Made by a program: the position numbers and the translations under genes. A DNA stretch of 64,000 nucleotides from Methylohalomonas lacus (GTDB lineage: Bacteria; Pseudomonadota; Gammaproteobacteria; Methylohalomonadales; Methylohalomonadaceae): contig NZ_JANUCT010000005.1 in NCBI RefSeq assembly GCF_024808875.1, positions 1 through 64,000 on the forward strand, written 5' to 3'. Below the pieces are notes generated by a model. The model saw only the letters and a list, made by a program, of their open reading frames with translations, searched no databases and was not told where the DNA came from. Below are positions 1-64,000 of this stretch, piece after piece (within the stretch, counting starts at the first letter, position 1; the number at the start of each line of letters is the position of its first letter).

Positions 1-144
1 GCGCCACGGACAACCCGTGCGCATCCGGTACAGGATCCCTTCCAGCGTCAGCCGATGTTCCGTCTTGTTGTACACCCGCCCGCTGAGCTGCAGCAGGCTC
101 GATAGCCGGGACCAGTCGGCATCTGTTAACATCAATCTGGGCAT
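1..144 (-). CDS. IS5-family transposase, N-terminal 48 residues (partial)
   Basis: The visible reading frame starts MPRLMLTDADWSRLSSLL and continues through LEGILYRMRTGCPWR to the window edge. This is the N-terminal DUF4096-type helix-turn-helix region of IS5/IS427 transposases, where a 'LTD..W..L..LL' opening is followed by 'ILYR.RTG.PWR'. The DDE catalytic part lies outside the window. Nothing in the visible part is broken, so whether the element is active cannot be judged. The ATG at 144 is the only plausible start. Confidence 0.75.
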   Translation of the reverse strand, partial: MPRLMLTDADWSRLSSLLQLSGRVYNKTEHRLTLEGILYRMRTGCPWR

Positions 145-233
145 GGTCGCCTCAACTCACTGTTTTGTCCGAAAACAATGATAACAGGCACCATGCCCAT
201 CCTTAATTAAACCGCAAAGATCAACAGGCCCTA
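1..233 (-). mobile_element. IS5-family insertion sequence, 5' end only (cut by window edge)
   Basis: The transposase start lies at 144 on the minus strand, and its upstream untranslated part runs to about 231. The outer end, read inward on the minus strand, is GGGCCTGTTGATC, which looks like the terminal inverted repeat seen in IS5-family (IS427-type) elements. It is followed by TA, the usual two-base target duplication of that group. The other end is outside the window, so the terminal repeat match cannot be tested here. The element abuts a heptamer array (233-246) and the remnant of a hydrolase gene, so insertion probably accompanied or followed the local gene decay. Confidence 0.7.
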
Positions 234-246
234 ATCACCAATAACC
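233..246 (-). repeat. Heptamer repeat remnant (two units) at the IS5 junction
   Basis: Read on the minus strand this is GTTATTG followed by GTGATTA, two units of the GTGAYTR-like heptamer found elsewhere in the window. It sits exactly between the IS5 end and the stop codon of the hydrolase remnant, so the insertion sequence seems to have entered a heptamer array. Confidence 0.5.
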
Positions 247-249
247 CGT

Positions 250-298
250 TCAGGTGTCTATAAAAGCCTGTAGCCGATCGGCGACGGTGTCGGGCTGG
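250..298 (-). pseudogene. Remnant of a second ybfF-like alpha/beta hydrolase gene (last ~16 codons)
   Basis: On the minus strand the bases encode QPDTVADRLQAFIDT followed by TGA. The intact hydrolase at 1782-2558 ends QPDTVAKRLRTFLET. At nucleotide level about 40 of 49 positions agree by my count, and the changes fall mostly at third codon positions, so the copy diverged while still coding. Further upstream (toward 345) similarity fades: an 'EA.QIANV' stretch faintly echoes the 'EAIANAGHWLHA' of the intact gene but the catalytic His motif is gone. This is a truncated paralogue or duplicate next to an IS5 end, not a functional gene. Confidence 0.65.
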
Positions 299-541
299 AG
301 GCAAGAGACGTTGGCTATTTGTAGCGCCTCGTACCCCATGATTGAGCGTTGACGAGCCGTTAACCAGCCCGAAAAAAGCTGATTATGCTTCCTATACTCT
401 TACTGTGCTGGCAGACTTCTACAATGCTGTCTTTCCGCGCCCTGTATTATTGCGGCTTGTGAGTGGCTGGTGTTCCTGCGGTCCTGGCCAGCGTCGACCC
501 GGTGGCGGACAATAAGAGTTTGCGGCGAAACAGAACCAGGA
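299..541. other. Non-coding stretch between hydrolase remnant and mscS
   Basis: No reading frame here has recognisable family features. The bases next to the remnant may hold further decayed hydrolase sequence, but the similarity is too weak to delimit. Confidence 0.4.
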
Positions 542-570
542 CTTTTCCCTGATCAGGGATTAGGGAAAAG
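542..570. promoter_or_regulatory. Nested inverted repeats upstream of mscS
   Basis: A perfect 9-bp inverted repeat (CTTTTCCCT at 542-550 with AGGGAAAAG at 562-570) encloses a second perfect 12-bp palindrome, CCCTGATCAGGG (548-559). The two structures share the CCCT bases, so they are mutually exclusive if they form in RNA. The site lies about 135 nt before the mscS start codon and could be an operator or a leader hairpin. No long T tract follows on either strand, so an intrinsic terminator is unlikely. Confidence 0.4.
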
Positions 571-705
571 ATAACGCACGAGCCTACGGTGTGCTGAATC
601 CCGCAGGGTATGCCACCGCCATACCTACCATATCGGCAAATGTGGCCGGGTTGTCGCCATAGACCGCAGCTGGAACACAGCGCGTTAGCATCTCTGGGGA
701 GATAC

Positions 706-1557
706 ATGGAATTTCTGGACACCACGCTCATCGATACCGGAACCGCTTCTTTGACGGTCGGCCAGATGCTGTTGGCCCTGTCGGCTGTCATAGCTGGTTT
801 CGTGGTGGCACGAGTCGTCGAACGGCTGGTCGTGGGCCGCCTGCGCGGGTCGGCCATGGGGCCCGACGTGCTGCAGCTGGTGCGGCGTCTACTGTTCTAC
901 GGACTGATGACCATGGTGGTGCTGGGTGCCCTGGCCATTCTGGGAATTCCGCTTACTGCCTTCGCGTTCGTGTCCGGCGCCATTGCCATCGGTGTAGGTT
1001 TCGGTGCCAAGAACATTTTCAACAACTTCATCAGCGGCTGGATTCTCATGGGCGAGCGGCCCATCCGCATCGGCGACTTTATCGAATTCGAGCACGTCAA
1101 CGGACGGGTGGAAGCCATCAACAATCGTTCGACCCGCATCCGCCGGGTAGACGGCGTACACATGTTGGTTCCCAACAGCACTTTGCTGGAAAGCACCGTC
1201 ATCAACTGGACGCTGGTGGACCGGCGCTTTCGTACAACGGTTCGGGTCGGGGTTGCCTACGGTTCTCCGGTCAGAGTGGTACATGACCTGCTGTTGAAAG
1301 CCTGTGAAGAGCACCCTGAAGTGTTGAGTGATCCAGCCCCGATGGCTTATTTCGAGGACTTCGGCGACAACGCCCTGGTATTCGATGTCTATTTCTGGCT
1401 GGAAGCCGGCTCAGAAGGCGGGGCACGCGGTGTGCGTAGTGACATTCGCTTCGCCATCGAGGAGGCTTTTGGCGAGCACGGTATCGTCGTGGCGTTTCCC
1501 CAGCGGGATATCCACGTGGATGGCACCCTGATGCTGGATCGACGTTCTCCGGAATGA
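706..1557 (+). CDS. Small mechanosensitive ion channel, MscS family
   Basis: Predicted inner membrane channel that opens under membrane tension to release solutes after osmotic downshock. The 283-residue protein has two N-terminal hydrophobic helices, then the pore-lining helix rich in Gly and Ala (AFVSGAIAIGVGFGAKNIFNNF), and then the MscS beta domain with 'GERPIRIGDFIE' and 'VPNSTL'. The cytoplasmic alpha/beta domain follows. The length matches short MscS proteins such as E. coli MscS (286). The ATG at 706 is preferred over a longer in-frame start at 610 because it has a GGGGAG ribosome site just upstream and gives a normal membrane N terminus. It stands alone, and osmotic protection fits the betaine genes elsewhere in the window. 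Confidence 0.9.
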   Translation: MEFLDTTLIDTGTASLTVGQMLLALSAVIAGFVVARVVERLVVGRLRGSAMGPDVLQLVRRLLFYGLMTMVVLGALAILGIPLTAFAFVSGAIAIGVGFGAKNIFNNFISGWILMGERPIRIGDFIEFEHVNGRVEAINNRSTRIRRVDGVHMLVPNSTLLESTVINWTLVDRRFRTTVRVGVAYGSPVRVVHDLLLKACEEHPEVLSDPAPMAYFEDFGDNALVFDVYFWLEAGSEGGARGVRSDIRFAIEEAFGEHGIVVAFPQRDIHVDGTLMLDRRSPE

Positions 1558-1651
1558 CGACATTGAATCCATGGGAGCCGACTACGGCTGGCGATAGATA
1601 CGCCGAAGGGTTTGCGGATTGCAATCCGCTCGCACAAAGGCAAGCGTTGCC

Positions 1652-1682
1652 AATCATCGTTTACTAATCACCAGTCACCAAC
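1652..1682 (-). repeat. GTGAYTR heptamer array downstream of ybfF
   Basis: On the minus strand the units read GTGACTG, GTGATTA, GTAAACG and ATGATTG in an unbroken 7-nt phase. The array lies about 100 nt past the ybfF stop codon. It belongs to the same family as the arrays at 233, 2980, 3049, 5980 and 30168. Confidence 0.6.
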
Positions 1683-1781
1683 AGGGCGGGTTGCGCGCTG
1701 TTGGTCAATGCCATGGATATTCCGGTTTGCGCATTGCGTGGTCGAAATGCCAGCAAGGGGAATAAGAGGAGCGGCGTGTAG

Positions 1782-2558
1782 TCAGGTTTCGAGAAAAGTC
1801 CGTAGCCGTTTGGCGACAGTATCGGGCTGGTCGGCGTGCAGCCAGTGGCCGGCATTGGCTATTGCCTCGATGCCGGCCTGCGGGAACAGTCGCCGTATGG
1901 CTTCGTGGTGTTCGGGCAGGACGTAGTCGGAGTCGGCGCCATGCAGGAACAGCGTCGGACCGTCCCAGGCGGGTTCGTCGTCGGGGAAATCGGTCAAAGT
2001 CTGGCGCTGCTTGAGCAGCACGTCGAGGTTCACGCGCCAGCGAAAGCCGTCGTCGCTGCGGCTGAGATTCTGTAGCAGGAAGGCGCGCAGGCGGCTGTTG
2101 GCCACGCCCTGTTGTGCCAGCCAGTCGTCGGCATCGTTGCGGTTGGTAATTTCAGTCAACGGCATTTGTTCGAGTGTCTGCAAGAGCTCGCCGAGGAATT
2201 CGCGGTAGGACACCGGCGCCATGTCCAGTACCGCCAGCCGGATGGCTCTTTCAGGATGCAGCAGCGTTGTGGCCATGACCGCCTTGCCACCGAGGCTATG
2301 GCCGATAAGCGTGGCTTTCTCAATCCCGTGTCGGTCCAGCAGGGCGATGAGATCGGCGGCCAGGGCCGGGTAATCCATGACCGGGCTGTGCGGCGAGCGG
2401 CCGTGGTTGCGCAGGTCCGGCGTCAGCACGCGATGCCGGTTGGCCAGTGCCTGGGCCAGCGGCTGCAGGTTGCGGCCGTTGCCGAGCAAACCGTGGACCA
2501 GTACAACCGCCGGGCCGCTGCCGGTATCGCCGCACGCAAGTTCGAGCGCCGTGGTCAT
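1782..2558 (-). CDS. ybfF: Alpha/beta hydrolase, YbfF-type esterase
   Basis: Predicted cytoplasmic esterase/thioesterase of 258 residues. It closely follows E. coli YbfF: oxyanion-hole segment VHGLLGNGRNL (about 21-31), DLRNHGRSPHSPVMDYP (about 48-64), nucleophile elbow GHSLGGKAVM with Ser88, and the catalytic His in GHWLHA (His238). An ATG at 2558 is chosen because a longer frame would run through the Nudix gene, whose stop codon lies 8 nt upstream. The two genes are therefore likely co-transcribed. The physiological substrate is unknown for this family. A short remnant of a close paralogue lies at 250-298. Confidence 0.88.
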   Translation of the reverse strand: MTTALELACGDTGSGPAVVLVHGLLGNGRNLQPLAQALANRHRVLTPDLRNHGRSPHSPVMDYPALAADLIALLDRHGIEKATLIGHSLGGKAVMATTLLHPERAIRLAVLDMAPVSYREFLGELLQTLEQMPLTEITNRNDADDWLAQQGVANSRLRAFLLQNLSRSDDGFRWRVNLDVLLKQRQTLTDFPDDEPAWDGPTLFLHGADSDYVLPEHHEAIRRLFPQAGIEAIANAGHWLHADQPDTVAKRLRTFLET

Positions 2559-2565
2559 ATGGGGG

Positions 2566-2976
2566 TCATGCGGTGCGCAGACCGAGGTGATCGAGATCCG
2601 CGTCGATGCCGGGCATGAGTTCGTAGTCGTGCAGCCGGAGAGGATCGGCCCAGGCGTAGTCGGTGTGTTCAGCATCGAGCGTGATGGTGCCGCCGAGCCA
2701 GCGATACAGGAACAGGTGCGCCTCGATGCGGCCGCCGTAGTGGCGATCGCGAAACGGGCCCGCGCAACGCTGCAGTTCCACCTGATGATTTTCGCCGATT
2801 TCCTCGCGCAGTTCGCGCCAGGCCGTTTCCTGTGGCGATTCGTTGTCCTCGATATGGCCACCGGGGAAGCCCCAGCGGTTCGGGTTGAAGTCGCGGTGTG
2901 CTGAACGCTTGACCAGCAGCAGGGCGTCGTCGGCGTTCTGCACGATGCAGATGGCGTAGCGGGTGTCGATGGCCAT
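2566..2976 (-). CDS. Nudix hydrolase (MutT-like)
   Basis: 136-residue protein with a complete Nudix box, G-x5-E-x7-REL-x-EE-x-G, at about residues 40-62 (GHIEDNE, then RELREEIGE). These residues bind Mg2+ and hydrolyse a nucleoside diphosphate linked to another group. The specific substrate (oxidised nucleotide, nucleotide sugar or other) cannot be read from the sequence. The start gives a typical 'MAIDTRYAICIVQN' first beta strand. It is the upstream gene of a probable two-gene unit with ybfF. Confidence 0.85.
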   Translation of the reverse strand: MAIDTRYAICIVQNADDALLLVKRSAHRDFNPNRWGFPGGHIEDNESPQETAWRELREEIGENHQVELQRCAGPFRDRHYGGRIEAHLFLYRWLGGTITLDAEHTDYAWADPLRLHDYELMPGIDADLDHLGLRTA

Positions 2977-2979
2977 TGG

Positions 2980-3078
2980 GTTGATTGGTTAACTGGTTAA
3001 TTAGTGATTAGCGCCCTTGACTAGTGGCAGCGCCATGCTATGCAGATTCAATCACCAGTCACCGACTTAATCACTTAT
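2980..3078. repeat. Inverted pair of heptamer arrays between the Nudix gene and lpdA
   Basis: Plus-strand units around TTGATTGGTTAACTGG (2980-3010) face minus-strand units GTGATTG, GTGACTG and GTGATTA (3049-3078). The two arms enclose about 40 nt and could fold back on each other. The minus-strand arm contains the TGA stop codon of lpdA (3071-3073), which is the TGA inside a GTGATTA unit. Confidence 0.55.
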
Positions 3079-4513
3079 TTCTGCGCGGTAAATACAGATC
3101 CGTGATTGTACCCTCGAAGGCCTCGGCGGCGAAGCCGATGGTTTCCGAGAGTGTCGGGTGTGGGTGTATGGTCAGGGCGAGGTCGCGGGCATCGGCGCCC
3201 ATTTCGATCGCCAGCACGCCCTCGGCGATCAGATCGCCGGCGTGCGGTCCGGTCATGCCGATGCCGAGCACACACTGGGTCTGTTTATCGAACAGGATTT
3301 TCGTCATGCCCTCGTCGCGGCCGAGACCGAGCGCGCGGCCGCTGGCGGCCCAGGGGAACACGCCCTTATCGTAGTCGATGCCTTGTTGCTTCGCTGCAGT
3401 TTCGGTCAGTCCCGCCCAGGCGACTTCCGGGTCGGTGTAGGCCAACGCCGGTATCACGCGATCCTCGAAGCCACTTTTTTCGCCGCAGGCGACCTCGGCG
3501 GCGACCTTGCCCTCGTGACTGGCCTTGTGTGCGAGTAATGGTTCGCCGTTGATGTCACCGATGGCGAAGATGTGCGGGATGTTGCTGCGCATCTGGTCAT
3601 CGACTGGAATGAAGCCACGTTCGTCGACGCGCACACCGGCGCGATCGGCGGCGATGCGATCGCCGTTCGGTTGCCGGCCGATGGCAATCAGCATCGCGTC
3701 GAAGTCGTCACTGGCCGGTGCCTTGTCGCCATCGAATGACACGCTTAACGTGTTCCTGGTCATCTCAACCGCGGTGATCGTCGTGTTCAGGTGAATGGCC
3801 TCGTAGCGGGGTTTGATGCGTTTCAGCAGCGGCCGCACCAGGTCACTGTCGACACCCGGCATGAGTTGATCCTGCATCTCGACCACGCTGACTCTCGAAC
3901 CGAACGCGTCGTAGATCGTCGCCATCTCCAGGCCGATGATACCGCCGCCGACGACCAGCAGTTTCTCCGGGATCGCGTCGAGTGCGAGCGCGCCGGTCGA
4001 ATCCATGATGCGCGGGTCATCGTGATCCGGTTTCAGGATGAGCTCCGGCAACGTGGTCGCACGCGCGCCGGCGGCAATGATCGCCTGGTCAAAACTGATA
4101 TCGTGGCTTTCGTCGTTATGCTCGACCGTGACCGAGTGTGGCGAGCTGAAACGCGCCGTGCCCTGAACTACTGCGACACCGCGTTGTTCGGCCATTTTCG
4201 CCAGGCCGTCGGTGAGTTTCTTCACGACGCTTTCGCTGAAGGCGTGAATCGAGCGGGCGTCGGGATGAATGTTTTGTAGGTCGATACCGAGATCGATGCC
4301 GTGCTCGCCGAGTTCCCCGACTTCGGCGATGACCCGGGCGATGTGCAGCAATGCCTTGGACGGAATGCAGCCGACGTTGAGACAGACGCCGCCGAGTACC
4401 GGGTAGCGTTCGACCAGCGTGACGCGCTTGCCGAGATCGGCGGCGCGAAAGGCGGCGGTGTAGCCGCCGGGGCCGGCGCCGAGTACGAGCAGTTCGGTCT
4501 GTTCAGTGTTCAT
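3071..4513 (-). CDS. lpdA: Dihydrolipoyl dehydrogenase (E3 of the pyruvate dehydrogenase complex)
   Basis: Flavoenzyme that reoxidises the dihydrolipoyl groups of the E2 subunit and passes electrons to NAD+. The 480-residue protein shows the FAD-binding LGAGPGGYTAA (about 11-21), the redox disulfide GGVCLNVGCIPSK (Cys44 and Cys49), the NAD-binding GGGIIGLEMA, and the C-terminal active-site HPHPTLSE with the catalytic His. The ATG at 4513 shares a base with the aceF TGA, so the two are translationally coupled; the TTG just before it is less likely. It is the last gene of the aceE-aceF-lpdA cluster. The stop codon lies inside a heptamer repeat. Confidence 0.95.
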   Translation of the reverse strand: MNTEQTELLVLGAGPGGYTAAFRAADLGKRVTLVERYPVLGGVCLNVGCIPSKALLHIARVIAEVGELGEHGIDLGIDLQNIHPDARSIHAFSESVVKKLTDGLAKMAEQRGVAVVQGTARFSSPHSVTVEHNDESHDISFDQAIIAAGARATTLPELILKPDHDDPRIMDSTGALALDAIPEKLLVVGGGIIGLEMATIYDAFGSRVSVVEMQDQLMPGVDSDLVRPLLKRIKPRYEAIHLNTTITAVEMTRNTLSVSFDGDKAPASDDFDAMLIAIGRQPNGDRIAADRAGVRVDERGFIPVDDQMRSNIPHIFAIGDINGEPLLAHKASHEGKVAAEVACGEKSGFEDRVIPALAYTDPEVAWAGLTETAAKQQGIDYDKGVFPWAASGRALGLGRDEGMTKILFDKQTQCVLGIGMTGPHAGDLIAEGVLAIEMGADARDLALTIHPHPTLSETIGFAAEAFEGTITDLYLPRRNK

Positions 4514-5892
4514 CAAAGCAGTATGTGACGAATATCGGTGAGCACCGTGCGCAGTTCCTCGGTGAAACGCGCCCCGGCGACGCCGTCGATGACGCGGTGA
4601 TCGTAGGACAGCGCGAACGGCAGCAGCAGTCGCGGCACGAAGCTGCCGTTGTCATGCACCGGCTGCATGGTCGCGCGCGAGACGCCGAGTATGGCGACCT
4701 CCGGCGTATTCACGATCGGTGTGAAGTACGAGCCGCCGACGCCGCCAAGGCTGGAGATCGTGAAACAGCCGCCCTCGATGTCGTCGCGCTTGAGCTGGTT
4801 ATTGCGTGCGCGTTCGCTCTTGTCGCCGATCTCGCGCGCCAGTTCGAACAGGCCTTTCTGATCGACGTCGCGGATGACCGGCACGACCAGGCCATCGTCC
4901 GTGTTGACTGCGACGCCGATGTGGAAGTACTGCTTGAGGATTAGCTCCTCGCCGCTGGCCGCCAGCGAGGCGTTGAACTCGGGGTATTTTTCCAGTACCA
5001 CGACCACCGCCTTCAACAGGAAGCTGATTAGCGTCAGTTTGACGTCGTGTTGCTCGGCTTCCTCGAGCTTCGAATGGCGGAAGGCTTCCAGGTCGGTGAT
5101 GTCCGCCTTGTTAAACTGCGTGACCTGCGGCACGCTCAGCCAGCTGCGCTGCAGGTGCTGGCCGGTGAGCCGGCGCAGCCGGCTCAGGGGCCTGTTTTCC
5201 ACCGGGCCGAACTTTGAGAAGTCGACTGCCGGGATCTCGGGCAGGGCGAAACCACCGCTGGCGCCGAAATCGCGGTTGCCGGACATCACCGCCTTGGTGA
5301 ACGCCTTGACGTCCTCCTTGGTGATGCGGCCCTTGCGGCCGCTGCCGCGCACCTGGGCGAGCTCGACGCCGAGCTCGCGTGCCAGACGTCTTACTGTCGG
5401 ACTGGCGTGGGCCCTTGCGGACGCGTTATCCCGGGTCTGGCTGCCACTGGGCAGTCCGGCCGGTGGTTGACCTGGTGCCCGGGGATCGGTTGTTGGCTCC
5501 GCAGGTGCTATATCGGCCGCCGGCGTGTTGTCCGTGGCAGCTTCATTTTCAACTGTTTCAGACTTGGCAGTGTCCGGTTGTTCCTGTTCGCCTGCGGTTG
5601 CAGCCCGTGTGTCCGGTTCCCCTGTTCCTGTTGATTCGGTGCCAGTTTGTTCGGCGGCTTCAATGGCGAGAATGTCGGTGCCCTCGGAGACCTTGTCACC
5701 GGCCTTGATGAAGACCTCGCTGACCTTGCCGGCGGCCGGCGAGGGGATATCCATGCTCGCCTTGTGGCTTTCGATCGTGACCAGTGGCGTTTCATGCTCG
5801 ATCTGATCGCCGGTTTTGACCAGTACCTCGATCACCTCGACTTCGCTGAAGTCACCGATGTCGGGTACCTTTATGGTTGTGGTTTCAGTCAT
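4513..5892 (-). CDS. aceF: Dihydrolipoamide acetyltransferase (E2 of pyruvate dehydrogenase)
   Basis: Core of the pyruvate dehydrogenase complex: moves the acetyl group from lipoate to CoA. Domains in the 459-residue protein are one lipoyl domain (about 6-80), an Ala/Pro/Glu/Thr-rich flexible linker (about 81-162), the peripheral subunit-binding domain (about 163-200) and the catalytic acyltransferase domain with the HxxxDG motif in SYDHRVIDG (His432). E. coli AceF has three lipoyl domains; here there is only one. The lipoylated lysine is Lys44 in 'ESHKAS', where most family members have DKA, so a His replaces the usual Asp. Its stop overlaps the lpdA start. Confidence 0.95.
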   Translation of the reverse strand: MTETTTIKVPDIGDFSEVEVIEVLVKTGDQIEHETPLVTIESHKASMDIPSPAAGKVSEVFIKAGDKVSEGTDILAIEAAEQTGTESTGTGEPDTRAATAGEQEQPDTAKSETVENEAATDNTPAADIAPAEPTTDPRAPGQPPAGLPSGSQTRDNASARAHASPTVRRLARELGVELAQVRGSGRKGRITKEDVKAFTKAVMSGNRDFGASGGFALPEIPAVDFSKFGPVENRPLSRLRRLTGQHLQRSWLSVPQVTQFNKADITDLEAFRHSKLEEAEQHDVKLTLISFLLKAVVVVLEKYPEFNASLAASGEELILKQYFHIGVAVNTDDGLVVPVIRDVDQKGLFELAREIGDKSERARNNQLKRDDIEGGCFTISSLGGVGGSYFTPIVNTPEVAILGVSRATMQPVHDNGSFVPRLLLPFALSYDHRVIDGVAGARFTEELRTVLTDIRHILL

Positions 5893-5979
5893 GATTTCAT
5901 TGCATGGAAAACAGATTATAACCCGCGATTATGGTTAGCCGAACGCCGACTGAGCCAGCTATTACCAGATGAAATTCCT

Positions 5980-6013
5980 GTCACCAATTACCGTTCACCA
6001 GTCACCAATCACA
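5980..6013 (-). repeat. GTGAYTG heptamer array ending aceE
   Basis: On the minus strand five consecutive units are visible: GTGATTG, GTGACTG, GTGAACG, GTAATTG and GTGACAG. The first overlaps the aceE TGA stop (6009-6011), so the repeat supplies the stop codon. It occupies part of the 116-nt gap between aceE and aceF. Confidence 0.65.
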
Positions 6014-8690
6014 CCGTCACCGGATTCGGTTTGTCCGGATCGATATCGTATTTCTTGATCGCCTCGCTGACCCTGGCAACCTCGATTTGTCCTTCATCGG
6101 CCAGTGCCTTGAGTGCGGCGACAACGATGTGGTAGCGATTGACCTCGAAGAATTCACGCAGTTTGGTGCGCGAGTCGCTGCGGCCGAAGCCGTCCGTGCC
6201 AAGCGTGACGTAGTGGCGCGGCACGAACTCGCGGATCTGATCGGCGACGGCCTTGATGTAATCACTGGCGGCGATGACCGGTCCGGTGGTATCGGCCAGC
6301 TGCTGTTCGACGTAGCTGCGGCGCGGTGCTGCCTCCGGGTTCAGTCGGTTCCAGCGCGTGCAATCAAGGCCGTCGCGGCGCAGCTCGTTGAAGCTGGTCG
6401 CGCTCCAGACATCGGCGGCGACGTCGAAATCATTCGTCAGTAATTCGGCGGCGGCGATTGCTTCGCGCAGGATGGTGCCGGCACCGAGCAGCTGTACCCG
6501 CCTGTCGCCCTGCTTGCCGGTCTGCAGCCGGTACAGTCCCCTGATGATGCCGCCCTCGACGCCGTCGGGCAGCGGCGGGTGGTGGTAGTTCTCGTTCATC
6601 AGGGTGATGTAGTAGTAGACGTCCTCGCAGTCGACGAACATGCGCTGCATGCCGTGATGAATGATCACCGCCAGTTCGTAGGCAAATGTCGGGTCGTAGC
6701 TGATGCAGTTGGGCACTGTCGAGGCGAGCAGGTGACTGTGGCCGTCCTGGTGCTGCAGGCCCTCGCCGGCCAGGGTGGTGCGGCCGGCAGTACCGCCGAG
6801 CAGGAAACCGCGCGCCCGACTGTCGCCGGCGGCCCAGCACAGGTCGCCGACGCGCTGGAAGCCGAACATCGAATAGAAAATGAAGAACGGCACCATCTGC
6901 AGGCCGTGTGTACGGTAGGCGGTGGCGGCGGCCAGCCAGGACGATATCGAGCCGGCCTCGGTGATGCCTTCCTCGAGGATCTGGCCCTTTTGATCCTCGC
7001 GATAATACATGACCTGGTCGTGGTCGACCGGCTCGTACAGCTGGCCGACGGCCGAGTAGATCCCCAGCGAACGGAACAGGCCTTCCATGCCGAAAGTGCG
7101 CGCCTCGTCCGGTATGATTGGCACGATGCGGTCACCGAGGTGTTCATCCTTGACCAGGATGTTGAGCAGGCGCACGAACGCCATGGTCGTCGAGATGTCG
7201 CGATCCCCCGAGCCGGCGAGCAGTTTGTCGAACGCCGACAGTGCCGGAATCTGCAACGGTTCGGCGTGCGGCCAGCGGCGGAAGTAGGCGCCGCCGAGTT
7301 CCGCGCGCCGGGCCTTGATGTATTGCACTTCCTCGCTGTCGTCATCAGGCCGGTAGAACGGCGCTTCGCCGATGTCTTCGTCGCTGATGGGGATGTTGAA
7401 GCGGTCGCGGAATTTCTTCAGCGCCGCTTCGTCCATCTTCTTCTGCTGGTGGGTGATGTTCTGGCCCTCGCCGGCTTCGCCCATGCCGTAGCCCTTGACC
7501 GTCTTGGCGAGGATGACGGTGGGCTGGCCCTGGTGGCGGACCGCCTCGGCGTAGGCGGCGTAGACCTTGTGCGGGTCGTGACCGCCGCGGTTCAGGCGCC
7601 AGATGTCCTCGTCGGTCATGTTCGCGACCATGGCCTTGAGTTCCGGGTACTTGCCGAAGAAGTGTTCGCGCACGTAGTCGCCGCTGTGTGCCTTGTAGGC
7701 CTGGTATTCGCCGTCGACACATTCCTCCATACGCTGCTGCAGACGGCCGTGCGTGTCGCGCGCAATCAGCGGATCCCAGTAGGAGCCCCAGATCACCTTG
7801 ATGACGTTCCAGCCGGCGCCGAGGAAGTCGCCCTCGAGTTCCTGAATGATTTTGCCGTTGCCGCGCACCGGTCCGTCGAGACGCTGCAGATTGCAATTGA
7901 CGACGAAGATCAGGTTGTCGAGCTTTTCACGCGCGGCGAGGCCAATTGCGCCCAGCGATTCCGGCTCGTCCATCTCGCCGTCGCCGACGAATGCCCAGAC
8001 CTTGCGGGTCTGTTTTTCGATCAGGCCGCGGTTTTCCAGATAACGCATGAAGCGCGCCTGGTAGATCGCCATGATCGGTGACAGACCCATGGACACGGTC
8101 GGGAATTGCCAGTAGTCCGGCATCAGCCACGGATGCGGATACGATGACAGGCCGCCGCCGTCGACTTCCTCGCGAAAGCGCTGCAGCTGTTCGGCGCCCA
8201 GTTCGCCGCCGATGTAGGAACGCGCGTAGATGCCCGGCGCCGAGTGGCCCTGGATGTAGGCGAGATCGGGCAGGCGGTCGTCAGTCGGCGCGTGCAGGAA
8301 ATGATTCATCAATACATCATAAAGCGTCGCCGACGACGCGAAGCTGGCGATGTGGCCGCCGAGTTCCGGATTGCGGCGGTTGGCCTGTACCACCATGGCC
8401 AGCGCATTCCAGCGGATCAGCGAGCGGATGCGCCATTCGATGGCCGGGTCGCCGGGCGAACGTGCCTCGCGTGACGGCGGGATGGTATTGACGTAGGCGG
8501 TATTGGCGTAGAAGGGCAGGTAGGCGCCGCTGCGGCGGGCTTTCTCGACCAGACGTTCAAGCAGGAAGTGGGCACGCTCCAGACTGTCGCTGGCCATGAC
8601 CGCATCCAGGGATTCCAGCCACTCGCGCGTCTCCTGCGGGTCGACGTCGTCCGGGTCTTGCGGTGCTGAAGCTTGATCGTCGTCGGTCAT
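6009..8690 (-). CDS. aceE: Pyruvate dehydrogenase E1 component (homodimeric type)
   Basis: Thiamine-diphosphate enzyme that decarboxylates pyruvate and reductively acetylates E2. The 893-residue length matches the single-chain gammaproteobacterial E1 (E. coli 887). The thiamine-binding motif runs from GDGEMDEPES to VVNCN (roughly residues 225-260), and a conserved 'IQGHSAPGIYARSY' lies upstream of it. The ATG at 8690 is preferred over a start 12 codons earlier because it matches the MTDDDQ-type opening and has a purine-rich GGGAAAAG stretch before it. The gene leads the aceE-aceF-lpdA operon. No pdhR-type regulator is nearby. Confidence 0.95.
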   Translation of the reverse strand: MTDDDQASAPQDPDDVDPQETREWLESLDAVMASDSLERAHFLLERLVEKARRSGAYLPFYANTAYVNTIPPSREARSPGDPAIEWRIRSLIRWNALAMVVQANRRNPELGGHIASFASSATLYDVLMNHFLHAPTDDRLPDLAYIQGHSAPGIYARSYIGGELGAEQLQRFREEVDGGGLSSYPHPWLMPDYWQFPTVSMGLSPIMAIYQARFMRYLENRGLIEKQTRKVWAFVGDGEMDEPESLGAIGLAAREKLDNLIFVVNCNLQRLDGPVRGNGKIIQELEGDFLGAGWNVIKVIWGSYWDPLIARDTHGRLQQRMEECVDGEYQAYKAHSGDYVREHFFGKYPELKAMVANMTDEDIWRLNRGGHDPHKVYAAYAEAVRHQGQPTVILAKTVKGYGMGEAGEGQNITHQQKKMDEAALKKFRDRFNIPISDEDIGEAPFYRPDDDSEEVQYIKARRAELGGAYFRRWPHAEPLQIPALSAFDKLLAGSGDRDISTTMAFVRLLNILVKDEHLGDRIVPIIPDEARTFGMEGLFRSLGIYSAVGQLYEPVDHDQVMYYREDQKGQILEEGITEAGSISSWLAAATAYRTHGLQMVPFFIFYSMFGFQRVGDLCWAAGDSRARGFLLGGTAGRTTLAGEGLQHQDGHSHLLASTVPNCISYDPTFAYELAVIIHHGMQRMFVDCEDVYYYITLMNENYHHPPLPDGVEGGIIRGLYRLQTGKQGDRRVQLLGAGTILREAIAAAELLTNDFDVAADVWSATSFNELRRDGLDCTRWNRLNPEAAPRRSYVEQQLADTTGPVIAASDYIKAVADQIREFVPRHYVTLGTDGFGRSDSRTKLREFFEVNRYHIVVAALKALADEGQIEVARVSEAIKKYDIDPDKPNPVTV

Positions 8691-8880
8691 GACACGGCTC
8701 TTTTCCCTGGCAGCGGCTACCTGCAACGGCGGACCGTAAGGCTACTATGACACCGTACGGACGCCCGGCACAAGCCCTGGCTCAGCCGGATAAGTCCTTT
8801 TATATCAGCGGTTTATATCACCGGTAAGCGATAGATAGAAAAAATTGAAATTATTTAGACAATCAATTTGAGCTATTAAT

Positions 8881-8899
8881 GCAAATGACTATCATTTCC
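8881..8899 (+). promoter_or_regulatory. Fur-box-like site upstream of the DUF2061 gene
   Basis: The 19 bases GCAAATGACTATCATTTCC match the classical GATAATGATAATCATTATC Fur consensus at 13 of 19 positions, including AAATGA and ATCATT half-sites. The site ends 21 nt before the start codon at 8921, where a repressor could block transcription or ribosome access. It is an inference from sequence alone. It is also close to the divergent aceE start (8690) but nearer to the plus-strand gene. Confidence 0.5.
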
Positions 8900-8920
8900 A
8901 TATCCCAAGGAGATACGGAC

Positions 8921-9139
8921 ATGATTAAGACCCTGACATTCGCAGCCGTACATATGAGCGTCGCCTTCTCGGTGGTCTATCTGACCACGGGCAATCTCGC
9001 GCTCGGCGGCGCCGTCGCACTGATCGAGCCGCTGTGCAACACGGTCGCGTACTTCTTGCACGAGAAGGTCTGGGAACGTGTTCGTCGGCAACGGGATGCA
9101 CTGAAACGGAACCTGTTGGGCGAGTACAGTGCATCTTGA
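8921..9139 (+). CDS. DUF2061 small membrane protein
   Basis: 72-residue protein (MIKTLTFAAVHMSVAFSVVY...) with two hydrophobic segments around a central Gly-rich turn and a basic C-terminal tail containing VWERVRRQRDALKR. This is the layout of DUF2061 proteins, whose function is unknown. The start at 8921 has an AAGGAG ribosome site at 8907-8912, so the longer frame from 8879 is rejected. A Fur-box-like sequence immediately upstream suggests iron-responsive control, which is inference. Confidence 0.75.
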   Translation: MIKTLTFAAVHMSVAFSVVYLTTGNLALGGAVALIEPLCNTVAYFLHEKVWERVRRQRDALKRNLLGEYSAS

Positions 9140-9255
9140 ATATCAGCGCCTGAGAAAACATTGCGCTATTGATGTGATGATTCGTTAAGTCATCGTCTCT
9201 TGTTCGGGTCCGGCTTCAGGTAAACTGGTGCCAATAACAGGAGCCCGGCCAGCAC

Positions 9256-10974
9256 ATGGATTTTCTCAATCAGCTCATCTTTATCGGTGCGGTACTGCTG
9301 TTTACCAGCATCGTCGCCAGTTCGGCGGCCTCGCGCTTCGGTGTACCGTTGCTGCTGGTCTTCCTGGCACTGGGCATGCTGGCCGGTGAAGACGGTTTTG
9401 GCGGCGTCAATTTTGACAACTATGCCACTGCCTACCTGATCAGCACGATCGCGCTCGCCGTCATCCTGTTCGACGGCGGTATGCGCACATCGATCAAGAG
9501 CTTTCGAGTCGGTCTGCGACCGGCGCTGTCACTGGCGACGGTTGGCGTGCTCATCACCGCCGTGGTAACCGGGTTGTTCACCAGTTATATCCTCGGTCTG
9601 CACTGGATGCAGGGTTTGCTGCTGGGGGCCATCGTCGGTTCCACCGATGCCGCCGCGGTGTTTTCACTGCTGCACAGCCATGGCCTGCAACTGAAAGAGC
9701 GTGTTGGTGCCACGCTGGAGATCGAGTCCGGCATCAATGATCCGATGGCCGTGTTTCTGACCATCATCCTGATCGAAATGATCAGTGCCGGCGAAGTCGC
9801 GCCCGGATGGTGGCTGGCCGGTGCCTTTGCCTGGCAGATGGGACTCGGTGCCCTGTTGGGTATCGCCGGCGGTTATCTGTTACTGGCCATCATCAATCGT
9901 CTGACCCTGGCGCTGGGCATGTATCCGCTGCTGGTGCTGGCCGGCGGCCTGATGGTGTATGGCCTAACCAATGTGCTCGGCGGCAGCGGTTACCTGGCCA
10001 TTTATCTCACCGGTCTGCTGCTCGGCAATCAGCCGATGCACTCGCGTCAGAACATTCTGCGGGTTCATGACGGTATGGCCTGGCTGAGCCAGATCGTTCT
10101 GTTCGTCCTGCTGGGGTTGCTGGCGAGCCCGTCAGCAATTGTCGCCGACGCCATTCCGGCGATCAGCGCCGCGCTGGTGCTGATTTTTGTTGCCCGGCCG
10201 TTGGCGACGCTGGTTTGCCTGGCGCCGTTTCGCATGCCATGGCGCGAGATGCTGTTTATCGCCTGGACCGGTCTGCGCGGCGCGGTGCCGATCATTCTGG
10301 CGATATTCCCGTTGCTGGCCGGCCTCGACGGTGCCCAGCACTACTTCAATATCGCTTTCTTTGTCGTGGTGGCCTCGCTGACACTGCAGGGTTGGACTCT
10401 GGCGCCGCTGTCGCGGTTGCTCAGGCTACAGGTACCGCCGAAACCGGCACCGGTGCAGCGTGTGGAGCTCGATATTCCGGTGGCCTCCGGTTACGAACTG
10501 GTGACTTATCACCTGAAGGAAGTAACACCGGTGGTTGGCAAACCGCTGAAGCAGCTGCGCTTGCCCGAAGGCAGCCGGCTGGTGGGTGTACTGCGTGATA
10601 GCAGCTTTCTGCAAAGCGATGGCGAGATGCGGCTGGCGCAGAACGATGGTGTTTACATCGTCTGTCATGAACACACGCTGGAACAGTTGAACAAGCTGTT
10701 TGCTGCCGAGGCCACGCCGGCGCAGCTGGATGACCGCGGCTTCTTCGGCGAATTCGTGCTCGATGGTCAGGCGACGCTGAGTGATGTGGCCATGATGTAT
10801 GGCCTGCAGATTCCGGCGGAGTTACAGAGCCGGACGCTGGCTGAACACCTTACCGGCAGTATGCGCAACCGGCCGGTGGTGGGTGACCGCGTGCGCCTCG
10901 ACAAGGTGCAGCTGGTGGTCCGCGAAATGGACGATGGCCGCGTTGCCCGGGTCGGTATCAGCCTGCATGACTAG
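9256..10974 (+). CDS. nhaP2: K+/H+ antiporter, CPA1 family (NhaP2/CvrA type)
   Basis: Predicted inner membrane cation/proton antiporter of 572 residues. The first ~390 residues form a Na+/H+ exchanger domain of about 12-13 membrane helices, with the ion-site region 'GAIVGSTDAAAVFSLL' and 'ESGINDPMAVFL'. The C-terminal ~170 residues form a soluble TrkA-C-like regulatory region and a further CorC-like module, as in E. coli CvrA and Vibrio NhaP2 (both near 578). Such proteins expel K+ (and sometimes Na+) in exchange for protons, relevant to salt and pH stress. Ion specificity is inferred from family resemblance. The next gene is a CorA-type transporter in the same direction. Confidence 0.85.
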   Translation: MDFLNQLIFIGAVLLFTSIVASSAASRFGVPLLLVFLALGMLAGEDGFGGVNFDNYATAYLISTIALAVILFDGGMRTSIKSFRVGLRPALSLATVGVLITAVVTGLFTSYILGLHWMQGLLLGAIVGSTDAAAVFSLLHSHGLQLKERVGATLEIESGINDPMAVFLTIILIEMISAGEVAPGWWLAGAFAWQMGLGALLGIAGGYLLLAIINRLTLALGMYPLLVLAGGLMVYGLTNVLGGSGYLAIYLTGLLLGNQPMHSRQNILRVHDGMAWLSQIVLFVLLGLLASPSAIVADAIPAISAALVLIFVARPLATLVCLAPFRMPWREMLFIAWTGLRGAVPIILAIFPLLAGLDGAQHYFNIAFFVVVASLTLQGWTLAPLSRLLRLQVPPKPAPVQRVELDIPVASGYELVTYHLKEVTPVVGKPLKQLRLPEGSRLVGVLRDSSFLQSDGEMRLAQNDGVYIVCHEHTLEQLNKLFAAEATPAQLDDRGFFGEFVLDGQATLSDVAMMYGLQIPAELQSRTLAEHLTGSMRNRPVVGDRVRLDKVQLVVREMDDGRVARVGISLHD

Positions 10975-11050
10975 CTGAGTCTGACTGACGCTTGCATGGG
11001 CCGGGCAATGGCGGGCTACACTGGTTATCAAACAAACAGGAAACACAATC

Positions 11051-12205
11051 ATGCGAAACCGGAACAAATGGCACCGCAACAAGGCCTCCGGAAAAATCGG
11101 ACGTGACCACCACCGGCTGGCGCTTCACAAACCACCGGTTGGCGCATCGCCCGGTACGCTGGTTCAGGCCGGTGAGGCAAATGCGGTTAGTATTGTCCTC
11201 ACTGCCTATAGTGAGCACGAACTGGCCGAGCAAGAAATCGATCGACTAGAGCAGTTACGCGACTGGATGGACTTCAAGGGCGTGGTCTGGGTTGACGTCA
11301 GGGGCGTAACTGACCTCGATGCACTGCGGCAGATCGCCGATCTTTTCGAACTACACCCTTTGGTGCTGGAAGACATTGCCCACGTGCACCAGCGTCCGAA
11401 GCTGGAAAGCTACCCCGATCACCTGTTCGTTGTTACTCGCATACCGAACGTGAACGAAGGTACCTTGACAGAACAGGTTTCCTTACTGTTGGGCAACCAC
11501 TTTATCATTACTTTCCAGGAACGGGTCGGTGACTGTTTCGACAATGTGCGTCAGCGGATACGCACCGCCAAGGGCCGCATTCGTTGTTCCGGGTCGGACT
11601 ATCTAGCCTACGCCCTGATCGATGCAGCCACTGATGCCTACTTTCCGCTGCTTGAGAGCTATGCCGACAACCTCGATGTCCTGGAAAATACCGTTATGCG
11701 TTCGGCCGAACGCTTGCCGATCGAGCGCCTGCATGCACTCAAGCGAGATTTGTCAGAATTGCGCCGGGCCATCTGGCCGCAGCGTGACATGCTGGGTATG
11801 CTGCAACGTGATGACAGTGGCCTGATCGGCGACGATCTACATACTTACTTGCGCGACTGTCAGGATCATTCGCTGCAATTGCTGGACATCATCGAGACCT
11901 GCCGTGAAACGGCCGGTTCGCTGATGGAGCTTTACCTGTCCAGCATCAATCTGCGTATGAACGAGACCATGAAGGTCCTCACCATGATCGCTACGATCTT
12001 TATTCCATTGAGCTTTATTGCCAGCGTCTACGGCATGAATTTCGACGGCTCAAACTCGCCATTTAATATGCCGGAACTCGGGTGGTACTACGGTTATCTG
12101 GCCGTGTTGCTGCTGATGCTGTCAGTCTTTGCCGGTTTTCTGGTCTTCTTTATCCGCCGTGGCTGGATTGGCGGACAGCGCCGGTCGGATCAAGATTCCG
12201 GCTGA
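11051..12205 (+). CDS. CorA/ZntB-family divalent cation transporter
   Basis: 384-residue pentameric-type channel protein. A long N-terminal cytoplasmic funnel domain is followed by two membrane helices at the C terminus separated by the signature loop YGMNF (GMN at 328-330). The extracellular segment 'NMPELGW' then leads to the second helix and a basic tail. CorA proteins conduct Mg2+ or Co2+ and ZntB relatives move Zn2+; the sequence does not decide between them. An unusually basic leader (about 1-45) precedes the conserved domain. An AGGAAA ribosome site lies before the ATG. Co-transcription with nhaP2, 76 nt upstream, is possible. Confidence 0.88.
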   Translation: MRNRNKWHRNKASGKIGRDHHRLALHKPPVGASPGTLVQAGEANAVSIVLTAYSEHELAEQEIDRLEQLRDWMDFKGVVWVDVRGVTDLDALRQIADLFELHPLVLEDIAHVHQRPKLESYPDHLFVVTRIPNVNEGTLTEQVSLLLGNHFIITFQERVGDCFDNVRQRIRTAKGRIRCSGSDYLAYALIDAATDAYFPLLESYADNLDVLENTVMRSAERLPIERLHALKRDLSELRRAIWPQRDMLGMLQRDDSGLIGDDLHTYLRDCQDHSLQLLDIIETCRETAGSLMELYLSSINLRMNETMKVLTMIATIFIPLSFIASVYGMNFDGSNSPFNMPELGWYYGYLAVLLLMLSVFAGFLVFFIRRGWIGGQRRSDQDSG

Positions 12206-12220
12206 CTGACGTTTATAACC

Positions 12221-13003
12221 TTAAGTTCGGGTGTGTCCCAGCTGCCATTGCCGGGAGAGGATGTAGCAGCCCCAGGCGATGGCCAGCAGGATGAGTACAC
12301 TGCCAATGCCGTCGAAGACATGGGCAATCTGATGGTCGTATTCGATCATGCCCAGGTCCAGCAGGATGTTTTCCCAGTCATGCATGCCCGGCTTGTCCGC
12401 GCCGGTGCCGCCGCCGAGCAACGGCAGTTCCAGTGCGCGGGCGTCGTTGATGTACGGCGCACAGTCCATGAAACTCTGGCCCAGCCACCATAGCCCGAGC
12501 GCTGCGGCGAACGGGTCCCGCTGTGCGAACAGCATGACCGCCATGACGATCGTCGGCATCAGCAACTGGCCCAGCGTGCCGCCGAGCGTGGTGATGAAGT
12601 GACTGCCGAAGATCATGAAAATGACATGGCCGGCCTCGTGGAAGACCAGATTAATGGCGTGCATGAACGACTGGCCGATGGCGTTGCTCTCGAAGTCCAG
12701 CGAAATGAAATAGGCACCCCAGACGCTGAAGGCCAGCAGTAAAAGCACGCGGCCCCAGAAGCTGATAGCATCGCGCGGTGTATCGACTGTGAAGAGCAGC
12801 TGCTGCAGTTCCACGGCGGTTGCGGCCAGGCGACCGCCGCTGTCGGGTTCGGTATCGAAATTGGCGGCACGCGGTTGTTCTGCCTGAGCGTATTGCTGTT
12901 TCAGCCACTTGCTGAAGATCAGGCCGCAGGCCGGACAGGTATCGGTATGGTGGTCATCCGCGGGACTGCGTTGATGACCGCATTTGGGGCATGTCTGGTA
13001 CAT
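12221..13003 (-). CDS. Zinc-ribbon membrane protein with HEAGH metalloprotease-like motif
   Basis: 260-residue protein of unknown function. Residues 1-30 form a zinc ribbon (Cys5xxCys8 and Cys23xxCys26). A membrane region follows from about 85, with a helix carrying HEAGH (122-126), the zinc-binding signature of M50-type intramembrane proteases. Later hydrophobic segments lie near 140-165 and 230-255. A second conserved M50 motif (NxxPxxxxDG) is not evident, although 'YDHQIAHVFDG' near the end could supply a ligand. It could be a protease or a binding protein that kept the fold. It is the last gene of the operon that begins at 16412. Confidence 0.7.
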   Translation of the reverse strand: MYQTCPKCGHQRSPADDHHTDTCPACGLIFSKWLKQQYAQAEQPRAANFDTEPDSGGRLAATAVELQQLLFTVDTPRDAISFWGRVLLLLAFSVWGAYFISLDFESNAIGQSFMHAINLVFHEAGHVIFMIFGSHFITTLGGTLGQLLMPTIVMAVMLFAQRDPFAAALGLWWLGQSFMDCAPYINDARALELPLLGGGTGADKPGMHDWENILLDLGMIEYDHQIAHVFDGIGSVLILLAIAWGCYILSRQWQLGHTRT

Positions 13004-13043
13004 GCGCTGGCCGTTTACGGGTTGGGTTTGAGCGGTGTTATGT

Positions 13044-13355
13044 TTACTGGGGCGCCTCGGTGCCGCAGTTCCAGCACTCGCCGAACTGGCCCTCGATCAG
13101 TTCGCGGCAGTTGGGGCAGCGCCAGTCACTGGCGTTACCCAGGTCGACCATCAGATCCTTGACGATGCGTTCGGCGCGTTCGTGTTCGTGCTCATGCGTG
13201 ACCCAGACTTCCGGCCACACCTCGTGCGGTGGCAGCTCGCCGACCGCACCGGCCAGGTTCTCGTTCTTCATGAAGCAATGTACGCCGTGCGATTCGAGAA
13301 TGCCCTTGACGTAACCGGCGAGCATGCGGTCCTCGTCACTGTAGACCTTTTTCAT
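13044..13355 (-). CDS. DUF2007-type putative signal-transducing protein with C-terminal zinc finger
   Basis: 103-residue protein. The N-terminal part (MKKVYSDEDRMLAGYVKGIL, then ESHGVHCFMKNENLAGAVG) matches DUF2007, a small ferredoxin-like domain annotated as a putative prokaryotic signal-transducing protein. The C terminus has two Cys pairs, CPNC and CWNC, that should bind zinc. The ATG at 13355 overlaps the TGA of the upstream gene as ATGA, which fixes the start and implies coupled translation. Function unknown. Confidence 0.8.
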   Translation of the reverse strand: MKKVYSDEDRMLAGYVKGILESHGVHCFMKNENLAGAVGELPPHEVWPEVWVTHEHEHERAERIVKDLMVDLGNASDWRCPNCRELIEGQFGECWNCGTEAPQ

Positions 13356-13711
13356 GTCAGCAGTACCCAGATGATGAGCAGCAGGCTGGTGGTGGCCGCC
13401 GCCGCGGCAATGATCAACGCCCACTGGGTGCGGCGGTTGCTGGCCTGCAACGATTCGGCCAGTAGTTCGTTCTGCCGTGCCAGCTGCTCGATGAATTTCA
13501 GTTGCTGGACGTTGGCCTCGTCACCGGCATCGAGACGCTGGTGCAGGCGCTGCAGTTCACTGTTCAGGTCTTCCAGCGATTCGGGCAGCGTATCGGTCGG
13601 TTCCGGATCCGGTGCCAGGCTGCGCTTGCGGATGATGGTCGTCAATCGATCCGCATTCTGCATGATGAGCTGGGCAGTATTGAGAATGGTACTCAATGTG
13701 CCGGGCGTCAT
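13352..13711 (-). CDS. Coiled-coil protein with C-terminal membrane anchor
   Basis: 119-residue protein I do not recognise. A predicted coiled coil rich in Leu, Gln and Glu (about 45-90, SLEDLNSELQRLHQRLD and onward) is followed by one strongly hydrophobic C-terminal helix (about 97-119), so it is probably tail-anchored in the inner membrane with its body in the cytoplasm. It overlaps both neighbours by the 4-nt ATGA arrangement, so it is embedded in the operon. It could be a scaffold or partner of the DUF2007 protein encoded next to it; that is a guess from context. Confidence 0.7.
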   Translation of the reverse strand: MTPGTLSTILNTAQLIMQNADRLTTIIRKRSLAPDPEPTDTLPESLEDLNSELQRLHQRLDAGDEANVQQLKFIEQLARQNELLAESLQASNRRTQWALIIAAAAATTSLLLIIWVLLT

Positions 13712-14472
13712 TGTTTGTCCCGCAGGGCGTTGAGGGCTTCGCCAGCGGCCTGGTTGAGAAACAGGCTGTCGACGCCGACGGTGATCAGGGTGAAGCCCCT
13801 GTCCATGTAAGGTCGCACCGCCTCCGGCGTGATACCGAAAATGCCGAGCTTGATACCTGTCTGGCGGCAGGCGCCGGCGACGGTATCGATGGCTTCAATC
13901 ACCTCGGCGTGTTCGACGTTGCCGATATGGCCGAGACTCGCGGAGAGATCATAGGGGCCGATGAGAATGGCGTCGATGCCCGGCACGGCGGTGATCTCGT
14001 CGATGTTGTCGATCGCGGCCCGACTTTCCGCCTGCAGCACGACCAGCGTCTCGTCATTTGCGGTCGCCAGGTAACGCCCGAAGCCGGGCCCGTAAGCGTG
14101 GGCTCGGCCGACACCGACACCGCGGTTGCCGGCCGGGGCATACTTGGCGGCTGCCACCATGCGCTGGGCATCGGCGGCGTCGTGCACCTGCGGCACGATG
14201 ATGCCGCTGGCACCGGTATCCAGTGCCTTCTTGACCCAGACCGGCTCGGCGGCCGGTACCCGGATGAGGCAGGGGCAGGGTGCTGCGGCCTGCAGCAGCG
14301 TCAGACACTCGCCGGGCATAAAGGCACCATGCTCGGCGTCGAGGAATAGCCAGTCGTAGCCGCAGCCGGCCAGTAACTCGACTACGGCGCTGTTATTGAA
14401 ACCGACCAGCGTACCGATGAGCGTGTCACCGCGACGCAACTGTTCGGCGAAAAGGGCGTGGTCTGGCTGCAT
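13708..14472 (-). CDS. HpcH/HpaI-family aldolase
   Basis: 254-residue class II aldolase of the 2-oxo acid aldolase family, which cleaves compounds such as 4-hydroxy-2-oxoheptanedioate into pyruvate and an aldehyde using a divalent metal. Visible family motifs are 'LDAEHGAF' near 45-52, 'GIIVPQVHDAADA', 'VVLQAES' with the metal-binding Glu, and 'GIDAILIGPYDLSASLG' with the metal-binding Asp. No aromatic catabolism genes are nearby, so the substrate is unknown. It overlaps the next operon gene by ATGA. The start at 14472 lies 11 nt after the upstream stop. Confidence 0.85.
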   Translation of the reverse strand: MQPDHALFAEQLRRGDTLIGTLVGFNNSAVVELLAGCGYDWLFLDAEHGAFMPGECLTLLQAAAPCPCLIRVPAAEPVWVKKALDTGASGIIVPQVHDAADAQRMVAAAKYAPAGNRGVGVGRAHAYGPGFGRYLATANDETLVVLQAESRAAIDNIDEITAVPGIDAILIGPYDLSASLGHIGNVEHAEVIEAIDTVAGACRQTGIKLGIFGITPEAVRPYMDRGFTLITVGVDSLFLNQAAGEALNALRDKQ

Positions 14473-14482
14473 GCAATAAACC

Positions 14483-14806
14483 CTAGCGGCCCATCCTTTC
14501 CAGGCGCCGGTTGCCCGGCTTGTCGGCCGGTTCGCCGTTCATGACGCGATCCGTGAACCAGTCGCCGCTGGACTCGCCATCGCTGTCGGCGGCTGTTTTG
14601 CTGGCAAACCGCTCACAGGTTTCCTCGGCCAGTTTGCGCAGCTCGGCACGTTGGCCGGCGGTCATGTTTGGAAATACTTTGCCGTCGGCCCTGACGGCCA
14701 GCTCGCGTGCCTGGGCGCGGCAGTGATCGGAAGCCTGAGCGGCGCTCGTGAGCGATAGGCACAGCAGGCCAGTCAGGCCGATACTGAAAAGCAATGGTTT
14801 GTTCAT
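14483..14806 (-). CDS. Small secreted protein of unknown function
   Basis: 107 residues with a clear signal peptide (MNKPLLFSIGLTGLLCLSLTS, cleavage after AQA at about 25). The mature part is charged and contains two Cys residues (in SDHCRAQ and EETCERF) that could form a disulfide in the periplasm. I recognise no family. The ATG overlaps the stop of the upstream carboxymuconolactone decarboxylase-like gene as ATGA, so it is an operon member. Confidence 0.65.
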   Translation of the reverse strand: MNKPLLFSIGLTGLLCLSLTSAAQASDHCRAQARELAVRADGKVFPNMTAGQRAELRKLAEETCERFASKTAADSDGESSGDWFTDRVMNGEPADKPGNRRLERMGR

Positions 14807-15171
14807 TCGGTCTCCATGGACTTGAGGGTTTCATTCATGGTGCGCATGGCATTGAATGCCGCCGGGTAACCGATGTAGATCGTCATCTGCACGATGATTT
14901 CGCGGATCTCGTCGACACTCAGCATATTATTTTCCAGTGCGCCGCGGATATGCCAGCCCAGCTGCGGCTGATTGCCGGAAGTTACCAGCGAGGCGAGGGT
15001 GGCGATCTTGCGGGCGCGCTGATCCAGTGCCTCGTTGGTGTACATGTCGCTGAAGCCGTGGCGGATGACATAGTCGCCGAGTTCCGGCGAAAACTGGTCC
15101 AGACTGTCGAGGCCGGCCTTGCCCAGGTGCAGTTCCGCCAGCTCACGGCCCTTGTCGTGTTGGCTGCTCAT
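14803..15171 (-). CDS. Carboxymuconolactone decarboxylase-family protein
   Basis: 122-residue protein matching the CMD fold: 'ELGDYVIRHGFSDMYTNEALDQRARKIATLASL' followed by 'LGWHIRGAL' and 'IREIIVQMTIYIGYPAAFNAM'. It has no Cys, so it lacks the CxxC of AhpD-type peroxidases and belongs with decarboxylase-like or uncharacterised CMD proteins. An AAGGAG site lies about 9 nt before the ATG at 15171. It may act with the HpcH aldolase of the same operon on a small organic acid; that link rests on context only. Confidence 0.85.
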   Translation of the reverse strand: MSSQHDKGRELAELHLGKAGLDSLDQFSPELGDYVIRHGFSDMYTNEALDQRARKIATLASLVTSGNQPQLGWHIRGALENNMLSVDEIREIIVQMTIYIGYPAAFNAMRTMNETLKSMETE

Positions 15172-15186
15172 GATTCATGACTCCTT

Positions 15187-15561
15187 TCAGCTGCGAAGAA
15201 TGGCTACACATAATAACACCCAGGCAGCGATCAGCAGGCTGCCGCCCAGCGGTGTGATGGCGCCGAGCCAGCGTATCCCGGTCAGTGTCAGCAGGTACAG
15301 GCTGCCGGAGAAGATGATCATGCCGGCGAGCATCACCCCGCCGCTGGTGCGCAGCAGGCCGCTGGCCGGCCAGTGCAATGCCAGCACACCGATCAGCAGC
15401 AGGCCGAGGGCGTGATAGAAGTGGTACTGCACGGCGGTGCCCCAGATGTCGCTGAGTTCGGCCGTCAGCCGTGCCTTCAGGGCATGCGCACCGAACGCAC
15501 CGAGAAGTACGCACAGAGCGGCATTGACCGAACCCGCCAGCAGCAGTGCCTTGGCCGTCAT
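15187..15561 (-). CDS. DUF423 membrane protein (YgdD-like)
   Basis: 124-residue inner membrane protein with four hydrophobic helices. It matches DUF423/YgdD: 'LLGAFGAHALK' near the start, 'YHFYHALGLLLIGVL', 'GMIIFSGSLYLL' and 'LGAITPLGGSLLIAAW'. Function unknown. The ATG at 15561 forms an ATGA overlap with the stop of the upstream methyltransferase, so it is preferred over the ATG four codons earlier. Confidence 0.88.
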   Translation of the reverse strand: MTAKALLLAGSVNAALCVLLGAFGAHALKARLTAELSDIWGTAVQYHFYHALGLLLIGVLALHWPASGLLRTSGGVMLAGMIIFSGSLYLLTLTGIRWLGAITPLGGSLLIAAWVLLCVAILRS

Positions 15562-16412
15562 GATGCCGGGCACTGTGCGCCGGGCTTGCGCAGCTTCAGC
15601 GTCATGCGATCGCTTTCACCGATGGCTTCGTACTTGTCGCGGTCAGTATCGCCGAGACGGTAGCTCGGCGGTAGTGTCCAGACGCCTTCCGGATGATCGC
15701 GGTCATCCTTTGGGTTGGCATTGATGTCACTGCGCGCAACCAGCTCGAAGCCGATGCCCTCGAGCATGTCGACCATGTACGGCTCCGGAACATAGCCCTG
15801 TTTGGCGCTGGCGCGGACGTCGGCATCATCGGCGGCGCGGTGCTGGACCACGCCCAGCGTGCCGCAGGGTTTCAGTACGCGGTGCATGGCCTGGTATATG
15901 GCTTCCGCTTCGCCCTGCTTGATCCAGTTGTGTGTGTTGCGGAACGTGACCACCATGTCCACCGACTCATCGGCCAATGCCGGCAGGTAGCGGCCGTCTT
16001 CCTGGAACAGGATGCGTTCGACCGCGCCATAGGTGTCCGGATCGGCGTCCAGCTTGTCCATGTAGCGGCCGTGCACGCGGGCCAGGTAGTCGACCGGGTG
16101 GTCGGCGCCAAAGCTGGCGGCGATCAGCTCGCCTCGTTCCTGCAGCACTGGTGCCAGCACCTCGGTATACCAGCCGCCGCCGGGCGTGATTTCGAGCACG
16201 CGCATGTCCGGCTCGAGACCGAAGAAGGTGAGCGTCTGGTGCGGATGGCGGTATTGGTCGCGCGCCTTGTTCTCGGCGCTGCGGTGATCGCCATCCAGTG
16301 CCTTGTCCAGTTGTTCGCTGATAGTGCTGTCGGCGAAGGCGGCAGTGGCAGTAGTGCAGACCAGTGCCAGGCCCATGTTGCGAATGAAACTTGATAAGCT
16401 GATTGCAGGCAT
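15558..16412 (-). CDS. Exported class I SAM methyltransferase-like protein
   Basis: 284 residues. Residues 1-27 look like a signal peptide (basic N terminus, hydrophobic core GLALVCTTATAA, cleavage near AFA). The remainder has the class I methyltransferase fold: motif I 'VLEITPGGGWYTEVL' (about 72-86), an acidic motif near 'DESVDMVVTFRNTHNW' and 'VLKPCGTLGVVQHRA'. A methyltransferase outside the cytoplasm would lack its usual SAM supply, so either the signal peptide is a membrane anchor or the protein has another ligand. It is the first gene of an eight-gene minus-strand operon. Homologous secreted proteins are known only as uncharacterised. Confidence 0.78.
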   Translation of the reverse strand: MPAISLSSFIRNMGLALVCTTATAAFADSTISEQLDKALDGDHRSAENKARDQYRHPHQTLTFFGLEPDMRVLEITPGGGWYTEVLAPVLQERGELIAASFGADHPVDYLARVHGRYMDKLDADPDTYGAVERILFQEDGRYLPALADESVDMVVTFRNTHNWIKQGEAEAIYQAMHRVLKPCGTLGVVQHRAADDADVRASAKQGYVPEPYMVDMLEGIGFELVARSDINANPKDDRDHPEGVWTLPPSYRLGDTDRDKYEAIGESDRMTLKLRKPGAQCPAS

Positions 16413-16502
16413 CGGTGATTCCCGTAAATAAAAGTAAAGAATATTGAACTGTTATGACTGATCGTCACGGCTATTGTTCGCCATGACGCCGTCAGGGTGA
16501 TG

Positions 16503-16841
16503 TCAGTCGCGGATATTGTCGCTGAACCTGGGCGCTGCATCCTCGCCGTCGGCGCTCAGGAAGCGTGCCTCGCCTTCGGCGGCAGTGACATTCTCGTATA
16601 CGCCCTTGTCGCGACGCACCAGCTTGGTAAAGCCGGTCTCGCGCAGCTTGCTGTCGCCGGTGGGCAGCGACAGGTGGGGCGCATGAATGACCTTGCTGAC
16701 CGGTGCCAGCGGATCGGTTTCGCCAAGCGGAATCTGGGCGACGTAGCAGACCTCGCCCCAGGTCCGCAGGATTGTGGTCATGGGGTGCTGAACCTCGACC
16801 GTGGTCCGGTTGTCAGCGCAGTAGTAGTCGTAAAGGGGCAT
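16503..16841 (-). CDS. FmdB-like protein with degenerate zinc ribbon
   Basis: 112-residue protein. Its opening MPLYDYYCADNRTTVEVQHPM aligns with the FmdB/CxxC zinc-ribbon family (which starts MPxYxYxCxxCG...), but the second Cys of the first pair is Asn and the second CxxC is absent; only one later Cys is seen (EVCYVAQ). It therefore probably does not bind zinc in the usual way. The C-terminal half is acidic with no recognised motif. The ATG at 16841 follows a weak AAAGGGG-like purine run on the other side of the gap. Function unknown. Confidence 0.6.
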   Translation of the reverse strand: MPLYDYYCADNRTTVEVQHPMTTILRTWGEVCYVAQIPLGETDPLAPVSKVIHAPHLSLPTGDSKLRETGFTKLVRRDKGVYENVTAAEGEARFLSADGEDAAPRFSDNIRD

Positions 16842-16901
16842 GGATTTTCCGGCGACGGGTTCTGAACATGAATATGGCGCCTGTGCGGCCCGCTTGCAAG
16901 C

Positions 16902-17276
16902 TCAGTGGTTGGCGTCGCCCGGGGCATGCCCGGCCCGACGCCAAGCCGCGGCGAAGCCGCCGCTCAGCAGGAAGCGCGGGAAAGTCACGAACTGCTCGGC
17001 CAGAAAGCGGCGGATCAGGTCCCAGGGACTGCTGAAGCGGGCCGGGGCCTGGGGCTCGAAACGGTGACTCTGCAATTGTGCCATGGCCGCGCCACTGGTC
17101 CCGAGCAGACCCAACAGTGTCAATGCCGGTTGTAGCAGAATAATACCCGCGACAATCATTAACGAGCCACTGACAAAAAACGGCCAGGTGACCACATGCA
17201 CCAACAGATTGACGCGGTGTGTATGGGTCGATGGGTAGGCTGACCATTGCCAGCGTAACAGCTCGGAGAGGTTCAT
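16902..17276 (-). CDS. Mpo1-like (DUF962) membrane protein
   Basis: 124 residues. The opening 'RWQWSAYPSTHTHRVNLLVHVVTWPFFVSGSL' resembles the Mpo1/DUF962 family, in which conserved His residues bind a metal at the membrane face; the yeast member is a dioxygenase acting on 2-hydroxy fatty acids. Two to three hydrophobic helices span about 25-70, and the C-terminal part contains 'FLAEQFVTFPRFLLSGGF'. The ATG at 17276 is chosen over longer frames that run across the EAL gene. The assignment rests on pattern resemblance only. Confidence 0.6.
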   Translation of the reverse strand: MNLSELLRWQWSAYPSTHTHRVNLLVHVVTWPFFVSGSLMIVAGIILLQPALTLLGLLGTSGAAMAQLQSHRFEPQAPARFSSPWDLIRRFLAEQFVTFPRFLLSGGFAAAWRRAGHAPGDANH

Positions 17277-17292
17277 GATGTGAGTGTCTCGA

Positions 17293-18057
17293 TTAGGAAA
17301 TGAAGTTGACTGTCGGCAGTTGTTCGATGGCCGGTCGGGCGAAGTAATACCCCTGAAACTTGCTGATACCCTTGTCCCTGAGCACGTCGAGCTCCTCGCG
17401 GGTCTCGATGCCCTCGCCGATAACATCGATGCCCATGTCCAGGCAGGTATGGATAACGCCGCTGACAATGGATTGCCTGGATTTGCTCTGGTCGATATTG
17501 CGGATGAGTTCCATGTCCAGCTTGATAAGTTGTGGCTGGAATTCGGCCAGCAGACCCAAGCCGGCGTAACCTGAACCGAAGTCATCGATAGCAGTCAGGA
17601 AGCCACGTTCCTTGTAATGGGTGAATATGTTTTGCAGGTGTGCCTTGTCAGAAATTTCCTCGACCTCGGTGACCTCGAAGATGATGTTTTCGACATCGAA
17701 GTCATACGTCTTGCACGCGGCGATCGTTGTACGAATGCAGCTTTCCGGCTTGTAGATCGCATTCGGCAGGAAATTGATGCTCAGTTTCTGGCGGATGCCC
17801 AGTTCGGAAGCCAGCTTGACTGCCTTGACCCGGCAACTCTGGTCAAAGCGATAACGGTTACTGTCGTTGACCAGACTGAGTACCTGACCGGCGCCTTCGC
17901 CGTTAACACCGCGCACCAGTGCCTCGTAGGCAAATACTGATTCCTGGTCGATATCGACGATCGGTTGGAATGCCATGGTGAAGTCAAAGTCCAGATTGGC
18001 GCCATTGGCGCATTCTTTGCAATTTATCTCGCGGAAATCCGCCGGTTTTACTGCCAC
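17293..18057 (-). CDS. Stand-alone EAL-domain cyclic-di-GMP phosphodiesterase
   Basis: 254-residue single-domain protein predicted to hydrolyse cyclic-di-GMP. Catalytic residues appear intact: EAL at 45-47 (Glu45), Asn95 in INFLP, Glu128 in FEVTE, Asp158-Asp159 in AIDDFGSG, Lys179 in LIKLD and Glu215 in GEGIET. The N terminus carries NCKECANG, a small Cys cluster that could bind metal or sense redox state. No sensory or GGDEF domain is attached. The start is GTG with GAGG six bases upstream; there is no ATG before the domain. Confidence 0.88.
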   Translation of the reverse strand: MAVKPADFREINCKECANGANLDFDFTMAFQPIVDIDQESVFAYEALVRGVNGEGAGQVLSLVNDSNRYRFDQSCRVKAVKLASELGIRQKLSINFLPNAIYKPESCIRTTIAACKTYDFDVENIIFEVTEVEEISDKAHLQNIFTHYKERGFLTAIDDFGSGYAGLGLLAEFQPQLIKLDMELIRNIDQSKSRQSIVSGVIHTCLDMGIDVIGEGIETREELDVLRDKGISKFQGYYFARPAIEQLPTVNFIS

Positions 18058-18201
18058 AGCAACCTCAACTCGTTCAGGATATGTATATTGTTTTGTTTAT
18101 GCTGGAATCATTATAAGTAGGCAACGGAACAGATGCTACAAAGTGACGCCGGCAAGCGGCGTAATTATCTGAATAACAGTGGTTTTTATTGTCGTTGGCA
18201 A

Positions 18202-19548
18202 TCAGCGGCGGAGCACGCACTTTGCGTAGAGATCCGGGAAACGACCGTGCGGATCGTAGCGCTGTTTCAGTTCCTTATAGGCAGCGTGATTGTAGATCGA
18301 CCAGAACTCGGCCTCGTCATAATAGGATTCCGAATACAGTGACTTGGTGCCGCCACAGGCGGCGACTTCGCGTTCGATCAGGCGATTGAAATGACCGTGC
18401 GGATAGGACTCGTGCGTGCTGATCACGTCCCAGAAACCGAAGTTGATGTACAGCGTGTCATCCTTGAGCGGGTAGAGCGGAAACGGGCCGGGTAGATCGC
18501 TTGTGCCAATCGGGCAGACCCAGATCGGCAACACGCCGATCTCGCGCAGCAGAAAATCGAGAAAGCCGGGCGCATTCTCAAGCGGTATATCGACATCCTG
18601 AATGACTGACTCGGTGTGAATACCGCGCAGGCGATTCAAGCGGCGGGTCAGGCCCCAGCGGTTATTAAAGCGCATGATGCGACTGTAGGTCACCGAGTTG
18701 AGGCGTCTGCGGCCATATAGGCGTCGAATTATCGGGTGCTGTGCAAAAACGTTTTTTGAACACCAGAACCAGTCGGTATCCCAGCGCCAGAGATAGTCGT
18801 GCGCCGTCAGGTAATCTTCCCCGCGTTCACGCAGCGAACGGTAATAGATATGCTCGAACGTGTAGTCGCTGGCATAGGGCGCCTCATCAACAAAGCGCCC
18901 CAGCGTCAGCACCTGTTCACTGCGGCCAAAAACCACGCCGTCGACAAAATCGTTGTCGCCGGATTCCGGACCGCGGCAGTGCCGATCGACAGCGGCAAAA
19001 AAGTCGGTCGTATCAGTGCAGTGATGATGTTCGAGGCGCACATACGGTTTGACCGGTAATGTCCGGTAACGCAGGCGCAGCGCATAGCCCAGTGTGCCAT
19101 AGGAGTTCGGGAAGCCGAAAAACAGATCGCTGTGCTCGTTGTCTGGCCGGCAATGGCGTATTTCACCGTCTGCAGTGAGGATATCCATTTCCAGCAGGTT
19201 GTGATGCACCAGCCCGTGTCGGAACGAGGTTGACTCGATACCGACACCGGTGGCGGCACCGCCGAGGGTGATCGAACGCAGTTCCGGCACCACCGCCGGC
19301 ATGGTTTGATGCTGCAGACAGGCACTGGCCAGATTGTAAAACGTTGTCATGCCCTCGGCGTCGACCCAGCCAGCGCTGGCATCGACGTCAATGACCTCAT
19401 TGAAATGGCTCAGATCGAGCCGCTCGCCCTGAGTGCCCTGGCGATCGCGAAACAGGTTGGAAGTGGATTTGTTGAGCCCGACCGTTGCCGCCTGTTGCTG
19501 GTCAAGCTTGGAACGCAGAGTCGCCAGCTTGTCGGCATGACGACTCAA
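18202..19548 (-). CDS. FAD-dependent oxidoreductase paired with a lipid methyltransferase (TmsA-like)
   Basis: 448 residues with an N-terminal FAD-binding (FAD_binding_4/PCMH) region: 'AVVPELRSITLGGAATGVGIESTSFRHGLVHHNLLEMDIL' and 'FPNSYGTLGYALRLRY'. The rest resembles DHCR24/DWF1-like reductases. Together with the CFA-synthase-like gene just upstream it matches the pair that makes 10-methyl branched fatty acids, where the methyltransferase adds a methylene to oleoyl chains and the flavoprotein reduces it. The start appears to be TTG at 19548, sharing TTGA with the stop of the methyltransferase gene; no ATG occurs before the conserved part. The role is inferred from gene pairing. Confidence 0.75.
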   Translation of the reverse strand: MSRHADKLATLRSKLDQQQAATVGLNKSTSNLFRDRQGTQGERLDLSHFNEVIDVDASAGWVDAEGMTTFYNLASACLQHQTMPAVVPELRSITLGGAATGVGIESTSFRHGLVHHNLLEMDILTADGEIRHCRPDNEHSDLFFGFPNSYGTLGYALRLRYRTLPVKPYVRLEHHHCTDTTDFFAAVDRHCRGPESGDNDFVDGVVFGRSEQVLTLGRFVDEAPYASDYTFEHIYYRSLRERGEDYLTAHDYLWRWDTDWFWCSKNVFAQHPIIRRLYGRRRLNSVTYSRIMRFNNRWGLTRRLNRLRGIHTESVIQDVDIPLENAPGFLDFLLREIGVLPIWVCPIGTSDLPGPFPLYPLKDDTLYINFGFWDVISTHESYPHGHFNRLIEREVAACGGTKSLYSESYYDEAEFWSIYNHAAYKELKQRYDPHGRFPDLYAKCVLRR

Positions 19549-20768
19549 GCGCTGTCGTCCCTGTAGATATGGGCCCGGCTCATCGGGTAGTCATAGTCGA
19601 CGTTACCCTTGGAAACCAGCACCTGGAACAGGTGGGTGTAGCCGTTGCGGGAGCGGAACATCTCGGCACAGGAATACAGGTACGTGCGCCACTTGCGGCG
19701 GAAGGTTTCGTCAAAGCGTTGCGGATCGAGCGCGACGATCTCGTCCCAGTGACGGTCGAAGCGCTCCGCCCAGGCGTCCAGGGTCAGCGCGTAATGCCGG
19801 CGCAGATTCTCGATGTCCAGCACCTCCAGGCCACAGCGCTCCATGGCATCGATAGCCTGTGACAGTGACGGGATCCAGCCGCCGGGAAAAATGTGATCGC
19901 GAATAAAAAATTCGGTTTCATAGTGACCGACGTGACCGATGAAGTGGATCATGCCGAGACCACCGGGCTTCATCGTACGGGCGTGTGCGCGGACGACGTT
20001 TTCGAGCTGGTCGCGCCCGGCATGTTCGAGCACACCGATGGAAATACTCTTGTCGTATTCGCCATGGACCTCGCGGAAGTCGGCGTCGTGGATCTGCAGC
20101 TTGTCGGCCAGGCCCAGCTGCTCGAACATTGCGTTGCCATTGCGCACCTGCTCGCCGGTAATGTTGATGCCGGTGCCTACGGTGCCGTAATGCTCCCAGG
20201 CATAACGCATGAAACCACCCCAGCCGCAGCCGATATCGACAAAGGTTTCGCCCGGCTGCAGGCGGACTTTGCGGCAGACGTGTTCCATCTTGTTCTGCTG
20301 TGCCTGTTCCAGCGTCTGCGTGCCTTCTTTCCAGTAGGCACAGGTGTACATCATGTAGGGATCATCGAGCCAGTAGCGGTAAAACTCGGTACCGAGCGCA
20401 TAATGAAAGTCGGCGTTCTCGCGTGCCCGCTCGATGGTACCGTTGTTGTGACGGAATTCGTGCCAGCGGTTGCGCAGTCGTACGGGTAGTGGTGGATGGC
20501 TACTGAAGTCGGTCTCCATGCCGGCGCGAAAGGCCAGATTCAGGTCGCCTTCGACATCCAGGCTGTTGTCAAAGTAGGATTCCAGCAGACCGATATGGCC
20601 GTAGATCATGATACGGGCAATGGCCCGGTTATCGTTGATGTGGATGATGATGTCGGGCTGGCCGTCCGAATGATTCTGGTAATGACTGCCATCCTTGAAA
20701 ACCACGCGGAAACAGACACTCGTGGCCTGGCCGATATCGTCGAGTTTGCGTTTGAGTGCTTCCTTCAC
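19545..20768 (-). CDS. CFA-synthase-like SAM-dependent lipid methyltransferase (TmsB-like)
   Basis: 407 residues of the cyclopropane-fatty-acid synthase family. The SAM motif VDIGCGWGG lies at about 177-185, preceded by the family signature 'YTCAYW' (141-146), and 'SIGVLEHAG' follows. Such enzymes transfer a methylene or methyl group from SAM to the double bond of phospholipid acyl chains. Direct overlap with a flavin oxidoreductase gene suggests the product is a 10-methyl branched chain rather than a cyclopropane ring. The start is GTG at 20768 with AAGGGG upstream. Confidence 0.8.
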   Translation of the reverse strand: MKEALKRKLDDIGQATSVCFRVVFKDGSHYQNHSDGQPDIIIHINDNRAIARIMIYGHIGLLESYFDNSLDVEGDLNLAFRAGMETDFSSHPPLPVRLRNRWHEFRHNNGTIERARENADFHYALGTEFYRYWLDDPYMMYTCAYWKEGTQTLEQAQQNKMEHVCRKVRLQPGETFVDIGCGWGGFMRYAWEHYGTVGTGINITGEQVRNGNAMFEQLGLADKLQIHDADFREVHGEYDKSISIGVLEHAGRDQLENVVRAHARTMKPGGLGMIHFIGHVGHYETEFFIRDHIFPGGWIPSLSQAIDAMERCGLEVLDIENLRRHYALTLDAWAERFDRHWDEIVALDPQRFDETFRRKWRTYLYSCAEMFRSRNGYTHLFQVLVSKGNVDYDYPMSRAHIYRDDSA

Positions 20769-20879
20769 GGCAGCCCCTTATCCAGTAACCATGAGTTTGT
20801 AATTAATATTACAGATTGCCTTATCGATCAATAGGCTAGCGGCAACGGTACGGAACCTGTCACAGCTGCCCAGCGATGA

Positions 20880-21530
20880 TTATTGCCGGATCCGCGGGAT
20901 GATCGGTTCCAGACTGTAGGGATATTCTTCCAGTCTGATCTCGTGCATCTCCTGACGATAGATCACTGTGTGCTTGAAGCCTGCCCCCGATTCGCGGGGG
21001 CTCGAGCGCAGCACCCGGTGCCAGCTCTGGTCCAGCCAGACATACAGGTAGGGACCGGCATATTCGAAACGCAGGTCCGGCTGGCCGTCCATGTTCTCGT
21101 CTATGACAAAACCTGTTTTCTGGCCATCACTGGAGAGAATGTCGGTGGTCAGTTTGCCGGTCACCGACTTTTCGTTCAGACGTTCCAGGATCAGCAATAC
21201 GCTGTCGTGAAGCGGGTGGTTGACGACGATGGACTCGATCCGCCGGTCCGGGGTAGTCTTGAGGGCTGCAATATAGGTGTCGTTGTACCTCAGAATCAGG
21301 CTGTCATTGCCTGCCGTCAGCGAGCTCAGCAGCTCCCAGTTACCGATCCGGTGACGATGCGCGCCGTCACGGCCAAGCGGATGCATCATCAGTGTCGGGA
21401 TCTGCTGGCGGTCGAACTCGATTTTTTCGGGCTCCGGCTGGAAATAGACCCTGGTTACGCCAATACCGATAGCCAGTCCGAGACTGAACAGAGCAAGACT
21501 GAACAGATAACTACGTGCTGTTCGCAGCAT
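20880..21530 (-). CDS. Membrane-anchored protein of unknown function
   Basis: 216 residues from an ATG at 21530. One N-terminal hydrophobic helix (MLRTARSYLFSLALFSLGLA...) anchors a periplasmic or extracytoplasmic domain rich in beta-strand-like segments, with 'DENMDGQPDLRFEY', an Asp-rich turn resembling an EF-hand or dockerin calcium loop. I recognise no family. The start is uncertain: a GTG at 21557 with GGGGAT upstream or an ATG at 21605 would lengthen the cytoplasmic N terminus by 9 or 25 residues. It lies between the lipid methyltransferase unit and the terminator of the TonB receptor gene. Confidence 0.55.
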   Translation of the reverse strand: MLRTARSYLFSLALFSLGLAIGIGVTRVYFQPEPEKIEFDRQQIPTLMMHPLGRDGAHRHRIGNWELLSSLTAGNDSLILRYNDTYIAALKTTPDRRIESIVVNHPLHDSVLLILERLNEKSVTGKLTTDILSSDGQKTGFVIDENMDGQPDLRFEYAGPYLYVWLDQSWHRVLRSSPRESGAGFKHTVIYRQEMHEIRLEEYPYSLEPIIPRIRQ

Positions 21531-21706
21531 GTTTCGTTTGCGGCTGTCGTCATTCACTGGCCGATTATCCCCGCCATGATCCCTGATTCGGGCAACCCAT
21601 CCCATGCTGCAGTGCGAGGGCTGTCAGATGCCTTGGCCTTGTTCGCGACGCCGGTACACCCGGTCCACGAATCGGCTACATCTCTAGCCTATCAGGTTAG
21701 CGGAAT

Positions 21707-21741
21707 AAAAAAACCGGTCATCGCCTGGGCAATGACCGGTG
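21707..21741 (-). terminator. Intrinsic terminator of TonB receptor gene 1
   Basis: ACCGGTCAT (21713-21721) pairs with ATGACCGGT (21732-21740). On the minus strand the hairpin is followed by a run of seven T. The matching terminator of the second receptor has the same outer stem and a different loop. Confidence 0.85.
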
Positions 21742-21863
21742 GAGGACACCTGAATAGCCAGACCAGCTGAAGGGATAGACTGGGTCTGTGAGTTACCAGG
21801 TGTGTTCGGAGGAAGTCCGGGCGACCATTGCCGCCCGGGACTCTGCTTTCTCTGGAGTAACTT
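21742..21863 (-). other. Structured 3' untranslated region of TonB receptor gene 1 (copy A)
   Basis: Between stop codon and terminator the minus-strand RNA can form two more hairpins. The first, next to the stop, is a GC-rich stem (21815-21823 with 21832-21841). The second is a branched element closed by CACCTG/CAGGTG (21747-21752 with 21797-21802), with an inner stem of CAGACC/GGTCTG type (21759-21766 with 21780-21788). About 105 nt of this region recur with few changes behind the second receptor gene (24448-24567), and the changes leave the stems paired. It could be a regulatory 3' UTR or the source of a small RNA. Confidence 0.55.
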
Positions 21864-24047
21864 CTAGAAGTTAACCGTGACGCCACCTATGAACGTGCGT
21901 TCGAAACCCGGACGCAGACCATTGGCATGATCGGCGATATACAGTTTGTCTGTAAGGTTACGGCCCTGGATCCAAAGTTCCGTGTTGGGTGAGCGCTGCA
22001 GGGTGTAGCTGGCACGGGCTGAAAACAGGGTGCGACTTGCCACTTCGCCCAACACGGCCGGCTCACGAATTTCCAGGAAGTCAGCCGGACCCACAGGATT
22101 ACCATCCTCGTCAGCCAAGACTTGGTCCTTGGTATTCGCTACATCAGTGAAAAAGCTGCCGAAATGACTCATAGTGCCGCTGACATGCCAACCATCGGCA
22201 TGATCGACACCGACTGTCAGACTACCCACATGTTCCGGTATTTCAGGAACACGATTGCCATCCAAGCGACCACCGTCGAATTCCGCACGCGTGTAATTGT
22301 ACGCAAGCTGAGCAAACCAGTTATAGGCGGACCCCGTATATGCCGCTGAATCGAACCGCAGACCTAAATCAACACCATAGGCAATGGAATCGCCGCTGTT
22401 GATAACCAGATCCTGACCATCGATAGTTATCTGTGTATTCACAATGGTATTGCGCAGATCATTGTAGAAAATGGCGGCTTCAGCAGTTACGCCTTTAACA
22501 GCATTGGTTCTCAGTCCGACCTGTGAGTTGATGCCGGTTTCAGGACGAAGCGGAAAATCGCCAGCAGTACGGGCGGCGGCAGGCGTGTACCCACGTTGGA
22601 CACTGGCAAAGACCTGGGTGTCCTGGAAGCCGTCATACAAAGCACTTATGCCGGGAAGCAGTAAAGTGCGATACTCGTTCTGATTCTCGCCACCGGAGGA
22701 TTTTTCCTGCTCATAGTATTCCGCGCGCAGCCCAGGTGTTACTGTCCAATCGCCGAAACTCATAGCATCCTGGAAGAAGACCGAAAATGCCGAAGCATTA
22801 TATTTGTCATCCCGTGTTTGAGTGCCGGGGTTGTCCCGGTCAATAACCTGCCCCTGTGCGCCTTGATGTCGCTTGTCATCCAGGAAATGACGCTCGAAAC
22901 GTACACCCCACTGGAAAGTATGGTCCATGCCGATGGCTTCGACATTGGCGAGCTCCATACGATTCTCGACACCGTAGGTACGGTAGTGTCGATCGCGGCT
23001 GACCATGATGCCCTGTTCTCCAGCGATAAACCTATCATCCGGATCCTCGTATACGAAATCGGGCAAGGCCCCTACGAGAATTGATTCAGGGTCAACAGTG
23101 TAGCGCGGCCGATCCAGGTCGGTTCTGAAGAACTTGCTCGACATCGAGAGATTGTCAGTCACCTGGAAATCATGTGTCAGATCAAACTTGAAATAGTCTA
23201 CGTTGATTTCATGGAATTCCTGACCAAATCGGCCGAGCTTCTTGCGTGGTGCACGATCGAATTCAACTGGCGTTAGGTTGCTTTCGTCATAATCCGAACG
23301 TTCACGAAAGTAGGTGAATGAGCCACCAAGGCTATGACGTGAATTGATATCCCAGTCGGCGCTCGCAAAAAAGTCATCGTACTGGAACTCACTGATATCG
23401 AAAGCGCCATCGCCGTTAAATCCGGTGTACGCGAAAACCATACCAACATCGCCTTCGGTGCGCGTATGCATGAAATGGCGCTTGTTGGCGTTCTGGTTAC
23501 CGACACCGACTTCGACGGTGGTTTCCGGCTCCAGTGTCGGCTGTTTGTTCCGGAAGTTGATGATACCGTGGTTGTTTAGGGGGCCGTGCAGGATCATGCC
23601 GTTGCCCTTGAGTACGTCGACACGCTCGAGTCGTTCCATGGGAGGAGTGTAATGCGCACTGGGGTCGAGATACGAAGAACCATTGATGGGTGTGCCATCT
23701 TCCATCAGTAACGTTTTGCGCGAACGACGACCAGGGGCGCCACGAACCGAGATTCCGCCACGACGGCCATAAATATCATCTTCTAGCGTACGCACGCCGG
23801 GAATAAAATCCAGAGCATCGTGAAGTGTATATGGCCGATAGGTGTCGATTTCCTCATCAGTCAGGATATTAGCTGCACCCGGCGAATAGCGTACTTCGCT
23901 CGGTAATATCTCTTTGACATCAATCGACGGTAGATTACGAATAGTTTCATCAGTGGTGCCCTGGGCGTATACCGGCGCACTGACGACTGCGGCAACGGCC
24001 AGTCCCAGCGTGGTGCCGGGTAGGCCACGGCGTATTGAGTATTTCAT
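21864..24047 (-). CDS. TonB-dependent outer membrane receptor 1 (FecA-like)
   Basis: Energised outer membrane transporter of 727 residues, probably for a ferric chelate. There is a signal peptide (cleavage near VYA, residue 28), a short segment that may hold the TonB box (SIDVKEILP), the plug domain ('ALDFIPGVRTLEDDIYGRRGGISVRGAPGRR' region, about 80-180) and a 22-strand barrel ending in the aromatic-terminated TVNF. There is no N-terminal secretin-like signalling domain, so it is not a FecA-type signal transducer. It shares roughly three quarters or more of its residues with the receptor encoded just upstream, including a 149-bp tract that is almost identical. A substrate cannot be named from sequence. 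Confidence 0.88.
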   Translation of the reverse strand: MKYSIRRGLPGTTLGLAVAAVVSAPVYAQGTTDETIRNLPSIDVKEILPSEVRYSPGAANILTDEEIDTYRPYTLHDALDFIPGVRTLEDDIYGRRGGISVRGAPGRRSRKTLLMEDGTPINGSSYLDPSAHYTPPMERLERVDVLKGNGMILHGPLNNHGIINFRNKQPTLEPETTVEVGVGNQNANKRHFMHTRTEGDVGMVFAYTGFNGDGAFDISEFQYDDFFASADWDINSRHSLGGSFTYFRERSDYDESNLTPVEFDRAPRKKLGRFGQEFHEINVDYFKFDLTHDFQVTDNLSMSSKFFRTDLDRPRYTVDPESILVGALPDFVYEDPDDRFIAGEQGIMVSRDRHYRTYGVENRMELANVEAIGMDHTFQWGVRFERHFLDDKRHQGAQGQVIDRDNPGTQTRDDKYNASAFSVFFQDAMSFGDWTVTPGLRAEYYEQEKSSGGENQNEYRTLLLPGISALYDGFQDTQVFASVQRGYTPAAARTAGDFPLRPETGINSQVGLRTNAVKGVTAEAAIFYNDLRNTIVNTQITIDGQDLVINSGDSIAYGVDLGLRFDSAAYTGSAYNWFAQLAYNYTRAEFDGGRLDGNRVPEIPEHVGSLTVGVDHADGWHVSGTMSHFGSFFTDVANTKDQVLADEDGNPVGPADFLEIREPAVLGEVASRTLFSARASYTLQRSPNTELWIQGRNLTDKLYIADHANGLRPGFERTFIGGVTVNF
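22276..22424 (-). repeat. Near-identical 149-bp tract shared by the two TonB receptor genes (copy 1)
   Basis: 148 of 149 bases agree with 24980-25128, while flanking coding sequence differs every few codons. The tract encodes the barrel segment around 'NSGDSIAYGVDLGLRFDS' and 'AYNWFAQLAYNYTRAEF'. The sharp boundaries suggest recent gene conversion between the tandem paralogues. Confidence 0.8.
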
Positions 24048-24065
24048 TGTTATCTCCCCTCCAGA

Positions 24066-24084
24066 CTACCAAGGGATCTGGTAG
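24066..24084 (-). promoter_or_regulatory. 5' leader hairpin 18 nt before TonB receptor gene 1
   Basis: CTACCA (24066-24071) and TGGTAG (24079-24084) form a 6-bp stem with a 7-nt loop. The GGAGGGGAGA ribosome site lies between the hairpin and the start codon. The second receptor gene has a hairpin at exactly the same distance with a different stem sequence. Confidence 0.55.
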
Positions 24085-24410
24085 CGGTTTAAGTCAGAAT
24101 GGCGTCTTGTGGCTGAACTGCATTAGTCAGACAGCACGGCATGGAAGGTATCAAACAATTTGTTGTAAAAACCCCAGCAAAACCAGAGAGTGTTGTAATT
24201 CCTCTACATTGTAGGAGGAATTCCCAGAGCGGATTGCATGAATTCCTGATCCGGCAATATTAGGCGGTGATTCCGGGCGTAGGGCTGGACACCCACATAT
24301 CGAGCAAGGCGATATTGAAATGTGATCTAACTATTCGCTCACTATGTCTTTTTGCTGCAATGCAGCAACAGAGCTATTAGTTCCGTTCTTATACCGTTCG
24401 CTAGATGCCG
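24085..24410 (-). promoter_or_regulatory. Promoter region of TonB receptor gene 1, with blocks conserved upstream of gene 2
   Basis: No coding potential. Compared with 26814-26960 upstream of the second receptor, the minus strand shares ATTACAACACT, then 17 nt, TTTTTAC, then 9 nt, TTTGATA, then GTGCTGTCTG and GTTCAGCCA, with the spacing of the first three blocks conserved. I cannot assign these to a known sigma factor; the GTC-containing block would suit an extracytoplasmic-function sigma -10 element. No good Fur box is visible. Beyond about 24250 I see nothing further. Confidence 0.45.
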
Positions 24411-24447
24411 AAAAAAAACCGGTCATTGTGCTAAACAATGACCGGTT
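24411..24447 (-). terminator. Intrinsic terminator of TonB receptor gene 2
   Basis: A perfect 12-bp stem (24417-24428 with 24436-24447, AACCGGTCATTG/CAATGACCGGTT) and a 7-nt loop, followed on the minus strand by a run of eight T. Confidence 0.9.
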
Positions 24448-24567
24448 GAGGACACCTGAATAGTCAGACCAGCTGAAGGGATAGACTGGGCCTGTGAGTT
24501 ACCAGGTGTGTTCGGAGGAAGTCCGGGCGGCCCTAGCCGCCCGGGACTCTGTTTTGCCGGTTAACTA
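24448..24567 (-). other. Structured 3' untranslated region of TonB receptor gene 2 (copy B)
   Basis: Same layout as copy A (21742-21863). The stop-proximal GC stem lies at 24521-24531 with 24536-24547. The branched element closed by CACCTG/CAGGTG spans 24453-24508, the same 56-nt length as in copy A. One inner-stem change turns an A-U pair into a G-U pair, and the loop of the stop-proximal hairpin is rewritten while its stem is kept and extended. Confidence 0.55.
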
Positions 24568-26778
24568 CTAGAATTTCACGGTAACGCCGGCTATATAAGT
24601 GCGTTCTGCACCCGGACGCAGGCCGTTCGCTGAATCCGTGATGTACAGTTTATTGGTCAGATTGCGACCCTGGATCCACAGCGTGGTGTTACGTGCGCCC
24701 GGTAACTCATAGCTGGCGCGGGCCGAAAAGAGCGTATGGCTCGGAACTTCACCGAGAACTGCGGGTTCACGGATTTCCAGGGTGTCGCCCGGACCGACAG
24801 GTTCGCCGTCTTCATCCGCCAGTACGAAACCGCCAGTGTTTGCGACGTCGGTGAAGAAACTACCGAAATGGCTGATCGTGCCGCTGACATGCCAGCCGTC
24901 GGTATGCTCTAGGCCGAGCGTGAAACTACCGACATGTTCCGGTATCTCGGGCACCCTGTTGCCGTCAATTTCGCCGGAATCGAATTCCGCACGCGTGTAA
25001 TTGTACGCAAGCTGAGCAAACCAGTTATAGGCGGACCCCGTATATGCCGCTGAATCGAACCGCAGACCTAAATCAACACCATAGGCAATGGAGTCGCCGC
25101 TGTTGATAACCAGATCCTGACCATCGATTGTGATCGGCGTATTAACGATGGTGTTGCGCAGATCGTTATAGAACACGGCTGCTTCGGCGGTTACACCCTG
25201 GAGTACGTTGGTACGGAAACCCAACTGGGAGTTGATACCCGTTTCCGGTCGAAGCGGGAAACCATCAGCTGTACGGGCCGCTGCCGGCGAATAGCCCCGC
25301 TGGACGCTGGCATAGACCTGGGTATCCTCGAACCCATCGTACAATGCGCTGATACCGGGCAGGAGAATCGTGCGATATTCGCTGCCACTTTCTTCAGGGT
25401 CAAACTCCGGGAAAGTACGCGTTTTACGTTGGCTATAGTATTCCGCGCGCAGGCCCGGCGTTACTGTCCAGTCGCCATAATTCATGGCATCCTGGAAAAA
25501 TACCGAGAAGGCGGAAGCCTGATATTGCTCGTTGCGTTGCAGGGCGCCTGTATTATCCCGGTCAATGACTTGGCCCTGTGCACCTTCGTGGCGTTTGTCA
25601 TCCAGAAAATGGCGTTCGAAACGAACCCCCCACTGGAAGGTGTGGTCCAGACCCAGAGCTTCGATATTTGCAAGCTCCATACGATTTTCAATGCCGAACG
25701 TACGATAATGCCGATCACGGCTGACCATTATGCCCTGGTCGCCTGCAATGAATTGATCAGCGGGATCATCATAGACAAAATCGGGTAATGCACCGACTTC
25801 GATGTCCTCGGGGTCGACTGTATAACGGGGGCGATCCAGATCCGTGGCGAAGAACTTGGTTGACATCGACAGGTTATCAGTCATCTGGAAGTCATGGGTC
25901 AGGTCCCATTTGAAATAATCCACGTTGATCTGGTTGAATTCCTGGCCAAAACGCCCGAGCTTTTTACGCGGTGCGAGTGCGAATTCAATCGGTGTCAGAT
26001 TACTTTCGTCATAGTCCGAACGTTCACGGAAGTAGGTGAACGAGGCACCCAGACTATGGCGTGAGTTGATATCCCAGTCGAAACTGGTGAAGAAGTCGTC
26101 GTACTGGAATTCTTCAACATCGAAGCTGCCGTCACCATTGAAGCCGGTATAGGCGAAGACCATGCCGACATCACCCTCGGTACGTGTATGCATGACATGA
26201 CGTTTGTTGGCATTCTGGTTGCCAACGCCGACCTCGATGGTTGTTTCCGGCTCCAGCGTCGGCTGCTTGTTGCGGAAGTTGATAATGCCATGGTTGTTCA
26301 GTGGACCATGCAGAATCATGCCATTACCCTTCAGCACGTCCACGCGCTCAAGTCGTTCCATCGGCGGCGTATAGTGGGCACTCGGATCGAGGTAGGTGGA
26401 AGCATTGATCGGTGTACCATCTTCCATCAACAGGGTTTTTCTTGAACGACGGGAAGGTGCACCACGAATACCTATACCGGAACGCCGGCCATACACATCA
26501 TCATCGATTGTGCGCACACCCGGAACGAAATCCAGTGCATCATGCAGGGTATATGGCCGATAAGTATCGATTTCCTCATCTGTCAGGATGCTGGCGGCAC
26601 CGGGTGCAAATCGAACCTCGCTCGGCAATATCTCCTGGACATCAATGGATGGCAAATTACGAATAGTTTCATCAGTCGTACTCTGGCCATACACCGGTGC
26701 GCTGATAACTGCAGCGATGGCCAGCCCCAATGTGCTACCGGGCAACGCCCGGTATCGTGACCTTATGAATGGTTTCAT
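24568..26778 (-). CDS. TonB-dependent outer membrane receptor 2 (FecA-like)
   Basis: 736-residue paralogue of receptor 1, same orientation, separated from it by its own terminator and promoter region. Signal peptide with cleavage near VYG-Q (about 31-32), possible TonB box in 'SIDVQEILP', plug domain with 'RGAPSRRSRKTLLMEDGTP' and a barrel ending in TVKF. The insertion 'RTFPEFDPEESGSEYR' lengthens one predicted extracellular loop relative to receptor 1 and is the most obvious difference likely to affect substrate choice. No TonB, sigma/anti-sigma or ABC transporter genes are adjacent. Separate terminators suggest the two receptors are expressed from their own promoters. Confidence 0.88.
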   Translation of the reverse strand: MKPFIRSRYRALPGSTLGLAIAAVISAPVYGQSTTDETIRNLPSIDVQEILPSEVRFAPGAASILTDEEIDTYRPYTLHDALDFVPGVRTIDDDVYGRRSGIGIRGAPSRRSRKTLLMEDGTPINASTYLDPSAHYTPPMERLERVDVLKGNGMILHGPLNNHGIINFRNKQPTLEPETTIEVGVGNQNANKRHVMHTRTEGDVGMVFAYTGFNGDGSFDVEEFQYDDFFTSFDWDINSRHSLGASFTYFRERSDYDESNLTPIEFALAPRKKLGRFGQEFNQINVDYFKWDLTHDFQMTDNLSMSTKFFATDLDRPRYTVDPEDIEVGALPDFVYDDPADQFIAGDQGIMVSRDRHYRTFGIENRMELANIEALGLDHTFQWGVRFERHFLDDKRHEGAQGQVIDRDNTGALQRNEQYQASAFSVFFQDAMNYGDWTVTPGLRAEYYSQRKTRTFPEFDPEESGSEYRTILLPGISALYDGFEDTQVYASVQRGYSPAAARTADGFPLRPETGINSQLGFRTNVLQGVTAEAAVFYNDLRNTIVNTPITIDGQDLVINSGDSIAYGVDLGLRFDSAAYTGSAYNWFAQLAYNYTRAEFDSGEIDGNRVPEIPEHVGSFTLGLEHTDGWHVSGTISHFGSFFTDVANTGGFVLADEDGEPVGPGDTLEIREPAVLGEVPSHTLFSARASYELPGARNTTLWIQGRNLTNKLYITDSANGLRPGAERTYIAGVTVKF
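24980..25128 (-). repeat. Near-identical 149-bp tract shared by the two TonB receptor genes (copy 2)
   Basis: Partner of 22276-22424; a single A/G difference near the end. See that entry for interpretation as gene conversion. Confidence 0.8.
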
Positions 26779-26796
26779 TAATTATATCCCCTCTAA

Positions 26797-26813
26797 CTAT
26801 CCGGAACGGATAG
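26797..26813 (-). promoter_or_regulatory. 5' leader hairpin 18 nt before TonB receptor gene 2
   Basis: CTATCCG (26797-26803) and CGGATAG (26807-26813) form a perfect 7-bp inverted repeat with a 3-nt loop, 18 nt before the ATG. Stem bases differ from those of the receptor 1 hairpin but pairing and position are kept. An AGGGGA ribosome site lies between hairpin and start. Confidence 0.55.
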
Positions 26814-27052
26814 GTTTTAGTAATGATTAATCCTGGCTGAACGGAACTGGGCCAGACAGCACAGTTAGAACTTATCAAAACCCCTGTGGTAAAAATCGCG
26901 ATAAAATATGAAAGTGTTGTAATCCTGCAATTCAGGGGAATATTTCCTGATACCTTCGGGTAATTATTCTCGAATAAGGGCGAGAAACGTCCAGGAGGGA
27001 ACGCAGGAGCGCCGGCTGGCTGGCGGTCCCGGCGGTAAAATTTCAGATGATC
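26814..27052 (-). promoter_or_regulatory. Promoter region of TonB receptor gene 2
   Basis: Non-coding. Holds the conserved blocks described for 24085-24410 (minus strand ATTACAACACT, TTTTTAC, TTTGATA, GTGCTGTCTG, GTTCAGCCA). A 7-nt AATGATT half-site near 26820 is too weak to call a Fur box. The part nearest yqhA has no feature I can name. Confidence 0.4.
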
Positions 27053-27559
27053 TCAGTGATCGCGGTGGCTGGAGAAGGCGATCTTGTCCAGCCAGCCCAG
27101 CAGTAGTGCGGAAAAGACGAACGTCATGTGAATGATCACGTACCACATGAGTTTGTCATTCGGTATCTTCTGTACGTCCATGAAAGCCTGCAGCAGGTGA
27201 ATGGATGAAATTGCGACAATCGAGGCGGCAACCTTGATCTTGAGCGTGCCGGCATCGAGCTTGCCCATCCAGCCGAGTTTCTCAGTGGCGGTATCGACAT
27301 CGATTCTGGAAACGAAGTTTTCGTAGCCGCTCAGCATGACCATGATGATGAGACTGCCGACCAGGGCGATGTCGACCAGCGCCAGGACTGTCAGTATCAG
27401 GTCGGTTTCAGCGGTCTCGAGAATATGCGGGAACAGATGCACGAGTTCCTGAAAGAATTTGATGGCCAGCGCCAGTAACGCCAGCGACAAACCGAAATAA
27501 ATCGGCGCGAGCAACCAGCGCATGGCAAATAACAGCTTTTCAAAGCGTTGTTCCAGCAT
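27053..27559 (-). CDS. yqhA: UPF0114 membrane protein YqhA
   Basis: 168-residue inner membrane protein of the YqhA/UPF0114 family. Motifs include '[23 protein letters not shown]', '[28 protein letters not shown]' and '[30 protein letters not shown]', with four predicted helices. Function is unknown. It is followed by no obvious terminator. The SMR transporter gene 24 nt upstream reads in the same direction and may be co-transcribed. Confidence 0.92.
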
Positions 27560-27583
27560 GTTGTTATTTCCTGTTTTGCAAAA

Positions 27584-27904
27584 TTAGCCGGGTGTGACGA
27601 ATTTCAGTCCGATGATGGACAGTACAAGCGTGGATAACAGGACAATACGGGCCGCAGAAATCGGCTCACTGAAAAACAGCATGCCTATGACGACCGTGCC
27701 GAAGGCACCCATACCGGTCCAGATGGCGTAGGCTGTTCCAATCGGAATGGTCATGAGGGAACGTGACAGCAGCCAGAGACTGATGCCGCCGAACACCATG
27801 ACCAGTATCGAGGGGCCCAGGCGACTGAATGAATCCGACATTTTCAGCGACGTGGTAAATCCGAGTTCGAAAACGCCGGCCAGAAGCAGATAGAGCCATC
27901 CCAT
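27584..27904 (-). CDS. Small multidrug resistance family exporter, SugE/Gdx type
   Basis: 106 residues forming four membrane helices, as in all SMR transporters, which work as dual-topology dimers. The essential Glu is Glu13 (AGVFELGF). The segment 'PIGTAYAIWTGMGAFGTVVIGMLFF' matches the SugE/Gdx subgroup, whose characterised members export guanidinium ions in exchange for protons. The ATG at 27904 has AGGAAA nine bases upstream. Whether it handles guanidinium or quaternary cations cannot be settled by eye, and no guanidine riboswitch was recognised upstream. Confidence 0.85.
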   Translation of the reverse strand: MGWLYLLLAGVFELGFTTSLKMSDSFSRLGPSILVMVFGGISLWLLSRSLMTIPIGTAYAIWTGMGAFGTVVIGMLFFSEPISAARIVLLSTLVLSIIGLKFVTPG

Positions 27905-27940
27905 GTCATGTTTTCCTGTTATCAATGTGACGCATGCGTT

Positions 27941-28315
27941 TCAGTCCAGATCCAGCGCATGCTGTTCCAGGGTTTCCCGGGCTACGATGTCCAGTACCCG
28001 CTTGTGCGTGCCCTGCAGGTAGACGGGCGGTGCGACACCGGCCTCGAAGGCTTCCTGCCAGCGTTGCGCACACAAACACCAGTGGTCACCGGGCTTGAGG
28101 CCGGGAAAGCCGAACTCCGGTCGTGGTGTGATCAGATCATTGCCGAGTTGCGCGGAAAACTCGAGAAATTCGGCGGTGAGCCGGGCGCAGATGACATGGT
28201 CGCCGAAGTCCTCGACGCCGGTGTTGCAGTAGCCGTCGCGGTAGGCGCCGGTTATGGGCTCGAAGCAGCAGGGCTGTAACGGTTCACCGAAAATATTGAT
28301 CGATTCTACGGTCAT
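27941..28315 (-). CDS. DUF2237 family protein
   Basis: 124 residues of a small conserved protein with a Cys-rich core: 'IFGEPLQPCCFEPITGAYRDGYCNTGVEDFG', then 'VICARLTAEFLEFSAQLGNDLITPRPEFGFPGLKPGDHWCLCAQRW'. Those motifs are diagnostic for DUF2237; the Cys residues may bind a metal. Function unknown. The ATG at 28315 is chosen because the longer frame adds residues not seen in the family. It reads with the SMR gene 36 nt downstream. Confidence 0.9.
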   Translation of the reverse strand: MTVESINIFGEPLQPCCFEPITGAYRDGYCNTGVEDFGDHVICARLTAEFLEFSAQLGNDLITPRPEFGFPGLKPGDHWCLCAQRWQEAFEAGVAPPVYLQGTHKRVLDIVARETLEQHALDLD

Positions 28316-28340
28316 GATGGTCGTGTCACGCGGTAGCACA

Positions 28341-28820
28341 TTAATTAAGCCAGACGATGGCACCGTTCAGGCCGACGGCAAAACCGACCCAGAGGAAATA
28401 GGGGAGCAGCAGCAGGCCTGCCAGCGGTCGTCGATACCAGAATAATAACATGTTGATGCCAATCACGATGAGCAGCAGCGTCGCGGCTACGAGACCATAT
28501 AACGGCTGTTGCAAACCAAAAAACAGCCACGACCAGGCCGCGTTCAGCAGCAACTGCAGGGCATAGACGCAGAACACAGGCCCCCGGCCAACGGACCCCG
28601 CGAGCCAGGCCAGCCAGCCGGCAATAGCGATCAGCCCATACAGTATGGTCCAGGCAACGGGAAAGGCTATCGCCGGTGGTGTCCACGCGGGTTTGTTCAG
28701 ACGGCTGTACCAGTCGCCCGGCTCGAACATGGTGCCGCTGAGGGCCACCAGGCTGACGAGGACCGCAAACGGAATCAATGAGGGTAGGTGCGAGAGGGGA
28801 TTGCTGTTATTCATGGTCAT
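28341..28820 (-). CDS. TspO/MBR family tryptophan-rich sensory protein
   Basis: 159-residue membrane protein with five helices and the Trp-rich TspO signature: 'WYSRLNKPAWTPPAIAFPVAWTILYGLIAIAGWLAW' and 'LNAAWSWLFFGLQQPLYG'. TspO proteins bind porphyrins and other hydrophobic ligands; bacterial members influence tetrapyrrole handling and stress responses. An ATG six bases further in (28814) is an equally possible start. Upstream bases to 28982 separate it from the divergent pgpA gene. Confidence 0.9.
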   Translation of the reverse strand: MTMNNSNPLSHLPSLIPFAVLVSLVALSGTMFEPGDWYSRLNKPAWTPPAIAFPVAWTILYGLIAIAGWLAWLAGSVGRGPVFCVYALQLLLNAAWSWLFFGLQQPLYGLVAATLLLIVIGINMLLFWYRRPLAGLLLLPYFLWVGFAVGLNGAIVWLN

Positions 28821-28982
28821 GGTGACGGCAGTGTATCGAGTGGTGCGCCAGTCGAACTGCGGGCGCCTCGTAACGTCCAGGTGCGTGTGATTGGCAATAA
28901 TGCCAAGCCTGCTCGATGGCCGCCATAGATATCGGCCCCGCAGTTTGTCTGTAGCGTCGTTGTAGGGGCCGTTACTGATACA

Positions 28983-29474
28983 ATGCGCCTCATGTCAGCC
29001 GATATACCCGCACACTGCTACAGGAATCCGGTCAACTGGCTGGCCTGGGGTTTCGGTAGTGGCCTGAGTCCGTGGGCGCCGGGCACCTGCGGAACCGTTG
29101 TGGGTGTTGTCGTGTACATGGCACTGATGGCATTGCCGCTGGGCACCTATTTGCTGGTCGTGTTGCTGATGGCTGTATTTGGCGTCTGGTTATGTACCCA
29201 TACAGCGAACCAACTGGGGGTCCATGATCATGGTTCCATCGTCTGGGACGAGATCGTCGGCGTGCTGGTTGCCCTGGTGGCCGCACCGGCCGGCTGGCTC
29301 TGGATCCTGGCCGGCTTTTGCCTGTTCCGCCTGTTCGATATCTGGAAACCCTGGCCGATAAGCTGGCTGGACAGTCACGTCGAGGGCGGACTGGGTATCA
29401 TGCTCGATGACCTGCTGGCGGGGGTTTATGCCGCAGTTTTGCTACAAATAACTTCCCTTTTTTTATTGACTTAG
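28983..29474 (+). CDS. pgpA: Phosphatidylglycerophosphatase A
   Basis: 163-residue inner membrane phosphatase that converts phosphatidylglycerophosphate to phosphatidylglycerol. Family motifs visible: 'WLAWGFGSGLSPWAPGTCGTVVG', 'DHGSIVWDEIVGVLVAL' with acidic metal-binding residues, and 'FRLFDIWKPWPISWLD' followed by 'EGGLGIMLDDLLAGVYA'. Length fits the family (E. coli 172). In many gammaproteobacteria pgpA follows thiL; here it stands alone. Confidence 0.93.
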   Translation: MRLMSADIPAHCYRNPVNWLAWGFGSGLSPWAPGTCGTVVGVVVYMALMALPLGTYLLVVLLMAVFGVWLCTHTANQLGVHDHGSIVWDEIVGVLVALVAAPAGWLWILAGFCLFRLFDIWKPWPISWLDSHVEGGLGIMLDDLLAGVYAAVLLQITSLFLLT

Positions 29475-29519
29475 CTAGGGTTGCAAGACATAACAAGTAC
29501 AATATTCAGGGGGCAAGGC

Positions 29520-30164
29520 TTGAACGCGTACTTTTTCAGGGGACTTTGGTTCAAATCGATGCTGGTTGGCGGTCTGCTTGCGGTATTGCTGGCGGTACCG
29601 GCGGCGCAGGCCGACATCTACAAGTATGTGGACAAACACGGCCGCGTCTATCTTACCGACAAACCCAAGCATTCCGGCTATAAGCGCCTGGTCAAGACCT
29701 GGAAGGGCTGGCAGGAACCGAGCTACGATACGAGTCGCTTCAAGCAGAACCAGCGCCGGTTCGCCGATCTGATCACCGAGGCCGCCGAGCAGTACGTGTT
29801 GCCGGATTCACTGGTACACGCGGTGGTGACGGCGGAATCGGCCTACGATCCCAACGCCCTGTCGAGTGCTGGGGCGTTGGGCCTGATGCAGCTGATGCCG
29901 GCAACCGCCAAGCGTTTCGGCGTCAGCGACCGCAAGAACCCGCGCGCCAATGTCTACGCCGGCACGCGCTACCTGAAGCAGTTGCTCGGCATGTTCGACA
30001 ACGACGTGCGCCTGGCCCTGGCCGCCTACAACGCCGGCGAGAACGCCGTGATCAAATATGATAACCAGATCCCGCCCTATCCGGAAACGCAGAACTACGT
30101 GCGCAAGGTGCTGAAGTATTACCGCCAGTATCGCGAGCAGGGGATACAGGTCGCCGGGAATTAA
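29520..30164 (+). CDS. Secreted lytic transglycosylase with N-terminal DUF4124
   Basis: Periplasmic peptidoglycan-cleaving enzyme, 214 residues from a TTG start. A signal peptide (cleavage near AQA) is followed by a short DUF4124-like segment (DIYKYVDKHGRVYLTDKP), then an SLT domain: 'AVVTAESAYDPNALSSAGALGLMQLMPATAKRFG' with the catalytic Glu in AES, and 'LALAAYNAGENAV'. The TTG at 29520 is chosen because GGGGG lies about 8 nt upstream; an ATG at 29559 would shorten the signal peptide and has no close ribosome site. A heptamer array begins 4 nt after the stop codon. Confidence 0.85.
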   Translation: MNAYFFRGLWFKSMLVGGLLAVLLAVPAAQADIYKYVDKHGRVYLTDKPKHSGYKRLVKTWKGWQEPSYDTSRFKQNQRRFADLITEAAEQYVLPDSLVHAVVTAESAYDPNALSSAGALGLMQLMPATAKRFGVSDRKNPRANVYAGTRYLKQLLGMFDNDVRLALAAYNAGENAVIKYDNQIPPYPETQNYVRKVLKYYRQYREQGIQVAGN

Positions 30165-30167
30165 GGG

Positions 30168-30195
30168 GTGATCGGTAACTGGTGATTAGTGATTG
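30168..30195 (+). repeat. GTGATTR heptamer array after the lytic transglycosylase gene
   Basis: Four consecutive units in exact 7-nt phase: GTGATCG, GTAACTG, GTGATTA, GTGATTG. A short inverted partner (AGTCACC next to AGTGACT) lies at about 30332-30346, before the stop codon of the ZIP-like gene, so the two arms enclose about 140 nt. Confidence 0.65.
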
Positions 30196-30346
30196 GCAGG
30201 AGCGGCGATCTCGCCGCGAAAAAGGTTTGGATACCTTGTCATAACCGACCTTATGTTCGGCCCGTGGTCAGGTCTCCTACGGGAATTGATTTTTTTCTTT
30301 GACACTGAAACAGCGCCGGCCACGCTATTTCAGTCACCAGTGACTG

Positions 30347-31057
30347 CTAAAGAATCAGCTTCGACCCCAGCATCCCCAGGCTGAAACCCGCCACCGCACC
30401 GAGACTGGGTGACCAGTGGCGTTTCATCGATGCCTGTGGCGCTATATCCTGAAACATGAGATAGAGAATGCCGCCACTGGCGAACGCCATCATCGCGGCG
30501 GTCACCGTCTCGCTGTTCTGCAATAAAGCGTAACCCAGCAACGCGGCCAGCGGGCCGAGCAGACTTACCAGCAACAGTAGCGTGAGAATGCGGCCACTGC
30601 CGGAACCGGCGGTGCGCATTTCGCGAAAGGCGTTAAAGCCCTCGGGCAGGTTCTGTGCAGCAATGAACAGGGCCAGGAGCAGGGCGTGTTTGCGCTCACC
30701 CGCAAATACTGCACCGAGCGCGATGGCTTCCGGAACAAAATCCATGAGCATCGCCAGCAGCTGCGCGCGCGAGCTGCCACGCCGTTCGAGCCAGGCATCA
30801 AACAGGCAGAAAAGGCCGCCGCCCAGCAGGGTGAAGAACAGCAGACAGGAAGCATCGAGGTGTTTGATGGCCCTGGGGGCCAGGCTGAACGCGACGGCGG
30901 CCAATAGAATGCCGCCGCCGAAGGCGACGTTGGCATGAATGAACTGTTGCTTGCTGTCGCTTTCCGCGAAGCGCTCGCGCGCCGCGCCGAGGCCGCCGGC
31001 AAACGCGGTGATGCCGGCGGCCCAGGCCAGTACGGCAACGATCAGTCCATCAGGCAA
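30347..31057 (-). CDS. ZIP-family metal transporter-like membrane protein
   Basis: 236-residue protein with about eight hydrophobic helices. Two segments recall the ZIP metal site: 'MDFVPEAIALGAVFAG' and 'FIAAQNLPEGFNAFREM'. In classical ZIP proteins (ZupT) the first reads HNFPEG and the second HDIPEG, so both His residues are replaced here (Asp/Val and Gln). The protein may carry a different ion or have another role. The start is TTG at 31057 with GGGGA seven bases upstream; no upstream ATG is available. It follows ilvD by 17 nt in the same direction. Confidence 0.72.
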   Translation of the reverse strand: MPDGLIVAVLAWAAGITAFAGGLGAARERFAESDSKQQFIHANVAFGGGILLAAVAFSLAPRAIKHLDASCLLFFTLLGGGLFCLFDAWLERRGSSRAQLLAMLMDFVPEAIALGAVFAGERKHALLLALFIAAQNLPEGFNAFREMRTAGSGSGRILTLLLLVSLLGPLAALLGYALLQNSETVTAAMMAFASGGILYLMFQDIAPQASMKRHWSPSLGAVAGFSLGMLGSKLIL

Positions 31058-31074
31058 GCCCGATCCCCGCGGGT

Positions 31075-32769
31075 CTATTCGTCGGTGACACAGCCTTCGG
31101 AGGCATTGCGCACGGTCTTGATGTAGCGCGCCAGCGTGCCGCGCGTCGCCTTGTAGGGTGGCATGGTCCAGTTGGCGCGGCGCCGCTCGAATTCGGCCTC
31201 ACTGATGTTGGCATCGATGCGGTTGTTTTCGACGTCTATGGTCACGGTATCGCCGTCCTCGACCAGCGCGATCGGTCCACCTTCCTGCGCTTCCGGGACC
31301 ACGTGGCCGATGATGAAGCCGTGCGAGCCGCCGGAGAAGCGGCCGTCGGTCACCATGGCGACGTCGCCGCCCATGCCGGCACCCATAATGGCCGAGGTTG
31401 GCGTCAGCATCTCTGGCATGCCGGGCCCGCCCTTGGGGCCTTCGTAACGGATGATGATAACGTCGCCCTTCTGGATCCTGCCTTCTTCCAGCGCCTTGAG
31501 CATGTTCTCCTCGGCGTCGAACACGCGTGCCGGCCCGGTGAAGGACAGGCCTTCCTTGCCGGTGATCTTGGCGACCGAACCGCCCGGTGCCAGATTGCCT
31601 TTCAGAATCTGGATGTGGCCGGACTTCTGGTAGGGATTGTCCAGCGGCCGGATGATCGGCTGGTCTTGCTTGAGGCCCGGCAGATCCTTGAGATTTTCGG
31701 CCAGGGTCTTGCCGGTGACAGTGATGCAGTCGCCGTCGATCATGTCATTGTCGAGCAGCATCTTCAGCACCGCCGGCGTTCCGCCGATGTGTTGCAGGTC
31801 TTCCATGACGTACTGGCCGCTGGGCTTGAGATCGGCGAGATACGGCGTACGGTTGCTGACCGCCTGGAAGTCGTCGACGCCCAGCTCAATGCCGACCGAC
31901 CGGGCCATGGCGATAAGATGCAGCACGGCGTTGGTGGAACCGCCGAGCACGGTCACCAGCACCATGGCGTTCTCGAACGCTGCGCGGGTCATGATGTCGC
32001 GCGGTTTCAGATCCAGCTCGAGCAGGTTGCGGATCGCCGCGCCGGCGTTGTAGCACTCTTCCAGCTTGAGCGGATCGACCGCCGGCGTGGACGAAGAGTA
32101 GGGCAGCGACATGCCCATCGCCTCGATCGCCGAGGCCATCGTATTGGCGGTGTACATGCCACCGCAGGCGCCGGCGCCGGGACAGGCGTTGCGGACGATA
32201 TTCTGGCGCGCATCGTCATCGATGCTGCCGGAGATGAATTCGCCATAGCTCTGGAACGCGGAGATGATGTCCAGCTTCACCTCGTCGTTATTCTTCTTCA
32301 GATGACCGGGCTTGATCGTGCCGCCGTAGACCATCAGCGACGGCCGGTTCAGGCGCCCCATGGCCATGAGTACGCCGGGCATGTTCTTGTCACAGCCGGG
32401 CAGGGAAATGTTGGCGTCATACCACTGGCCACACATGATGGTCTCAACCGAGTCGGCAATCAGATCGCGCGACTGCAGTGAATAGCTCATGCCCTCGGTG
32501 CCCATGGAAATGCCGTCGGATACGCCGATCGTGTTGAAGCGCATGCCCACCAGACCGGCGTCGACCACGCCTTCCTTGACCTTCTCGGCCAGGCTCAGCA
32601 GGTGCATGTTGCAGGTATTGCCCTCGTACCAGACGCTGCCGATGCCGACCTGGGCCTTGTTCATGTCGTCGGGCCCCAGGCCGGTGCCATAGAGCATGGC
32701 CTGCGAGGCGCCCTGCGACTTGGGCTGGGTGATACGGGCGCTGATGCGATTCAGTTGTTTGCTAGCCAT
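31075..32769 (-). CDS. ilvD: Dihydroxy-acid dehydratase
   Basis: Branched-chain amino acid biosynthesis enzyme that dehydrates 2,3-dihydroxy-isovalerate and -methylvalerate. The 564-residue protein has the Fe-S cluster Cys residues in 'EGNTCNMHL', '[10 protein letters not shown]' and '[18 protein letters not shown]'. This length fits the shorter group of dehydratases found in mycobacteria, cyanobacteria and plants (often with a [2Fe-2S] cluster) rather than the 616-residue E. coli type; cluster type is inferred. The ATG at 32769 begins MASKQLN; the longer frame has no support. Confidence 0.95.
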
Positions 32770-32984
32770 CTGAAGTATCTCTGGGAGCAGTCGTTGTTCA
32801 TGTTTATCGCAGCGGCCCGGCGTCACTGGCCGCCTGCTGGCTGCGGACCCCGGAAACCGGTACAGAAAACCGCAGCATGATGTAAAAAAGGTGCGTTAGA
32901 ATACACCAGCCATGGCAGCCTGTCAGGTAAGCGCGTGCCAACTCAAATGAATAACCAACCCGGCAATAAACCGGAGACAAGGCC

Positions 32985-34154
32985 ATGACCGCCCCCAGCC
33001 AGACATTCAAGGACGCCCTCGCGGAGCTGGTCGCGATTCCGTCGGTCAGCAGCGTCGATCCGGCCCTGGATATGAGCAACCAGCCGATCGTTGATCACCT
33101 CGCCAACTGGCTGGGCGATCTCGGCTTTCGCATCGAACAGCACGACGTCCCCGGGCAGGCGGGCAAGGTGAACCTGATCGCACGGGCGGGTCCGGACGCG
33201 GCCGGTGCCGGCCTGGTTCTGTCCGGGCATACTGACACTGTGCCCTATGACGAAACCGGCTGGGACAGCGATCCGTTCACGCTGACCGAGAAGAACGGCC
33301 GGCTGTACGGGCTCGGCAGTTCCGATATGAAAAGTTTCTTCCCGGTGATCACCGAGGTCGTGCGCGAGCTCGATCTGGGCCGGTTGCGCCAGCCACTGAC
33401 GGTACTGGCGACCGCCGACGAGGAGAGCAACATGCACGGTGCCCGGGCGCTGGTCGACAGTGGTGTGGCGCTCGGTGGTCAGGCGCTGATCGGTGAGCCG
33501 ACCGGCCTGCAGCCGGTGTACATGCACAAGGGCGTGATGATGGCGGCGATCCGGCTTATCGGCCGGGCCGGCCATTCCAGCGATCCGGCACTGGGTGAAA
33601 ACGCACTCGAAGGCATGCATGCGGTCATCCGGGCGTTGCTGGACTGGCGTGACGAACTGCAGGCCGAACACATCAATACCGATTTCCGCGTGCCGGTACC
33701 GACCCTGAACCTGGGCCGGATCCACGGCGGCGACAACCCGAACCGCATCTGTGCCAGCTGCGAGCTGGGTATCGACCTGCGGCCGTTGCCGGGCATGGAC
33801 GTTGGTGAACTCAAGACCGAGTTGCGCCAGCGGGTGGCGGCCGCGGTCGCCGACCTGAACCTGGAACTGGAATTCCGTGAGTCGTTCGATGGCGTCGCCG
33901 CCATGCAGACGCCGCGCGAGGCGGAAGTCGTCCGCGTCGCCGAGCAGCTCAGCGGCCAGACGGCCGGCAGCGTCGCCTTCGGTACCGAAGGGCCCTATCT
34001 GAATGCGCTCGGTATGGATACGGTGGTGCTCGGCGCCGGTGACATTGCCGTGGCACACCAGAGCAACGAATATGTCCCGCTAGATCGGATCGTGCCGATG
34101 CAGCGTATTGTTGATGGCATGATCCGGCATTTCTGCATGGAGCAGTCCCAGTGA
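32985..34154 (+). CDS. argE: Acetylornithine deacetylase
   Basis: Arginine biosynthesis: removes the acetyl group from N-acetylornithine. M20 metallopeptidase-like protein of 389 residues with the metal ligands and catalytic Asp in 'LSGHTDTVPYD' and the catalytic Glu pair in 'TADEESNMHGA'; a dimerisation lid domain lies between about 180 and 290 ('HKGVMMAAIRLIGRAGHSSDP'). A GGAG site lies 8 nt before the ATG. It overlaps argA by GTGA, so the two are co-translated. The pairing of a deacetylase with ArgA implies the linear arginine pathway. Confidence 0.93.
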   Translation: MTAPSQTFKDALAELVAIPSVSSVDPALDMSNQPIVDHLANWLGDLGFRIEQHDVPGQAGKVNLIARAGPDAAGAGLVLSGHTDTVPYDETGWDSDPFTLTEKNGRLYGLGSSDMKSFFPVITEVVRELDLGRLRQPLTVLATADEESNMHGARALVDSGVALGGQALIGEPTGLQPVYMHKGVMMAAIRLIGRAGHSSDPALGENALEGMHAVIRALLDWRDELQAEHINTDFRVPVPTLNLGRIHGGDNPNRICASCELGIDLRPLPGMDVGELKTELRQRVAAAVADLNLELEFRESFDGVAAMQTPREAEVVRVAEQLSGQTAGSVAFGTEGPYLNALGMDTVVLGAGDIAVAHQSNEYVPLDRIVPMQRIVDGMIRHFCMEQSQ

Positions 34155-35473
34155 GCGCGTCCAACAACAACGATATCCAGGCCTTCGTCAGCTGGTTCCG
34201 CCAGGCGTCGCCCTATATCCACGTCCATCGAGGTCATACCTTCGTCGTCCAGTTCGACGGCGAGGCGATCGCCGATGCGCAGTTCGCCCAGCTCATTCAT
34301 GACCTGGCCTTGCTGAACAGCCTGGGCGTGCGCCTGGTGCTGGTATTCGGTGCGCGGCCGCAGATCGACGCGCGCCTGGCCCAGGCCAGTATCGAGTCAC
34401 GTTTCCACAAGGACATGCGCGTTACCGACAGTGCGGCGCTGGAACATGCCAAGGAGATCACGGGTCGCATCCGCCTGGACATCGAGGCGCTGCTATCGAT
34501 GGGGCCGGGCAATACGCCCATGCGTGAAACGCGGCTGCAGGTGTCATCGGGCAACTTCATCACCGCGCAGCCGCTCGGCATTCACGACGGCATCGATTTC
34601 GAACACACCGGTGAGGTGCGGCGGGTCGATACCCAGGCCATCCAGAGTAAGCTGGATCGCCACGAGATCGTGCTGGTGCCGCCAATCGGTTATTCACCGA
34701 CCGGCGAGGCGTTCAATCTTAGTGCCCGCGATGTTGCCGCCGAGGTGGCCGTCAGCCTGCAGGCAGCCAAGTTGATCTACCTGACCGAAAGCGACGGCCT
34801 GTGTGATGCTGACGGCCAGCTCGTGCGCCAGCTGTCGGAACGCGAGGCTGAGCGGCTCATAGATGGCCATGCCAACGGTGCCGTGACGGATCAGGTCGCC
34901 CACGCGATCTATGCCTGTAAGCAGGGTGTGGTGCGTACACATCTCATCAACCGGAGCCGTGACGGTGCTTTGTTGCTGGAACTGTTCAGCCGCGACGGTG
35001 TCGGCACTATGATCAGCGCGGCACCGTTCGATGACATGCGCACGGCCACTATCGAAGATGTCGCCGGCGTGCTGGAACTGATCGAGCCGCTCGAACAAAG
35101 CGGCGTACTGGCACACCGGTCGAGGGAAAAACTCGAGCTTGAGATCGATCATTTCACGATTCTGCTGCGTGACGATGTGATCATCGGTTGTGCCGCGCTG
35201 TATCCGTTTGCCGACGAAAAAGTGGCCGAAATTGCCTGTCTGGCCATTCACGAGACCTACCAGAACCAGGGCCGCGGCGATCAGCTGTTTGCCAGCCTCG
35301 AGCGTGAAGCCCGGCGGCTCGGCATGGAAAGGGTGTTTGTGCTGACCACGCACGCGCCACACTGGTTTCTCGAACGGGGTTTCCGTGAGGCAAAGATCGA
35401 TGACCTGCCGGTCAAGCGGAAGGAGCTTTACAACATCCAGCGTAACTCCAAGGTGCTAATCAAGTCGCTCTAG
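34151..35473 (+). CDS. argA: N-acetylglutamate synthase
   Basis: First step of arginine biosynthesis: acetyl-CoA plus glutamate gives N-acetylglutamate. The 440-residue protein has an amino acid kinase-like domain (about 20-290, including 'SLGVRLVLVFGARPQID' and 'LTESDGLC'), which in this family binds the arginine effector. A C-terminal GNAT acetyltransferase domain follows (about 295-440, with 'CLAIHETYQNQGRGDQLFASLE'). The GTG start shares GTGA with the argE stop. Arginine feedback inhibition is expected from family knowledge. Confidence 0.94.
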   Translation: MSASNNNDIQAFVSWFRQASPYIHVHRGHTFVVQFDGEAIADAQFAQLIHDLALLNSLGVRLVLVFGARPQIDARLAQASIESRFHKDMRVTDSAALEHAKEITGRIRLDIEALLSMGPGNTPMRETRLQVSSGNFITAQPLGIHDGIDFEHTGEVRRVDTQAIQSKLDRHEIVLVPPIGYSPTGEAFNLSARDVAAEVAVSLQAAKLIYLTESDGLCDADGQLVRQLSEREAERLIDGHANGAVTDQVAHAIYACKQGVVRTHLINRSRDGALLLELFSRDGVGTMISAAPFDDMRTATIEDVAGVLELIEPLEQSGVLAHRSREKLELEIDHFTILLRDDVIIGCAALYPFADEKVAEIACLAIHETYQNQGRGDQLFASLEREARRLGMERVFVLTTHAPHWFLERGFREAKIDDLPVKRKELYNIQRNSKVLIKSL

Positions 35474-35505
35474 GTACGGCGGCTGCGGTACAGACGGACA
35501 GTCGA

Positions 35506-36027
35506 TTACCAGAGCGCCAGCGTATAGGTGAGGTAGAACGAATCGGCGGTCGGATTGCTGGCGTGAATGCCGCCATTCGATATGTGCTGGTAGGACAGTC
35601 CCAGCATCTGGCTGTCCGTCACGCGATAGCCCAGGAACACTTCGGCATGGAACTGAAACACGCCGCCCAGCGATATGCTGTCACCCTGCCGGTAGCCGCC
35701 GATACCGGCGGACGGCCAGATGACGGTGTTTTCCGTCGGCCGGATGTCGAGAAACAGATCGCCATAACCGAATACACCGCCATCGGTATTGGCGTTCAGC
35801 CCCACCATCGGACCGATGCCGTGGAATGCCGATCCGAACCGATCGCCAAACAGGCGTGGCGAAAAGCGGTAGGCCATGTAACCCTCGGCGGCGCGGTTGT
35901 TGCCCTGAAGCGCTTCGAAGACACCGGCGCCCAGCGTCAGATGGCCGCTTTCCTCTGCGCTGACGGGCAACCACAGGCCGGGCACCAGGATGAGGGCCAG
36001 AAGCAGGTGTATGCAGCCTTTGTTCAT
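35506..36027 (-). CDS. PagL-like outer membrane lipid A 3-O-deacylase
   Basis: 173 residues with a signal peptide (cleavage near VSA, residue 24) and a mature part of alternating hydrophobic residues typical of an 8-stranded outer membrane barrel. The segment 'LGLSYQHISNGGIHASNPTADSF' matches the PagL active-site region, with His148 and Ser150 as the likely catalytic pair and the HxSNxG pattern conserved. An acidic residue (Asp162) lies 14 residues on, where PagL has its third catalytic residue, usually Glu. The enzyme would trim an acyl chain from lipid A. It is monocistronic. Confidence 0.8.
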   Translation of the reverse strand: MNKGCIHLLLALILVPGLWLPVSAEESGHLTLGAGVFEALQGNNRAAEGYMAYRFSPRLFGDRFGSAFHGIGPMVGLNANTDGGVFGYGDLFLDIRPTENTVIWPSAGIGGYRQGDSISLGGVFQFHAEVFLGYRVTDSQMLGLSYQHISNGGIHASNPTADSFYLTYTLALW

Positions 36028-36137
36028 GCTGGATGTCCGTCGCCGGTTACGCCGGCCCGTAGGCTGTGGTGATGTGAGCGGTGTTATGACGGGGCAGCCG
36101 AGTGATCGGCCCCCCCCTTTGTCCAGTGACCGGCCAA

Positions 36138-38408
36138 CTAGACTGCGCCCTCGGTCTCTTCTTCCAGCACTTCGATCTTGAGGTCGTCGTTCTCTTCCGT
36201 GATGTGAATATGACCGCCGTGTTCGAGTTTGCCGAACAGCAGCTGCTCGGCCAGCGGCTTCTTGATCTTGTCCTGGATGAGGCGGGCCATCGGCCGTGCA
36301 CCCATGACCTTGTCGTAGCCGTGCTCGGCCAGCCACTCGCGGGCCGATTCATCGACTTCCATGGTGACCTTGCGGGCGTCGAGCTGGGTTTCCAGTTCGA
36401 CCAAGAACTTGTCGACGACGTGACTGATGATCTCTGGCGACAACGGCGAGAACTCGATGGTCGCGTCGAGGCGATTGCGGAACTCGGGCGTGAACGTCTT
36501 CTGGATAGCCTCGGTCGCGTCGTGTGAGTGATCCTGGGTCGTGAAGCCGATGGACGAACGGCTGATGCGCTCGGCCCCCGCGTTGGTGGTCATGACGATG
36601 ATCACGTTGCGGAAGTCGGTCTTGCGGCCATTGGCGTCGGTGAGCGTGCCGTGGTCCATAACCTGCAACAGCAGATTGAACACATCCGGGTGCGCCTTTT
36701 CGATCTCGTCCAGCAACAGCACGGCATGCGGCTGCTTGTTGATCGCGTCGGTCAATAGGCCGCCTTGGTCGTAGCCGACATAGCCCGGCGGTGCACCGAT
36801 CAGGCGCGACACGGTGTGGCGTTCCATGTACTCGGACATGTCGAAGCGGATCAGCTCGATGCCCATGATGTGGGCGAGCTGCCGCGTGACTTCGGTCTTG
36901 CCGACGCCGGTGGGGCCGGCAAACAGGAAACTGCCGATCGGTTTCTGTGGATTGCCGAGCCCGGAACGCGACATCTTGATCGCGGTGGTCAGCGTGTCGA
37001 TCGCCGTGTCCTGGCCATAAACCGTCATCTTCAGGTCGCGGTCGAGATTGCGCAGCACATCCTTGTCGGAGGTGCTGACCGACTTGGGTGGAATCCGCGC
37101 GATACGGGCAACAATATTTTCAATGTCATTGACGTTGACCGTCTTCTTGCGTTTCGACGGTGCGACCAAGTGCTGTGAGGCACCGGCTTCGTCAATGATG
37201 TCGATGGCCTTGTCCGGCAGGTGCCGATCGGACAGGTAACGATCGGTCAACTCCGCGGCCGCACGCAGGGCCTGGTGCGTGTAGCGGATATTGTGGTGTG
37301 TCTCGAAACGCGACTTCAGACCCTCAAGGATCTTGACGGTTTCATCGACCGTCGGTTCATTGACATCGATCTTCTGGAAACGCCGTGCCAGTGCGCGATC
37401 CTTTTCGAAGATACCGCGGTATTCCTGGTAGGTCGTAGAGCCGATGCATTTCATTTCGCCAGAGGCGAGCGCCGGCTTGATGATGTTCGAGGCATCCATG
37501 ACACCACCGGAGGCTGCGCCGGCACCGATGATGGTATGAATCTCGTCAATGAATAGCACCGACCCCGGTTTCTTCTTCAATGCGGCCATGACGCCCTTGA
37601 GCCGCTTTTCGAAATCACCGCGATACTTGGTGCCGGCGAGCAGGGCACCGAGATCGAGCGCATAGATGATGCTGTCGGCCAGTACCTCGGGGACATCTTC
37701 GTCGACGATCAGCTTGGCCAGGCCCTCGGCGATAGCGGTCTTGCCGACACCGGCCTCGCCGACATACAGCGGGTTGTTCTTGCGCCGCCGGCAGAGGATC
37801 TGGACTGTGCGCTGGATTTCATGCTGGCGGCCAATCAGCGGATCAATCTTGCCGCGTTTGGCCTGCTCGTTGAGATTGACTGTGTAGGCTTCGAGCGGAT
37901 TGCTGCCGTTTTCCTCGGTACGCACTTCCTCTTCGCTGGCGGCAGATTCGGCTTCCTCGTTGGCGTCTTCCTGCGGTACCTTGGAAATACCGTGGGAGAT
38001 GAAATTCACCACGTCCAGACGCTTGACTTCCTGTTGTGACAGAAAGAACACGGCATGCGATTCGCGTTCACCGAAGATGGCCACCAGCACGTTGGCGCCG
38101 CTGACTTCCTTTTTGCCGGAGGATTGCACGTGGAAAACCGCGCGTTGCAATACGCGCTGGAAGCCCAGTGTCGGCTGGGTGTCGCGTTCATCGCCTTCCG
38201 GCAGTACCGGGGCGTTCTCGCGAATGAAATTGCGCAGGTCATTGTGCAGGGCATTGATATTGGCGCCGCAGGCGCGCAGTACCCGGGCGGCGGACGGATT
38301 GTCGAGCAACGCCAGTAACAGGTGCTCGACGGTCATGAATTCATGGCGCTGTTCGCGTGCCTCGCGGAAAGCGTTGTTCAGTGTCGTTTCAAGGTCTTTA
38401 TCGAGCAT
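36138..38408 (-). CDS. clpA: ATP-dependent Clp protease ATP-binding subunit ClpA
   Basis: AAA+ unfoldase that feeds proteins to ClpP. The 756-residue length matches E. coli ClpA (758). Domains: N-terminal Clp repeat that docks ClpS (about 1-145), first AAA+ domain with Walker A 'GEAGVGKT' and 'VLFIDEIH', second AAA+ domain with 'GPTGVGKTE' and 'LLLDEIEKA', and a ClpP-binding loop 'SSIGFTTQD' containing the IGF tripeptide. Its upstream gene is clpS, 11 nt away, in the standard order. No clpP gene is in the window. Confidence 0.96.
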   Translation of the reverse strand: MLDKDLETTLNNAFREAREQRHEFMTVEHLLLALLDNPSAARVLRACGANINALHNDLRNFIRENAPVLPEGDERDTQPTLGFQRVLQRAVFHVQSSGKKEVSGANVLVAIFGERESHAVFFLSQQEVKRLDVVNFISHGISKVPQEDANEEAESAASEEEVRTEENGSNPLEAYTVNLNEQAKRGKIDPLIGRQHEIQRTVQILCRRRKNNPLYVGEAGVGKTAIAEGLAKLIVDEDVPEVLADSIIYALDLGALLAGTKYRGDFEKRLKGVMAALKKKPGSVLFIDEIHTIIGAGAASGGVMDASNIIKPALASGEMKCIGSTTYQEYRGIFEKDRALARRFQKIDVNEPTVDETVKILEGLKSRFETHHNIRYTHQALRAAAELTDRYLSDRHLPDKAIDIIDEAGASQHLVAPSKRKKTVNVNDIENIVARIARIPPKSVSTSDKDVLRNLDRDLKMTVYGQDTAIDTLTTAIKMSRSGLGNPQKPIGSFLFAGPTGVGKTEVTRQLAHIMGIELIRFDMSEYMERHTVSRLIGAPPGYVGYDQGGLLTDAINKQPHAVLLLDEIEKAHPDVFNLLLQVMDHGTLTDANGRKTDFRNVIIVMTTNAGAERISRSSIGFTTQDHSHDATEAIQKTFTPEFRNRLDATIEFSPLSPEIISHVVDKFLVELETQLDARKVTMEVDESAREWLAEHGYDKVMGARPMARLIQDKIKKPLAEQLLFGKLEHGGHIHITEENDDLKIEVLEEETEGAV

Positions 38409-38419
38409 GGCTCAAGCCC

Positions 38420-38764
38420 TCACGCTTTTTCCATCGTGCATAGTAATGGGTGATTGTTCTCGCGGGAATAACTGTTGACCTGCGAGACCTTGGTTTCGGC
38501 GATCTCGTGCGTGAATACACCGCACACACCTTTGCCGCGCGTATGTACCTCCAGCATGATGCGCGTGGCGCTTTCGCGATCCAGCGAAAAAAACTCTTCC
38601 AGAATGTGTACCACAAAATCCATCGGCGTGTAATCGTCATTGATCAGGACGACCTTGTAGAGTGGAGGACGTTTAAGCTTGGGTTTGGCCTCCTGAACTG
38701 CCAGTCCATCGTCATGATTCGGATCACGGCCTGGTTCGTGATTGTGGCCAGCTTTGTCGGACAT
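38420..38764 (-). CDS. clpS: ATP-dependent Clp protease adapter ClpS
   Basis: 114-residue adapter that delivers N-degron substrates to ClpA. The conserved core '[28 protein letters not shown]' and '[30 protein letters not shown]' includes the Asn/Asp pair (NDD) and His residues of the amino-terminal-residue pocket. A flexible charged N terminus of about 30 residues precedes it. A well-formed sigma-70 promoter lies about 90 nt upstream (38855-38883). It is co-transcribed with clpA. Confidence 0.95.
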
Positions 38765-38854
38765 ACTGCTTAACTCTGACCCCTGACTTAGGTTGACCCG
38801 GCCGACGGTTTTGACCCGCGATCGGGACTTAGGTTTACGACTTTACTGTAACTA

Positions 38855-38883
38855 ATTATACCGCGCTAATATACCCCCGTCAG
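38855..38883 (-). promoter_or_regulatory. Sigma-70 promoter of clpS-clpA
   Basis: On the minus strand a -35 element CTGACG and a perfect -10 element TATAAT are separated by exactly 17 nt. Transcription would start about 85 nt before the clpS ATG. The promoter sits just downstream of the LysR gene stop codon. Confidence 0.7.
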
Positions 38884-38914
38884 ACGCGTGCAGCCGGGTA
38901 TAAAAGGTGTATAC

Positions 38915-39871
38915 TTAGCTGGTTGATGTGCGTCGCTGGGAACGCTTTGCCGGGCCCGGTTGCCACCCTGCCAGAGCCTGCGGTGCCAGCATTTCCACGA
39001 ACCGCCGCGCCGCCGGCGACAGCAATTGCTCACGTCGCAGTACCAGCCCGTAACTGCATTTCGGAAAGTACTGCCCAAGCGGTATGGTCGCCAGATCATC
39101 GTGCTGGGCCAGGCAGATACGCGGCACGATGGCGATGCCGATGTCGCGCTCGACGTATTTCTTGATGACTTCCCAGCCCCGTGCCTCCATGACGACGCTG
39201 TATTTAATGTTGTGCTGGCTGAACACCATTTCAACCATCTGTGCCGTGGTCAGGTGCCGCGGCGGCAGTATCAGGCCGTACGGGGTGATTTCCTCCAGCC
39301 GGATGACCGAGCGTCCCGCCAGGGCGTGGTCGTTCGGCATGATCAGCACCGGGTCGTAGTCGCACAGCGGCGTGAACAACACGTCCTGCGGCACGGTGAT
39401 CAGGGCGCCGATGGCCAGGTCGATCTCGCCGGCCTGGATCTGGGTCAGGCCGTCGGGGCTGGTGACGTTGTGCAGGCAGACCCGGATCTGCGGATAGGCA
39501 GCGTGGAACCGGCGCAGGGGCTGTGATAACAGTTGCAGCAGTATCGCCTCGCTCGCGGCGATGTGCAGCTCGCCGCTGATGTGCTTGTTGACCTGTTCGT
39601 CGAAGGCGGCCGGCAGGTTTTCCAGCCCGTCGACCAGCGGCAGCGCCAGCTCCAGCAGGCTGCGGCCCTCGGCCGTCAGGTAGATGCGCGGGCCACGGCG
39701 GCCGAACAGCTGGTGGCCCATGTCCTTTTCCAGGGCGCGGATGAGCAGCGACACAGACGGCTGGGTCAGGTCCATTTTTTCCGCCGTTCTGGACATGCTG
39801 CCACTCTGGGCGGTGTGACAGAATGCACGTAACTGCTTGAGTCTGTTCTGTTTATAGTAATCGCGGGCCAT
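38915..39871 (-). CDS. LysR-family transcriptional regulator divergent from aceA
   Basis: 318 residues. An N-terminal winged helix-turn-helix ('LKQLRAFCHTAQSGSMSRTAEKMDLTQPSVSLLIRALEKDMGHQLFGRRG', residues about 12-62) precedes a periplasmic-binding-protein-like effector domain from about 90. Its divergent placement 286 nt from isocitrate lyase suggests it controls aceA and itself; the effector may be a glyoxylate-shunt or acetate metabolite, which is inference. The sequence recalls CbbR/CysB-like regulators. A perfect TTGACA and a 7-bp inverted repeat lie in its own promoter region (39911-39933). Confidence 0.9.
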   Translation of the reverse strand: MARDYYKQNRLKQLRAFCHTAQSGSMSRTAEKMDLTQPSVSLLIRALEKDMGHQLFGRRGPRIYLTAEGRSLLELALPLVDGLENLPAAFDEQVNKHISGELHIAASEAILLQLLSQPLRRFHAAYPQIRVCLHNVTSPDGLTQIQAGEIDLAIGALITVPQDVLFTPLCDYDPVLIMPNDHALAGRSVIRLEEITPYGLILPPRHLTTAQMVEMVFSQHNIKYSVVMEARGWEVIKKYVERDIGIAIVPRICLAQHDDLATIPLGQYFPKCSYGLVLRREQLLSPAARRFVEMLAPQALAGWQPGPAKRSQRRTSTS

Positions 39872-39910
39872 CAGGGCATTATTCTACTATTAAATATGTT
39901 AATAGTTAAT

Positions 39911-39933
39911 ATTGACATAAACCGCTTGTCAAT
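39911..39933. promoter_or_regulatory. Candidate LysR operator and lysR promoter -35
   Basis: ATTGACA (39911-39917) and TGTCAAT (39927-39933) form a perfect 7-bp inverted repeat with a 9-nt spacer. Read on the minus strand the right arm contains TTGACA, a consensus -35 for the lysR gene 40-60 nt before its start; a weak TATTAA or TTAACT could be the -10. An inverted repeat over the regulator's own -35 fits autoregulation by a LysR protein. Confidence 0.5.
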
Positions 39934-40157
39934 TGATGCGCCGCAACTAGACTGGCTCGTGCTTGGCTTAACCTTTCTGTCATACAGGCCGCCGCGACAC
40001 CGGGATGCGCCTTTCACAGTCCGGATCCAAGCCTCGGACGCCGCTGAAGACGGTCCACGGTCCGGTAGCAAGCAGACGCCATGGAGCGCTGTGTGCCGCT
40101 GCCTGACAAGAATCACAATCAAGTGACACACAACTGAACCCATCTGGAGGAAATCTG

Positions 40158-41432
40158 ATGAGTGCCGATGCTGAAATCAAGCAACTGGAGAAGGAATGGG
40201 CGGAAAATCCGCGCTGGAAGAACGTGCAGCGCGACTACGGCGCCGCCGACGTGGTGCGTCTGCGTGGCAGCCTGCAGATCGAACATACCCTGGCCAAGAA
40301 GGGCGCCGAAAAGCTCTGGAAGCTGGTCAACGAAGAGCCCTTCGTCAACTCGCTGGGCGCGCTGACCGGCAACATGGCCGTGCAGCAGGTCAAGGGTGGC
40401 CTGAAGGCCATCTATCTGTCCGGCTGGCAGGTCGCCGGTGACGCCAACAGCGCCTTCGACATGTATCCCGACCAGTCGCTGTATCCGGTCGATTCCGTGC
40501 CGACCGTCGTCCGCCGCATCAACAACGCCCTGGTGCGTTCCGACCAGATCCGTCATTCCGAGGGCGACGACAGCGTTGATTGGTTTGCGCCGATCGTGGC
40601 CGACGCCGAAGCCGGTTTCGGTGGCGTGCTGAACGCACACGAACTGATGAAGCACATGATCGAAGCGGGCGCCGCCGGCGTGCATTTCGAGGACCAGCTG
40701 GCCTCGGCCAAGAAGTGTGGCCACATGGGCGGCAAGGTCCTGGTGCCGACCCAGGAAGCCGTGCAGAAGCTGATCGCCGCGCGCCTGGCTGCCGACATCT
40801 GCGGTACCTCTACCCTGGTGCTGGCGCGTACCGACGCCGAAGCCGCCAACCTCATCACCTCTGACATCGACGAGCGCGATCACAAGTTCCTGACCGGTGA
40901 ACGCACCGCGGAAGGCTTCTACCGCACCAAGCCGGGTCTGGATCAGGCCATCGCCCGCGGTAAGTCCTATGCGCCGTACGCCGATCTGATCTGGTGTGAA
41001 ACCGCGACTCCGGACCTGGAATACGCGAAGAAATTTGCTGACGCCATCCGCGAGGACTATCCGGAACAGCTGTTCGCCTACAACTGCTCGCCGTCGTTCA
41101 ACTGGAAGAAGAACCTGGACGATGCCACCATCGCCAAGTTCCAGCGCGAACTGGGTGCGATGGGCTACAAGTTCCAGTTCATTACCCTGGCCGGTTTCCA
41201 TGCGCTGAACTACAGCATGTTCACCCTGGCCAAGGGTTATGCCGAGCGGCAGATGTCAGCCTACGTCGAACTGCAGGAGAAGGAATTCGCTGCCGAGAAG
41301 GACGGTTACACCGCGACCAAGCATCAGCGCGAGGTCGGTACCGGTTACTTCGACGCCGTGACCCAGACGATCTCCGGCGAGAATTCCTCAGTCACCGCAC
41401 TGAAGGGTTCCACCGAAGACGCCCAGTTCTGA
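40158..41432 (+). CDS. aceA: Isocitrate lyase
   Basis: Glyoxylate shunt enzyme that splits isocitrate into succinate and glyoxylate, allowing growth on acetate or fatty acids. The 424-residue protein carries the catalytic KKCGH motif (185-189, Cys187) and the metal- and substrate-binding 'ADAEAGFGG' and 'CSPSFNW' segments. The length matches short bacterial isocitrate lyases (E. coli 434). A GGAGG ribosome site lies close to the ATG. A malate synthase gene is not in the window. A strong terminator follows. Confidence 0.96.
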
Positions 41433-41478
41433 GCCGGCCCGGCCGACAGAACCGCAGCCGTCAGGCTGTAACGACAAA

Positions 41479-41511
41479 CCCGGTGGCTCAAAAGGCCACC
41501 GGGTTTTTTTG
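41479..41511 (+). terminator. Intrinsic terminator after aceA
   Basis: CCCGGTGGCTC and the pairing GGCCACCGGG form an about 10-bp stem (41479-41503), followed by seven T. Confidence 0.9.
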
Positions 41512-41554
41512 TGGCCGGTTACCGGTCCCATGATGCTGTGTTAACCTTGCAATA

Positions 41555-41890
41555 ATGAAGGTCTTTTCCAAAAGTGGACTGCAACGCCTTGTCGTTGGGC
41601 TTTGCATTATCTTTAGTGCAGTCTCGTGGCAGGTGAGTGCAGCCGATGAGGTATACATCGATCACAAGCACTGCGCCAGCCACGATGATGATCACAACCA
41701 TGATGATCATGGTGGCGATGACCACGCGGGCAAACACCATCATTGTCCCAATTGCAGTGCCCATTTCGTGGGTCTGGCCTCCAGCATTGTCCTGGTTTCA
41801 AACGTACATCTGGATACCTATCAGCGTTTCCTCACCGATCGTTCGCTGCTGCGCAGTGAGGCGCCGCCGACACCGCCCCCCAATCTTTAA
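41555..41890 (+). CDS. Secreted His/Asp-rich metal-binding protein heading the czc-like operon
   Basis: 111-residue protein with a signal peptide (cleavage near VSA-AD, residue ~29) and a short mature part in which His and Asp dominate: 'DHKHCASHDDDHNHDDHGG' and then 'HHHCPNC'. About a dozen His and four Cys within 40 residues suit Zn2+, Co2+, Ni2+ or Cd2+ binding in the periplasm. I recognise no named family. Small His-rich proteins often precede HME-RND efflux operons and may buffer or hand over metal. It lies 98 nt before czcC. Confidence 0.7.
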   Translation: MKVFSKSGLQRLVVGLCIIFSAVSWQVSAADEVYIDHKHCASHDDDHNHDDHGGDDHAGKHHHCPNCSAHFVGLASSIVLVSNVHLDTYQRFLTDRSLLRSEAPPTPPPNL

Positions 41891-41988
41891 CTCCCGGTAA
41901 TCAATTCATCGCTGAACGGTATCAGTTACCGCTCAGCACCCGATGATATGGCCTGTCCGGTGCTGACCGGCAGGCGGGAGTTAGTTCA

Positions 41989-43248
41989 ATGAATCATGTA
42001 TTACGCCTGTCGATGGCAGGCCTGTTGTTATTGGCAAGCATGCCCGTAACAGCCGCCGGGCCACTACGCATGGCCGATGCGCTGGCACGGGCGCTGACCG
42101 AAAGTCCGAAACTCGAGACTTATTCCTACTCAATCCGTGCCGCGGAGGCCGAGCGTCTGCAGGCGGGTCTGCTGCCGAATCCGGAACTGGGATTGCAACT
42201 GGAAAACTTTGCCGGTACCGGCGAGATCAGCGGTGTGCGCGGGATGGAGACGACGCTGATGCTCAGCCAGTTGCTGGAACTGGGCGGCAAACGCGAGAAA
42301 CGTGAGCTGACGGCGGCACGCAACGTCGGTCTGATCGAAGCCGATTACGACATCAGCCGACTCGACGTACTGGCTGAAGTGGCACGTCGCTTTATTCATG
42401 TGGCTCGCGATCAACGATTGCTCAAGGTTGCCAAAGAGGCTGTGGATCTCGCTGAAAGCAACCGTTCGTCAGTTGCAGAACGTGTAGAAGCGGCGCGTGC
42501 CATGCAGGCTGAACTGAGCCGTGCCGACATCGAGCTGGCACGAGCGCGGCTCCGGCTGGAACATCGCGAACATGAACTCCTGGCGGCGAAACGGCGTCTG
42601 GCGGCCAGCTGGGGCAGCGACAGCGTAGATTTTGCGCGGGTGGAAGCTGATCTATTCAGGCTTCCGGCAACTCGTGATCTGGATAGCCTGCTCAGCGAAC
42701 TGCGGGACAGCCCGGATCTGGCGCGCTTTCTCAGCGAACGTCGCCTGCGCGAGGCGGAACTCGAACTCGCCAAGGCAGGTGCGGTGCCTGACGCCCGAAT
42801 CGGCGCCGGTATTCGCCGGCTTGAGAGTATCGACGAGCAGGCCCTGATGCTGAATTTCAGCATGGAACTGCCGGTCTTTGATCGCAATCAGGGCAATATT
42901 CGCGCGGCGCGCAAGCGTCTCGGCCAGGTCGCGGTCGATGAAACCACAACCTATATCGAGGCCCAGTCGCTGTTGTTTACCACCTATCAGGAATTGCGCC
43001 ACGCCCGTACCGAGGCGGATACCCTGCGCGAGGATGTCATACCCCAGTCCCGCCGGGCCATGAACTCGTTCGAGGACGGCTATGCAGCCGGTCGCTTTTC
43101 CTATTTGGAAGTCGCCGATGCCCGGCGCGAGTTCATGGAAGTGCAGGCCGAGGCCATACGTGCCGCCGCGTCCTACCACAGCCATTTGATCGAGATCGAA
43201 CGCCTGACCGGGCTGGGATTCGGCGTTGAACGGGGAGACCTGAAATGA
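41989..43248 (+). CDS. czcC: Outer membrane factor of a CzcCBA-type heavy metal efflux system
   Basis: 419-residue TolC/OEP-family protein forming the outer membrane exit duct. Signal peptide (cleavage near TAAG, residue ~22), two OEP repeats with long coiled-coil stretches (for example 'ELSRADIELARARLRLEHREHELLAAKRRLAAS'), and a characteristic opening 'ADALARALTESPKLETYSYSIRAAEAERLQAGLLPNPEL'. Its stop overlaps the czcB start by ATGA. Confidence 0.88.
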   Translation: MNHVLRLSMAGLLLLASMPVTAAGPLRMADALARALTESPKLETYSYSIRAAEAERLQAGLLPNPELGLQLENFAGTGEISGVRGMETTLMLSQLLELGGKREKRELTAARNVGLIEADYDISRLDVLAEVARRFIHVARDQRLLKVAKEAVDLAESNRSSVAERVEAARAMQAELSRADIELARARLRLEHREHELLAAKRRLAASWGSDSVDFARVEADLFRLPATRDLDSLLSELRDSPDLARFLSERRLREAELELAKAGAVPDARIGAGIRRLESIDEQALMLNFSMELPVFDRNQGNIRAARKRLGQVAVDETTTYIEAQSLLFTTYQELRHARTEADTLREDVIPQSRRAMNSFEDGYAAGRFSYLEVADARREFMEVQAEAIRAAASYHSHLIEIERLTGLGFGVERGDLK

Positions 43249-44510
43249 AAATCCTAATGAATGTGCTGTTGTTATTGGCGATTCTGCTAATCGGCGCCTA
43301 CGCCGGCCAGCAGCTGTTGCAATCATCGCCGGCAAAGGGAAGTCATCGGCATGACGCCGGCACCGCTGAACACGCCGGCGAGCAGACCGGCCCGCACGGT
43401 GGCCGCTTGCTGGAAGCCGGTGATTTCCAGCTCGAAGTTACGATATACGAACGTGGCGTGCCGCCGGAATTTCGCGTCTATGCTTATCGTGATGGCGAGC
43501 CGCTGGCAGCGGAAGCATTCGATCTGAAGATCGAGCTGGCACGGCTCGGCGGCAAGACGGATCGGTTCACGTTCCAGCCGCGCGAGAGCTATCGCGTCAG
43601 CAACGAAACCGTAACCGAGCCGCACTCCTTTGATGTCCGAATCAAGGCGCGTCACAACGGTCGCGATTACGACTGGCGCTATGCCCAGCACGAGGGTCGT
43701 ACGCGAATTTCGCAGACGCAGGCCGAGGCCGCGGGCATTGAAACAGCTATTGCCAATCCTGCCACGATCCATCGTACTGTCACGTTACAGGGACGGATTC
43801 AGTACGACCCCGGCCGGATGCGTCAGGTCCGGGCCCGCTATGCGGGTGTGATCCGTTCGGCCGGCAAGGCCGTGGGCGACCGGGTGCAAGCCGATACAGC
43901 GGTGGCCCGGGTGGAGAGTAACGACAGCCTGCAAAGCTATGCAATCAAGGCCCCCATCAGCGGCGTAGTCATCGCGCAACAGGCCGGTGCCGGCGAGGCG
44001 GTCAGCACCGATCAGTCAATTTACACCATCGCCAATCTCGATCATGTCTGGCTGGACCTGGCCGTCTTTCGCGAACAGCTGGATAAGATCCGGGTTGGCC
44101 AATCGGTGCAGCTGCAGAGTCTGGACGGCAACCTCGATGGCCGCGCCAATATCGATTATCTGTTGCCAGTCACGGACGGTCGTTCACAGGCCACGACCGC
44201 ACGAGTCTATCTCGACAACCCGGACGGACACTGGCGGCCGGGCACGGCGGTCACCGCCGAGGTGACCATCGAAGAAACCGACGTCCCGTTGGCGGTGCGC
44301 AACAGCGCGCTGCAGACCTTCCGCGACTTTGACGTGGTGTTCGCGCGCTTCGGCGATACCTATGAGGTACGCATGCTGGAGCTCGGCCGCAGCGATGCGA
44401 CGCATACCGAGGTGATCGGCGGGCTCGATCCCGGTACCGAGTACGTGGTCGACAACAGCTACCTGCTCAAGGCCGACATCGAGAAGTCCGGCGCCGAGCA
44501 CGCCCACTGA
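43245..44510 (+). CDS. czcB: Membrane fusion protein of the metal efflux system
   Basis: 421-residue periplasmic adaptor of the HlyD/CusB family with one N-terminal membrane anchor (residues about 3-22). The N-terminal extension contains 'KGSHRHDAGTAEHAGEQTGPHGG', rich in His and a likely metal-binding segment. Lipoyl-like and beta-barrel parts follow ('KAPISGVVIAQQAGAGEAV', 'IANLDHVWLDLAVFREQLDKI'). It bridges CzcA and CzcC. Coupled to czcC by a 4-nt overlap. Confidence 0.9.
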   Translation: MKILMNVLLLLAILLIGAYAGQQLLQSSPAKGSHRHDAGTAEHAGEQTGPHGGRLLEAGDFQLEVTIYERGVPPEFRVYAYRDGEPLAAEAFDLKIELARLGGKTDRFTFQPRESYRVSNETVTEPHSFDVRIKARHNGRDYDWRYAQHEGRTRISQTQAEAAGIETAIANPATIHRTVTLQGRIQYDPGRMRQVRARYAGVIRSAGKAVGDRVQADTAVARVESNDSLQSYAIKAPISGVVIAQQAGAGEAVSTDQSIYTIANLDHVWLDLAVFREQLDKIRVGQSVQLQSLDGNLDGRANIDYLLPVTDGRSQATTARVYLDNPDGHWRPGTAVTAEVTIEETDVPLAVRNSALQTFRDFDVVFARFGDTYEVRMLELGRSDATHTEVIGGLDPGTEYVVDNSYLLKADIEKSGAEHAH

Positions 44511-44520
44511 GGAACCGAAT

Positions 44521-44868
44521 ATGTATCTCCTGATTAAATATCTCTTGTCGGCGGCCATCGTCGTCGGCGTTTCCGAACTCGGCAAACGCAGCCCCGGGCT
44601 CGGCGGATTGCTCGCGTCGCTGCCGCTGACCTCGTATCTGGCCATCCTCTGGATCTACTACGAAACCGGCAACAATGTCCGAATTGCCGCATTGTCGCAG
44701 AGCATCTTCTGGCTGGTTTTGCCGTCGCTGGTGCTGTTTCTGGTGCTCACGGCCTTGTTGCGCATGGGACTGCCGTTTGCAGTCGCCCTGGTCGCGGCGA
44801 CGCTATCCATGCTGGCCGCCTATGGCGCGATGATCGCGCTGCTGCGGCATTTTGGCATTCCGTTCTGA
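44521..44868 (+). CDS. DUF3147 membrane protein embedded in the czc-like operon
   Basis: 115-residue protein with four hydrophobic helices ('LLIKYLLSAAIVVGVSELGKRS', 'LGGLLASLPLTSYLAILWIYYET', and two more). The pattern matches DUF3147, small membrane proteins that recur between the czcB and czcA genes of efflux operons. Function unknown; its position suggests a role in assembling or regulating the pump. Ten bases separate it from czcB and 12 from czcA. Confidence 0.85.
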   Translation: MYLLIKYLLSAAIVVGVSELGKRSPGLGGLLASLPLTSYLAILWIYYETGNNVRIAALSQSIFWLVLPSLVLFLVLTALLRMGLPFAVALVAATLSMLAAYGAMIALLRHFGIPF

Positions 44869-48063
<3,195 letters not shown>

Positions 48064-48383
48064 CTAGGAGGCTCTGTAGAGTTACTGGCGCCTGGTTGCG
48101 GGCTCCTCAACATGGTATGTATTCGATGCCGGGTAGATTTGCGGTATGGGCAGCCTGACAGGCACGCCAGCTGGCAGCTATTGCGCGGGATGGGTCATGT
48201 GCCGATCGAGGGTATTTCGCCGGGTGTTAACCAGAACCGGTTGACCCCTGTATGCGCTTGACCGCGAACAGGCCGGCGCCGACCACGTGCCGAGTCATGC
48301 GCGCGGCTTTGTGCGACGGTTTTCGAAACCAAGCATGTTACCATTCAGATAGAACTGCGTACATGCCCGGTTCACGAAATTCG
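48064..48383. other. Intergenic region after czcA
   Basis: 320 nt with no convincing gene, terminator or repeat. A 49-codon frame starts at an ATG at 48112 on the plus strand and ends at 48261, but it has no ribosome site or recognisable motif. Confidence 0.4.
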
Positions 48384-49292
48384 TTACTCGGAATAGTCCT
48401 TGTCCCAGTCGAAGCCGGAGTAACGCGCCAACTGCTCGGGTTGCAATACGCCCTGATGGTGACGGCCATTGATGATCCAGGTCGGGTAGCCCTCGATCTC
48501 CTTGCTGATGCAGACAAAGGCCATGACGCCGTTGCGGCCGTCGGGCGTGCACTCGACATAGGGCAGGCGATCGGCCGAGGCGCCGAACAGCTCCTTTTGT
48601 TCATTGCAGTTGGGGCACCAGTAGGCACCGTAGAATTTGGCGTCGGTTTCATCCAGATGCGTGGCCAGGGCTTTTAGTTTCGGATCCTCGGCAGGCTGGA
48701 ACAGACCACTGTAGTAGGCGTGCAGCAGGGCAATGATAACGACCGCCGTGATACCACTTTGCAGCAGCCACTTCTGCCATGGCATGCCCGGTGCGGATGC
48801 CGGTCGGCGCAGGGCCACCAGGGTGAAGATCGCGGCGATGGTTGCCAGCGACGCCAGGCACCAGATGCAGACCGCGTCGAGGGCGACGATGCCAACGATC
48901 GTCAGGTAAACACTGATGGCCAGTGCAACCAGCGACAGGTACCAGAGCCGGCGCCAGCGCTTGAGTCGCGGTTTCATCAATGTGGCGGACAGGGCGATCA
49001 CGACATAGAGCGCAAATCCCCATAATGCCAGCGGAATGCCAAACACGGTGGACCACTGACTTTGCTGGATGATGGCACAGCCGGAACCGCTGCTACAGAA
49101 CGCCACGTCGCTGGCGGTGACAGCAACGCGGGTCAGATAGGCGGTGATCAGCATGCCGAACACAGCCAGGCCGGTAATCCACCAGTCGGGGCTTAGCTGG
49201 CTGGCGCGATTTTCAGAGTGGCGGCTGCCAGTAGAAGATTGCGCGTGTCGCTGTGTGTGCGTGCGTTTGCGGTTGCGTCGCGATTGTGCCAT
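48384..49292 (-). CDS. VKOR-family disulfide-forming protein fused to a thioredoxin-like domain
   Basis: 302 residues. After a basic N-terminal tail come five hydrophobic segments of a vitamin K epoxide reductase domain (about 37-165) with the loop Cys pair (Cys66 and Cys72), a conserved Ser and the active-site CIWC (Cys142 and Cys145). After another helix a thioredoxin-like domain (about 205-302) carries CPNC (Cys226 and Cys229) and the cis-proline 'GYPTWI'. Such fusions oxidise periplasmic thiols and pass electrons to quinone, replacing DsbB and DsbA in some bacteria. It is transcribed against czcA and reads on its own. Confidence 0.9.
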   Translation of the reverse strand: MAQSRRNRKRTHTQRHAQSSTGSRHSENRASQLSPDWWITGLAVFGMLITAYLTRVAVTASDVAFCSSGSGCAIIQQSQWSTVFGIPLALWGFALYVVIALSATLMKPRLKRWRRLWYLSLVALAISVYLTIVGIVALDAVCIWCLASLATIAAIFTLVALRRPASAPGMPWQKWLLQSGITAVVIIALLHAYYSGLFQPAEDPKLKALATHLDETDAKFYGAYWCPNCNEQKELFGASADRLPYVECTPDGRNGVMAFVCISKEIEGYPTWIINGRHHQGVLQPEQLARYSGFDWDKDYSE

Positions 49293-49384
49293 GAGTCTGT
49301 GCCTGCCGGTGGATCATTGTTTTAATCAGGAGCGCAGTATATACGGACTCATGGCCCGTCTGTCCAGATCGGGCGGTCGGGCAT

Positions 49385-49416
49385 AAAAAAAGCCCGCTCG
49401 GCGAGCGGGCTTTTTC
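49385..49416 (-). terminator. Intrinsic terminator of the betaine synthesis genes (can work on both strands)
   Basis: AGCCCGCTC and GAGCGGGCT (49391-49411) form a strong GC stem with A runs on one side and T runs on the other. It ends the minus-strand operon and lies just upstream of the VKOR fusion gene. Confidence 0.9.
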
Positions 49417-49465
49417 GGTTGTCTTTATCCAGCCGGAAAAGACAGGGTGTGCTTCGCACTATTGC

Positions 49466-50308
49466 TTACTGTTTCTTGCGGAAGTGGAAGATGCCCCAGG
49501 CCAGATAGCCGCTGTTGCCGCCGTTGATCCAGTGCTGCAGGCCTTCCTTCATCCGTTCGATGTAGTCACGGCTGACCACCTTGTCGGCCAGTTCGTCTTC
49601 GAGTTCGATCAACGTCTGTCGAACCCTGGAATAGTGCCGGGTCAGCTGATGGGTATGGTCCTCGAAACCGAGGTCTTCCATGCCCATCTTCTTGGCGGTG
49701 TCGATATAGAAACCCGGCGATCCCAGGCTGTTGAGGTGGATGCGATTCAGAATCGGGTCCAGTACACCCTCGGGGCAGTCGTCTGCCTGCATCGGATCGG
49801 TCATGACAAATTCGCCACCCGGTTTGAGTACCCGGACGACTTCTTCCAGGACCTTTTCGCGATGATCGCTGTGCAGGATGGCGTCCTGTGACCAGACGAA
49901 ATCAAAGCTGTTATCGGGGTAGTCGACATCCTCGAAGCTTGCATCGACGACGTCGATGAGATCCGCCAGACCCTGTTCCTTGTTCATTTCGCGATCGCGA
50001 TCGTTTTCCACTTCGCTCAGGTTCAGGGCAACGCAATGACAGCCAAAGCGCTTGGCAAGGTAACGCATGGAGCCGCCATAGCCGGCACCAACATCAAGCA
50101 CTTTTGAATCCTTGTTAATGCCCGTGAGCTTGTCTGTCATCTGTTCAACTGTGCGACGACTGGCATCGCGGATCGGTTCATCATCCGACTTGTACAAGCC
50201 TACATGGATATCCTCGCCGCCCCAGACATTGAAGTAGAAATTGTCGGCGTCTTCGCTGTTGTAATAATCGCGGGCCGTGTTGGTGGCCTCGTCGTTGTAT
50301 TGACTCAT
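49466..50308 (-). CDS. Sarcosine/dimethylglycine N-methyltransferase (glycine betaine synthesis)
   Basis: 280-residue SAM-dependent enzyme that methylates sarcosine to dimethylglycine and then to glycine betaine, a compatible solute. The opening 'ARDYYNSEDADNFYFNVWGGEDIHVGLY' and 'RRTVEQMTDKL', the SAM motif 'VLDVGAGYGGS' (70-80) and the later 'SQDAILHSDHREKVLEEV', 'TDPMQADDCPEGVLDPILNRIHL' and 'GNSGYLAWGIFHFRK' match the SDMT of halophilic bacteria. The ATG at 50308 is chosen over the TTG two codons upstream. It follows the partner enzyme by 80 nt. Confidence 0.9.
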   Translation of the reverse strand: MSQYNDEATNTARDYYNSEDADNFYFNVWGGEDIHVGLYKSDDEPIRDASRRTVEQMTDKLTGINKDSKVLDVGAGYGGSMRYLAKRFGCHCVALNLSEVENDRDREMNKEQGLADLIDVVDASFEDVDYPDNSFDFVWSQDAILHSDHREKVLEEVVRVLKPGGEFVMTDPMQADDCPEGVLDPILNRIHLNSLGSPGFYIDTAKKMGMEDLGFEDHTHQLTRHYSRVRQTLIELEDELADKVVSRDYIERMKEGLQHWINGGNSGYLAWGIFHFRKKQ

Positions 50309-50388
50309 GATCAAACTGTTCCTTAATTAGCGTATTTCCAGATTACAGGCGATCAGGCTGTATTAAACAGCCTGATCGATCGTCAATC

Positions 50389-51207
50389 TTATTCGTCCTT
50401 GTCGCGGTTCGGGTCATACTGTTTTTCGGCAACATGGATATAGAAGTCCGGCTTTTCACCGTCCGGGCTTTCTTCCTTGAAGTCGCCATAGGTTTCGATG
50501 TACTGGAAACCGACCTCGGTCATCAGGCGCCGGGTGTAGTCCTTGCGCAGCGGGAACATGTTCAGGTAATGAACCGAGCCGTCCGGGAAGGTGTACTTGA
50601 AGCGGGTCAGCTCATCGCTGATGCTTTCCGGCTCGGCTGAGACATCTTTGCCAGCGTAGTAATACTTGTGCTTGGTTGAGAAACCTTCGTCCAGGATACG
50701 ATCGTAGTTGCGCTGGTCGAGGATCAGGATGCCGTCGTGGCGCAGGGCGGCGTAGAACTCGGCTAGGGTCTTGCGGCGCGCACGCTCGGAAAACAGATGG
50801 GTAAACGAGTTGCCCAGACAGATAACGGCGTCGTACTTGCCGTCGACACTCTTGTTCAGCGACCGCCAGTCAGCCTGGATGGTACTGAGGATATGGCCGC
50901 GGTTACGGCCGTTGCGGAAGGCCTGGGCCAGCATTTCCGGGCTGCCGTCGACCGTGGTCACATCGAAGCCTTCCTCGATCAGACGAATGGAGTGGAAACC
51001 GGTACCTGCGGCGACGTCGAGGATCTTCGTCTTGCCACGTTCCTTTAACAGGTCGATGAAGAACCGGCCTTCACTCTGGGCGCGGGCTTCCCAGTTGATG
51101 AGCTCGTCCCATTTTTCGGCAAAGCTTTGCTCGTACTGTTCCTGGTAGTACTCGGAACTCTTGGTATCTTCCGGGTTGTTGGTGAATGCTTCCGCTTTCG
51201 CGTTCAT
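50389..51207 (-). CDS. Glycine/sarcosine N-methyltransferase (glycine betaine synthesis)
   Basis: 272-residue SAM-dependent methyltransferase that converts glycine to sarcosine and sarcosine to dimethylglycine. SAM motif 'ILDVAAGTG' (62-70), with 'VICLGNSFTHLFSERARRKTLAEFYAALRHDGILILDQRNYDRILD' as the GSMT hallmark and 'YYYAGKDVSAEPE' further on. Together with the gene below it makes glycine betaine from glycine in three methylations. The AAGGAG site before the ATG at 51207 is good. High acidic content suits a salt-tolerant cytoplasm. Confidence 0.9.
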   Translation of the reverse strand: MNAKAEAFTNNPEDTKSSEYYQEQYEQSFAEKWDELINWEARAQSEGRFFIDLLKERGKTKILDVAAGTGFHSIRLIEEGFDVTTVDGSPEMLAQAFRNGRNRGHILSTIQADWRSLNKSVDGKYDAVICLGNSFTHLFSERARRKTLAEFYAALRHDGILILDQRNYDRILDEGFSTKHKYYYAGKDVSAEPESISDELTRFKYTFPDGSVHYLNMFPLRKDYTRRLMTEVGFQYIETYGDFKEESPDGEKPDFYIHVAEKQYDPNRDKDE

Positions 51208-51827
51208 GATTCAATCTCCTTCATTATATAAACGTCGTGCGATCGACGTCCGCGCGCCTGACCGCTGCAAATAACTGTAGCGATAATGCTCTATAATGTC
51301 TGTTCGGTACAGGCGGTACACACCTGTATGGACCGTGTGTTGACAGTCGTATGGCCGGTTCTGGTGAACGGGCGACACATGTCTGCTTTCACCTTGCTGT
51401 TCTGTCGAATAACACGATTCTGGGGAACCGTCGCGGCGCAATGACCAGCATATTTTGATCCCGCGCAGCGCGAGGCGAAAACCGCTTTGTTTACTAAAAT
51501 AAGGGTTTGGTCTCATATAATCAAGTTTCATATCGGTTTTATAGCTATAACAGCACATAAAAAGGCCCTTATTAACCGATATACTTGATTTTTTCGAAAT
51601 ACTTAAAAATTTATATAAATCATATAGTTATCTTAAAAAACAAGAGTGATTCAGAGACTTGGAAATAATTTTAAATGGTTTTCAAAAAAAGTGTTTACTA
51701 ACCTCGAAGCGCAGGTGCTGACGGGCCTGAACGAGAATTATTCCAGACTCAAATGCGGCTCAATGATAGCGTGAGAGTCGTTCATGGCGATCGGGCGCAA
51801 TAATCCGGTATTATTCCGAGAATAAAG
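51208..51827. other. AT-rich regulatory spacer between the betaine operon and the cold shock gene
   Basis: No gene. From about 51480 to 51720 the base composition falls far below the GC of the neighbours. Within it 51520-51538 and 51574-51589 form an imperfect inverted repeat (stem about 16 bp, 3-nt bulge) around a perfect TTATAGCTATAA palindrome (51539-51550), followed on the plus strand by a run of T. Promoters for the betaine operon are expected here, but I cannot place them with confidence. Confidence 0.5.
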
Positions 51828-51857
51828 TTGGACAACCCCCCGGTGGGGGCGTATGCT
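51828..51857 (+). promoter_or_regulatory. Candidate promoter of the cold shock gene
   Basis: TTGGAC and TATGCT are separated by 18 nt and give a leader of about 165 nt before the start codon, in line with the long untranslated leaders of cold shock mRNAs. A CCCCC/GGGGG hairpin sits between the two boxes. Confidence 0.4.
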
Positions 51858-52029
51858 GCATCACGCAGTCGCTTCAGGCAGTGTGTTACCAGAGATTTCC
51901 CGTCTCGTTATCAGACTGAACGGGCGGGGTGTTGTAGAGCTCCGAAATACCTTCCTTGATTCGTTTGCAGCCCATGCGGGCGGGTAGTAGCCCGTGTTCA
52001 ATTTATTCAATAGTAGGAATGTATTTACA

Positions 52030-52242
52030 ATGAGCAATACAGCAACTGGTACCGTCAAATGGTTTAACGAAGCTAAGGGCTTCGGCTTTATCACCCCGAC
52101 CGAGGGTGGCGATGATCTGTTCGCCCACTTCAAGGAAATCCAGGGCGACGGTTTCCGCACCCTGCAGGAAGGCCAGCGCGTTGAATTCGTGCCGGTCCGT
52201 GGCCAGAAAGGCATGGCCGCTACCCAGATTCGTGCTGTCTGA
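52030..52242 (+). CDS. Cold shock protein, CspA family
   Basis: 70-residue OB-fold RNA chaperone. RNP1-like 'KGFGFITP' and RNP2-like 'DLFAHF' motifs carry the aromatic residues that bind single-stranded nucleic acid. Opening '[20 protein letters not shown]' and end '[13 protein letters not shown]' match the family. The start at 52030 is preferred over the frame start at 51994; the first 12 codons of that frame are not family-like. A strong terminator follows. Confidence 0.93.
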
Positions 52243-52263
52243 TTTAGCAGACACCGATTCTTG

Positions 52264-52293
52264 AAAAAAACCCCGCTTCGGCGGGGTTTTTTT
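52264..52293 (+). terminator. Intrinsic terminator after the cold shock gene
   Basis: ACCCCGC and GCGGGGT form a GC-rich stem with a TTCG loop, flanked by A7 and T7, so it could also act on the minus strand. Confidence 0.9.
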
Positions 52294-52389
52294 ATGTCCG
52301 GTCGTCGGTGTTGGCACGGCCAGCGTGGCACTGAAAAACTTGTGACTGGGGAGCGTCCCGTTGCGGATAGCAAGCGGGCATAGACTCTT

Positions 52390-53529
52390 TTAAAGCAGCA
52401 GTCGCGACAGTATGTTGTGGTAAATCCGGGTCAGTTGGCTCAGATCATCCACTGCCACGCATTCGTTGATCTTGTGAATGGTCGCGTTCAGCGGACCGAG
52501 CTCGATCACCTCGGCGCCGAGTGGCGCAATGAAACGGCCATCCGACGTGCCGCCGGCAGTCGAGGTTTGCGCCGGATAACCCAGTACTTCTTCACCGGCC
52601 TGTTGCGCCGCCTGCAGCAAGCGGCTGTCGCGGGGCGTCTGAAACGGTTCGCCGGACAGCCGCCAGTCAAGCTCGTAATTCAGGTTGTGTGCATCGAGCA
52701 GGCTGTGCACGCGCTGCTTGAGCTCGTCGGCGGTTACCTCGGTGGAGAAACGGAAATTAAACAGCACTTCCAGCGTGCCGGGAATCACGTTGTCGGCGCC
52801 GGTGCCGGCATGGATGTTGGAGATCTGAAACGAGGTCGGCGGGAAGTCGTCGTTGCCGCGATCCCACTGGGTTTCACACAGCGTTGCCAGGCTCGCGGCC
52901 GCACGGTGAAACGGATTTTCGGCCAGGTGCGGATAGGCGACGTGGCCCTGGCTGCCGCGCACGATCAGACGCCCGCCCAGCGAGCCACGGCGGCCATTCT
53001 TGATGGTGTCGCCGAGGCGCTCGTGGCTGGACGGCTCGCCGACCAGGCAATAGTCGATATCGATACCGTTTGCAGCCAGGAAATCGCTGACAACGCGCCT
53101 GACGCCGTCGCGGGCGACGCCTTCCTCATCGCTGGTCAGCAGCAATGCAATGGTACCGTTGTGGTCGGGGTGTGCCTGGAGAAAGTTTTCCATGGCGACG
53201 ACCATGGCGGCGACGCTGCCCTTCATGTCGGCCGCGCCGCGGCCGTAGAGATGGCCGTGGCTAATCGTCGGTTCGAACGGCGGTGTTTGCCACTCCGTCT
53301 CAGGACCGCTGGGTACGACGTCGGTATGACCGAGCAGTACGGTCAACGGCCGGCCGCTGCCGTGGGTCAGCCACAGGTTGTCGACATCGCCGTAGCGGAT
53401 GTGCTCAGCATGGCAGCCCAGTGCCGCAAGACGTTCGGCAATCAGCGCCTGGCAGCCTTCGTCAGCGGGTGTGACCGAAGGCCGGCGGATGAGATCGCAG
53501 GCCAGTTCCAGCGTGGCGTCCGTGTTCAT
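52390..53529 (-). CDS. dapE: Succinyl-diaminopimelate desuccinylase
   Basis: Lysine and peptidoglycan precursor biosynthesis: hydrolyses N-succinyl-LL-diaminopimelate. M20 di-zinc enzyme of 379 residues with '[23 protein letters not shown]', the metal-bridging '[15 protein letters not shown]', catalytic 'TSDEEG', and '[35 protein letters not shown]'. The ATG at 53529 overlaps the dam stop by ATGA. It is the last of a minus-strand run that starts at yciB. Confidence 0.94.
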
Positions 53530-54392
53530 GAGTCGTGCTCTCGGGGTTCCCTGAAAGTGGCAATGATTTCACCGACCAGCGCTCGGCGCGAGCCGTTACA
53601 GCTGATCGAGCGGCGCACATTGAGCTTGCGCAGACGCGCGCCGTAGTCCGAGTAAAGCCGGCGTATCGCCGCCGTGTCGTGATTCGAGACAACCACGCGT
53701 ACGCCGCGTTGCGCCAGCCTGGCGGCAGTGGCCGCGAGCATTTCCTGGTCCTGCCAGCCGAAACCGCCGGCATGATAGTCGGTAAATGACGCCGTGCGGC
53801 TCAGCGGTACATACGGCGGATCGCAGTAGACGATATCGCCCCGCCGCGCCCGCAGCATGGTCTCGCGAAACCCCTGGCTGACAAAGCGGATGGTCTGCTT
53901 GCGCCGCACCCGCTGCAGGAACGCCACCATCTCCTTGCGCGGGAAATAGGGTTTGATCATCTGGCCGAACGGCGTATTGAATTCGCCGCGGCTGTTGTAC
54001 CGGCACAGGCCGTTGTAGCCGTGGCGGTTGAGATACAGAAACAGCGCCGACCGGCGCCGGCGGCCGGCACCGTTATTGAACTCGTCCCGCAAGGCATAGT
54101 AGCGCGCGGCAGTGTTGTTGTCCGGATGAAACAGCGCCGCGCATTCGTCCATGAACGTTTCGCGACCGTCGCGCAGATCCTCGTACAGGCCGATGAGATG
54201 CGTGTTGGTATCGCCCAGCAGATAGCGGTCGAAGCCGGTATTGAGAAACACCGCGGCGGAACCGACGAACGGTTCTATGAGTTTGCCGTCCGCACACTGG
54301 CGCGAGGCGCTGAAGGCCTGTTGCAGTTCCGGCACCAGGCGGTACTTGCCGCCCGGCCACTTCAGGAACGGTCTTGTCGTCGGCGTGGCCAA
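53526..54392 (-). CDS. dam: DNA adenine methyltransferase (Dam, GATC-type)
   Basis: 288-residue class alpha N6-adenine methyltransferase. Motif X/SAM region '[17 protein letters not shown]', motif I '[14 protein letters not shown]', and catalytic DPPY in '[11 protein letters not shown]', then 'VVVSNHD'. '[27 protein letters not shown]' is characteristic of Dam. No ATG lies in the right place; a TTG at 54392 gives [12 protein letters not shown], close to the usual Dam start, and is my best choice. Upstream in-frame codons run through bolA. Methylation of GATC would serve mismatch repair and replication timing. Confidence 0.9.
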
Positions 54393-54403
54393 GGGCAGGG
54401 CAA

Positions 54404-54673
54404 CTATTGCTCGTCCGCGGTCAGGGCGCGGATGCTGAGGGCGTGGATCTCCTGCGGCATGAGGTCCTCCACCGCCGCATAGACCATGCGATGACGCTTG
54501 ATCGGCGATTGATCGCGAAAGCATTCGGCCACGATGGTGACGTTGAAATGACCGCCACCGGATTCGCGCGCGCCGGCGTGGCGGGCGTGCTTGTGCGATT
54601 CGTCGGCGATGTCGATGTGCGTCGGCTGCAGGGCGGCCTGCAGGCGTTCGCGGATGGTGGCGACACGATCCAT
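54404..54673 (-). CDS. BolA family protein
   Basis: 89-residue small protein with the BolA fold: 'VATIRERLQAALQPTHIDIADESHKHARHAGARESGGGHFNVTIVAECF' and 'RHRMVYAAVEDLMPQEIHALSI'. The conserved His residues and 'H.M(V/I)Y' motif are those that contact a monothiol glutaredoxin [2Fe-2S] cluster. It could be BolA or the IbaG type; the C-terminal tail is short. It ends 11 nt before the dam start. Confidence 0.9.
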   Translation of the reverse strand: MDRVATIRERLQAALQPTHIDIADESHKHARHAGARESGGGHFNVTIVAECFRDQSPIKRHRMVYAAVEDLMPQEIHALSIRALTADEQ

Positions 54674-54675
54674 GA

Positions 54676-54981
54676 TCAGGCTCCGGGAAAAACCTGTTTG
54701 AAGGGTTTGACGGTGACCTTTTCATAGACACCCGCCTCGATGTAGGGATCGGCCTCGGCCCAGGCCTCGGCGGCGTCCAACGATTCGAATTCGGCAATGA
54801 TAATGCTGCCGGTAAATCCGGCCGGGCCGGGATCGGCGCTGTCGATGGTCGGGTTGGGGCCGGCCAGGATCATGCGGCCCTCGTCCTGCAGTTGCTGTAG
54901 ACGGGCGATGTGCTGGTCGCGCACGCTTTTGCGTTTTTCCAGGCTGTCGGCGACGTCCTCGCCGATGATGGCGTAAAGCAT
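54676..54981 (-). CDS. yciI: YciI-like protein
   Basis: 101-residue small protein with a ferredoxin-like fold: '[44 protein letters not shown]' and '[37 protein letters not shown]'. The conserved His/Asp pair fits an enzyme-like pocket; function is unknown, although relatives are dechlorinases or muconolactone-isomerase-like. Two bases separate it from bolA, and three from yciB. In other gammaproteobacteria it also neighbours yciB. Confidence 0.92.
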
Positions 54982-54984
54982 GGG

Positions 54985-55542
54985 TTATTGATCCTCTTTC
55001 GGTGCCGAAATGTAACGGTTCATGTAAAGGCCCTGGCCGATGGCGAACAGCAGTGTCAGGCCGAGAATACCGAACAGCTTGAAGTTGACCCAGATCTCGT
55101 TGCTGAAGTTGAAGGCGACGTAGAGATTGATGACGCCGCTGGCAATGAAAAACACGGCCCAGCCCATGTTAAGGTTGTTCCAGACCTGCTGCGGCAGCTC
55201 AACGGCATGCTCGAGCATGCGCTGGACCAGGTTCTTATGCATGAAAACCCGGCTGCCGAGCAGGGCCGCGGCGAACAGCCAGTATACCGCGGTCGGCTTC
55301 CATTTTATGAAGCGTTCATCCTGCAGCAACAGTGTCGCCGCACCCAGCACGACCAGCATCACCAGCGTGATCAGGTGCATTTTCTCGAACCGGCGCGTCA
55401 GCCACCACCAGATGGCCACCTGCACGAAGCTCGCGGCGATGGCGACGACGGTTGCAACATAAATACCCTGACTGCGATCCTCGGGAATGTAAAAGGCGAT
55501 GAAAAAGGCCACCACCGGGAAGAAATCGATCAGGAATTTCAT
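54985..55542 (-). CDS. yciB: Inner membrane septation protein YciB
   Basis: 185-residue membrane protein with about five helices. Conserved 'MKFLIDFFPVVAFFIAFYI', 'WWWLTRRFEKMHLITLVMLVVLGAATLLLQDERFIKWKPTAVYWLFAAALLGS' and 'NLNMGWAVFFIASGVINLYVAFNFSNEIWVNFKLFGILGLTLLFAIGQGLYMNRYI' are typical of YciB/IspZ, which helps maintain the cell envelope and septation. First gene of the minus-strand run yciB-yciI-bolA-dam-dapE and divergent from yciO. Confidence 0.95.
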   Translation of the reverse strand: MKFLIDFFPVVAFFIAFYIPEDRSQGIYVATVVAIAASFVQVAIWWWLTRRFEKMHLITLVMLVVLGAATLLLQDERFIKWKPTAVYWLFAAALLGSRVFMHKNLVQRMLEHAVELPQQVWNNLNMGWAVFFIASGVINLYVAFNFSNEIWVNFKLFGILGLTLLFAIGQGLYMNRYISAPKEDQ

Positions 55543-55612
55543 TGAATTTTAAGTCGTTCCGATGCGCTGATACGTTAAAGTAGGCGGACGATGCATCAAG
55601 GCAGTCTCTATT

Positions 55613-56242
55613 ATGGCCCAGTATTTTGAAGTGAATTCAGACAATCCGCAAAAGCGGCTGCTGCATCGCGCGGTGGAGATACTGCGTGGCGGCGGCGTCG
55701 GCGCCTATCCGACCGATTCCTGCTATGCACTCGGCTGTCTGCCGGGCGACAAGCAGGCGCTGGAGCGCATCCAGTTCCTGCGCCAGCTCGATGAACACCA
55801 CAATCTCACCCTGTTGTGCGCCGATCTGTCCGAGATCGGCCAGCTGGCCAAGGTCGACAACAGCGCCTTCCGCCTGATGCGCTCGCTGACGCCGGGACCG
55901 TACACGTTTCTGCTGCCAGCCAGCCGCGACGTACCGCGCCGCCTGCGCCATCCCAAGCGCAAGACCATCGGCATTCGCATCCCGGCGGATAATGTCGCCC
56001 GCGGCCTGCTGGCCGAACTCGGCGGACCGCTGATGACCACCAGCCTGGTACTGCCGGATGCCGAGAATCCGCTGTCCGATCCCGAGGATATCCGCGCGCA
56101 GCTGGACCACGCGCTGGATTTTATCATGGCTGCCGGCGCCCGCAGTCTCGAGCAGACCACGGTGCTGGACCTGGTCGACGGTGAACCGGTGCTGGTGCGC
56201 CAGGGTCTCGGCGACGTTGCCGCACTCGGGCTGCCGGCATGA
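55613..56242 (+). CDS. yciO: YciO/Sua5 family protein (threonylcarbamoyladenylate synthase-like)
   Basis: 209-residue protein with the YrdC/Sua5 fold: 'AVEILRGGGVGAYPTDSCYALGCLPGDKQALERIQFLRQL' near the N terminus, 'LTPGPYTFLLPASRDVPRRL', and 'KTIGIRIPADN' with the nucleotide-binding K/R residues. The YciO branch of this family has weaker or different activity than TsaC, so function is less certain. It begins the plus-strand series yciO-trpS-scpA-scpB-rluB. Confidence 0.92.
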   Translation: MAQYFEVNSDNPQKRLLHRAVEILRGGGVGAYPTDSCYALGCLPGDKQALERIQFLRQLDEHHNLTLLCADLSEIGQLAKVDNSAFRLMRSLTPGPYTFLLPASRDVPRRLRHPKRKTIGIRIPADNVARGLLAELGGPLMTTSLVLPDAENPLSDPEDIRAQLDHALDFIMAAGARSLEQTTVLDLVDGEPVLVRQGLGDVAALGLPA

Positions 56243-56321
56243 AAATGCTTTTTGCCAATCGTCAGGCGTGCGAGGCTGCGGTTATAATCGCGCCCTGTTG
56301 ACGATTTCCTAAGGAGGCTTT

Positions 56322-57533
56322 TTGGCTAACGCGACCAACCTGCGGGTGCTCTCGGGCATGCGCCCGACCGGGCAGCTGCACCTGGGCCACTACCACGGCG
56401 TACTCAAGAACTGGCTCGAGCTACAGCACGAGTACGAGTGCTTCTTCTTTGTCGCCGATCTGCATGCGCTGACGACCGAGTACGACAACGTCGGCGTCAT
56501 CTCGCAAAGCGTCTGGGACATGGTTATCGACTGGCTGGCCGCGGGCATCAACCCCGGCTCGGCGCGACTCTTCATCCAGTCGCGCATCCCGGAGCACGCC
56601 GAACTGCACCTGCTGCTGTCGATGATGACGCCGCTGGGCTGGCTCGAGCGCGTGCCGAGCTACAAGGACCAGCAGGAAAAGCTCAAGAACAAGGATCTGT
56701 CGACCTACGGCTTCCTCGGCTATCCGCTGCTGCAGACCGCCGACATCATCATCTACAAGGCCGGTTTCGTGCCGGTGGGCGAGGACCAGGTCTCGCACGT
56801 CGAGCTGTCGCGCGAGATCGTGCGCCGCTTCAATTATCTGTATGGCCGCGAGCCCGGCTTTGAAGAGAAGGCCGAAATCGCCGCCAAGAAGATGGGCAAG
56901 AAAAACAACAAGCTGTACCAGGATCTGCGCAGGCGTTACCAGGAACACGGCGACATCGAGGCGCTGGAAAAGGCGCGCGCGCTGATCGAGGGCCAGCAGA
57001 ACATCAGCATCGGCGACCGCGAGCGCCTGGTGGGCTATCTCGACGGCGTCAGCAAGATCATTTTCCCGGAACCGCAGCCGCTGCTGACGCCGGCGCCGAA
57101 GATGCCGGGGCTGGATGGCCAGAAGATGTCGAAGTCCTACGGCAACACCATCTCGCTGCGCGAGCATCCCGGGACGGTCGAGCAGAAGCTCAAGACCATG
57201 CCCACGGACCCGGCGCGGGTGCGGCGCTCGGATCCGGGCGAGCCGGAGAAGTGCCCGGTCTGGAGCCTGCACCAGGTCTACTCCGACCATGATACCCAGG
57301 ACTGGGTTCAGGAGGGCTGTCGTTCGGCCGGCATCGGTTGCCTGGAGTGCAAGAAGCCACTGATCGAGGCGGTGCTGGCCGAGCTCAAGCCGATCCAGGA
57401 GCGCGCTCGCGAGTACGAGGAAGACCCCGAGACCGTGCGCGGCATCATCAGCGAGGGCTGCGAGTCCGCCCGTGAGGTCGCCCGCGAGACCATGGAAGAG
57501 GTGCGCCAGGTCATGGGCCTGGTGTATCGCTGA
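56322..57533 (+). CDS. trpS: Tryptophanyl-tRNA synthetase
   Basis: 403-residue class I aminoacyl-tRNA synthetase that charges tRNA-Trp. HIGH motif 'GQLHLGHYHGVLKN' and KMSKS motif 'DGQKMSKSYG' are intact. It is longer than the E. coli enzyme (334) because of an insert around 185-240 ('AAKKMGKKNNKLYQDLRRRYQEHGDIEAL') and a Cys-containing tail 'EGCRSAGIGCLECKKP', as in a subset of bacterial TrpRS. The start is TTG with a very strong AAGGAGG site at 56311-56317. Confidence 0.94.
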   Translation: MANATNLRVLSGMRPTGQLHLGHYHGVLKNWLELQHEYECFFFVADLHALTTEYDNVGVISQSVWDMVIDWLAAGINPGSARLFIQSRIPEHAELHLLLSMMTPLGWLERVPSYKDQQEKLKNKDLSTYGFLGYPLLQTADIIIYKAGFVPVGEDQVSHVELSREIVRRFNYLYGREPGFEEKAEIAAKKMGKKNNKLYQDLRRRYQEHGDIEALEKARALIEGQQNISIGDRERLVGYLDGVSKIIFPEPQPLLTPAPKMPGLDGQKMSKSYGNTISLREHPGTVEQKLKTMPTDPARVRRSDPGEPEKCPVWSLHQVYSDHDTQDWVQEGCRSAGIGCLECKKPLIEAVLAELKPIQERAREYEEDPETVRGIISEGCESAREVARETMEEVRQVMGLVYR

Positions 57534-57560
57534 CGGTCGCGCGCTATACTGCCGGCCACT

Positions 57561-58391
57561 ATGTCCGATCCCGTCGAACAGGCGCCCCAAAACCATCCCG
57601 TCCCCGGTGTTGAACAGGGCGAGATGCCGTTCGCCATCGTCCAGGGATCGCCCTATACCGAGCTGCCGCGCGATCTGTACATCCCGCCGGAGGCGCTGCA
57701 GGTGTTCCTGGACGCCTTCGAGGGACCGCTGGATCTGCTGCTGTACCTGATCAAGCGCCAGAATCTCGATATTCTCGATATTCCGATTGCCCGCATCACG
57801 CACCAGTACATGCAGTACATCGAGCTGATGCAGGAGCTGCAGCTGGAGCTGGCTGGCGAATACCTGCTGATGGCGGCGATGCTGGCCGAGATCAAGTCGC
57901 GCATGCTGCTGCCGCGGCCGGTCAGTGAGGAAGATGACGAGGACGATCCGCGCGCCGAGCTGGTGCGCCGGTTGCAGGAATACGAGCGTTACAAGCAGGC
58001 AGCCGAGGATATCGACCAGCTGCCGCGGCTCGAGCGCGATGTGTTCGCCACGATCGTCGAATTCCCGCATCGCAGCCTGAATCAGGAGCCGCCGGCAGTG
58101 TCGCTGGATGATGTGCTGCGCGCCTTCGCCGACGTGCTTGAACGCGCCGACCAGTACGCGCATCACCATATCGCCCGCGAGCCATTGTCGGTACGCGAGC
58201 GCATGAGTATCGTACTCGGGCGCCTGAACGCCGACAGCTATGTCGACTTTACCTCGCTGTTCACGGTCGAAGAGGGCCGTTCCGGAGTGGTCGTGACCCT
58301 ACTGGCACTGCTGGAACTCATCAAGGAATCGCTGGCGCAACTGGTGCAGAATGAAATCAACGGCCCCATCTACGTAAAGGCGGCCGGCTAG
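57561..58391 (+). CDS. scpA: Segregation and condensation protein A
   Basis: 276-residue kleisin subunit of the SMC-ScpAB chromosome condensin. Core 'LDAFEGPLDLLLYLIKRQNLDILDIPIARITHQYMQYIELMQELQLELAGEYLLMAAMLAEIKSRMLLP' binds the SMC neck; the C-terminal winged helix near 'VVTLLALLELIKESLAQLVQ' binds the SMC head. An N-terminal extension of about 35 residues precedes the core. ScpB is encoded 49 nt downstream. The use of SMC rather than MukBEF is notable for a gammaproteobacterium but normal outside Enterobacterales and Vibrionales. Confidence 0.93.
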   Translation: MSDPVEQAPQNHPVPGVEQGEMPFAIVQGSPYTELPRDLYIPPEALQVFLDAFEGPLDLLLYLIKRQNLDILDIPIARITHQYMQYIELMQELQLELAGEYLLMAAMLAEIKSRMLLPRPVSEEDDEDDPRAELVRRLQEYERYKQAAEDIDQLPRLERDVFATIVEFPHRSLNQEPPAVSLDDVLRAFADVLERADQYAHHHIAREPLSVRERMSIVLGRLNADSYVDFTSLFTVEEGRSGVVVTLLALLELIKESLAQLVQNEINGPIYVKAAG

Positions 58392-58440
58392 GACAGGTTT
58401 TTCGGAGCCATCTGCCGCTCCGCAGAGATGCCATTAACTG

Positions 58441-59379
58441 ATGAATGCCACGAATATTAAAAATATCCTCGAAGCCGCGCTGATGGTCTCGACCCAGCCA
58501 CTGACGCTGGACAAGCTGCAGGGACTGTTCGCCAGGGACGCCGTGCAGCCGGATCGCGACGCCCTGCGCAGTGCGCTGGCCGAACTGGCCGAGGACTGCA
58601 GCGGCCGCGGCATCGAACTCACCGAGGTGGCCAGCGGCTGGCGTTACCAGGTGCGCGCCGACTATGCCGACTGGGTCAACCGCCTGTGGGATGAAAAGCC
58701 GCCACGCTACTCGCGCGCGCTGATGGAGACTTTGGCAATCATTGCCTATCGTCAGCCGATTACGCGCGGCGAAATCGAGGACATTCGCGGTGTCAGCGTC
58801 AGCGCCAACATCGTGCGCACGCTGCAGGAGCGTGAATGGATCAAGTCAGTCGGTCACCGTGACGTGCCCGGCAAGCCGGAGCTGCTGGCGACGACGAAGG
58901 AATTTCTCGACTACTTCAACCTGAAGAAGCTTTCCGATCTGCCGACGCTCGCGGAAATTCGCGACCTCGACGAGATCAATCCCGACCTGTTTGCCGGTCT
59001 CGAGCAGGGCGAGGGCCAGTCGACTGACGCCGAAGCGGAACAGGCGCCGGCCGTGGACGATGACAGCGCGATGGACGCTGACACGGAAGGCAGCGCCGTC
59101 GGCGATGAGGACAGCGTCGCCGAATTCGAATATGAAACCAGTGGCGTTGGCAATGACGCCAGCGAGGTCGTCGAAACCGCTGCAACCGAAGCTGCCGCCG
59201 AAGACGTTGCCAGCTCAGAGACCGGCGAGACTGAAGCCGTTGATGCGGACGCTGCCGGGCAGGCTGACGAGAACGAAGCGGTGAGCGACGCGGACACTGC
59301 CACGGCGTCCGACGCCGAGGATGAGAACGACGAAGATGAAGACGACGACAACGACAAGGTCGTGCAGTTTTCGAAATAA
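58441..59379 (+). CDS. scpB: Segregation and condensation protein B with acidic C-terminal tail
   Basis: 312 residues. The first ~180 form two winged helix domains ('IKNILEAALMVSTQPLTLDKLQGLF', 'MEDLAIIAYRQPITRGEIEDIRGVSVSANIVRTLQEREWI' region). From about 185 to the end a long tail is made almost entirely of Asp, Glu, Ala, Ser and Thr, ending 'DEDDDNDKVVQFSK'. E. coli-type bacteria lack ScpB, and most family members are near 200-260 residues, so the tail is an extension. Its role may be salt adaptation or partner binding. It reads after scpA in the same operon. Confidence 0.9.
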   Translation: MNATNIKNILEAALMVSTQPLTLDKLQGLFARDAVQPDRDALRSALAELAEDCSGRGIELTEVASGWRYQVRADYADWVNRLWDEKPPRYSRALMETLAIIAYRQPITRGEIEDIRGVSVSANIVRTLQEREWIKSVGHRDVPGKPELLATTKEFLDYFNLKKLSDLPTLAEIRDLDEINPDLFAGLEQGEGQSTDAEAEQAPAVDDDSAMDADTEGSAVGDEDSVAEFEYETSGVGNDASEVVETAATEAAAEDVASSETGETEAVDADAAGQADENEAVSDADTATASDAEDENDEDEDDDNDKVVQFSK

Positions 59380-59384
59380 GCATG

Positions 59385-59415
59385 CGTATCTCGTATCTTG
59401 TATCTCGTATCTCGT
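59385..59415 (+). repeat. CGTATCT heptamer array after scpB
   Basis: Four units in 7-nt phase (CGTATCT, CGTATCT, TGTATCT, CGTATCT) plus CGT. This is a different heptamer from the GTGAYTR family but has the same unit length and the same position just after a stop codon. Confidence 0.7.
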
Positions 59416-59520
59416 TGGCCGGGAAGCAGTGATTGGTTCATTGAATCCCGCTAACTCCTGAGTTATTTATTAAAGATTGCCCTTGCGCCGAATATTCGCG
59501 GCAATGGGCGCCATTCCCGC

Positions 59521-59554
59521 ACGAGATACCTTCACGAACGACGAGATACGAACG
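59521..59554 (-). repeat. Inverted partner of the CGTATCT array, touching the rluB start
   Basis: The minus strand reads GTATCTCGT twice within the segment (near 59521-59529 and 59541-59549). With 59385-59415 it forms an inverted pair around about 105 nt. It ends two bases before the rluB ATG, so it occupies the ribosome-binding region of that gene. Confidence 0.6.
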
Positions 59555-59555
59555 T

Positions 59556-60311
59556 ATGCCCGAACGCATCCAGAAAGTCCTTGCCCGTGCCGGCGTCGGT
59601 TCGCGCCGTGCCGTTGAGGGCTGGATCAGTGCCGGCCGTATCCAGGTTAACGGCCAGGTCGCGCAGCTCGGTGATCGTATTGGTGCCGACGATCGCGTGC
59701 TGCTGGACGGCAAGCCGGTGCAGATGGACTGGCGCGCCGAGCCGCGATTCAAGCTGCTGGCCTACTACAAGCCGGACGGCGAAATCTGCACGCGCAGCGA
59801 TCCGGAAGGCCGCAAGAACGTATTCGACCAGCTGCCGCGACTGAAGCAGGGCCGCTGGGTGGCGTTGGGTCGGCTCGACATCAACAGCCAGGGCCTGATG
59901 CTGTTCACCACCGACGGTGAACTCGCCAACCAGTTGCTGCATCCGTCGGCGGGCATTGAGCGCGAGTACGCCGCCCGCGTGCGCGGCCAGCTCAGCCAGG
60001 ACAGCCTCCGCGCGCTGATTCGGGGTGTGAGCCTCGAGGACGGTCCGGCCCGCTTTACCGCGATCCGCGACGCCGGCGGCGAGGGCAGCAATCACTGGTA
60101 TCACGTCGTTATCACCGAGGGGCGTCAGCGCGAGGTACGGCGGCTGTTCGAGTCGCAGGGTCTGACCGTGGCGCGGCTGATGCGCGTGCGTTTCGGGCCG
60201 ATCGAATTGCCGCGCGGCAAGCGCCCGGGTCAGTTCTGGGATCTCAGCGCCGACGAGATCGCCGCACTACAGCGTGCCGCACGGGGTACACGGGCGTCTG
60301 CCGGACATTGA
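59556..60311 (+). CDS. rluB: Ribosomal large subunit pseudouridine synthase B
   Basis: 251-residue enzyme that converts U2605 of 23S rRNA to pseudouridine. S4 domain at the N terminus ('RIQKVLARAGVGSRRAVEGWISAGRIQVNGQ'), catalytic Asp in 'VALGRLDINSQGLMLFTTDGELANQLLHPS', and 'ITEGRQREVRRLFESQGLTVARLMRVRFGPIELPRG' at the C terminus. The upstream scpA-scpB context is the classical one for rluB. No good ribosome site is seen because a repeat fills that space. Confidence 0.93.
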   Translation: MPERIQKVLARAGVGSRRAVEGWISAGRIQVNGQVAQLGDRIGADDRVLLDGKPVQMDWRAEPRFKLLAYYKPDGEICTRSDPEGRKNVFDQLPRLKQGRWVALGRLDINSQGLMLFTTDGELANQLLHPSAGIEREYAARVRGQLSQDSLRALIRGVSLEDGPARFTAIRDAGGEGSNHWYHVVITEGRQREVRRLFESQGLTVARLMRVRFGPIELPRGKRPGQFWDLSADEIAALQRAARGTRASAGH

Positions 60312-60414
60312 CGTTGACCGGCCGGGCGCGACATGAATTTGTAATTTCGGGCTTTTCCTTTGTCGCGCCAGGTTGTAGGCTAGCGCCCTTTTCCGGGACG
60401 GGATAACTGCATCG

Positions 60415-61152
60415 ATGGTCCAGCGTCGCCCCCTGGTGGCCGCCAACTGGAAAATGAACGGCACGCTCGCCACGCTGCGGCCATTGCTCGCCGAGGTGAT
60501 CGCCGGGCTTGATGACGGCGCGGCCGAGGTCGCCCTCTGTCCGGCGTTTGTCTACCTGGCCGAAGTCGCCGCCGCCGTGGCTGACAGCCGCATTGCGGTG
60601 GGCGCGCAGAACGTTTCGGAATACACGTACGGCGCCTATACCGGGGAGGTGTCGGCGGCGATGCTGAAAGATTATAATTGCCGGTTTGTCATCGTCGGTC
60701 ACTCTGAACGCCGCAATCTGTACGCGGAGACGGATGCCGGCGTTGCGGCCCGGTTCCGGGCGGCGCAGGCGGCCGGCTTAACGCCCATCCTGTGTGTCGG
60801 CGAGACGCTGGCCGAGCGCGAGGCCGACGCCACCGAGGCGGTGGTCGGCCGGCAGCTCAATGCCGTGCTGACGGCGGTGGACGATTTCGCCGGCGCGGTG
60901 GTTGCCTACGAGCCGGTCTGGGCCATCGGCACCGGGCGTACGGCCAGCCCGGAGCAGGCCCAGGCGGTGCATGCGTTCATCCGCGGGCAATTGCCTGCGG
61001 CGTGCCGGCAGCAGACAAGAATTCTGTATGGCGGCAGCGTCAAGGCGGACAACGCCGCCACGCTGTTCGCCATGGAAGACATAGATGGTGGACTGATAGG
61101 CGGTGCGTCGCTGGATGCACGGGCATTTCTCGATATCTGCCACGCCGCCTGA
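60415..61152 (+). CDS. tpiA: Triosephosphate isomerase
   Basis: Glycolytic enzyme of 245 residues interconverting dihydroxyacetone phosphate and glyceraldehyde-3-phosphate. TIM barrel with catalytic residues in 'VAANWKMNG' (Lys13), 'IVGHSERR' (His) and 'AYEPVWAIGTG' (Glu), and the phosphate loop 'LYGGSVKADNA'. It is followed by secG after 27 nt and the nuo operon, a conserved arrangement in many proteobacteria. Confidence 0.96.
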   Translation: MVQRRPLVAANWKMNGTLATLRPLLAEVIAGLDDGAAEVALCPAFVYLAEVAAAVADSRIAVGAQNVSEYTYGAYTGEVSAAMLKDYNCRFVIVGHSERRNLYAETDAGVAARFRAAQAAGLTPILCVGETLAEREADATEAVVGRQLNAVLTAVDDFAGAVVAYEPVWAIGTGRTASPEQAQAVHAFIRGQLPAACRQQTRILYGGSVKADNAATLFAMEDIDGGLIGGASLDARAFLDICHAA

Positions 61153-61179
61153 CGGCCAATAACGAGGTTTAAGGATTTA

Positions 61180-61542
61180 ATGACGACGTTACAGACAACT
61201 TTGCTGGTCCTGCAGGTGTTCATTGCACTGGGCCTGATCGCGATCATTCTGGTGCAGCATGGCAAGGGCGCCGACGCCGGCGCCGCGTTCGGCAGCGGTG
61301 CTTCCAACACCGTGTTCGGCAGTCAGGGTTCGGGCAATTTTCTGACCAAGATGACGACCCTGCTGGCGGTGGTGTTTCTCGTCAACAGCCTGACGCTGGG
61401 CTATCTGGCCGCCAACACGGCGGAAACGGTAAGCCTGATGGAACAGCATGCCGCCGAGCAGGCTGAGCAGGAACGCGCGGCGGACGAGCAGGGCACGGCG
61501 TCCGGCGGCGATGATGACATGCCGGCGATTCCGCAGCAGTAG
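61180..61542 (+). CDS. secG: Protein translocase subunit SecG
   Basis: 120-residue component of the SecYEG channel. Two membrane helices ('LLVLQVFIALGLIAIILVQHG' and 'LTKMTTLLAVVFLVNSLTLGYLA') flank the conserved loop 'GKGADAGAAFGSGASNTVFGSQGSGNFL'. The C terminus is a charged tail. An AAGGA ribosome site lies near the ATG, 28 nt after tpiA. It is transcribed ahead of tRNA-Leu. Confidence 0.94.
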   Translation: MTTLQTTLLVLQVFIALGLIAIILVQHGKGADAGAAFGSGASNTVFGSQGSGNFLTKMTTLLAVVFLVNSLTLGYLAANTAETVSLMEQHAAEQAEQERAADEQGTASGGDDDMPAIPQQ

Positions 61543-61575
61543 CCGCCGCGGTTGCGACCGCAGGTTTCAAAACAA

Positions 61576-61662
61576 GCCGATGTGGTGGAATTGGTAGACA
61601 CGCTATCTTGAGGGGGTAGTGGGCGAAAGCCCGTGGGAGTTCGAGTCTCCCCATCGGCACCA
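61576..61662 (+). tRNA. tRNA-Leu, anticodon GAG
   Basis: An 87-nt class II tRNA. Acceptor stem GCCGATG pairs with CATCGGC; anticodon stem CTATC/GGTAG encloses the loop TTGAGGG, which reads GAG. A long variable arm (TGGGCGAAAGCCC) marks it as tRNA-Leu. The T arm is GGGAG/CTCCC around TTCGAGT. The CCA end is encoded. The same tRNA between secG and nuoA is a common proteobacterial arrangement. Confidence 0.95.
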
Positions 61663-61782
61663 GTCTCTAAGTTTGAGCTTATCGGATCGACAGGGTATGC
61701 GTGGGTGTAGACTCGCGCCATTTTGGGCGCTCGCCCTTGGGGTCACCCTGCGGGCGTCCAGAACGTCAATCCTGACGTTTTG
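61663..61782. other. Spacer between tRNA-Leu and its 3'-end duplicate
   Basis: No gene. AACGTCA (61762-61768) and TGACGTT (61773-61779) form a 7-bp hairpin followed by TTTTG, which could be a weak terminator for the secG-tRNA transcript. Confidence 0.4.
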
Positions 61783-61806
61783 TCGAGTCCGCCTATCGGC
61801 ACCAGT
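61783..61806 (+). repeat. Duplicate of the tRNA-Leu 3' end
   Basis: 21 of 24 bases match 61641-61664, which covers the T loop, the acceptor 3' strand, CCA and two flanking bases. Either an attachment-site scar of an integrative element or the remains of a second tRNA-Leu copy. No integrase gene lies nearby. Confidence 0.6.
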
Positions 61807-62124
61807 TTTTCCGAATGACGCGGGCAGCATTAGCCGCTGTGCCTTTCCTGTAACCCACTCAAATCTACCTCGTTCTTGGTAGCTTGCGGCCGTGCAGGGC
61901 CCTGATCCTGGCGTCCAAATTGCTGGCGTTTGCTATCCCGCCAGTGCCTATATCTGTATAATGCTGTACTGCAACGGCATGCACTGTTGCACCGAAACAG
62001 AGCAGGCCGGACTGCACGATGGATATCACCGAACTCGTATTCGTCCCATGGGCAGGACCGGTCGGAATAATAATCCGATAGACTGGCAGCGCGTCGACGC
62101 TGAGCTGTGAGCATTTAAGCGCCA
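61807..62124. other. Leader region of the nuo operon
   Basis: No convincing gene. CTGGCG (61923-61928) and CGCCAG (61939-61944) form an inverted repeat just before a consensus -10 box. From 61963 to 62124 there is a leader of about 160 nt with no clear structure. Confidence 0.4.
61957..61962 (+). promoter_or_regulatory. Candidate -10 element of the nuo operon promoter
   Basis: A perfect TATAAT preceded by TCTG. No good -35 hexamer lies 16-18 nt upstream, so a factor or extended contacts would be needed. The adjacent inverted repeat at 61923-61944 could be the operator of an activator. Confidence 0.4.
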
Positions 62125-62481
62125 ATGTTAAGTAATTATCTGCCCATCCTGATTTTCCTGATCATCGGTTTGTTGATGGGCGTGGTTATGCTGGCGCTGG
62201 GCTTCATTCTCAGTCCGCGCCGTCCCGATGCCGAGAAGCAGTCGCCGTATGAGTGCGGTTTCGAGGCGTTCGAGGATGCGCGCATGCAATTCGACGTGCG
62301 TTATTACCTGGTCGCGATCCTTTTTATCATTTTCGATCTGGAAATCGCGTTCCTGTTTCCCTGGGGCGTGGTGCTGGATCAGATCGGCTGGGCCGGTTTC
62401 TGGGCCATGATGGTGTTTCTCGGCCTGCTGACCGTCGGCTTTGTTTATGAATGGAAGAAGGGGGCACTCGAATGGGAGTAG
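62125..62481 (+). CDS. nuoA: NADH-quinone oxidoreductase subunit A
   Basis: 118-residue membrane subunit of respiratory complex I with three helices. Signature '[50 protein letters not shown]' including the ECG motif. First gene of the nuo operon. It overlaps nuoB by 10 bases. Start ATG at 62125. Confidence 0.96.
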
Positions 62482-62981
62482 CCGCTGAGAGAATGAATAC
62501 CGGCCAGATCCACGAACAGGTGCACGAACACGGCATCGTTACCACTACCGTGGACAACCTGGTCAACTGGGCACGCACGGGGTCGCTTTGGCCGATGACC
62601 TTCGGTCTGGCTTGCTGCGCGGTGGAAATGATGCACGCCGGTGCCGCACGCTACGACATGGATCGCTTCGGTGTTATTTTCCGTCCCAGTCCGCGCCAGT
62701 CGGACGTCATGATCGTTGCCGGTACGCTGGTCAACAAGATGGCGCCGGCACTGCGCAAGGTCTATGACCAGATGTCCGAACCACGCTGGGTGATCTCGAT
62801 GGGGTCCTGTGCCAACGGCGGCGGTTACTATCACTATTCCTACTCCGTCACGCGTGGCTGTGATCGCATCGTGCCGGTAGACATCTACGTGCCGGGTTGC
62901 CCGCCGACTGCCGAGGCACTGCTGTTCGGTATTATGCAGCTGCAGAACAAGATCCGCCGCACCAATAGTATTGCCCGTTAA
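62472..62981 (+). CDS. nuoB: NADH-quinone oxidoreductase subunit B
   Basis: 169-residue peripheral subunit carrying the [4Fe-4S] cluster N2 next to the quinone site. Cluster ligands are the tandem pair Cys48-Cys49 in 'LACCAVEM', Cys113 in 'GSCANGGG' and Cys143 in '[11 protein letters not shown]'. The start at 62472 (MGVAAERM) lies inside nuoA, typical for the operon; a longer frame from 62451 is not supported. It is followed by nuoC after 16 nt. Confidence 0.96.
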
Positions 62982-62997
62982 GTCGCCACTGATTGCC

Positions 62998-63699
62998 ATG
63001 ACGACAGCCACCGAACAACTCGCCAGCCAACTGCAGGAGCGCTTCACGGATGCGCTCAGCACGGTCCGTATCGAGCGCCGTCAGGTTACGGTCGAACTGC
63101 CCGCAGCACGTTTGCTGGAAGTCTGCCGGGCCCTGCGCGACGAGGCAGCGTTTCACTTCGAACAGCTGATGGACGTCTGCGGCGTCGATTACCTGCACTA
63201 CGGCCAGGCCGATTGGGAAACCGAGGAGACGACGTCGACCGGTTTCAGCCGCGGTGTCAGCATCGGCGTGTACCAGGAATCCACGGACAAGCCGCAGCGC
63301 TTCGCGGTGGTTTACCACCTGCTGTCGTTGAAGCACAACCGGCGTCTGCGCCTGCGTTGCTATACCGAGGGCAATCCGCCGCGCATCGATTCGGTGGTGG
63401 ACGTCTGGAATTCCGCCAACTGGTTCGAACGCGAGGCGTTTGACCTGTTCGGCATCCTGTTCGACGGTCACCCGGATCTGCGCCGCATCCTGACCGACTA
63501 CGGTTTCGTCGGTCACCCGTTCCGCAAGGATTTCCCGCTGCACGGCAACGTCGAGGTGCGCTACGACCCGGACAAGGGCCGCGTCATCTACCAGCCGGTG
63601 ACGATCGAGAATCGCGTGCTGGTGCCGAAAGTCATCCGCCATGACAATCGTTACATGATTGGCGAGCCGCAAGTCGAGGATCCCAGGGTCAATGCCTGA
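62998..63699 (+). CDS. nuoC: NADH-quinone oxidoreductase subunit C
   Basis: 233-residue peripheral subunit of complex I (30 kDa family). Conserved '[46 protein letters not shown]' is the family signature. It is separate from nuoD, unlike the fused NuoCD of enterobacteria. The ATG at 62998 is chosen as the longer frame extends into the gap after nuoB without support. Its end overlaps the nuoD start by 8 bases. Confidence 0.95.
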
Positions 63700-64000
63700 A
63701 ATCCGTAACATGACCATGAATTTCGGGCCGCAGCACCCGGCGGCGCACGGTGTGCTGCGTCTGGTGCTGGAAATGGACGGCGAGGTCATCGAGCGTGCCG
63801 ACCCGCACATCGGTCTGCTGCACCGGGCGACGGAAAAGCTGGCCGAGAGCAAGCCGTACAACCAGAGCATCGGTTACATGGACCGGCTCGACTACGTCTC
63901 GGAAATGGCCAACGAGCATGCCTACGTGCTGGCCATCGAGAGGCTGCTCGGCATTACGCCGCCGATCCGCGCCCAGTACATTCGCGTCATGTTCGACGAG
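63692..64000 (+). CDS. nuoD: NADH-quinone oxidoreductase subunit D (partial, runs off the window)
   Basis: The first 103 residues are visible. The N terminus '[26 protein letters not shown]' and '[16 protein letters not shown]' are diagnostic for the 49-kDa subunit that, with NuoB, forms the quinone-reduction site; 'PQHPAAHG' contains the conserved His near the quinone pocket. The ATG at 63692 overlaps nuoC. The remainder lies beyond the window. Confidence 0.95.

Follow-up and report, generated by a model that had tools for sequence, protein, structure and literature searches.

Two tandem TonB-dependent receptor genes of Methylohalomonas lacus are followed by nearly the same 104-nt element, and a loop of this element, predicted to be exposed, has a 15-nt complementarity, unique in the genome, to the Shine–Dalgarno (SD) region of a third receptor gene. 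The element is the 3' untranslated end of both receptor mRNAs and may work as a small RNA (sRNA) processed there, the preferred reading, whose chance was judged close to, though below, even. The fuller proposal, in which a duplicated 3' UTR sRNA, identical through gene conversion, represses the third receptor and so creates a hierarchy of importers, is tentative, with the balance tilted appreciably against it. A possible 3'-end sRNA had been suggested by the first-pass annotation from conservation. The argument from conservation fails as stated because of gene conversion, but the candidate gains support from the unique 15-nt complementarity of the exposed, invariant loop and is now modestly supported on grounds beyond conservation.

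Receptor genes and their common 3' ends

The window was the stretch of 64,000 nt at positions 1-64,000 of the forward strand of NZ_JANUCT010000005.1 (assembly GCF_024808875.1), i.e., bases 1-64000 of contig C5 (coordinate prefix G000:C5) of a genome of 2.76 Mb that is assembled into 38 contigs. The terminators, the seed, the target site and the conversion were read directly from the sequence, and the structures were obtained as predicted folds. The two receptor genes were located as follows.

24568..26778, minus strand: receptor gene B, 736 aa, TonB-dependent receptor with a plug domain
21864..24047, minus strand: receptor gene A, 727 aa, tandem paralogue of gene B

The gene B protein matched PF07715 with an E-value of 1e-13 and the FecA structures 1kmo/1pnz with an E-value of 2e-19, and its TIGR01783 score was under the family cut-off. 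A distant kinship with FecA and other siderophore receptors is weakly indicated. Proteins A and B were 84% identical, and the nearest homologues were mostly from Gammaproteobacteria, Salinisphaera, Hydrocarboniphaga, Marinobacter and Ectothiorhodospiraceae among them.

Behind each stop codon lay one copy of the element, followed by an intrinsic terminator. The predicted folds had the same order in both copies, namely, a GC hairpin, an irregular hairpin and the terminator.

21742..21845, minus strand: 3' UTR element copy A, 104 nt, behind the gene A stop
24448..24551, minus strand: 3' UTR element copy B, 104 nt, behind the gene B stop
21813..21843, minus strand: hairpin 1 (GC stem) of copy A, z -4.7
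24519..24549, minus strand: hairpin 1 (GC stem) of copy B, z -4.4
21746..21803, minus strand: hairpin 2 of copy A, z -2.9
24452..24509, minus strand: hairpin 2 of copy B, z -2.1
21707..21740, minus strand: intrinsic terminator of gene A, 7-U tail
24411..24447, minus strand: intrinsic terminator of gene B, 8-U tail

The first-pass annotation had described about 105 nearly identical nucleotides from the stop codon to the terminator. The near-identity was confirmed (99/104 positions), but the distance from stop to terminator was about 120 nt, of which the alike part covered 104. A and B were far less similar in the spacer of 16-18 nt between the stop and the element, and their homology ended at the terminator U-run, beyond which the sequences differed. 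The GC stem had been described as kept with its loop rewritten. The stem was indeed paired in both copies, but only 2/4 loop bases had changed, and the stem itself differed by a G-U pair in A that was a G-C pair in B. Hairpin 2, which had been taken for a branched hairpin of 56 nt, was predicted to be a single unbranched, irregular stem-loop. It spans 58 nt, is interrupted by internal loops and has an apical loop of 8 nt; taken by itself, it was only moderately more stable than shuffled sequences. The terminator stems were kept with different loops, as had been noted, and their arms were alike in A and B. Stems of 12-13 pairs followed by 7-8 U gave the transcript end a U-tail of the kind suited to Hfq, and an hfq gene was present in the genome.

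The element with its terminator had z-scores of -6.0 and -7.2 in the two copies relative to dinucleotide shuffles. When the terminator was left out, the z-score was -4.5 for copy A and -2.6 for copy B, the latter for a 103-nt stretch that begins within hairpin 1. The stability of the tail was ordinary for this genome, and copy B ranked 24/160 among sampled 3' regions. A minus-strand scan around the element for promoters of the sigma-70 type found none.

Gene conversion and further copies

The duplication of A and B is old. Beyond the coding tract given below, 102/283 fourfold-degenerate sites were identical (36%), which is near saturation.

22276..22424, minus strand: conversion tract in the coding region of gene A, 149 nt
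24980..25128, minus strand: conversion tract in the coding region of gene B, 148/149 identical to A

The fourfold sites of the tract were identical at 24/24, and codon-column shuffles never gave fewer than 14 differences per window of tract size. The tract was a sharp block with silent sites included, and on this pattern it is a recent gene conversion between A and B. The UTR element had 5/104 differences, compared with 181/283 at the fourfold sites outside the tract (P about 2e-28). This divergence did not differ from the 0/24 at the fourfold sites of the tract (P 0.58) and was somewhat higher than the 1/149 of the whole tract (P 0.04). The likeness of the two elements is far above chance for so old a duplication. 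Since conversion was seen in the coding tract, conversion of the UTR suffices to account for the UTR identity; the UTR block, which has no silent sites to serve as a control, was consistent with it. The near-identity of the copies is probably explained most simply by gene conversion, whether or not selection also acted on the RNA. Continuous converted blocks between bacterial duplicates of one genome are known from tufA/tufB of Salmonella (PMC5485169). Unlike tufA/tufB, the A and B paralogues were strongly diverged outside the blocks, and one of the blocks lay in a 3' UTR.

Two of the five differences in the element were located in stems, and pairing was retained both times (G-U/G-C and A-U/G-U), in agreement with the earlier observation that the second hairpin stays paired through a G-U change. 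Five random changes would spare all pairs with a probability of 0.06-0.13. No significant covariation was found between the two copies compared (P about 0.06-0.16), and the sole double compensatory change occurred in the terminator. Conservation therefore argues weakly for the functional RNA that the first-pass annotation had deduced from it, because the 148/149 identity of the coding tract reflects conversion and the sparing of pairs was not significant. The three G-U stem variants were all placed on the mRNA strand and would be mismatches if the opposite strand were the RNA; this placement (about 1 in 8) gives a small hint that an RNA of the mRNA strand matters.

Sequence and covariance-model searches found no copies in the 2.76-Mb genome besides the two. 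The element was absent from 94 same-class genomes searched by sequence, and the covariance model R1 found nothing beyond the two copies in 369 same-class genomes. In the genome collection available for searching, M. lacus was the sole representative of its order. Absence from every other genome examined speaks against the sRNA reading. A search for homologous-receptor loci in genome contigs gave 43 with five query proteins and 0 with two, and model R1 applied to 43 sources (the window and homologous-receptor loci) recovered the two copies and nothing else. The 3' flanks of 27 homologous receptors from other genera (49-62% identity) were inspected, and none contained the element; in many of them, a hairpin or a terminator of a sequence unrelated to the element followed the gene. 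Plasmids, phages and viral contigs (the last by exact 19-mer) held no copy, and a mobile or repeated element was ruled out because the genome holds just two copies and these collections none. The first-pass annotation had named a lack of further copies, of covariation and of a discrete transcript as a sign of mere recent duplication; further copies and significant covariation were looked for and not found, and that outcome largely applies.

No Rfam 15 family matched the window at its gathering score. The matches to PtaRNA1, RT-13, IS102 and c4-a1b1 were all far under the gathering scores and were attributed to chance. The plus-strand sequence GGAGGAAGTCCGGGC bears a passing likeness to a conserved piece of RNase P RNA; it had no Rfam match, and this candidate was dropped.

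Seed loop and the third receptor

At the apex of hairpin 2, the loop AUCCCUUC and its flanks resemble an anti-SD sequence. The loop core was predicted to be 86-100% unpaired in the free element. The loop and the adjoining 3' arm formed the putative seed, the predicted target of which lay more than 100 kb away on the same contig.

24470..24484, minus strand: putative seed of copy B, CTATCCCTTCAGCTG, apical loop and 3' arm of hairpin 2
21764..21778, minus strand: putative seed of copy A, identical to the copy B seed
G000:C5:131109-133469, minus strand: third TonB-dependent receptor gene, 786 aa, >100 kb from A/B and unlinked
G000:C5:133472-133486, minus strand: target site in the SD region of the third receptor gene, complementary to the seed

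The target sequence CAGCUGAGGGGAUAG spans the SD and ends two bases ahead of the start codon of the third receptor gene, and it can form 15 contiguous pairs, one of them G-U, with CUAUCCCUUCAGCUG of the element. The predicted pairing thus gives the element a seed that is open for pairing and matches the translation start region of a putative target. The entire genome was searched for the pattern CAGCTGARGGGATAG. With zero mismatches, it occurred at the third-receptor site and, in antisense, at the two UTR copies, and nowhere else; about 0.01 chance occurrences per genome were calculated for both strands. No genome site had one mismatch, and three sites had two mismatches, among them a palindromic hairpin and a sequence resembling a tRNA.

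The leader statistics were based on 369 leaders from 464 kb. With at most one G-U pair, the longest helix of the element was 15 bp with the third receptor and <=10 bp with the other 368 leaders, and the third-receptor leader was also the best of 369 for pairing with the loop. Among 17,965 dinucleotide shuffles of the element, 5 formed a 15-bp helix with at least one leader of the nine TonB receptors (P about 3e-4). This test was restricted to TonB-receptor targets since the parent genes A and B themselves encode such receptors. The maximum helix among 366 real 3' stretches of the genome was 13, and none reached 15. Co-folding of the element with the third leader predicted the 15-bp duplex with either copy, at a gain of 11-16 kcal/mol relative to the two RNAs folded separately. 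With all genes of the genome allowed as targets, we put the probability of a fortuitous 15-bp helix with some leader at very roughly 8%, and the seed loop had only one strong target; both points count against the sRNA reading.

An enrichment of receptor leaders as a class among the partners of the loop (nine leaders, P 0.0016) was rejected as confounded by stronger SDs. After A, B and the best target were removed (six leaders), the P value was 0.05. Receptor leaders also bound the 16S anti-SD better (P 0.005), and 5/150 shuffled probes matched the enrichment. The pairing of the receptor class with C-rich probes is therefore largely explained by SDs stronger than those of other genes. The linker motifs CUUCCUCC and GUGUCCUCC were tried as seeds and did not exceed other C-rich pieces.

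Explanations of the shared 3' end

We infer a transcript, its processing, binding by Hfq and repression, in the following order. The mRNA of A or B would be cleaved near its stop codon, and a fragment of ~140 nt would be freed. This fragment would be kept by its own hairpins and by Hfq on the U-tail. The hairpin-2 loop UAUCCCUUC would nucleate pairing over the ribosome-binding site of the third receptor, which would block ribosome binding, so that the production of one receptor would lower the synthesis of another. The ribosome-binding sites of genes A and B may be covered too, more weakly. Processing rather than an own promoter was assumed because no sigma-70-like promoter occurs near the element.

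It is a serious possibility, somewhat under an even chance, that these are ordinary 3' ends, in which the hairpins terminate transcription and shield the mRNA from 3' exonucleases, conversion alone made the copies alike and the complementarity is coincidental. The conversion evident from the 149-nt coding tract fits such ends, as do converted lengths on one scale (about 105-150 nt) and a UTR divergence like that of the tract fourfold sites, though above that of the tract overall. Conversion also predicts linkers and loops conserved like stems, which was observed everywhere but in the hairpin 1 and terminator loops, and the lack of significant covariation and of further copies, with a stability usual for the genome, points the same way. 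However, a coincidence would have to account for a genome-unique 15-bp match to the SD of one of nine TonB receptors, made by a seed region that is invariant between the copies. Purifying selection alone, by which the element would have been kept base for base since the ancient duplication without any conversion, is quite improbable. It would suit a conserved block that begins just ahead of hairpin 1 and stops at the U-run, and terminator arms that are identical around a different loop, with a terminator divergence above the rest (P 0.014); yet conversion is demonstrated next door in the coding region, single-stranded linkers are unchanged while fourfold sites are saturated, and the homologous receptors of other genera are without the element. 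The upstream regions of A and B instead hold short conserved blocks amid decay, with about 60% identity overall. Short conserved blocks in decayed sequence are usual for ancient duplicates.

A feedback between the 5' and 3' ends, in which the loop pairs with the SDs of A and B within the mRNA or in trans and curbs their own translation, similar to what has been described for icaR or for OppZ and CarZ, is unlikely. The leaders concerned are as follows.

26779..26828, minus strand: gene B leader including its SD, where the loop may bind more weakly, 9-bp helix
24048..24097, minus strand: gene A leader including its SD, where the loop may bind more weakly, interrupted helix

By the energy of the loop duplex, the leader of gene A ranked 3 and that of gene B ranked 19 of 369, ranks equalled by 0.4% of random leader pairs, and the 9-bp helix of the gene B leader with the loop was uninterrupted. 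These values favor feedback, but the enrichment comes in part from strong SDs, co-folding gave no gain for gene A and 3.5 kcal/mol for gene B, and the third-receptor leader is by far the stronger target.

Read as an sRNA, the element fits the kind of 3' UTR-derived base-pairing sRNAs, of which it is a candidate member. By origin, the closest kind would be OppZ and CarZ of Vibrio cholerae; by the C-rich motif, icaR; and by target class, OmrA/OmrB and SisA/CrfA. OppZ and CarZ are 3' UTR-derived sRNAs, produced by RNase E, that autoregulate their own operons (PMC7398697). The element shares with them a structured 3' UTR that lies downstream of transport or biosynthesis genes and closes with an intrinsic terminator, complementarity to a start region and a genome with hfq, whereas its best predicted target is a different, unlinked gene rather than its own transcript. 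The icaR mRNA of Staphylococcus aureus carries in its 3' UTR the motif UCCCCUG, which base-pairs with the SD of that mRNA, and this pairing results in cleavage by RNase III (PMC3868564). The element likewise has an exposed C-rich 3' UTR motif complementary to an SD, but its self-pairing was weak. The sRNAs OmrA/OmrB of enterobacteria and SisA of Caulobacter, the latter with the sponge CrfA, act on TonB-receptor mRNAs (PMC11162775, PMC12559287). The two element copies would resemble OmrA/OmrB and SisA as near-duplicate RNAs with a common seed and with TonB-dependent receptor mRNAs among their targets; those are treated as stand-alone sRNAs, whereas the element forms the end of receptor mRNAs and has no sigma-70 promoter nearby. 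In the open-licence literature, no paper was found that joins TonB-dependent receptors with a UTR-derived sRNA.

Near-identical duplicated UTRs are poor proof of functional conservation where gene conversion acts on the pair. If the sRNA reading is true, the mRNAs of TonB receptors would join the known sources of 3'-end sRNAs, and one receptor would control another directly, without a transcription factor.

Near-identical tract in the receptor coding regions

22276-22424 (gene A) and 24980-25128 (gene B): gene conversion tract, inside both coding regions

When the tandem TonB-dependent receptor genes A and B were compared, 148 of the 149 tract bases and all fourfold sites (24/24) were the same, whereas silent sites were saturated elsewhere. 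On this sequence pattern, the near-identical block is the product of gene conversion.

Hairpins and repeats in the 3' flanks

21816-21839 (A) and 24522-24545 (B), plus: candidate antisense terminator formed by hairpin 1, weak terminator score
L043, from base 6100 (Stutzerimonas kunmingensis): long inverted repeat behind homologous receptor
L028, from base 3600: long inverted repeat behind homologous receptor
L026, G000:C1:61588-63813: further receptor paralogue, 31% identical

Hairpin 1, the GC stem of the 104-nt 3' UTR element, was scored on the plus strand as a weak predicted terminator of antisense transcription; there, CTGTTTT or CTGCTTT comes after the stem. The L026 paralogue carries a terminator-like hairpin of the ordinary kind a short distance past the stop, and the element is wholly absent. 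The inverted repeat at L043 and L028 (GTAGGAGCGAATTTATTCGCG ... CGCGAACGAGTTCGCTCCTAC) looks like a REP-type repeat of pseudomonads.

Leaders and upstream regions

Within 24048-24085, minus: possible 6-bp hairpin, leader A, CTACCA/TGGTAG, directly upstream of the Shine-Dalgarno (SD) sequence
Within 26779-26815, minus: possible 6-bp hairpin, leader B, CTATCC/GGATAG, directly upstream of the SD
24085-24200 (A) and 26815-26930 (B), minus: short upstream blocks, kept in front of both genes

Read by eye, the leader hairpins differ by two pair changes, both compensatory; in the predicted minimum-energy fold of leader A, pairing across the SD takes the place of the hairpin. The blocks common to both upstream regions are TTACAACACT, TTTGATA, GTGCTGTCTG and GTTCAGCCA, and the surrounding sequence has decayed. 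These shared blocks are probably promoter and regulator sites.
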